The position numbers and the translations under genes were made by a program. The notes beneath the pieces are model-generated. The model had not been told where the DNA came from. It saw nothing but the letters and a program-made list of their open reading frames with translations, and ran no database searches. DNA of 34,597 nt from Candidatus Nomurabacteria bacterium. GTDB taxonomy: Bacteria; Patescibacteriota; Minisyncoccia; Phycocordibacterales; CAIZLB01. The stretch is taken from NCBI GenBank assembly GCA_943356525.1, contig CALRFG010000001.1, forward strand, positions 139,919-174,515, in the 5' to 3' direction. Each line of letters begins with the position of its first letter. Within the stretch, counting starts at the first letter, position 1. Shown here piece after piece: positions 1 through 34,597 of the stretch.

Positions 1-32
1 TTTTTTGTTAAAATAGTGTAATATTCAAATCC

Positions 33-374
33 ATGTCAACAGTAACTAAAATTAAAAAAACAGAGGTAACTTCAAAGCTACGTATCAGGGTGAGAGCCAA
101 TGATTCACGTTTGCTAGATAACTCGGTTAAGCAGATTATCGAAACAGCATTGAAACACGATGCGGTTATAAACGGTCCTGTTCCTTTACCTACAGAGATA
201 AAGAAATACACAGTTAACAGATCTGCTTTTATTTACAAAGACTCAAGAGAGCAATTCGAGTCTCGAACACACAGAAGATTGATAGATATCATCAATCCAA
301 GTGCAAAAGTTATCGAAGCTTTAACTAATATGACTTTACCTACAGGTGTGAACGTTGATGTTAAAATGATGTAA
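33..374 (+). CDS. rpsJ: 30S ribosomal protein S10 (uS10)
   Basis: ORF 113 aa with S10 features (KLRIRVRANDSRLLDNSVKQIIETA, PLPTEIKKYTVNRS); first gene of S10 operon. Confidence 0.97.
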   Translation: MSTVTKIKKTEVTSKLRIRVRANDSRLLDNSVKQIIETALKHDAVINGPVPLPTEIKKYTVNRSAFIYKDSREQFESRTHRRLIDIINPSAKVIEALTNMTLPTGVNVDVKMM

Positions 375-463
375 TTAGGATAATTAACCGAACTATTAAA
401 AATTAAAGACAAAATAAAAAATATCAGGTTTGCAGCCTGCTCTATTAACAGAAAAGAAAATAT

Positions 464-1072
464 ATGAAATATTCAATAGCAATAAAACAAAACATGACAC
501 AACTATTTGACGAAAGTGGTAAGGTTTACCCTGCTACAGTTTTATCTTATGGTGATTTAAAAGTTATACAAAATAAAAGTGTTGAAAAAGATGGTTATGA
601 AGCTATACAATTTGGTTTTGGTTCAAAATCAAAAAATCAACTTTCAAAAGCGGTTAAAACTCACTCAGGTGTAAACGATGAGAAAAAAGGATTTGCTTTG
701 CTTAAAGAGGTGAAAGGTATATCAGCTACAAAGGGCGATATGCTTTCTTTTGATTTTGTATCAGGTGACAAAGTTGAAGCTACTGGTATTACAAAAGCTA
801 AAGGTTTCCAAGGTGTTGTAAAGAGATATAACTTTAAAGGAGGTCCAAGATCTCATGGTCAAAAGCATTCAGAAAGAGAGAGAGGTTCATCAGGTGCTGG
901 TGGATATCAAAGAGTTTTCAAAGGAACACGTATGGCCGGCCGTATGGGAGGAGACAAGATGACTTTTAAAAACCTTACAGTTATTTCAGTTGATGCTGAA
1001 AATAAACTTATCTATATAAAAGGAGCAATACCAGGTCGTCGAGGTACTATTATAGAAATAAAACAAAAATAA
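464..1072 (+). CDS. rplC: 50S ribosomal protein L3 (uL3)
   Basis: ORF 202 aa; GGPRSHGQKHSERERGSSGAGGYQRVFKGTRMAGRMGG signature; operon order. Confidence 0.97.
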   Translation: MKYSIAIKQNMTQLFDESGKVYPATVLSYGDLKVIQNKSVEKDGYEAIQFGFGSKSKNQLSKAVKTHSGVNDEKKGFALLKEVKGISATKGDMLSFDFVSGDKVEATGITKAKGFQGVVKRYNFKGGPRSHGQKHSERERGSSGAGGYQRVFKGTRMAGRMGGDKMTFKNLTVISVDAENKLIYIKGAIPGRRGTIIEIKQK

Positions 1073-1106
1073 TCGATAATCGATAATAGAAATTAAAGAT
1101 AAATAT

Positions 1107-1820
1107 ATGACAACAACTACAAAAAATAAAAAAGCAATAGTCTCACTAGACGCTGAGGTATATTCAAAAGAGGGAAAAAAAGTTTCAGATTTTTCACTAC
1201 CAGAAGAAGTGTTTGGCTTAAACTGGAATGCTGACCTTGTGCACCAAGTTATCACATCATTACAAACTGATGCTCGTCATCCTTATGCTCACGCTAAAAC
1301 TAGAGGTGAGGTGTCAGGAGGAGGTAAGAAACCTTGGAGACAAAAAGGTACAGGACGTGCACGTCACGGCTCAACAAGATCACCTATTTGGGTAGGTGGA
1401 GGTGTAGCGCATGGCCCTAATAAAGAAAAAAACTTTGATAGAAAAGTAAATAAGAAAACTAAAAATACAGCTATAAAAACAATTATCTCTCAAAAACATA
1501 GAGATGGTGAAGTTTTATTGGTTGATACTTTAGCATTCGCTGCTCCAAAAACAACTGAGATGAAAAAAATTCTTTCAAATCTTTCAAAGATTAATGATTC
1601 ATTAACAAAGTTTGCAACAAAAAAGCATAATACAGCTTTGTTCATCACAAATGCACAAGACAAAAATCTATACCTTTCTCTAAGAAACTTTGGAAACATA
1701 GAAACACAGTCAGTGGCTGATGTTAATGCAATTATATTATCAAAATATAAATATCTAGTATTTATCGAACCTACAGCATCTATAAATACATTGAAAGATA
1801 GATTGAATAACAATAAATAA
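1107..1820 (+). CDS. rplD: 50S ribosomal protein L4 (uL4)
   Basis: ORF 237 aa; GGGKKPWRQKGTGRARHGSTRSPIWVGGGVAHGP signature. Confidence 0.97.
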   Translation: MTTTTKNKKAIVSLDAEVYSKEGKKVSDFSLPEEVFGLNWNADLVHQVITSLQTDARHPYAHAKTRGEVSGGGKKPWRQKGTGRARHGSTRSPIWVGGGVAHGPNKEKNFDRKVNKKTKNTAIKTIISQKHRDGEVLLVDTLAFAAPKTTEMKKILSNLSKINDSLTKFATKKHNTALFITNAQDKNLYLSLRNFGNIETQSVADVNAIILSKYKYLVFIEPTASINTLKDRLNNNK

Positions 1821-1827
1821 TAAACAT

Positions 1828-2124
1828 ATGACAACTGAAATAAATAAAACAGCAAAAGCTACATATATAAAAAAACCAAGATCAACTGAAAAGGCGATTA
1901 TTGCTACTGATAAAAATAAGTATGTTTTCGAAGTTGATAAAAGAGCAAATAAAGACAATTTACGTCAAGAGATATTGAAGACATATAAAGTATCACCTGT
2001 AAAGATAAACATTATAAACTCACCAGCTAAATCAGTTATGAGAAAAGGTAGACCTGGAACAATATCAGGGTTTAAGAAAGCTATTGTTACATTAAAAAAA
2101 GGCGATAAAATAGACGTTATTTAA
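1828..2124 (+). CDS. rplW: 50S ribosomal protein L23 (uL23)
   Basis: ORF 98 aa; KPRSTEKAIIATDKNKYVFEVDKRANK; operon order. Confidence 0.95.
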   Translation: MTTEINKTAKATYIKKPRSTEKAIIATDKNKYVFEVDKRANKDNLRQEILKTYKVSPVKINIINSPAKSVMRKGRPGTISGFKKAIVTLKKGDKIDVI

Positions 2125-2167
2125 TAAGATAATATAATATAAATAATAAAATTTTAATAATAAAAAT

Positions 2168-3007
2168 ATGAAAAGATTTAAACCAACAACAGATTCAAGA
2201 AGACACATGGTCAATGTAACATACAAGGGTGTGTTAACTACAAATGAACCACATAAAGCACTGACTAGAGGTGTTAAGAGATCTGTTGGTAGAAATAACA
2301 CAGGTCGTATAACAACAAGACATAAAGGAGGAGGTGCTAAAAGATTATATAGAGATATTGATTTCAAGTATGATAAGAAAAATATCCCTGCTAAAATAGT
2401 TTCAGTAGAATATGATCCAAACAGAACAGCTTTTATCTCCCTTGCTCAATATGTTGACGGAGCAAAAACATATATAGTTACTCCAAAAGGTATAAAAGTA
2501 GGTGATGAGTTTATTGTTTCTGAAAAAACAGAAGTAAAACTTGCAAACAGAATGATATTGAAAAATATACCAGTAGGAACAGCTATATACAACATAGAGC
2601 TAAAACCACAAGGTGGAGGTAAAATAGCTCGTTCAGCAGGTAACTATGCCCAAGTAGTAGCACATGACGCTGGATATGCACTTATCAAGATGCCTTCAAG
2701 TGAAGTACGTCGTATTATAGACACAGCTTGGGCCTCAATTGGCGAAGTATCAAACGATGAAAACCATTTACAAAACTTCGGTAAAGCAGGTAAAAGTAGA
2801 TGGTTAGGTATCAGACCTACTGTACGAGGTACAGCCATGAACCCTGTAGATCACCCACATGGAGGTGGAGAAGGTAAACAAGGTCGTGGTAGAAGAAGAG
2901 CTATATCTATATACGGTAAACCAACAGGTAAAGGTCAGAAATCAAGAACACCTAAGAAATACTCAAATAAGTTTATTGTATCACGCCGTAAGGTAGGTAA
3001 GAGATAA
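2168..3007 (+). CDS. rplB: 50S ribosomal protein L2 (uL2)
   Basis: ORF 279 aa; NTGRITTRHKGGGAKRLYR and GTAMNPVDHPHGGGEGK signatures. Confidence 0.98.
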   Translation: MKRFKPTTDSRRHMVNVTYKGVLTTNEPHKALTRGVKRSVGRNNTGRITTRHKGGGAKRLYRDIDFKYDKKNIPAKIVSVEYDPNRTAFISLAQYVDGAKTYIVTPKGIKVGDEFIVSEKTEVKLANRMILKNIPVGTAIYNIELKPQGGGKIARSAGNYAQVVAHDAGYALIKMPSSEVRRIIDTAWASIGEVSNDENHLQNFGKAGKSRWLGIRPTVRGTAMNPVDHPHGGGEGKQGRGRRRAISIYGKPTGKGQKSRTPKKYSNKFIVSRRKVGKR

Positions 3008-3063
3008 TCAAAACACATTACAAACATTGACTAATTACTAATTATTTGTTAAATTTATAACCC

Positions 3064-3408
3064 ATGACACGTTCAATATCAAAAGGCCCATACATAGAAG
3101 AAAGGCTACTTAAAAAAATAGCCGACAAAACTCCAGAGCAAGTGGGGGTTGTTAAAACTTGGTATAGAGACTGTGTTATTGCACCAGAGATGGTTGGATA
3201 TACTTTCGGAGTTCACAACGGTAAAAATCATATAGAAGTATTTGCTACAGAAGATATGGTTGGACACAAGCTTGGAGAATTTTCACCAACACGTAAATTT
3301 ACTCGTCACGGAGGTAAGATGCAGAAAGAGCAAGATGCAGCTAAGAAACAAGCTGAGATTACTGCTGCAAAAGCTGCAAAAGCTTCTCCAGCTGCTAAGA
3401 AAAAATAA
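3064..3408 (+). CDS. rpsS: 30S ribosomal protein S19 (uS19) with Lys/Ala-rich C-terminal tail
   Basis: ORF 114 aa; MTRSISKGPYIEERLL ... HKLGEFSPTRKFTRHGG. Confidence 0.97.
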   Translation: MTRSISKGPYIEERLLKKIADKTPEQVGVVKTWYRDCVIAPEMVGYTFGVHNGKNHIEVFATEDMVGHKLGEFSPTRKFTRHGGKMQKEQDAAKKQAEITAAKAAKASPAAKKK

Positions 3409-3432
3409 TTAATTTAATATAAACATAACAAC

Positions 3433-3801
3433 ATGAAAGCCATATTAAAAAATTATAGACAATCACCAAGAAAAGTAAGACTAGTTACAGATCTTATTAA
3501 AGGTAAAAAAGTTTCAAATGCATTAGATACATTAAACTTTACAACTAAGAGAGCTGTTCCTGTTGTCAAAAAACTTCTAGAATCTGCTATAGCAAACGCT
3601 GTACATGCTGGTTTAGTTGCCGATACTTTGAAAATAAAAAATATAACTGTTGATGAAGGTGTTGTTCTAAAACGTATGATGCCTAGAGCTAGAGGTGTAG
3701 GTGCTCGTATTAACAAAAGAACATCTCATATTCATGTAACATTGAGTATTATAGAAGAAGATAAAAAAGCCAATAAATCAACAGTAAAAAAAACTAAATA
3801 A
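3433..3801 (+). CDS. rplV: 50S ribosomal protein L22 (uL22)
   Basis: ORF 122 aa; [19 protein letters not shown] ... [19 protein letters not shown]. Confidence 0.97.
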
Positions 3802-3807
3802 TAATAT

Positions 3808-4470
3808 ATGACAAAAATAGTTCACCCATACGCACATAGACTAGGAATAATAAAGGATTGGAAATCTCGTTGGTTTTCTATTAATGCTGATTTTAGATTG
3901 AATCTTAAAGGTGACATGTTGATGCGTGATTGGATTACAAAAAATCTTAAAAATCAATACATAGGTCTAGTTGAGATCGAAAGAAATTCTAAGGCTATAA
4001 AAGTTATTATAAACACATCAAGACCCGGTGTAGTTATAGGTAAAAGTGGTGAAGGTGTTATTAAGATCAAAAAATCATTGGAAAAAATCTTGTTGAAAAT
4101 TGGTGAAAAAAATCCAAATCTACAGATAGAAGTTGTTGAAATTAAAAACCCAGAAGGAAATGCATCTATAGTTTCTCAAATGATTGCTGAAGGTATAGAA
4201 AAACGTCTTCCTTACAGAAGAGTTCTTAAGCAAACTGTAGAGAAAGTGATGGCTGTTAAAGATATAAAAGGTATAAGAATATATCTAGGTGGACGTCTTG
4301 CAGGGGCTGATATGGCACGAAGTGAAGAGATAAAAAGAGGTAGAATTCCACTTCAAACAATAAGAGCTGATATAGATTATGCTCGTCATAAAGCACATAT
4401 GCCTTATGGAGACTTAGGTATAAAAGTTTGGATTTATAAAGGCGATATTTTTAATAAAGCACAAAAATAA
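3808..4470 (+). CDS. rpsC: 30S ribosomal protein S3 (uS3)
   Basis: ORF 220 aa; KH domain RPGVVIGKSGEGV, GRLAGADMARSEEIKRGRIPLQTIRADIDY. Confidence 0.97.
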   Translation: MTKIVHPYAHRLGIIKDWKSRWFSINADFRLNLKGDMLMRDWITKNLKNQYIGLVEIERNSKAIKVIINTSRPGVVIGKSGEGVIKIKKSLEKILLKIGEKNPNLQIEVVEIKNPEGNASIVSQMIAEGIEKRLPYRRVLKQTVEKVMAVKDIKGIRIYLGGRLAGADMARSEEIKRGRIPLQTIRADIDYARHKAHMPYGDLGIKVWIYKGDIFNKAQK

Positions 4471-4487
4471 TAAATAAATAGAAATAT

Positions 4488-4910
4488 ATGTTATTCCCAA
4501 AAAAAGTAAAACATCGAAAATGGCAAGTTACTCGACGCAACGCTAAAGTACTTGTTAAAAAAACAGAAACTAGAGGTATTACGTTATCTAACGGAGCATT
4601 TGGTATTGTTGCAGCATCACAAGCTCGTATTACTTCAAATCAGATTGAATCAGCAAGAAAGGTTATATCAAGAACACTTGGTAAAACAGGAAGAATCTGG
4701 ATCAGAATTTTTCCTGACAGACCTTTCACTAAGAAAGCTGCTGAAGTACCCATGGGTTCTGGAAAAGGAGAGCCAGAAGGTTTTTGTTTTGAAACATATG
4801 CAGGTCGTGTACTGTTTGAGGTAGACGGAACAACAGAAGTCTTGGCTAAGGAAGCATTCAGAAAAGCAAACTCTAAATTACCTGTTAAAACTAGAATGAT
4901 AACTAGATAA
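4488..4910 (+). CDS. rplP: 50S ribosomal protein L16 (uL16)
   Basis: ORF 140 aa; WIRIFPDRPFTKKAAEVPMGSGKGEPEGF. Confidence 0.97.
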   Translation: MLFPKKVKHRKWQVTRRNAKVLVKKTETRGITLSNGAFGIVAASQARITSNQIESARKVISRTLGKTGRIWIRIFPDRPFTKKAAEVPMGSGKGEPEGFCFETYAGRVLFEVDGTTEVLAKEAFRKANSKLPVKTRMITR

Positions 4911-4932
4911 ATTTTAAAATAATAAAAAATAT

Positions 4933-5184
4933 ATGACAAAAGATATAACAATTAAAAGTAAAAAAAGAGTCTTAACAGGGGTGGTAACATCAGACAAGAT
5001 GACTGATACTATTACTGTAAAAGTAGATAGATATGTAAAACTACCTAAATATAATAAATATGTAACTATCTCAAAGAAGTTTAAGGCACATGATGCTGGA
5101 AACACTGCAAAGATAGGTGATAAAGTATCTATTATAGAATCAGCACCAATATCAAAAGATAAACATTTTACATTAGTTAAATAA
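4933..5184 (+). CDS. rpsQ: 30S ribosomal protein S17 (uS17)
   Basis: ORF 83 aa; LTGVVTSDKMTDTITVKVDRYVKLPKYNKY. Confidence 0.94.
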   Translation: MTKDITIKSKKRVLTGVVTSDKMTDTITVKVDRYVKLPKYNKYVTISKKFKAHDAGNTAKIGDKVSIIESAPISKDKHFTLVK

Positions 5185-5199
5185 AATAAATATAAATAT

Positions 5200-5571
5200 A
5201 TGATACAACCAGGATCAATAGTAGCAATAGCAGATAACTCAGGAGGTAAAATAGGCCGAGTTTTCAAAGTATTAGGGCATGCAGCAAAAAGATATGCATA
5301 CTTGGGTGATACTGTTATTTTGTCTATACAAAAAGCGGAACCTAGAAAACAAACAAAAAAGAAAGATGTACATAAGGCTGTGGTTGTTCGTGCCAGACAA
5401 GCTTTTAGAAGAAAAGATGGATCTTATGTAAGATTTGATGAGAATGCGGTCGTACTTATTGATAAAGTAAAAGGTGAACCATTGGGAGGACGTATATTCG
5501 GTCCGATACCAAGAGAGATACAAGAAAGAGGTTATCAAACAATAGTATCAAAAGCCCCAGAAATAGTATAG
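5200..5571 (+). CDS. rplN: 50S ribosomal protein L14 (uL14)
   Basis: ORF 123 aa; MIQPGSIVAIADNSGGKIGRVFKVLG ... RIFGPIPREI. Confidence 0.97.
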   Translation: MIQPGSIVAIADNSGGKIGRVFKVLGHAAKRYAYLGDTVILSIQKAEPRKQTKKKDVHKAVVVRARQAFRRKDGSYVRFDENAVVLIDKVKGEPLGGRIFGPIPREIQERGYQTIVSKAPEIV

Positions 5572-5594
5572 ATAAAACACATAATAAAAAATAT

Positions 5595-5810
5595 ATGATA
5601 AAAAAAGGACAAAAAGTAAAAATTTTAATAGGAAGTGATAAAAATAAAACAGGTAATGTTTTAAAAGTTCTTGTTAAAGATCAAAAAGTGTTAGTTGAAG
5701 GTATTAATATGAAGAAAAAACATATTAAAGCCAAATCAGCTGATAAGAAAGGTGAAGTTGTATCAGTTGCAACTCCTATTCATATATCAAACGTAGTAGA
5801 AGTTAAATAA
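5595..5810 (+). CDS. rplX: 50S ribosomal protein L24 (uL24)
   Basis: ORF 71 aa; KKGQKVKILIGSDKNKTGNVLKVL; operon position. Confidence 0.93.
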   Translation: MIKKGQKVKILIGSDKNKTGNVLKVLVKDQKVLVEGINMKKKHIKAKSADKKGEVVSVATPIHISNVVEVK

Positions 5811-5828
5811 TATAATAATCATAAAAAT

Positions 5829-6368
5829 ATGGCTCATAAAACAGTAAAAGAAAAAGTAAAAACAACATTTGACACTTTAAAGGGTGATTTCAAATACAAA
5901 AATAAATTACAAGCTCCTCGTATAACAAGGGTGGTTGTTACTACAACTATTGGTTCTATAAAAGATCCAAAAAAGAAAGAGTTGATGTTGGATAGACTTA
6001 CTAAAATAACAGGACAAAAACCTGTTACAACTCTAGCTAAAAAATCAGTAGCTGGATTTAAACTACGTGCTGGAGACTCATCAGGGTATAAAATAACATT
6101 AAGAGGTGATAGAATGTGGTCATTTCTAGACAAAGTTGTAAACATAGCGCTTCCTCGTACAAAAGACTTTAGAGGTATTTCTGTAACAGGTATAGACTCT
6201 ATGGGAAATTTTTCTTTCGGAATAAAAGAGCATACTGTTTTTCCAGAAACCACAGATGAAAATATACAAGATGTGTTTAGTTTTGGTGCAACAATTGTTA
6301 CAACAAGTAAAACAAAAGAGGAAACAAAAGCATTGCTTGATTCAATAGGTTTCTTATTTAAAAAATAA
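5829..6368 (+). CDS. rplE: 50S ribosomal protein L5 (uL5)
   Basis: ORF 179 aa; TGQKPVTTLAKKSVAGFKLRAG, TKDFRGISVTGIDSMGNFSFGIKEH. Confidence 0.96.
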   Translation: MAHKTVKEKVKTTFDTLKGDFKYKNKLQAPRITRVVVTTTIGSIKDPKKKELMLDRLTKITGQKPVTTLAKKSVAGFKLRAGDSSGYKITLRGDRMWSFLDKVVNIALPRTKDFRGISVTGIDSMGNFSFGIKEHTVFPETTDENIQDVFSFGATIVTTSKTKEETKALLDSIGFLFKK

Positions 6369-6398
6369 TTTTAAAATATATAAAGATAAAATAATAAT

Positions 6399-6584
6399 AT
6401 GGCAAAAAAATCAGTAATACAAAGAGCATTAAAGACACCAAAGTTTAAAAGTAGAGTAGTTAGACGATGTTTTATGTGTGGAAGAAAGAGAGGTTATATG
6501 AGAGATTTCGATATGTGCCGTATCTGTTTTAGAGAGGCTGCGAACGAAGGACTTATTCCAGGTATTAAAAAATCATCATGGTAA
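6399..6584 (+). CDS. rpsN: 30S ribosomal protein S14, zinc-binding type (uS14)
   Basis: ORF 61 aa; [38 protein letters not shown] with C-x2-C...C-x2-C. Confidence 0.97.
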
Positions 6585-6619
6585 AAGGAAAAATAATAAC
6601 AAGTAAATAATATAAATAT

Positions 6620-7012
6620 ATGAATCACGGAATATCACAAATAATAAATAACTTAAAGACTGCGAACATTGCGGGTAAAGATAAAACAACTTTAGGTTTC
6701 TCAAAATTTAGAAAATCAATATTGGATAAGCTATCTGATCTAGGTTTTATAGGTGTTATCAAAGTTACAGGTACAGCACCAATACAGTATATAGAAGTTG
6801 GTTTATTATATGACGCTGAAAACAAACCTAAGATAGCTGGAGTACAACAACTCTCAAAATATTCTAGAAGAGTTTACGGTTCATACCGAGAAGCTCATCA
6901 AGTTAAAAATGGATACGGAGCATTGCTAGTATCAACTCCAAAAGGTGTACTTACTGATAGAGAAGTAAGAGCTCAAAAGATAGGTGGAGAGTTTTTATTC
7001 AAGATCTGGTAA
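6620..7012 (+). CDS. rpsH: 30S ribosomal protein S8 (uS8)
   Basis: ORF 130 aa; SKYSRRVYGSYREAHQVKNGYGALLVSTPKGVLTDREVRAQKIGGEFLFKIW. Confidence 0.97.
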   Translation: MNHGISQIINNLKTANIAGKDKTTLGFSKFRKSILDKLSDLGFIGVIKVTGTAPIQYIEVGLLYDAENKPKIAGVQQLSKYSRRVYGSYREAHQVKNGYGALLVSTPKGVLTDREVRAQKIGGEFLFKIW

Positions 7013-7136
7013 TCAGTCAAAAAACATCAAAATTTAATTTCAAAATTTGGGTAAGGGACACCCTGCGTAAGCTAAAGATCTTCCACTTTATAAGTTATAA
7101 ACTGCAAAAGTAGTTAAAGCAAAAAAATAAAAATAT

Positions 7137-7670
7137 ATGTCAAGAATCGGAAAACAAATAACAACAATACCAACAGGAACAACTGTCACATTTACAGACG
7201 GTGTTTTGAAAGTTGTAGGACCTAAAGGTGAATTAACAAAGAAATTTCTACCAGTTGTAGAAGTTACTGTTGAAGGTTCTGAAATATCATTCAAACCAAA
7301 ACAAAACGATGCTTTCGGAAGATCATTGTGGGGAACATATTCATCACATGCTAAAAATATGATAGCTGGTGTAAATACTCCATATGTAAAAAAATTGATA
7401 CTAGAAGGAGTTGGGTATAAAGGAGAGGTGCAGGGAACTACTTTAAAATTAGCTCTAGGATTTTCTCATCCTGTTAACGTTGAGATACCTTCAGATGTAA
7501 CTGTGCTTATAGAAAAAGGAACATTTACTTTCACAAGTATAGATAAAGAGTCAGTAGGTAGTTTTTCAGCCAAAGTTAGATCACTTAAAAAACCAGAACC
7601 ATATAAAGGTAAAGGATTTAGATATGATGATGAAATTATTAAGAGAAAACAAGGTAAAAAAGCCGCTTAG
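7137..7670 (+). CDS. rplF: 50S ribosomal protein L6 (uL6)
   Basis: ORF 177 aa; MSRIGKQITTIPTGT ... KKPEPYKGKGFRYDDEIIKRKQGKK. Confidence 0.97.
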   Translation: MSRIGKQITTIPTGTTVTFTDGVLKVVGPKGELTKKFLPVVEVTVEGSEISFKPKQNDAFGRSLWGTYSSHAKNMIAGVNTPYVKKLILEGVGYKGEVQGTTLKLALGFSHPVNVEIPSDVTVLIEKGTFTFTSIDKESVGSFSAKVRSLKKPEPYKGKGFRYDDEIIKRKQGKKAA

Positions 7671-7698
7671 TTAAATAAATAAAAGTAATAATAAATAT

Positions 7699-8040
7699 AT
7701 GAAAAGAATAATTTTATCAAACAGAGACAGAATAAAAAATAGAATCAGAGCTAAAGTGATTGGTTCACAAGAGCGACCTAGATTAACGGTGTTTAAATCT
7801 AATAAATTTACTTATGCTCAAATCATAGATGATAATCAAGGTAAAACATTAGTTGAGGCAAATAGTTCTGAAATGAAAGCTAAAAAAATGGATGCTGCTA
7901 TGGAAGTTGGTAAGGCAGTAGCCACAAAAGCTAAAACTGCAGGTATAACAAAAGTAGTTTTTGATAGAAATGGTTACAAATACACAGGTCGAATATTAGC
8001 ATTAGCCGAAGCTGCTCGTAAAGCCGGATTAGAATTTTAA
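7699..8040 (+). CDS. rplR: 50S ribosomal protein L18 (uL18)
   Basis: ORF 113 aa; RPRLTVFKSNKFTYAQIIDD ... FDRNGYKYTGRILALAEAARKAGLEF. Confidence 0.97.
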   Translation: MKRIILSNRDRIKNRIRAKVIGSQERPRLTVFKSNKFTYAQIIDDNQGKTLVEANSSEMKAKKMDAAMEVGKAVATKAKTAGITKVVFDRNGYKYTGRILALAEAARKAGLEF

Positions 8041-8064
8041 TCAATATAAATATATAATAAAATT

Positions 8065-8838
8065 ATGACAGACGATAACAATACAAACGATATAATAAAT
8101 ACAACAGACGAATCTACTGAAGATACTACTACTCCAGCAACAGACACCTTAGTGGTTGCTGATGCTATAGCTCAGGAGATAGAGGCCGCTGTTGAATCAG
8201 CTCCAGAACCTGAAGTAGACCCAACACCAGTTGTTGATGAAGCAAATATCGCTCCTGCTCCAACAGTTTCATCTACTGCTAACGCTCCTGCTTCAAGAAC
8301 TTTTACTAAAAATGAAAGACCTCCCCGAGGTGGTCCAAGACGTGGAGGTGATAATAGAGGTCCAAAAAGAGAAGCTAAGCCAAAGCCAGAATTTGATCAA
8401 AAGATAGTGTCAATCAGAAGAGTAACCCGTGTTACTTCAGGAGGAAGAAAATTTTCTTTCGCGGTTGCAGTTATCGCAGGTGATAGAAAAGGTAGAATTG
8501 GTTTTGGAACTGGAAAAGGTTTAGATACTGCCATGGCAGTTGATAAAGCTTATAAAAAAGCTAAAGCAAATATGATAAGACTTCCTCTTACAAAAACTGG
8601 AACTATTCCTCATGACGTATCAGCTAAGTATTCTTCATCTCAAGTTGAGCTTAGACCTGCACCGGGTAAGGGTATAGTTGCAGGATCATCAGTTCGTGAT
8701 GTTATAGAGATAGCGGGTATACGTGATGTTATAGGTAAATTGAGATCTGGTACAAAGAACCCTATGAACAATGCGAAAGTAGTTATAAAAGCATTGTCAA
8801 CATTGTCTGCAAGTAAAAAAGTTAAACACACAAAATAA
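8065..8838 (+). CDS. rpsE: 30S ribosomal protein S5 (uS5) with ~108 aa acidic/RGG-rich N-terminal extension
   Basis: ORF 257 aa; S5 core KIVSIRRVTRVTSGGRKFSFAVAVIAGDRKGRIGFGTGKG preceded by Asp/Glu/Thr/Pro-rich segment and PPRGGPRRGGDNRGP. Confidence 0.96.
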   Translation: MTDDNNTNDIINTTDESTEDTTTPATDTLVVADAIAQEIEAAVESAPEPEVDPTPVVDEANIAPAPTVSSTANAPASRTFTKNERPPRGGPRRGGDNRGPKREAKPKPEFDQKIVSIRRVTRVTSGGRKFSFAVAVIAGDRKGRIGFGTGKGLDTAMAVDKAYKKAKANMIRLPLTKTGTIPHDVSAKYSSSQVELRPAPGKGIVAGSSVRDVIEIAGIRDVIGKLRSGTKNPMNNAKVVIKALSTLSASKKVKHTK

Positions 8839-8870
8839 TCAAATAATTTTGGTATAATAAAAATAAATAT

Positions 8871-9314
8871 ATGCAATTACATACATTAAAAAGAAAAACA
8901 CAAAGACAGACTAAACAACAAGTTGGTCGTGGAAGCAAAAGAGGTAAAACATCAGGACGTGGACAAAAAGGTCAAACATCACGTGCTGGTCGTAAACTAC
9001 GTCCAGAGATTAGAGAGATCATTAAAAAGATCCCAAAACTAAGAGGTCGTGGTAAAAATATCAATAAATCTTTCGAAATAAAACCTGTGGCATTAAACGT
9101 TTCAGTTTTTGCAGAGATAGAAAATGGTACTGTTTTGACACCACAAAAACTTGTAGATTTAAAATTGGTTAAATTGTTGAAAGGTAAAGTTCCTAAAGTT
9201 AAAATTTTAGCTAATGGTGAAATTACAAATGCATTAACATTTAAAAAATTCACAATCTCAAAAGCTGCAATCGAGAAAATCGAGAAAGCTGGAGGCAAAG
9301 TATATGTTAAATAA
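8871..9314 (+). CDS. rplO: 50S ribosomal protein L15 (uL15)
   Basis: ORF 147 aa; RGSKRGKTSGRGQKGQTSRAG; follows S5 with no uL30 between. Confidence 0.96.
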   Translation: MQLHTLKRKTQRQTKQQVGRGSKRGKTSGRGQKGQTSRAGRKLRPEIREIIKKIPKLRGRGKNINKSFEIKPVALNVSVFAEIENGTVLTPQKLVDLKLVKLLKGKVPKVKILANGEITNALTFKKFTISKAAIEKIEKAGGKVYVK

Positions 9315-10581
9315 AATAAAATCAATATTTTCAGATAAATTAATTAGAAATAGAATATTATTCGTTCTAGCAATTTTGGTTATTTTTAGGGCTTTATCAA
9401 CGATTCCAGTTCCTGGAGTAAATGTAGATGCTATAAAAGCTCTAGTTGACGGCAATAGTTTTTTCCAAGTTCTTAACCTGTTTTCAGGTGGAGGACTTTC
9501 TGCTTTGTCTATACTTATGTTGGGTGTTGGTCCATACATCACAGCATCTATCGTTATACAGCTTTTGACTATGGTTTTTCCTCGTATGAAAGAGTTGCAG
9601 CAAGAAGAAGGTGCGGAAGGTAGAAAAAAACTTTCTCAATATTCAAGACTTTTAAGTGTGCCTATAGCTTTCATGCAAACTTTTGGAATTGTAGCTTTGA
9701 TCACAAGACAGTCACCTGAAGTTTTTGGTGGATTGACAACTTTCGGTTTTGCTCAAATAGCTATCATTGTGGTTGCTTCGTCTATATTCCTTATGTGGAT
9801 TGGGGAGAGACTTACTGAGTTTGGTATAGGAAATGGTATATCTATTATCATTACTGTGGGTATAATAGCAGCACTACCTCAAACTGTTTCAAGGATATAC
9901 TCAACTTATGATTCAACCCAATTACCGCTATTTGTCGGTATGGGTTTACTCCTGATCTCTATCATAGCCCTTATTATATGTATTACGGAAGCTGAAAGAC
10001 CTATAGAGGTTAACTATGCCAGACAAGCTAGATCTCTTGCGACACAAGGTGCCTCAGGTTCTCATAAAACATATTTACCTATAAAACTTAATCAAGCTGG
10101 TGTTATGCCTATAATATTTGCTATAACTATTTTGATGTTTCCGTCATTTTTGGGTAATATAATGATATTATCTTCAAACGATATAATACAAAACATAGGA
10201 CGTTTTATAAGTATATGGTCACAAAATCCATGGGCCTATGGAATAGTTTATTTCCTACTAGTATTCCTGTTTACTTACTTCTATACAGCTGTAACTTTTG
10301 ACCCAAAGCAGATGTCAGAAAATCTACAAAAGCAAGGAGCATTCGTTTCAGGTATCAGGCCGGGAGATTCAACAATGGACTACTTGTCTCGTATAGTTAC
10401 AAGAACAACTTTTATTGGAGCAACTTTTTTGGCATGTATAGCAGTCTTGCCAAACGTTGTTCAAGGATTCACTGGTATAGCTTCTATCAGTATCGGTGGT
10501 ACTGGTATACTTATTGTTATCTCAACTCTTATAGATGTTATAAAGAAAATAAATGCTCAGTTAAGTATGAGAGAATATTAA
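9304..10581 (+). CDS. secY: Preprotein translocase subunit SecY
   Basis: ORF 425 aa; IPVPGVN, GVGPYITASIVIQLL, RQARSLATQGASGSHKTYLPIKLNQAGVMPIIFA; overlaps L15 by 11 nt. Confidence 0.98.
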   Translation: MLNKIKSIFSDKLIRNRILFVLAILVIFRALSTIPVPGVNVDAIKALVDGNSFFQVLNLFSGGGLSALSILMLGVGPYITASIVIQLLTMVFPRMKELQQEEGAEGRKKLSQYSRLLSVPIAFMQTFGIVALITRQSPEVFGGLTTFGFAQIAIIVVASSIFLMWIGERLTEFGIGNGISIIITVGIIAALPQTVSRIYSTYDSTQLPLFVGMGLLLISIIALIICITEAERPIEVNYARQARSLATQGASGSHKTYLPIKLNQAGVMPIIFAITILMFPSFLGNIMILSSNDIIQNIGRFISIWSQNPWAYGIVYFLLVFLFTYFYTAVTFDPKQMSENLQKQGAFVSGIRPGDSTMDYLSRIVTRTTFIGATFLACIAVLPNVVQGFTGIASISIGGTGILIVISTLIDVIKKINAQLSMREY

Positions 10582-10605
10582 TCAGCAATACTGTATAATA
10601 TTTGT

Positions 10606-11190
10606 ATGAATCAAACATCCGTTATATTTATAGGAAGATCAGGTTGTGGTAAAGGTACTCAATCTGGTCTTTTAATTGATTATTTTAAAACTGAAAATAA
10701 AGAAACGTTATATCTAAGTACTGGAAATGAGTTCAGGAAATTGATTGCGGAAGATAATAATTTTACATCAAAAAAAGTTGATACAATATATAAAGAAGGA
10801 GGGCGAAATCCAGATTTTCTATGTATTACTATTACTGGAAATTATTTTAAAAATAATTTCGATCCAGCAAAAAATTTAATAATGGATGGAGGAATTAGAT
10901 CATTAAATGAAGCAGAAACAGTATCAGACATCCTTAATTTTTATGAGATAAATAATACTCATGTTTTTTACCTAGGTGTAAGTCATGAATGGTCAGTTGA
11001 TAAAATGAAAAACCGTCATCGAACAGATGACAGTACAGATATATTTGAAGTAAAGAAAAAATGGTTTGAAGAAGAGGTTATTCCAGCTATAAACTATCTT
11101 GAAACAAATACTCAATTCAAATTCCATAAAATAAATGGAGAACAAACTATAGAAAAAATTCATTCGGATATAATTTCATGTCTAAAATAA
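10606..11190 (+). CDS. adk: Adenylate kinase-like nucleoside monophosphate kinase (divergent P-loop GRSGCGKGTQ)
   Basis: ORF 194 aa; GRSGCGKGTQSGLL, YLSTGNEFRKLI, IMDGGIRSL; position secY-adk-map. Confidence 0.8.
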   Translation: MNQTSVIFIGRSGCGKGTQSGLLIDYFKTENKETLYLSTGNEFRKLIAEDNNFTSKKVDTIYKEGGRNPDFLCITITGNYFKNNFDPAKNLIMDGGIRSLNEAETVSDILNFYEINNTHVFYLGVSHEWSVDKMKNRHRTDDSTDIFEVKKKWFEEEVIPAINYLETNTQFKFHKINGEQTIEKIHSDIISCLK

Positions 11191-11969
11191 ATATATATTC
11201 AGAAAAAGAAATAGAAATACTACGTGAGGGTGGTAAGATATTACATACTATTCTAAAAACACTTGAAAAAGAGACTTTAGAAAATGTTTCAACAAAAGAC
11301 CTTGATATTAGGGCTAAAGAATTGTGTATCGAAAATAATGCTATACCAGCTTTTTTAAACTATACTCCAGGAGGTGCAAAGCGTCCTTTTCCAGGGGCGA
11401 TATGTATATCTGTAAATCATGAAGTTGTTCATGGTATACCAAACGAAAAACCAAAGATCTTAAAAAAAGGTGATGTTGTAACACTTGATATGGGTTTAAA
11501 ATACATGGGCATGTTTACTGATTCTGCTGTTACTTTGGTTGTAGGTGGTGGTGAATACAACAAAGTTGGTCAGGAAATGATAGATGTAGCAGCTCGTGCG
11601 CTCAACAATGCAATAGATATATTAAAGCCAGGTTTAAGAACTGGAGATATAGGTCAGGCTATAGAAGATACAGTTAAGAAAAATAAAGGTAAGATATACA
11701 AAATACCAACAATACTCGGAGGTCATGGTATAGGTTATGGAATACATGAAGATCCATTCGTACCAAACTTTGGAAAGGCTGGCGAAGGTGTCGTTTTAAA
11801 AGAGGGAAATGTTATAGCTATAGAGCCAATATTGACTGAAAATAGTACCGCTATGAATACTTTGTCTGATGGATACACTTTTGTAACGCAGGATAAAGGT
11901 TTGGCGGTTCATGTTGAGCACACTGTGGTTATTACAAAAGATGGGTGTGAGGTTATAACTATGGGATAA
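11178..11969 (+). CDS. map: Methionine aminopeptidase type I
   Basis: ORF 263 aa; AICISVNHEVVHGIP, DMGLKYMGMFTDSAVT, GGHGIGYGIHEDPFVPNF, IEPI. Confidence 0.97.
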   Translation: MSKINIYSEKEIEILREGGKILHTILKTLEKETLENVSTKDLDIRAKELCIENNAIPAFLNYTPGGAKRPFPGAICISVNHEVVHGIPNEKPKILKKGDVVTLDMGLKYMGMFTDSAVTLVVGGGEYNKVGQEMIDVAARALNNAIDILKPGLRTGDIGQAIEDTVKKNKGKIYKIPTILGGHGIGYGIHEDPFVPNFGKAGEGVVLKEGNVIAIEPILTENSTAMNTLSDGYTFVTQDKGLAVHVEHTVVITKDGCEVITMG

Positions 11970-12014
11970 ATTTTTATATAAAACTGACCCCCACTGCTGC
12001 TAGCAAGGGAGTCT

Positions 12015-12185
12015 TTAGTTTTTATTTTTGGTAACAGTAGTTTCTTTGAATAGTTCTGGAGTATTTTTATTAATGTATATATCATTTAAGAATACAAAAC
12101 TTAGCCAAAATAAGTACCAGGTAATCATTAAAATAATACTAATTATTGCACCCTTTGTATCTTTAACACAATGTTCATCTTTCAT
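12015..12185 (-). CDS. Predicted small single-pass membrane protein (56 aa), below the ORF-track length cutoff
   Basis: Reverse-strand ATG(12185)-TAA(12015): MKDEHCVKDTKGAIISIILMITWYLFWLSFVFLNDIYINKNTPELFKETTVTKNKN; one hydrophobic segment. Confidence 0.45.
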   Translation of the reverse strand: MKDEHCVKDTKGAIISIILMITWYLFWLSFVFLNDIYINKNTPELFKETTVTKNKN

Positions 12186-12257
12186 ACAAACTTAATGTTA
12201 CTCCTATCTATGATAAGGTGTCAAATTACTCATTTTATCTGATATAATAAAAACATA

Positions 12258-15131
12258 ATGTTACAAAATAATTTTGAGCAATCAAAAAATAAAAACCATG
12301 AAATAGGTGTTTTAAACTTTGCTGAACCTGATAAAAAAACTTTTGCCTCTATAGAAGATGAATTAAAATATCTTCGTGGTGAAGTAAAAAAGAATCAAGA
12401 TAAAAATGATGAACAGTTTGAACAAGATCAAATAATATCTCAAGAAATAAAAATATATCATGAGACTACAGGGAGAGATTTATTGCATGAATCATATATT
12501 CAACCTGAAAAAAAAGGTCAAGAGATAGTTTTAAACCTTGCCCCTGAATCCCATGATGAAAATATGGAAGAGTATTGGGCTTTGATGAATAAAAATGGTA
12601 TTTATAACACTTTGAATATTATAAAAAATAATAATAATCCGCACCTTGAAGATGATTTCCATAGGTTTTTAGTTGAATATATAAAGTCAGGTGTACAGAT
12701 AAAAAACCTAAAAGAAAATGATACGGTAGATAAAAGTATAAAACAGACACTATACCAAGTATCTTTACCTGATTTTCAACAAAAAGATAGTACACAAAAA
12801 CCAATAAAAGAGCTAATCTCTGTCATGGAACAGTTCTATGCAGGTATGACATCTATCGCAGAAGCGGGTAAGAAATTTGCTGATAGTAAAAATAATATGA
12901 CTATCGAGCTTTCTATAGCTCAAAGTTCTGAAGAATTTATTTTTTATGTATCTATTCCAAATAACAAAACAGATCTTTTTGAAAAACATATACTTTCTGT
13001 TTTTCCAGAAGCAAAGATAGAGGTGGAACACAATGATTATAATATCTTTGATGAAGATGGTGTGTCTCTTGGTTCCGTTGCCTCATTTACAAAGCAAGGT
13101 ATATATCCAATAAAGACATATGAACAGTTTGATGCTGACCCTATAAACGTTATTCTCAATTCTTTATCTAAAATACAAAGAGACGGAGAAGGTGCATCTA
13201 TACAAATAGTATTCAATAATGTCGGAGATTATTATCAAAAACTTTATAGAGATGCACTGGATAATATTCTAAAAGGTGAAAGTCTAAAAAAGAGTACAGA
13301 TATAAGACATACTATATGGGGTCAGTTTGCCAAAGTAGCAGGAGAAATAGGAAAAGAAGTTACTGATAGTGCATTTTCTGTTGATCAAAAAAAAGATGAA
13401 AAGGATGAAAAATATATAGATCAGATTGCAGTTGAGCAAATAAAAAATAAAATAGCTACACCTATAATAGAAACAAATATACGTTTGATTGCTTCAGCAA
13501 AAACTCGTATACGTACTGAAAATATATTATCTGATCTTGAGTCATCGTTCAATCAGTTTACAAATTCTCTTGGAAATAGTTTTAAATGGAACAGGATCAA
13601 AGATAATAATCTGAAAGAATTATTTTATCAGTATTCCTTTAGAATTTTTGATAGAGATCAGGTTTTACCTGTATCAATAAGAGAGATAGCTACTGTTATG
13701 CATTTTCCTATGACAACTCAGTCAAATTTTTCACCACAGCTGAAACAGTCAACAGCGGCAACTGCTTCAGCACCACTCGATATACCTAGGTCTGGTGAAG
13801 GTGTTTTGATTGGTAAAAATATACATAGAAATATAGAGCAGGATATATATATGACACCAGAGGATAGGCTTAGGCATATGTATGTAATCGGTCAGACCGG
13901 TGTAGGTAAGTCTAGTATTTTAAAAAATCTTATCATACAAGATATTAAAAATGGTGATGGTGTATGTTTTATAGACCCTCATGGAAATGATGTTCAGGAT
14001 ATATTGTCGCATATACCAAAAGAAAGATATGATGATGTAATTTATTTTGATCCTGGCTACACTGATAGACCTATGTCTTTGAACATGCTCGAATATGATC
14101 ATTCAAATCCAGAGCAAAAAACTTTCGTTGTAAACGAGCTGTTTAGTATTTTCCAGAAACTATATGGTGCAAACCCTGAATCTATGGGACCTATGTTTGA
14201 GCAATATTTTAGAAATGCAACTATGCTCGTTATGGATGATCCGGACTCAGGCTGTACCATGCTCGATATATCTCGAGTTATGGCTGTAAAAAGTTTCCGT
14301 GATATGAAAATAGCACAGTGCAAAAACCCAATAGTAAAACAATTTTGGACTGAGATTGCTGAGAAAACTTCAGGCGAGTCAGGTCTTGTAAATATGATAC
14401 CTTACATAACATCAAAGTTTGACGTATTTTCAGCTAATGAAATCATGCGACCTATCATCGCTCAAGAACAATCCTCGTTTAATTTTCGTGAGATAATGGA
14501 TACCAAAAAAATTCTTCTTGTAAATCTTGCAAAAGGCCGACTAGGGGATATAAACTCAAACCTTATAGGTCTTATTGTTGTTGGGAAAATATTGATGGCT
14601 GCATTATCGAGAGTTGATTCTTTTGGAAAAGATATGAATCCATTTTACTTGTATATAGATGAGTTTCAAAATATAACAACGCCTTCTATATCAACTATAT
14701 TATCAGAAGCTAGAAAGTATAAACTATCATTGACCATTGCCCATCAGTTTATAGATCAGCTTGATGATAAGATAAAATCTTCAGTTTTTGGAAATGTTGG
14801 AAATATGGTTGTTTATAGAACTGGTGCTGCTGATGCTGAGATTTTACAAAAGCAGTTTGAGCCAGTTTTTAAAGCATCAGATATTATGAATATAGATAAC
14901 TTCAACGCTTATATTAAAATGCTTTCTCATGGTAAACCTACAAAACCTTTTAATGTTCGTATTATGCCACAAGCAAAAGGGAATACAGATATAGTGGATT
15001 CATTGAAGGAGTTGTCTTATCTAAAATACGGAAAAGATAAAGACTTGATACGTGAGCAAATAAACACAAAATTTGCGAGTGATAAAGCAAAACCAAAGCC
15101 TACTCCGGATTTGAGTGCTTTTGGTTTGTAG
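12258..15131 (+). CDS. TraG/VirD4-like (type IV coupling protein family) P-loop ATPase
   Basis: ORF 957 aa; Walker A VIGQTGVGKSSILKNLI, FIDPHGND, Walker B FYLYIDEFQNITTPSISTILSEARKYKLSLTIAHQF. Confidence 0.85.
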   Translation: MLQNNFEQSKNKNHEIGVLNFAEPDKKTFASIEDELKYLRGEVKKNQDKNDEQFEQDQIISQEIKIYHETTGRDLLHESYIQPEKKGQEIVLNLAPESHDENMEEYWALMNKNGIYNTLNIIKNNNNPHLEDDFHRFLVEYIKSGVQIKNLKENDTVDKSIKQTLYQVSLPDFQQKDSTQKPIKELISVMEQFYAGMTSIAEAGKKFADSKNNMTIELSIAQSSEEFIFYVSIPNNKTDLFEKHILSVFPEAKIEVEHNDYNIFDEDGVSLGSVASFTKQGIYPIKTYEQFDADPINVILNSLSKIQRDGEGASIQIVFNNVGDYYQKLYRDALDNILKGESLKKSTDIRHTIWGQFAKVAGEIGKEVTDSAFSVDQKKDEKDEKYIDQIAVEQIKNKIATPIIETNIRLIASAKTRIRTENILSDLESSFNQFTNSLGNSFKWNRIKDNNLKELFYQYSFRIFDRDQVLPVSIREIATVMHFPMTTQSNFSPQLKQSTAATASAPLDIPRSGEGVLIGKNIHRNIEQDIYMTPEDRLRHMYVIGQTGVGKSSILKNLIIQDIKNGDGVCFIDPHGNDVQDILSHIPKERYDDVIYFDPGYTDRPMSLNMLEYDHSNPEQKTFVVNELFSIFQKLYGANPESMGPMFEQYFRNATMLVMDDPDSGCTMLDISRVMAVKSFRDMKIAQCKNPIVKQFWTEIAEKTSGESGLVNMIPYITSKFDVFSANEIMRPIIAQEQSSFNFREIMDTKKILLVNLAKGRLGDINSNLIGLIVVGKILMAALSRVDSFGKDMNPFYLYIDEFQNITTPSISTILSEARKYKLSLTIAHQFIDQLDDKIKSSVFGNVGNMVVYRTGAADAEILQKQFEPVFKASDIMNIDNFNAYIKMLSHGKPTKPFNVRIMPQAKGNTDIVDSLKELSYLKYGKDKDLIREQINTKFASDKAKPKPTPDLSAFGL

Positions 15132-15167
15132 TTGCTATAGTTATTTTATAAAGCTATAATTAAAAAT

Positions 15168-16730
15168 ATGAAAAAAAATTTAATTGTTAGTTTTTTATTA
15201 CTGACTATAATATCAACTTCAGTTTTTGCTCAAGTTAACTCACCTAGTAAAGAAGTCGCTCCCTTGTTGGAGGTGCCTACAACTTTTCCAAATATAGATA
15301 GGACTTTGTATGATGAAGACGGTATATCTTTAATACAACCAAATTTTCCCAAAGATTTTCCTCTACCAGATAAAACTTCTACAAGTTCATTTGAAATGGA
15401 TAATATTGCAAACGATTTGCCGTCTTTAGCACTTGACCCAAAAGATGTAAAACAGGGTGAATTAGCAGCTTGTTTTGATTATTATAATTTTGGGTCGGTG
15501 AACATAAGTTTGGCAACTGACCGTACAACATATGAATCAGGTGGATTACCTGCAATCATAACAGGTGAGGTAAAAAATAATAATAAATATCCACTTGTGG
15601 GTTTAGATATAAAAGCTAGATTGGTTAAAAATATACCCTCACCAGACTATATTCGTGCAGAGATTATGACACTTGATGAATTTGATATTGCAAAAAATAT
15701 CACCATAAAAGCTAATGGTATCTACACTATACCGTCATATGGTTTGAATCTGCCACTAAACACACCTGCTGGCGATTATCAAATACTTTTTTATGCAGTT
15801 GAACAAAATAGGTTCAATATGTCAGGATTATCATTTACAAATGATATCATAGCGTCAAAAGTTGATTTTACCATAACAGGAAAAAATCCTGAACACATTT
15901 ATCTTGATCAGACAAAAATAACAGTAGGTGGTAAACCTCATAATATAATGGCATTTGTAACTCAACATATACCAGATATAGAGATTCCTGTAATTATTCC
16001 TTTAAAAAATCCAAGTAATATTGATAAAAAAATGACGGTTACCTACGATTTGTATTCTTGGGATGCTTTACAGCAAGAAAATAAGATAAGTACAAAATCT
16101 GAAACTATTATGGTTCCAGCAAAATCATCTAAAAATCTAAAATACATTTTAGATAAAGGTGTGCTACCTGTGTATTATCTTACAATAACAGCTCAACCAG
16201 AAAGTCAAATAAAAGACAAATCTGTATTTAAGGAAAAAACTATGTCGAATATAAGATTTGTTATTATTGATTCATCAAAACCAAGAATAAACTTTACAGG
16301 TATAAACTCATTTCCTTTGAAGAAAGGGTCTGAAGCTACTCTTTTTACATGTTTTCATAATACAAATAATGGTATTGATTTAAATAATGTAAAAATAGAA
16401 ACAGTTCTATATGATCAAGACAATAAAGAAATTTCCAGATTGGAATATAATGGTAAGACAACATCAGAGATCAGTGGGTTGATTAAAAAGTTTACAACAA
16501 AAAAAGATATTTTTAACTTTACTATCATAACAAAAATGTTTAATAGTAAAGGTGAGCAACTTGATTCTATTGAAAAAAAATATAGTTGTAATGATATTGA
16601 CCCTAGTACTTGTCCAAAAAAATTAGATTTGATTTTAATCTCAAGTATTGCCGGGATAGCTGTTATATTGATATTGTTAATAGTTTTTATCTATAAAAAA
16701 ATTAGAAATAATATATTAAAAAATAAATAA
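15168..16730 (+). CDS. Secreted/surface protein, signal peptide and C-terminal TM anchor, unknown function
   Basis: ORF 520 aa; MKKNLIVSFLLLTIISTSVFAQ signal-like N-terminus; C-term LILISSIAGIAVILILLIVFIYKKIRNN. Confidence 0.75.
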   Translation: MKKNLIVSFLLLTIISTSVFAQVNSPSKEVAPLLEVPTTFPNIDRTLYDEDGISLIQPNFPKDFPLPDKTSTSSFEMDNIANDLPSLALDPKDVKQGELAACFDYYNFGSVNISLATDRTTYESGGLPAIITGEVKNNNKYPLVGLDIKARLVKNIPSPDYIRAEIMTLDEFDIAKNITIKANGIYTIPSYGLNLPLNTPAGDYQILFYAVEQNRFNMSGLSFTNDIIASKVDFTITGKNPEHIYLDQTKITVGGKPHNIMAFVTQHIPDIEIPVIIPLKNPSNIDKKMTVTYDLYSWDALQQENKISTKSETIMVPAKSSKNLKYILDKGVLPVYYLTITAQPESQIKDKSVFKEKTMSNIRFVIIDSSKPRINFTGINSFPLKKGSEATLFTCFHNTNNGIDLNNVKIETVLYDQDNKEISRLEYNGKTTSEISGLIKKFTTKKDIFNFTIITKMFNSKGEQLDSIEKKYSCNDIDPSTCPKKLDLILISSIAGIAVILILLIVFIYKKIRNNILKNK

Positions 16731-16739
16731 ATAAAATAT

Positions 16740-18605
16740 ATGAAAAAATACTTTTGCCTAGTCTTGATATTGTTAAATCTTTATTTGCCTATACTTATGG
16801 TTTCAAAAATAGAAGCTGCTTCGGTTAGTACGTCTTTATATACAAATATTCATTCCAGACCGTATCAACCGGAAACGGGATTAATTGCATTAAGGGCTTT
16901 AGATGGGAGTAGTATAACAACAACTGTAAATAAAATTATAAACTTTGTGCTACCTAATGGTGGAACTGCTTCCACATATTCAAATCTAAACATAGGTGAG
17001 TCAATTAAATTAAGTCAAAATGATACTTCTGCATCATGGTTTCAGGCAGGTGGATGGAGTGATTCACCTAACTCTGATGGCATATGGTATAGAACAACAT
17101 TTGGAAACGGTGGTGTGGCATATTTTAGTGAATCAAGACCAGTCGATTTTTCCAAAGTTAGTATAACAAGTGACAATCCGTCTGTTTTAGAATGTAGTCC
17201 TACTTGGGGTTGTACGGCAAAGAACCCTGGTTATGCTACTATGATTGTTAGTTTTCCTCAAGCTAATCGTAATAGTACTAATAGATTCTTAAGTGGGAAT
17301 TTTGGCTTTGGTGTGATTAATATTGGTGCGACGACTGCTGGTACAGGAGGAAATCTTACTGACATAATATCTGCTACATATTCATTTGATCCTATATATT
17401 ATGGAGTGACTGTAGCACCTAGACCAAATCAAAATGCTGTAGTAAGTTGTCTTACACCTACAAATATGTCTACAAGTGGAGGAACTTTCAATTGGAAATA
17501 CACTGATGCTGAGGGTGATGCTCAGTCAAACTATCACTTTCAATTAGCAACAGATCCTGGTTTTGCTAATATAATATATAAAACTGTTCAAGGTTGGGGA
17601 AATGGTGGCATGACAACAACAGGTGGAAGCGTTGTTATACCAAATGGTACACTCTTTCCGGGTGTAACTTATTACACAAGAATTCAATCTTATAATGGTG
17701 TAAATGGATGGGGTAATGGTTTTCAAAATTGTGCTGGAAATTTTACTACATTGACTATACCACAACCAACAGGATTTAGTGCCACTTGCGCAGATAATGG
17801 TGATAAATCGACTGTAAAATGGGTTAATCCAGTTGGATATGATAGTATATATTTTCGAGCTACAGATGTAACTGTACATCCAGATGTTACATTATCCGAT
17901 GCTTTAAAGGGAATTTGGGACAAGATTGGACTGTATCAAGAACTTTTTAAAGAAGAAGTTCAAGGTAATTCGTATACTTTTGATACAATACCTGGACATG
18001 AATATCTTTTGTGGATACACACAAAAGACAAAAATATAACTCCTCCTAATTGGAGTCCAATTCTGGTACTTCCAACACTTCTTACATGTTCCATACAAGC
18101 TGGTGTATGTGCAACTGACTTTCAAGGAAAACAGATTAAAGATACATGTGCTACAAAAGGACCTGCTACAAATATGCAAAAAACTGATACACAATACACT
18201 TGGAAATGTCCTTCAAATGACCCTATAGCTCCTGCAACCTCTTGTGCTAGAGACATAACAGATGTACCACCCCCACCTACTACACCTACTACACCACCAA
18301 CTACTACACCTACACCAGTTATATCTATCAAGAAAACTCCTTTAGTTGTTTTAGATAAAAATGGTTCATGTACCTTAGATTGGACAATAACAAGTCTACC
18401 GAATGGTGCAAGTTGTTCACTTAGTGGTTGGGGTGTTAACGGTACGGGTATTACTAGTAAAAGTATACCACTAAAAGATAAAGCTACAATATATAATCTG
18501 CAATCAAGTCAAAGGTATACAATAACTTGTTCAGGTTCACCACTTACAGCACCAATATCAGCTTCAGTTTTATGTCGAGTAAATACTGATATTAATGAAA
18601 TTTAG
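16740..18605 (+). CDS. Large secreted protein, Cys-containing, Pro/Thr linker, possible beta-sandwich/FN3-like domains
   Basis: ORF 621 aa; N-terminal signal sequence, PPPPTTPTTPPTTTPTP linker, paired cysteines in C-terminal part. Confidence 0.7.
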   Translation: MKKYFCLVLILLNLYLPILMVSKIEAASVSTSLYTNIHSRPYQPETGLIALRALDGSSITTTVNKIINFVLPNGGTASTYSNLNIGESIKLSQNDTSASWFQAGGWSDSPNSDGIWYRTTFGNGGVAYFSESRPVDFSKVSITSDNPSVLECSPTWGCTAKNPGYATMIVSFPQANRNSTNRFLSGNFGFGVINIGATTAGTGGNLTDIISATYSFDPIYYGVTVAPRPNQNAVVSCLTPTNMSTSGGTFNWKYTDAEGDAQSNYHFQLATDPGFANIIYKTVQGWGNGGMTTTGGSVVIPNGTLFPGVTYYTRIQSYNGVNGWGNGFQNCAGNFTTLTIPQPTGFSATCADNGDKSTVKWVNPVGYDSIYFRATDVTVHPDVTLSDALKGIWDKIGLYQELFKEEVQGNSYTFDTIPGHEYLLWIHTKDKNITPPNWSPILVLPTLLTCSIQAGVCATDFQGKQIKDTCATKGPATNMQKTDTQYTWKCPSNDPIAPATSCARDITDVPPPPTTPTTPPTTTPTPVISIKKTPLVVLDKNGSCTLDWTITSLPNGASCSLSGWGVNGTGITSKSIPLKDKATIYNLQSSQRYTITCSGSPLTAPISASVLCRVNTDINEI

Positions 18606-18624
18606 TTAAGAGATTAATTTAAAT

Positions 18625-18657
18625 AAAAACCGTAATATTGATAATTACGGTTTTTTT
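18625..18657. terminator. Bidirectional intrinsic terminator between convergent genes
   Basis: AAAACCGTAAT-ATTGATA-ATTACGGTTTT stem followed by T-run; between the 621-aa gene and engB. Confidence 0.8.
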
Positions 18658-19234
18658 ATTTTATATTTTCAAACAGCTCATCAATACCAATTTTTTCTCG
18701 AGCTGAATATTTGATAACCTTATTACCTTCAAATGTTTTTTCTATAACATCTAGAGCCTTAAAAACTTCATTTTGTTTTAACTTGTCAAATTTGTTTGCG
18801 ATTATAACTATGTCTTTTTTATGTTCTTTTAGAAAATTATAAAAATTGATATCATCGACAGTTGGACCAACTTTTGCATCTATTATTAAAACAACTTTTC
18901 TTGGGTTTGTGTTTTCACTAATAAAATACCATTCTATGATACGGGCTATCTTATCTCTTTGTGTATGAGATCCTCGAGCAAATCCATAACCAGGTAAGTC
19001 GACCAAGTAGAACTCTTCATTTATAAGATAAAAATTGGCCTCAGCAGTAAATCCTGGAGTGGAGGACGATCGAGCAAGTTTATTTCTCCCAACCAATGTG
19101 TTTATAACAGAAGATTTACCTACGTTTGATCTACCTATAAAAGCCACTTGAGGCAATACCTCTAGAGGTAGTCCTGTATCATGTACTGCTCCTTTTAGAA
19201 ATATCGCTGATTTTATAATTTGAGGGTTTGTCAT
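18656..19234 (-). CDS. engB: Ribosome biogenesis GTP-binding protein EngB/YihA (start re-set to MTNPQII...)
   Basis: AFIGRSNVGKSSVINTLVGRNKLARSSSTPGFT, VDLPGYGFA, ANKFDKL; the longer track ORF runs into tRNA-Leu so ATG at 19234 is preferred. Confidence 0.93.
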   Translation of the reverse strand: MTNPQIIKSAIFLKGAVHDTGLPLEVLPQVAFIGRSNVGKSSVINTLVGRNKLARSSSTPGFTAEANFYLINEEFYLVDLPGYGFARGSHTQRDKIARIIEWYFISENTNPRKVVLIIDAKVGPTVDDINFYNFLKEHKKDIVIIANKFDKLKQNEVFKALDVIEKTFEGNKVIKYSAREKIGIDELFENIK

Positions 19235-19238
19235 GTTG

Positions 19239-19321
19239 TGCCTCAGGCGGGACTCGAACCCGCACGACATTGCTGTCAAAAGATTTTAAGTCTTTCGTGT
19301 CTACCATTCCACCACCAAGGC
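19239..19321 (-). tRNA. tRNA-Leu (anticodon TAA)
   Basis: Reverse strand GCCTTGGTGGTGGAATGGTAGACACG...CTTAAAA...GGTTCGAGTCCCGCCTGAGGCA; acceptor pairs, class II variable arm; CCA not encoded. Confidence 0.93.
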
Positions 19322-19348
19322 ATACATCGCTTTATTTCCAACAGCGTG

Positions 19349-19422
19349 AGGCGTAGGCCGGATTTGAACCGGCGAATATCAGTTTTGCAAACTGCCGCGT
19401 TAAACCACTTCGCCACTACGCC
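19349..19422 (-). tRNA. tRNA-Cys (anticodon GCA)
   Basis: Reverse strand GGCGTAGTGGCGAAGTGG...CAGTTTGCAAAACTG...GGTTCAAATCCGGCCTACGCCT; discriminator U73 typical of Cys. Confidence 0.92.
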
Positions 19423-19507
19423 TTGTCTATATTTATAACATATTTACTTATGTATTTCCACTGAGACTTTCTTTCGTTTTTATTTAGTAAAATGATATAA
19501 TACTCAC

Positions 19508-19792
19508 ATGTCAACAGAAAACAACATAACCTTCGAATCCGATAAATTCAAATACAAATCAAGGGTTATACTAGGACAAACTCAAGTACCAGGTATGACA
19601 AAGTTTTTATTGGGTAAGGGTATAGTTAAGAATGAGAGGCAGGCAATGAATATTTTATTAATAACAACGGTACTATTTCTAGGATTAAGTATATTTATTA
19701 TATATACTAATTTTTTTAAACAACCTGATATACCACAAATGTCTGATGAAGAGCGACAATTATTTTTTCCAGGATTAAAACAAACTCAATAA
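19508..19792 (+). CDS. Small single-TM hypothetical protein
   Basis: ORF 94 aa with TM segment AMNILLITTVLFLGLSIFIIYTNFF; directly upstream of pilin. Confidence 0.6.
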   Translation: MSTENNITFESDKFKYKSRVILGQTQVPGMTKFLLGKGIVKNERQAMNILLITTVLFLGLSIFIIYTNFFKQPDIPQMSDEERQLFFPGLKQTQ

Positions 19793-19793
19793 T

Positions 19794-20354
19794 ATGAGAA
19801 TTCAAAATAACAAAGGATTTACTCTTATAGAGCTAATGGTAGTTATATCAATAATAGGATTACTTTCAAGTATTGTTTTAGCCTCACTTAAAGACGCGAG
19901 AGATAAGGCGAATGTTACAAAATTTAAAGCTGAGATAAAACAAATGATTAATGCTTTAGAATTATATCGAGGGGATAATGGAAAGTATCCATATGAAGGT
20001 GAGTCTTACAGTTATGCAATAAGCAATGCCAATAGTATTGAACAACTAACCTATAATGATGATTTATTTTCAAATTATTTATCAAAATATATGAAAACTT
20101 GGCCTAAAGTTCCTGCAAATTCCTATGCTCAAGCTTCAGTTGCTTGGCGGTATATTTCTAACGGAACTAATTCTAGTGTTGCAAATTTATATAGATGTAA
20201 AGGTGATTCAGCATTACCTAAATATATGATATGGATATATGCTAATAACCCATTATTATTTAATGCTTTTCCTGAGCTAAATACAATAGAACAAATTAGA
20301 GATGGATTCTTAGCTTTTCCTCCGTCACAATACAAATGCTTCTCCCTTAAATAG
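19794..20354 (+). CDS. Type IV pilin-like/prepilin protein (PulG-like)
   Basis: ORF 186 aa; prepilin signature NKGFTLIELMVVISIIGLLSSIVLASLKDARDKA. Confidence 0.9.
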   Translation: MRIQNNKGFTLIELMVVISIIGLLSSIVLASLKDARDKANVTKFKAEIKQMINALELYRGDNGKYPYEGESYSYAISNANSIEQLTYNDDLFSNYLSKYMKTWPKVPANSYAQASVAWRYISNGTNSSVANLYRCKGDSALPKYMIWIYANNPLLFNAFPELNTIEQIRDGFLAFPPSQYKCFSLK

Positions 20355-20377
20355 TCTGAGTTTAATATTGAAAAACA

Positions 20378-20413
20378 AAAAAGAAGATTATAACAAAAAT
20401 CTTCTTTTTTAAT
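20378..20413. terminator. Bidirectional intrinsic terminator
   Basis: AAAAAAGAAGATT-ATAACAAA-AATCTTCTTTTTT between convergent pilin gene and rbfA. Confidence 0.75.
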
Positions 20414-20430
20414 TTTACAATAATTTAACC

Positions 20431-20769
20431 TTAAATAACCCTAAAAATCTCCTGTCTATGTTTCTCACCTCTATCTATTTCAAAAGACAGGAAAGGTAAC
20501 ATGCCTACTCTTGTCTTCTTTTTTATATCATTACGTATATCTGTCACATTTCTTGTTAAAAAGTCTATAACGGCGTTTTCTTGACTCTCAGGCAATACAG
20601 AAACACGTATCACAGTGTTATTGCTATGATCCGCTTGGACTATGGAAGTGATAGTTATAAGTGACTGTCCACCAGAATTTTTGGATATATATTCATCTAT
20701 AACTTTTCTTATCACTGATTCTGACCTACCTCGACTTACTTGTTTATCTCTTGGGTTATTGTTTTTCAT
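20431..20769 (-). CDS. rbfA: Ribosome-binding factor A family protein
   Basis: ORF 112 aa downstream of infB; SESVIRKVIDEYI ... NDIKKKTRVGMLPFLSFEIDRGEKH resembles RbfA. Confidence 0.75.
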   Translation of the reverse strand: MKNNNPRDKQVSRGRSESVIRKVIDEYISKNSGGQSLITITSIVQADHSNNTVIRVSVLPESQENAVIDFLTRNVTDIRNDIKKKTRVGMLPFLSFEIDRGEKHRQEIFRVI

Positions 20770-20784
20770 ATTTGTATTATTTTA

Positions 20785-23031
20785 TTATTTTTCTACTACA
20801 GAGAAAGCTTGTATGATGTCTCCCATAACTATCTCTATTTTAGCTTCGACCATAAGACCACACTCTGTATCTACCTCTACTGATTTTACTTGTGAACGAG
20901 CATGTTGAAGTTCAACTATCTCACCACGACCGATTTCATTTTCACGTCTCATGATCTTAACTTTGTCACCTAAGTTTATACGACCTGAAACAACCAAACC
21001 TCCAAGAACTTGTTTTGTTTTATTTGCATTGAAAATTTTAAGAACTTTAAGACTACCATGACTTTCTTCTTCAAGTATCTTTGGCGCTTTTGATCTAGCC
21101 TCATTCTCTAACCATTCTGAAAGTTTGTATATTATATCAAATGTCTCTATTTTTAGATTTAGTTGATTGGCTAAGTTTTTGGCAACATTGTCAACTTTAG
21201 TATTGTATCCAACTATTACAGAATCTTTAGACCCTTGTGCTAGTTTTACATCGTTCTCGTTTATATCTCCTGTCTCAGCTCTAACTATACGTAGCTCTAT
21301 GTTATCGAACTTTATCTTAGCTATCTCTTGCTTAACAGCATCAAGTGTTCCAACGGTATCAGTTTTTAGAACAATAGGTAATGTCCAATTATTATCAACC
21401 TCAAGACCATATAGTGCTCTGATATTTGCAGGTATTTTTGTTATAACTTTTTCTTTATTTTCAGCCTCTTTTATCTCATTTTCCAACGCTATCATTTTCT
21501 TTTGTTCTGTAGCCAATAGCTCAGCGGTATCTTTATCTTCACACATAATACATATGTCTCCAACTCGTGGTGTTTCTACCCAGCCTACAAGTCTCACAGG
21601 TTGTCCTGGTTCAAAGCTCTTTTGAGGTTTACCTTCAAAATTTTCTATAATGCGCACTGGGGATATAGCTCCACCTGAAACTATAAACGATCCTACTTTA
21701 AGTGTTCCGTTTTTAACTATCATTGTTGCATGTATTCCTCTTATCTTATCTCTACCGGACTCGATAACTATACATTCAGCAGGAACATCATAAGCTGCTT
21801 TTATATCAGCAACATCAGACATAAGTATTATCATATCAAGAAGATCATTTACACCATCACCAGTTTTTCCTGAGAAGGGTATAAAAGAAATGTCACCTCC
21901 ATAACCCTCTACAAAGATACCGTTTTCCGCCAATGATTGTTTTGTCTTTTCTATATCAGCACCTACTTTGTCCATCTTTGATACTCCTATGAAAAAGGGT
22001 ACATTGGCGTCAGTTATTGATTTTAAAGCATCAAGAGTTTGAGGTTTAACACCGTCTTCCGCTGAGACAATAAGTATAGCTATGTCAGCTGATCTAGCAC
22101 CTCTGTCTCGCATAGTAGTGAATGACTCATGTCCCGGTGTATCTAGAAATGTTATTTTTCCATCATTGTGATTTATCTCATAAGCTGACATCTTTTGTGT
22201 TATACCACCAACTTCGCGCTCAGCTGTATTTGCTTTTCTTATATAGTCCAAAAGAGTTGACTTACCATGATCAACATGACCCATGATTATAACTACAGGA
22301 TTTTTTTGTCTTATATCTAAACCATCGAGTATTTGTATAGTTTTAACAAGGTTACTTGATTTTCCACTTATACGTGTTTTAAGTGTCGGAGCTTGTTTAA
22401 CTTTTTTAACTCTAGGTCTTTTATAATACGGAACATATTCTGTTCTAGGTGCTTCTCTTGATGAATCTTTTTTTACAAATCTATTGTTTACCGCAGGTCT
22501 TGCTGTTGAGGTTGTATCTTTGCTTTTATTTATAAAAGTTTTTGCAAAAGCTATACCTCTTTCCTCTATCTTTTTCTTTTCATCTTCTTTCTTTTGTATC
22601 TCAGCTTTTTCTTCTTTTGTTATTACTTTGGATTTAAACATTGTAGGTGAATGTTTAACCTGATGTTTTTCAACTACTTCATTTTTTGTATCAGTGCTAG
22701 TATCTTCAACTTTTTTATCTTCAGTTTTTATACTTACTATCTTATTTTTATTCTCATAAAATTTAGAAGCATTTTCAAACCAACTATTTTGATCTTCGAC
22801 TTTAACATTTTTCTTATCCTCAGTTTCTTTACTCACAGCAAAGGTTCTAGAACTTGCTCTAGGTACTATAGTCACAGCTTCTTTTGTGACAGTTTTTTTA
22901 GCTCTACTTTTAGTTGTTTTTTCCTCCTCTTTCTTGTCCTCTAGTTTGTCATCACTGAAAATACTTCCGAAAGCGTTACCGAAAGCTCCTCCAAATGCGC
23001 TATCGTCGTTTTGATTTTTATCACTTATCAT
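20785..23031 (-). CDS. infB: Translation initiation factor IF-2
   Basis: ORF 748 aa; [56 protein letters not shown]. Confidence 0.97.
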
Positions 23032-23078
23032 AGTATATTAAATATACACTTTTTTAAGAAAAATACAATATTATCAAT

Positions 23079-24314
23079 ATGTTTTCACGTTTTATCAAAT
23101 TTACAAAAAAACAGCACCAATCAAAGGGTCATATGAAAAAATACTTCGATTATGCGTCTCAGACCCCAACTGACAGCAGGGTTTTGAAAGTGGTACAAAA
23201 TGCCTCAAGTAAACTATTTTACAATCCCGGAGCTTTGTATTCAAATGGAGTTATTTCGAGTAAAATCTTGAAAGATTCAAGAAATAAGATAGCAAGTGTA
23301 TTATCTGATAAGTCTTTAAATTCAGTTCATCCCAATGAGATTATTTTTACTAGTGGCGGGACAGAATCAAATAATATTGCCATACAAGGTGTGGTTGATA
23401 AATGGTATGAAAATAAAAATTACGAGTATTCAGAAAAACCACATATCATTATTTCTGAGATAGAACATCCTGCAATATACAATGTTGTTGAAAGTTTAAA
23501 AAAGCAAAACAAAATAACATTTTCAAAAATAAAAATAAATAATGACGGTTTGATTGACTTACAAAATTTAAAAGACCAACTATTGGAAAATAAAAATACC
23601 ATACTTGTATCTATTATATTGGTTAATAATGAGATAGGATCTATACAACCGATACGAGATATTGCTTCAATTGTGAGAAAAGCTCGTGGAAGCGGGTTAT
23701 ATCCATTATTGCAAAGCGATGCTTGTCAGGCTGTAAACTACCTAGCTATGCCTTTTGATAGAATGGGAGTGGACTTAGTTTCTTATGATGCCTCAAAGTT
23801 CTATGGTCCTAAAGCTATTGGTTTTTTGTATATAAAAAGAAACACTCCAATAAATCCAGTTTATTTTGGTGGGGATCAAGAGTACGGCATGAGACCTGGA
23901 ACAGAAAACTTACCTGCTATAGTTGGGATGGTAAAGGCTTTAGAAATAATTTTTCAAGAAAAAGAAAAAGAAATAAAAAGATTATATAAATTACAACAAT
24001 ATATATTTTCAAAAATAGAAAAAATGAAAAATGTCACAATAAACGGTTCGACACTTCAAGAAAAAAGAATAGTAAATAATATAAATATTTGTTTTCCAGG
24101 AAATGATTCGGAGTTTTTACTTTTCAAAATGGATAAACTCGGATATGAGGTTTCTACAGGTACGACGTGCCAAAATAAAAAAGAAGATAGCAGATCTATA
24201 TCTGTTCAAGCTTTGGGGGGAGATTGTGCAGGATCGAGTCTGAGGATAAGTTTTGGAAGATTTACAACTATGGGTCAGGTAAGGGGGCTGGTCAGTGCTA
24301 TTTCAAAGATATAG
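23079..24314 (+). CDS. Cysteine desulfurase (NifS/IscS family); alternative start at 23133 (MKKYFDYASQTPTD)
   Basis: ORF 411 aa; IIFTSGGTESNNIAIQG, SDACQAVNY, YDASKFYGPKAIGFLY, GTTCQN loop. Confidence 0.9.
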   Translation: MFSRFIKFTKKQHQSKGHMKKYFDYASQTPTDSRVLKVVQNASSKLFYNPGALYSNGVISSKILKDSRNKIASVLSDKSLNSVHPNEIIFTSGGTESNNIAIQGVVDKWYENKNYEYSEKPHIIISEIEHPAIYNVVESLKKQNKITFSKIKINNDGLIDLQNLKDQLLENKNTILVSIILVNNEIGSIQPIRDIASIVRKARGSGLYPLLQSDACQAVNYLAMPFDRMGVDLVSYDASKFYGPKAIGFLYIKRNTPINPVYFGGDQEYGMRPGTENLPAIVGMVKALEIIFQEKEKEIKRLYKLQQYIFSKIEKMKNVTINGSTLQEKRIVNNINICFPGNDSEFLLFKMDKLGYEVSTGTTCQNKKEDSRSISVQALGGDCAGSSLRISFGRFTTMGQVRGLVSAISKI

Positions 24315-24337
24315 ACAGATGTGCTAAACTTCACTTT

Positions 24338-26113
24338 ATGCAAACATCATTAGAAAATAAAAGACATTCCTTGGCCCATGTATTAGCCGGAGCCATACTT
24401 AAGCTTTTTCCCGATGCTTTAATGACGATTGGTCCTGCGGTTGAAAATGGTTTTTATTATGATATTGATTTTCCTTCAAATTCTCCTAAAGAAGAGGACT
24501 TTACAAAAATCCAAGATGAGATGAATAATGTTTTGAAAGCCTGGGCAGAACAAGAAAAAAGTTTTATTCAACAAAAAGTTTCAGAATCTGAGGCGAAAGA
24601 ATTTTTCAAAAATAATCCATATAAACTAGAACTTATACAAGGTGTAGTGGAGAGAGGTGAAGAGATAACTTTGTATGTGTCAGGAAAAGGAACTAAATAT
24701 GAGTTTACTGATCTTTGTCGTGGAGGTCATGTTGAAAATACTTCAGAGATAGATGAAGGGTCTTTTATGCTAGATAAGATTGCCGGGGCGTACTGGAGAG
24801 GAGATGAGAAAAATAAAATGCTTGTGCGTATATATGGTTTGGCTTTTGAGACAGGAGAAGAGTTGGATTTATTTATTCACAATCGTGAGGAGGCTAAGAA
24901 AAGGGATCATAGAAAGTTGGGAAAAGAATTGAAACTTTTTACTATCTCAGATCTAGTTGGTTCAGGTCTACCTTTATTTCAACCAAAAGGTGCAGTGCTA
25001 AGATATGAATTGGAAAAATATTTGTGGTCTCTTCATAAAGATAAAGGTTATCAAAGAGTTTGGACACCTCATCTTGCTAAAGCAGAACTTTATCATACCT
25101 CAGGTCATGGGCAACATTATCTTGATGATATGTTTTCGGTACATGGCGGAACTTCAAAGGAAGATTTTTATTTAAAACCCATGAATTGTCCTCATCACAT
25201 GCAACTGTTTGCTGACAATCAATTTTCATATCGTGATATGCCTGTAAAATATTTCGAACCAGGTACTGTGTATCGTGATGAAAAAACAGGGCAACTTTCA
25301 GGATTAACTCGTGTTCGTGCTCTTACCCAAGATGATGGACATTTATTTTGTCGTACAACTCAGATCAAGGAAGAGGTAAATATTATTGTAAATATAATAA
25401 AAGAATTTTATACAACAATGGGTATGATGGATGGATATTGGGTTAGACTTTCTCTTCGTGGTGATGATAAATCAAACTACCTTGGATCTGATGAAGTATG
25501 GGAGACTGCTGAGAAAGCTTTAACAGATATTTGCAATGAAAACAGTTTAAATTATAAACCTGAAAAAGGTGAGGCTGCTTTTTACGGTCCAAAGTTAGAC
25601 TTTATGTTTAAGGATGCAATAGGTCGTGAGTGGCAGTTAGCAACTGTTCAACTCGATTTTAACCTACCAGAACGGTTCAATCTTTCATATGTCAATGAAA
25701 AAGGTGAGGACGAAAGACCTGTTGTTATACATCGCGCCATCTCTGGTTCTATAGAGAGATTTTTAGGTGTTGCCATAGAACATTTTGCTGGAGCGTTTCC
25801 ACTTTGGCTTTCACCAATTCAATTGAAGATTGTTCCAATAGGTGAGAGACAATTAGATTTTGCACATGATTTATTTAAGAAAATAATCAAGACTGATATA
25901 CGAGTTGAGATTGACCAAAGCAACGAGGGGCTTGGTAAAAAAGTTCGTGCTGCAAAAGTTGATAAGATACCATACTTGGTTGTTGTAGGAGATAAAGAGA
26001 TAGAGTCAAATACTTTTTCATTAGAAGGGAGAGGAGATGAGAAAGTAACAGGTTTGAGTTTTGAGGAGATGATAAAGTTTTTGCAAGATAAAATACAGAG
26101 TAAAAGTTTGTAA
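24338..26113 (+). CDS. thrS: Threonyl-tRNA synthetase without N-terminal TGS domain (start re-set to MQTSLENKRHSLAHVL)
   Basis: HSLAHVLAGAILKLFPDA, GPAVENGFYYDIDF, KPMNCPHHMQLF, FYGPKLDFMFKDAIGREWQLATVQLDFNLP; -10-like TAAACT 7 nt before this ATG. Confidence 0.94.
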   Translation: MQTSLENKRHSLAHVLAGAILKLFPDALMTIGPAVENGFYYDIDFPSNSPKEEDFTKIQDEMNNVLKAWAEQEKSFIQQKVSESEAKEFFKNNPYKLELIQGVVERGEEITLYVSGKGTKYEFTDLCRGGHVENTSEIDEGSFMLDKIAGAYWRGDEKNKMLVRIYGLAFETGEELDLFIHNREEAKKRDHRKLGKELKLFTISDLVGSGLPLFQPKGAVLRYELEKYLWSLHKDKGYQRVWTPHLAKAELYHTSGHGQHYLDDMFSVHGGTSKEDFYLKPMNCPHHMQLFADNQFSYRDMPVKYFEPGTVYRDEKTGQLSGLTRVRALTQDDGHLFCRTTQIKEEVNIIVNIIKEFYTTMGMMDGYWVRLSLRGDDKSNYLGSDEVWETAEKALTDICNENSLNYKPEKGEAAFYGPKLDFMFKDAIGREWQLATVQLDFNLPERFNLSYVNEKGEDERPVVIHRAISGSIERFLGVAIEHFAGAFPLWLSPIQLKIVPIGERQLDFAHDLFKKIIKTDIRVEIDQSNEGLGKKVRAAKVDKIPYLVVVGDKEIESNTFSLEGRGDEKVTGLSFEEMIKFLQDKIQSKSL

Positions 26114-26115
26114 TA

Positions 26116-26790
26116 ATGAAAACCTATTCTATAATCGGTAATAATTCAGAAGAAATAGATAAAATTTTTCAAGAAAAAGAGTATCTCAGAGATGATGTAA
26201 ATCCAGAATTTGTCATCTCATATGGAGGTGATGGTACACTTTTGAAAAGTGAACATAAATATCCCAGTATACCAAAACTATTTTTAAGAAATAGTCTCAT
26301 TGGCAATCTTGGTTTTCGTGATTCAAATGAAATTATTTTAGAAAAATTTTTTGCAAATTTATTAATAATAAAAAAATATTTTAAAATTGAAGCTGAAATA
26401 AAAGGTAGAAAAATAATCGCAGTGAATGAATTTTCTCTAAAAAATAAAAACCCAAGACACAGTATACGTTTTGATGTTTACATAAATGATAAGAAAATTT
26501 TGAATCACATTATCGGGGATGGGCTTATGGCTTCAACTCCGATCGGTTCGACAGGGTATTATCGATCGATAACAAGGTCAACTTTTGAGTTAGGAATAGG
26601 TATAGCTTTTAACAATACAACAGAGCAATATAATCACATGGTCTTGAAAGAGGATTCTATCATCAAGGTTGTTATTTTACGTGGTCCAGCTTTTTGTTAT
26701 GTTGATAATCATGAAGAAGAGATTGTTATAGAGGAAGGTGATGAGATTTGTATTAAAAAGTCTGAGGATTTTTTACATATGTTTGCATAA
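26116..26790 (+). CDS. NAD kinase-like protein
   Basis: ORF 224 aa; ISYGGDGTLLKSEHKYPSIPKLFLRN, GDGLMASTPIGSTGYYRSI. Confidence 0.85.
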   Translation: MKTYSIIGNNSEEIDKIFQEKEYLRDDVNPEFVISYGGDGTLLKSEHKYPSIPKLFLRNSLIGNLGFRDSNEIILEKFFANLLIIKKYFKIEAEIKGRKIIAVNEFSLKNKNPRHSIRFDVYINDKKILNHIIGDGLMASTPIGSTGYYRSITRSTFELGIGIAFNNTTEQYNHMVLKEDSIIKVVILRGPAFCYVDNHEEEIVIEEGDEICIKKSEDFLHMFA

Positions 26791-26836
26791 GATAAGTCAA
26801 TAAACCCCGCTTGACATATATGCTATACTCTTTCAT

Positions 26837-29572
26837 ATGCCACCATTAAACAACTTTACTACACGTGCCAAAGAGGCTATACGCCGTGCACATGAACTTG
26901 CTATCGAAAGGGGGCAAACCAACGTTTCGCCTATGCATTTACTCGTTTCTTTACTAACTCAGGAAGATTCTGTGGTTATTTCATTACTTGAAAAGATGGA
27001 TGTTGACTATATATTAATGACTGATAACGCTTTTGAAGCCATAGATGGAGATTCAACTATTTCAAATACTTTGTCACCTGCTTATCAGCTTTTTCTTACT
27101 CCAGAGCTTATAGCTCTTATGGAAAATTCTGGAAAAGTCGCAACCGAGATAAAAGACAACTTCGTATCAGTTGAACATCTTTTTACTGCACTTTTTGATA
27201 GTATGACTCCTGCTCGTGAGCTTATAGAAAAGTTTAAGATAGATAAAGAAAAATGTATATCAACTTTAGAATTTTTAAGATCACAAAAAGATGCAAAAGG
27301 TGTAGAGGGAAATACTGATGCAAAAAAATCTAAAGCACTTGCCAAATTTACTCGCAATTTAACAGCACTTGCTCGAGATAATAAACTAGATCCTGTTATA
27401 GGACGTGACTCTGAGATCGCTCGTGTCATACAGATACTTTCTCGTCGTACAAAAAATAATCCAATACTTCTAGGTGAAGCTGGGGTTGGAAAGACTGCTA
27501 TAGTTGAAGGCCTTGCAAACCGCATCGCTATGGGTGATGTCCCAGAGTCACTGAAAAACAAAGAATTACTTTCACTTGATATGGGATCGCTGGTCGCTGG
27601 TACAAAATATCGAGGTGAATTTGAAGATAGATTAAAAAATATATTGAAAGAGATAGAAAAATCAGACGGAAAAGTTATTTTATTTATGGACGAAACGCAT
27701 ACTATAGTTGGAGCAGGAGGTGCTGAAGGATCACTAGATGCATCAAACATGTTAAAGCCTGCCCTTGCTCGCGGAGAGTTAAAGGCTATAGGTGCAACAA
27801 CACTTCGTGAATATCAAAAGCATATTGAAAAAGATCCAGCTTTGCAAAGACGTTTTCAACCTGTATACGTTGAAGAGCCTTCTATTGAAGATGCCACCGC
27901 AATACTTCGCGGTCTTAAAGAAAAATATGAACTATTTCACGGTGTTCGTATACTTGATGAAGCTATAGTTGCTGCGGTCTCTCTATCATCTCGATATATA
28001 CCAGATAGACAATTGCCAGATAAAGCGGTTGACCTTATAGACGAGGCTGCCTCTACTCTAAAGATTTCTTTGGAAAATAAACCACAAGTTATAGAAGATG
28101 CACACAGAAAGATACTTCGTCTTGAGATTGAGAAACAAGCCCTTTCAAAAGATCCGGAAAATAAAGATATAAAAACTCGTATTAAAGGTATAGAAAATAA
28201 TATAAAAGAAATTAAAGATTCTGTATCAGATGTTGAAGGAAAGTGGAATATTGAAAAAGAGTTGATAACAGCTATTAAGGATTTAAAGAAAAATATAGAA
28301 ACATTAACTCAAGAGTCTAACAAAGCAGAAGCAAAAGCCGATCTTATAAAAGCCGCTGAGATTCGTTATGGAAAATTACCTATCATGCATTCTGATCTTG
28401 AAAATAAAATCAAGAAACTTCGAAAACTAGATACAACAAAAAGAGTGCTTAAAGAAGAGATAAACGAAGCTGACATTGCCTCTGTTGTTTCTTCATGGAC
28501 TGGCATACCTGTGTCACGCATGTTGGAAGAAGAGATCAAAAAACTTTCCAAGTTGGAAGAAGTTCTTAAGGCAGAAGTTATAGGACAAGACGATGCTGTT
28601 AAGAAGATATCAGATACTATAAAAAGATCTCGTATGGGTATACATGATCCGTCCCGTCCACTAGGTTCATTCATATTCTTGGGTCCAACAGGTGTTGGTA
28701 AAACAGAGCTTACAAAATCTCTTGCCAAGTTTATGTTCAATGATGATAAGGCTTTGATACGCGTAGATATGTCAGAATTTGCTGAGCGTCATACAGTTTC
28801 AAAACTTATCGGTGCACCTCCAGGTTATGTAGGACATGAAGACTCAGGTACACTTATAGATAAAGTTAAACACAGACCTTATTCAGTTATACTTTTTGAT
28901 GAGATAGAAAAAGCTCATCCGGAAATATTTAACATACTACTTCAAGTGCTAGACAACGGTCGTTTAACTGATTCAAAAGGAAAAACTGTAAACTTCAAAA
29001 ATACTATTATTATCATGACATCAAATATTGGTGCTCAATTTATCGATAAGATGCAAAGTATTGGTTTTTCTTCAGCTGATAATGATGCCGATGTGTATGC
29101 AGGTGTTAAAGATAAAGTAATGTCATCTTTGAAAGATTATTTTAAACCTGAGTTTTTGAACAGACTTGATGAGATTATATTATTCGATGTATTGTCACAT
29201 AATTCTATTAGAAAAATTGTCGACATAGAAGTTAAAAAAGTTCAAACAAGACTTTTGGAAAAAGGTATACATCTAGTTTTCAAAGATGCGGTTTATGAGT
29301 TGTTGGCTAAGGAAGGGTATAACCCACAATACGGTGCACGTCCTTTGAGACGACTTATTCAAAGTAAAGTTTTGACACCACTTGCATCTATGATGATAGA
29401 TAAAGGTTTGATTGCTAATAGACAAGTTATTATTGATGTTGATAAACAAGGAGAGTTGAGTTTTGAGGATAAGGCTTTGGTTAGTGTTCGTGAGGTTAAG
29501 GATGTAAAAGATGCGAAGGTTGAGAAAATCAAGAAAGTAGGAAAGAAAAAGAGTTTGGTGAATAAGAGATAG
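26837..29572 (+). CDS. Clp/Hsp100 AAA+ ATPase (ClpB-type middle domain, ClpC/ClpA-type IGF loop)
   Basis: ORF 911 aa; Clp N domain, [30 protein letters not shown]; long coiled M domain with [12 protein letters not shown] at 29060-29068. Confidence 0.95.
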
Positions 29573-29582
29573 GTGGTGTGGC

Positions 29583-29612
29583 TTTAATTGTGGTGAATTC
29601 GCTGTAATTAAA
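29583..29612 (+). repeat. GAATTC-centred hairpin #1
   Basis: TTTAATTGTGGTGAATTCGCTGTAATTAAA; arms pair fully as + strand RNA if G-U wobbles are allowed. Confidence 0.85.
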
Positions 29613-29628
29613 AATAGAGTGGTGTGGT

Positions 29629-29658
29629 TCTAATGTTATTGAATTCAATAACATTAGA
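29629..29658. repeat. GAATTC-centred perfect 30-bp palindrome #2
   Basis: TCTAATGTTATTGAATTCAATAACATTAGA equals its own reverse complement. Confidence 0.95.
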
Positions 29659-29704
29659 TATGTATTAAGTTTGTTATATATAATTATTAAAAAAATTTAA
29701 AACT

Positions 29705-29857
29705 ATGAAAAAAATAAATACAAAAACAAAAATGTTATTTAAGTTACCTGCTATAAATAATCAACATTTTTACAGAAAAATTAAAAACAAAATAGACCCA
29801 ACTCATAAAGATTATGATCCAAGGTTGCATTATTTAGTGGAAAAGCATTTAAATTAA
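29705..29857 (+). CDS. Hypothetical basic small protein (50 aa)
   Basis: ATG...TAA: MKKINTKTKMLFKLPAINNQHFYRKIKNKIDPTHKDYDPRLHYLVEKHLN; below track cutoff. Confidence 0.4.
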   Translation: MKKINTKTKMLFKLPAINNQHFYRKIKNKIDPTHKDYDPRLHYLVEKHLN

Positions 29858-29961
29858 GGTGTTTCTGGTTTTTGAATATATATCTTTACTTTACTAAGTC
29901 TTGTGCGTTTCTTTATCATTTCTTTATGAGAACTTTAACCTGATTTTGTTAAGGTTTAAGG

Positions 29962-30768
29962 ATGAAAAACATTAAAGTAAAAAATATAGATATATCAATA
30001 ATTTCAAAAGATAAAAATGAGTATATATCATTAACGGATATTATTAAAGCTAAAGATGGAGATTTCTTTATTTCTGATTGGCTTAGAAATAGGAATACTA
30101 TTGAATTCTTAGGTATCTGGGAACAATTAAATAACACAGATTTTAACTATGGCGAATTCGCCATAGTTAAAAGTTATGCCGGATTAAATAATTACAAATT
30201 AAGTGTTAAAGAATGGATCAAAAAGACCAATTCTATAGGATTACAAGCAGTCTCAGGTCGTTATAAGGGTGGAACATTTGCACATAAAGATATTGCCTTT
30301 GAATTTGCTATGTGGATTAGTCCTGAGTTCAAACTTTGTCTTATAAAAGAGTTTCAAAGATTAAAAGATGAAGAATCTTCAGATAGAAGATTAGAATGGA
30401 ATGTAAATAGATATTTAACCAAAATTAATTACAAAATCCACACAAACTCAGTAAAACAAAATATAATCATTCCAAATAAAATAAAAAACTCAAGCATTAT
30501 ATACGCCAACGAAGCAGATATTTTAAATATGGCATTATTTGGTATAACTGCAAAAGATTGGAAGTTGAATAATAAAGATTTAGAAGGGAATATGAGAGAC
30601 TATGCAGATGTTATTCAGTTAATATGTTTATCAAATCTAGAGGTCTTGAATAGTGAGTTTATAAAATCAGGACTCGGTCAAAAAGAAAGATTGATAAAGT
30701 TAAATGAAATAGCTATATCTCAGATTACTTTGTTGGTAAACAATAATACTATCAAGAAACTTATCTGA
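29962..30768 (+). CDS. KilA-N domain protein (phage/mobile-element associated DNA-binding family)
   Basis: ORF 268 aa; DWLRNRNTIEFLGIWEQLNN, FNYGEFAIVKSYAGLNNYKLSVKEWIKKTNSIGLQAVSGRYKGGTFAHKDIAFEFAMWISPEFKLCLIKEFQRLK. Confidence 0.88.
   Translation: MKNIKVKNIDISIISKDKNEYISLTDIIKAKDGDFFISDWLRNRNTIEFLGIWEQLNNTDFNYGEFAIVKSYAGLNNYKLSVKEWIKKTNSIGLQAVSGRYKGGTFAHKDIAFEFAMWISPEFKLCLIKEFQRLKDEESSDRRLEWNVNRYLTKINYKIHTNSVKQNIIIPNKIKNSSIIYANEADILNMALFGITAKDWKLNNKDLEGNMRDYADVIQLICLSNLEVLNSEFIKSGLGQKERLIKLNEIAISQITLLVNNNTIKKLI
30141..30172. repeat. GAATTC-centred perfect 32-bp palindrome #3 inside KilA-N coding sequence
   Basis: TTTTAACTATGGCGAATTCGCCATAGTTAAAA equals its own reverse complement. Confidence 0.97.
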
Positions 30769-30770
30769 GT

Positions 30771-30798
30771 TTAAAGGCATCGAAATCGATGCCTTTAA
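30771..30798 (+). terminator. Strong hairpin just after KilA-N stop, possible terminator (weak U tract)
   Basis: TTAAAGGCATCG-AAAT-CGATGCCTTTAA, 12-bp stem, 2 nt after TGA. Confidence 0.6.
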
Positions 30799-30812
30799 CA
30801 ACTTGTTTATCC

Positions 30813-30836
30813 AACCTGGTTGAATTCGACCAGGTT
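30813..30836 (+). repeat. GAATTC-centred palindrome #4
   Basis: AACCTGGTTGAATTCGACCAGGTT; one T-G pair, otherwise perfect. Confidence 0.85.
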
Positions 30837-30885
30837 AATAACCTCAATTTGCCTTTTACCTCAAAAAAAGATATATTGTAGCTAC

Positions 30886-30968
30886 GCGCAGATGGCGGAG
30901 TGGTCAATCGCATCTGACTGTAAATCAGACGTCTTCGGGCTACGTAGGTTCAAATCCTACTCTGCGCA
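30886..30968 (+). tRNA. tRNA-Tyr (anticodon GTA); CCA encoded to 30971
   Basis: GCGCAGA...CTGACTGTAAATCAG...GTAGGTTCAAATCCTACTCTGCGCA+CCA; long variable arm. Confidence 0.94.
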
Positions 30969-31015
30969 CCAATATAATAGACACATTATATTTATAAAAT
31001 AAATTTTAAAAAAAT

Positions 31016-31180
31016 ATGCCACAAAAGAAAATAGTTAAATTAAGACATAAAAAATCAGGACAAGTTATAATCATGAGAAAATCTGGTAAACCAGGTTCTT
31101 CAACTATGCCAAAATTGAAACTGAAAAAATATAATAAAGTTACAAGAAAGAGAGAAGTTTTTGAAGAAGCGAAGAGATAA
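31016..31180 (+). CDS. rpmG: 50S ribosomal protein bL33 (54 aa), missed by ORF track
   Basis: MPQKKIVKLRHKKSGQVIIMRKSGKPGSSTMPKLKLKKYNKVTRKREVFEEAKR; C-terminus matches L33 pattern (KLxLKKYxxxxRxxxxxxEAK); sits between tRNA-Tyr and tRNA-Trp. Confidence 0.82.
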   Translation: MPQKKIVKLRHKKSGQVIIMRKSGKPGSSTMPKLKLKKYNKVTRKREVFEEAKR

Positions 31181-31189
31181 TCCTCTTAA

Positions 31190-31218
31190 TAAAATGGTCC
31201 CGAAAGGGTCTTTTTTAA
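31190..31218 (+). terminator. Probable intrinsic terminator after bL33
   Basis: AAAATGGTCCCGAAAGGGTCTTTTTTAATT; imperfect stem with GAAA loop and T run. Confidence 0.5.
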
Positions 31219-31249
31219 TTTACAAGATCCATGCTAGTATATGTCACAA

Positions 31250-31321
31250 GGGTCCATAGTTTCAATGGTAAAACATCGCACTCCAAACGCGAGGTTCTAG
31301 GTTCGAGTCCTAGTGGGCCCG
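31250..31321 (+). tRNA. tRNA-Trp (anticodon CCA); CCA end encoded to 31324
   Basis: GGGTCCA...CTCCAAA...GGTTCGAGTCCTAGTGGGCCCG+CCA; acceptor pairs. Confidence 0.93.
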
Positions 31322-31408
31322 CCAAAATAACGAGCATAGCGATTATATTTTTCCAGGGTGCCGAACGAATGTTCGGCCGAGCAAAACATTTGTGTTATAA
31401 TACACCCC

Positions 31409-32350
31409 ATGACATCACTTACACTCATCATATCATTTATCTTCGGGACCATTATCGGTAGTTTTCTTAACGTAATCATTTACCGTATAAACACAAACTT
31501 AAGCATCAGTCGTGGACGGTCAAAATGTTTTTCTTGTAACCGAGGATTAGAACCCAAAGACCTTGTCCCGGTATTTTCATACCTATTTTTCAAAGGACGT
31601 TGTCGAACATGTAAATCTAAGATCTCTATGCAATACCCTCTAGTTGAGGTATTAACGGGTGTAATGTTCACCCTAATAACATATTTTTATTTCTTTGACG
31701 GAGCTGTTTTTATAGGAAATAATATATTTAATGGTGGTTTAGTTTTACAAGGATTAACTCAAACTCCTTTTATAAAATACCTTTTCTACGCTTTTGACTT
31801 GACTACGTTATCTATACTTATAGCAATATTTGTCTATGATTTTAAACATAAAATTATTCCTGACAAACTAGTATATACAGGTGCTTTGATAATGTTTGTT
31901 AAAGCTGTTATAGGTATATTTATTTTTAAATTAACTGACCTAGAAGCTGCATTAATCTTGTTAGCTGGACCATTAGTTGCATTACCGTTTGCTTTATTTT
32001 GGTTAGTATCAGGTGGACGATGGATGGGGTTAGGAGATGCTAAACTTGCACTTATCGTTGGTTGGGGATTGGGTATATCTTATGGATTTACAGCGCTGAT
32101 GTATTCTTTTTGGATTGGAACTATTGTTATTATTGGATTGAGTTTAGTCAGGGAAATGTTGCAAGCTTTTTCTACACGTAACAATGCATTGGGTTTAAGG
32201 ATAAAATTTTTACAAAACCAGAAAATGAAATACTTTACTAGTAAAATACCGTCTTATAAACTTAGATCTGAGATACCTTTTGGACCGTTTATTATAGTCG
32301 CATTTTACATGATATATTTTGTAGGTAGAAATCTTTTGTGGTGGTTATAG
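31409..32350 (+). CDS. Prepilin peptidase (type IV leader peptidase/PilD family); start re-set to MTSLTLIISF
   Basis: FGTIIGSFLNVIIYR, CxxC...CRTCKS zinc motif, IFVYDFKHKIIPDKLV, GLGDAKLALIVGWGLG aspartates. Confidence 0.93.
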   Translation: MTSLTLIISFIFGTIIGSFLNVIIYRINTNLSISRGRSKCFSCNRGLEPKDLVPVFSYLFFKGRCRTCKSKISMQYPLVEVLTGVMFTLITYFYFFDGAVFIGNNIFNGGLVLQGLTQTPFIKYLFYAFDLTTLSILIAIFVYDFKHKIIPDKLVYTGALIMFVKAVIGIFIFKLTDLEAALILLAGPLVALPFALFWLVSGGRWMGLGDAKLALIVGWGLGISYGFTALMYSFWIGTIVIIGLSLVREMLQAFSTRNNALGLRIKFLQNQKMKYFTSKIPSYKLRSEIPFGPFIIVAFYMIYFVGRNLLWWL

Positions 32351-32424
32351 CCGATCATTTTACTCGTATTTTTATTGACTTTTTCAGAATTATCAACATA
32401 TTGTAATAGCCTTTGATGTAAAGC

Positions 32425-32452
32425 TTGACTTTGTTTTCGTTTCGAGTATAAT
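32425..32452 (+). promoter_or_regulatory. Probable rRNA operon promoter
   Basis: TTGACT - 16 bp - TATAAT upstream of 16S. Confidence 0.7.
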
Positions 32453-32650
32453 AGACACCCATACGGTATAGAAATAATACTCTTAAAAGCTAGAAGCATT
32501 TAAGAAAAATTTCTAAGACAAATACCTTGAAAATTAAATAGAATACATACATCATAATATGCATCATAGATTTTATATGATGCAAGAACATTGTACTGAT
32601 TTTGTACAATGAGCAAGAATTTATATTATTAATTTAATTTAAATCAAATC

Positions 32651-32671
32651 CTTTCTTTTGTTCTGTTTGAG
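32651..32671 (+). other. 5' strand of pre-16S processing stem
   Basis: CTTTCTTTTGTTCTGTTTGAG is complementary to CTTAAACAGAACAAAAGAAA at 34362-34381. Confidence 0.8.
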
Positions 32672-32675
32672 TTTT

Positions 32676-34205
<1,530 letters not shown>

Positions 34206-34361
34206 GAAAACTGTCTATGTCACCTGATTTATCAGGTTGCATCAGATTTATAACGGTCGTTACTGATTTTTTAAGCAATTAAAACTTCAACAGTTCTTAT
34301 ATGCTGTCGTTCATATAAGCGAAGAAATTCGTAAAATTTTGACACTTTGGAAAGACAGAGA

Positions 34362-34381
34362 CTTAAACAGAACAAAAGAAA
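34362..34381 (+). other. 3' strand of pre-16S processing stem
   Basis: CTTAAACAGAACAAAAGAAA complementary to 32651-32671. Confidence 0.8.
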
Positions 34382-34523
34382 TTGTTTGATTAAGTTAAGT
34401 TAATAATAATTCTTCTAATATTATGATGTCGTGATTTGTTAAATAAACTAAAATATGTATAATAGTTATACGTAGTATTTTTTCTTATGGGAAAATAACT
34501 ACACATAGTGTGTTATAACACAT

Positions 34524-34596
34524 GCGCGCGTAGCTCAGTTGGTAGAGCGCTCGACTGATACTCGAAAGGTCCTTGGTTCAAATCCAAGCGCGCGCA
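34524..34596 (+). tRNA. tRNA-Ile (anticodon GAT) in the rRNA spacer
   Basis: GCGCGCGTAGCTCAGTTGGTAGAGCGC...CTGATAC...GGTTCAAATCCAAGCGCGCGCA; window ends right after it. Confidence 0.94.
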
Positions 34597-34597
34597 C

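What the first reader, a model, noticed from the sequence alone, without database searches (positions are those of the whole stretch)
29583..30836. Each intergenic palindrome, in the GAA-TTC frame, spells the same N-x-x-E-F-x-x-[I/V] peptide as the KilA-N protein
#1 reads FNCGEFAVIK, #2 SNVIEFNNIR, #3 (in the gene) FNYGEFAIVK, #4 SNLVEFDQV. Palindromy forces part of this (AAY at -3 implies RTT at +3, and GAATTC gives EF), but the shared AAY at a fixed distance in all four is not forced. The intergenic copies may be nucleotide-level relatives of the KilA-N coding motif: remnants of other alleles, donor cassettes or binding sites. A cassette store for swapping the six variable residues is a speculative reading.
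Basis: partly seen in the sequence, partly recalled or inferred. Interest (0 to 1): 0.82.

Follow-up and report, generated by a model that had tools for sequence, protein, structure and literature searches.

The report
Gene carrying its own protein's binding site
A widespread bacterial and phage DNA-binding protein (KilA-N) seems to recognise a palindrome written inside its own coding sequence, and loose copies of this palindrome for other versions of the protein sit beside the gene and in phages, which looks like a self/non-self DNA tag similar to the BstA-aba phage-defence system.

Summary
Four GAATTC-centred palindromes lie within 1.25 kb, all with the N-x-x-EF-x-x pattern, and nowhere else in the 626-kb genome.

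The in-gene palindrome is a family trait. All 167 distinct KilA-N genes examined, from many phyla and phages, keep at least 11 of 15 base pairs at the same codons although the arms differ, far beyond synonymous-codon expectation. Residues 38, 39 and 42 of a helix encoded about 70 bp upstream of the palindrome covary with its bases by textbook amino-acid/base rules. Residue 39 gave the right base in 17 of 19 held-out domains. The palindrome is therefore almost certainly the protein's own cognate binding site.

Free copies beside KilA-N genes are for other alleles, and phages without KilA-N carry free copies in intergenic gaps. The best model is a BstA/aba-like self-immunity tag with immunity sites against other alleles. 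The binding site is strongly supported; the immunity function is inferred. The cassette-store reading is not supported: swapping occurs by exchange of the whole N-terminal domain.

The parts
29962..30768 (+). KilA-N gene, 268 aa; PF04383 KilA-N; PADLOC candidate defence family PDC-S22; mosaic: residues 21-100 like YG-type genes of other phyla, residues 141-268 like genus-mates
30067..30087 (+). Codons of residues 36-42 (FISDWLR): inferred DNA-reading helix; S38, D39 and R42 are the contact candidates
   Evidence: covariation and tree co-change; hold-out; codons checked
30141..30172 (+). Palindrome #3, in-gene, half-site TATGGC; predicted cognate site of this gene's own protein (S38 D39 R42 reads TGGC)
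29583..29612 (.). Palindrome #1, free, decayed YG-type site (x2b = G in both half-sites)
29629..29658 (.). Palindrome #2, free, half-site GTTATT; matches the VI/NN allele of KilA-N L045 in genus-mate G001 (A38 N39 S42)
30770..30799 (.).
30813..30836 (.). Palindrome #4, free, half-sites CTGGTT/CTGGTC; matches the LV/DQ allele of KilA-N L038, in G001 also downstream of clpC (K38 N39 R42)

Best explanation
The palindromes are binding sites of KilA-N proteins. The protein reads a palindrome that is written inside its own gene, about 20 codons downstream of the codons for its DNA-reading helix, so specificity and site travel together when the N-terminal domain is exchanged. Most likely the site is a self tag. 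As in BstA-aba, the KilA-N protein would act against replicating foreign DNA, and DNA that bears the cognate palindrome would be spared or would neutralise the protein. Free palindromes of other alleles, beside this gene and in phages, would be immunity elements against KilA-N proteins of other elements. Shown by computation: selection for palindromes at DNA level, covariation of helix residues with palindrome bases, existence of the matching alleles, heterotypic free sites, and free sites in phages. Inferred: physical binding, defence activity, and the spared/neutralised step. My estimate is about 0.9 for the binding-site part and about 0.5 for the immunity part.
For: DNA-level selection: 48 distinct 30-mers average 13.6 of 15 pairs against 8.9 (sd 0.2) under synonymous resampling and 10.8 with halves shuffled; all 167 distinct genes have at least 11 of 15. 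Recognition code over 56 N-domain clusters: residue 39 D-G 9/9, N-T 34/35, S-T 4/4, K/R/H-C 7/7; residue 42 R-C 47/47, Q-G 3/3; residue 38 K-G 16/16, E-C 5/5. These are canonical contacts when read on the other strand (D:C, N:A, K/R/H:G) for residue 39. z reaches 19, against 3.8 at most in the C-terminal domain; co-changes on the tree are 7 against 1.8 expected (39) and 4 against 0.4 (42). Hold-out: 17/19 and 16/19. Same-allele pairs share residues 21-100 but not the C-terminal domain. Free sites near genes are heterotypic (0 of 20 equal). Free LV/DQ-like sites lie in intergenic gaps of Streptococcus, Staphylococcus and Lactobacillus phages, while Streptococcus satellites carry LV/DQ KilA-N genes. 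41 of 42 viral records have exactly one site. L362 lost the in-gene palindrome and has two upstream sites of its predicted type. Repressor, KilA-N and integrase stand in that order in Javan279 and phage EW, like c1-bstA. PDC-S22 is a candidate defence family.
Against: No binding or defence assay exists. BstA itself shows no detectable homology, and the bstA locus has no such palindrome. Some alleles are stably imperfect (YA/DI, YG/AT). The own-type copy #1 is a homotypic free site, although decayed. The L362 gene has an internal stop. The heterotypy test rests on about 7 independent lineages (p about 0.02). In Bacteroidota many free sites lie 26-150 bp upstream of the gene, where an operator would also lie.
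Confidence: 0.6

Rival explanations
1. Intragenic operator. KilA-N is an ordinary regulator that binds a site inside its own gene (roadblock autorepression), and free sites are operators through which KilA-N proteins of other elements regulate this gene or phage genes.
For: Same covariation evidence for binding. PHROG calls the family a transcriptional regulator. Bacteroidota free sites lie 26-150 bp upstream of the start. L362 has two homotypic sites just upstream of its start.
Against: The conserved site lies about 200 bp inside the gene; homotypic sites near the promoter were seen only in L362, and the near-gene sites are heterotypic. Viral records have one site, not a regulon. Phages without KilA-N keep well-formed sites that would benefit only a competitor.
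Confidence: 0.3
2. RNA hairpin or terminator. The palindromes act as transcript hairpins and their sequence is kept for RNA structure.
For: In the window the imperfect pairs of #1 and #4 are all G-T on the + strand. Three terminator-like hits against 0.2 in shuffles. Free phage sites lie in intergenic gaps.
Against: No real U-tract follows them. One conserved copy lies in the middle of a gene. In-gene mismatches include many A-C. RNA structure does not explain base-by-base covariation with residues 38, 39 and 42 or the fixed allele vocabulary.
Confidence: 0.05
3. Mobile palindromic element. A short palindrome that inserts in genes and gaps, as Rickettsia palindromic elements do, happened to fix in KilA-N.
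For: Free copies in gaps of phages and beside KilA-N genes; clustered arrays in Bacteroidota loci.
Against: In genes it was found only in KilA-N, always at the same codons. Copies are rare in genomes. Arms covary with the protein.
Confidence: 0.03
4. Cassette store: free palindromes are donors that are recombined into the gene to change specificity.
For: Free copies match alleles of sister genomes. Specificity does switch between orthologous loci.
Against: Swaps span residues 21-100. Palindromes alone would not change residues 38, 39 and 42. Free copies have no KilA-N flanks.
Confidence: 0.03

Closest known systems
BstA-aba (prophage BTP1; Owen et al. 2021, PMC8585504)
   Same: A protein with a KilA-N(-like) domain; a short DNA element inside the gene locus; allele-specific (cognate) immunity; gene downstream of the prophage repressor (seen in viral homologues here); one copy in the encoding phage is enough for self-immunity.
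   Different: No detectable homology to BstA. aba is 63 bp with CCCGCC direct repeats at the gene start (29 bp upstream plus 34 bp coding), not a palindrome within the KilA-N domain codons. Defence is untested here. Free heterotypic sites are not described for aba in that paper.
PDC-S22 (PADLOC-DB candidate single-gene defence family)
   Same: P0001 and four homologues match it with E 1e-117 to 1e-131.
   Different: Only a candidate; the one paper found in the library mentions it only in co-occurrence statistics (PMC12813430). No palindrome or mechanism described there.
KilA-N / APSES DNA-binding domain (PF04383; fungal SBF/MBF, PCG2)
   Same: Pfam KilA-N E 4.5e-22; winged-helix order of elements in the model.
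   Different: PCG2 reads DNA with its wing in the minor groove (review of structures in PMC4862756); here helix residues 38, 39 and 42 carry the specificity signal.

Membership tests
KilA-N domain (PF04383) | Pfam gathering score | tested here: met
   78.4 bits against 23.8
PDC-S22 | PADLOC profile match | tested here: met
   388.9 bits, E 2.6e-117
PDC-S22 | phage defence activity | not testable with these tools
   needs plaque assays
BstA | BstA profile or sequence homology | tested here: not met
   BstA-BTP1 hits PADLOC BstA, P0001 hits only PDC-S22; BLASTP E 0.55 and hhalign probability 0.3%
BstA | KilA-N(-like) N-terminal domain plus separate C-terminal domain | tested here: met
   Pfam hit at 9-135 and a separately evolving C-terminal region; shared architecture, not homology
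BstA | cognate DNA self-immunity element in the locus | tested here: inconclusive
   cognate site supported by covariation; immunity not tested
BstA | gene directly downstream of the prophage repressor | tested here: inconclusive
   met in Javan279 and (after an ImmA-like gene) EW; not in the window, where the gene follows clpC
Rickettsia-type palindromic elements | in-frame insertion in many unrelated genes | tested here: not met
   in genes it was seen only in KilA-N at the same codons; free copies are intergenic
Intrinsic terminators | hairpin followed by a U-tract | tested here: inconclusive
   three pattern hits, tails TCTGTGTTAT, CAACTTGTTT, TATGTATTAA

The most novel reading that the evidence does not exclude
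A self/non-self DNA identity system: a defence protein whose recognition site is embedded in the codons of its own DNA-binding domain, so that one exchange of the domain changes recogniser and immunity tag together, with an arms race of free tags for other alleles in hosts and phages, and a decipherable amino-acid/base code.
Probability: 0.45. Interest if true: 0.93.

Novelty: new variant of a known kind. Interest (0 to 1): 0.86.

Why it matters
It gives a DNA-recognition code for a widespread and poorly understood domain, a defined cognate site for a candidate phage-defence family, and an explanation for otherwise puzzling palindromes in bacterial and phage genomes. The open question of how BstA-type proteins tell their own DNA from foreign DNA becomes directly testable with 30-bp oligonucleotides.

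Tried and rejected
Cassette donor model: rejected because exchange covers the whole N-terminal domain and free copies lack flanking coding sequence. KilA-N pseudogene remnants: rejected for #1, #2, #4 and #5 and for most phage sites, since flanks do not read as KilA-N; L300 and one partial second copy in L115 do look like remnants. Membership in BstA: tested and not met. E. coli population data: only one genome has a weak match, no use. Fold search: only weak DdrC matches, E 0.01. The strict pattern TTYNAA...TTNRAA misses FN-type sites, so its genome tallies are lower bounds. A first version of the heterotypy script used a wrong spacing and found nothing; corrected. NCBIfam had no model; PDB had no sequence relative. 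The idea that the palindrome-encoded helix 63-72 is itself the base reader was considered from the model but has no support beyond helix periodicity; the covariation points to helix 36-42.

Full report
Observation. The genome of the window (626,383 bp, 8 contigs) has 74 GAATTC sites. I read almost all of it in pieces (626,238 bp); the only GAATTC sites that centre long palindromes are these four. A fifth member with one central mismatch, TTTAAAGGCATCGAAATCGATGCCTTTAAC at 30770-30799, starts just after the KilA-N stop codon. So five palindromes of one kind lie in 1.25 kb, and none was found elsewhere in this genome.

The in-gene copy is a family trait. KilA-N homologues were fetched from relatives, one-per-species genomes, viral contigs, phages and plasmids. 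At the same codons nearly all carry a palindrome of the form TTTTAA-n5-CGAATTCG-n5-TTAAAA with different arms: YG/AI, VI/DN, VI/NN, VT/GN, LV/DQ, GV/DP, GV/DT, PL/EG, PI/DR, VV/DH, SV/DR, RT/GT, YT/GI, CT/GT and more. 48 distinct 30-mers average 13.6 of 15 pairs; synonymous resampling gives 8.9 with sd 0.2, shuffled halves 10.8, other centres in the same genes 3.9. All 167 distinct genes have at least 11 pairs (that script tried small shifts of the centre, and the L362 gene, shortened by a stop, is not among the 167). The DNA palindrome itself is therefore under selection.

The protein reads it. Among 143 proteins, pairs with the same palindrome allele but only 50-70% identical C-terminal domains share residues 21-100 far more than pairs with different alleles; the excess falls to zero in the C-terminal domain. 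In one representative per N-domain cluster (56 clusters at 80% identity), residue 39 predicts the base at position -5 from the centre, residue 42 the base at -4, and residue 38 the bases at -6 and -7: D39-G 9/9, N39-T 34/35, S39-T 4/4, K/R/H39-C 7/7, R42-C 47/47, Q42-G 3/3, K38-G 16/16, E38-C 5/5. Read on the opposite strand the residue-39 and R42 pairs are Asp:C, Asn:A, Lys/Arg/His:G and Arg:G, the usual major-groove contacts (general knowledge). z-scores reach 19 (residue 39) and 16 (residue 42); the highest anywhere in the C-terminal domain is 3.8. Parsimony co-changes are 7 against 1.8 expected and 4 against 0.4. In 19 new domains below 85% identity the code was right 17 times for residue 39 and 16 times for residue 42; residue 38 was weaker, 8 of 14. 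These residues are encoded about 70 bp upstream of the palindrome, so the link is not a coding tautology. They lie at the start of the helix 37-57 region of the AlphaFold model, whereas the palindrome encodes helix 63-72. How the two are placed on DNA is unknown.

Free copies. Near KilA-N genes of Patescibacteria and Bacteroidota, free palindromes stand in the flanks, and 0 of 20 has the neighbouring gene's half-site (about 7 independent lineages; a decayed own-type copy, #1 in the window, fell below the cut-off used there). By the code, #2 fits L045, #4 fits L038 and #5 fits proteins like L149; #3 fits the window's own protein. Phages without a KilA-N gene carry LV/DQ-like copies in intergenic gaps: Javan117, Javan527, Javan53, Javan583, Javan637, phiLP081102, SP197, PMBT8, Pel11, DW2, LR1, while Streptococcus satellite phages carry LV/DQ-type KilA-N genes. 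Viral contigs show the same, and 41 of 42 records found by pattern hold exactly one site. Some free sites join half-sites of two alleles.

A natural experiment. In L362 the in-gene palindrome and its peptide are gone (FSIETYYTFL), but two perfect CTGGTC palindromes, the type its helix K38-N39-R42 calls for, stand just upstream of the start. The site can move, the peptide is dispensable. The gene has an internal stop, so this is one case with a caveat.

History of this gene. In genus-mate G002 the KilA-N gene also follows clpC directly, and in G001 it lies about 2 kb further on; their alleles are LL/EQ and LV/DQ. The window protein is a mosaic: residues 21-100 are about 70-90% identical to YG-type proteins of other phyla and 35-65% to genus-mates; residues 141-268 are 79% identical to L131 and L038. 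The recogniser domain with its site was replaced as a block.

Function. PADLOC places the family in PDC-S22, a candidate defence gene. In satellite Javan279 and phage EW the gene lies between repressor and integrase, as bstA lies behind c1 in BTP1. BstA is a KilA-N(-like) abortive-infection protein whose own phage is spared by a cognate DNA element in the bstA locus (PMC8585504). The present family is not BstA by sequence, but the same logic explains an in-gene site in essentially every gene, one site per viral genome, heterotypic sites beside genes, and sites in phages that lack the gene. The main rival, an intragenic operator, explains binding but not why near-gene sites are for other alleles or why phages keep them. 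Binding and immunity both remain to be tested at the bench. No paper in the held library joins KilA-N with palindromes; subscription journals and preprints are mostly not covered.

Noticed in passing
window 29573-29583 and 29619-29629: An 11-bp direct repeat GTGGTGTGG(C/T)T stands immediately before palindromes #1 and #2 (46 bp spacing). Role unknown.
   Followed up: no
window 29706-29858: A small reading frame (MKKINTKTKMLFKLPAINNQHF..., about 50 aa) lies between #2 and the KilA-N gene; not identified.
   Followed up: no
L270, L271, L269: Free sites of Staphylococcus phages have direct instead of inverted flanks (ACCAGT-CGAATTCG-ACCAGT; ACGGGT-CGAATTCG-ACGGGT).
   Followed up: no
L139, L148, L150, L153, L155, L167, L173 (viral contigs): Free sites that combine half-sites of two alleles (for example GGTCT/CCTAT), perhaps serving two KilA-N alleles at once.
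   Followed up: partly
L081, L087, L094, L107 (Bacteroidota), upstream of the KilA-N gene: Arrays of two to four different palindromes, some sharing their outer TTTAAA, within about 150 bp upstream of the gene.
   Followed up: partly
L183:2447-3274: The C-terminal half of this KilA-N protein also matches PADLOC candidate PDC-S13 (E 3e-5), suggesting a shared effector domain.
   Followed up: no
P0001 model: Weak fold similarity to Deinococcus DdrC, a DNA-binding damage-response protein (E 0.01).
   Followed up: no
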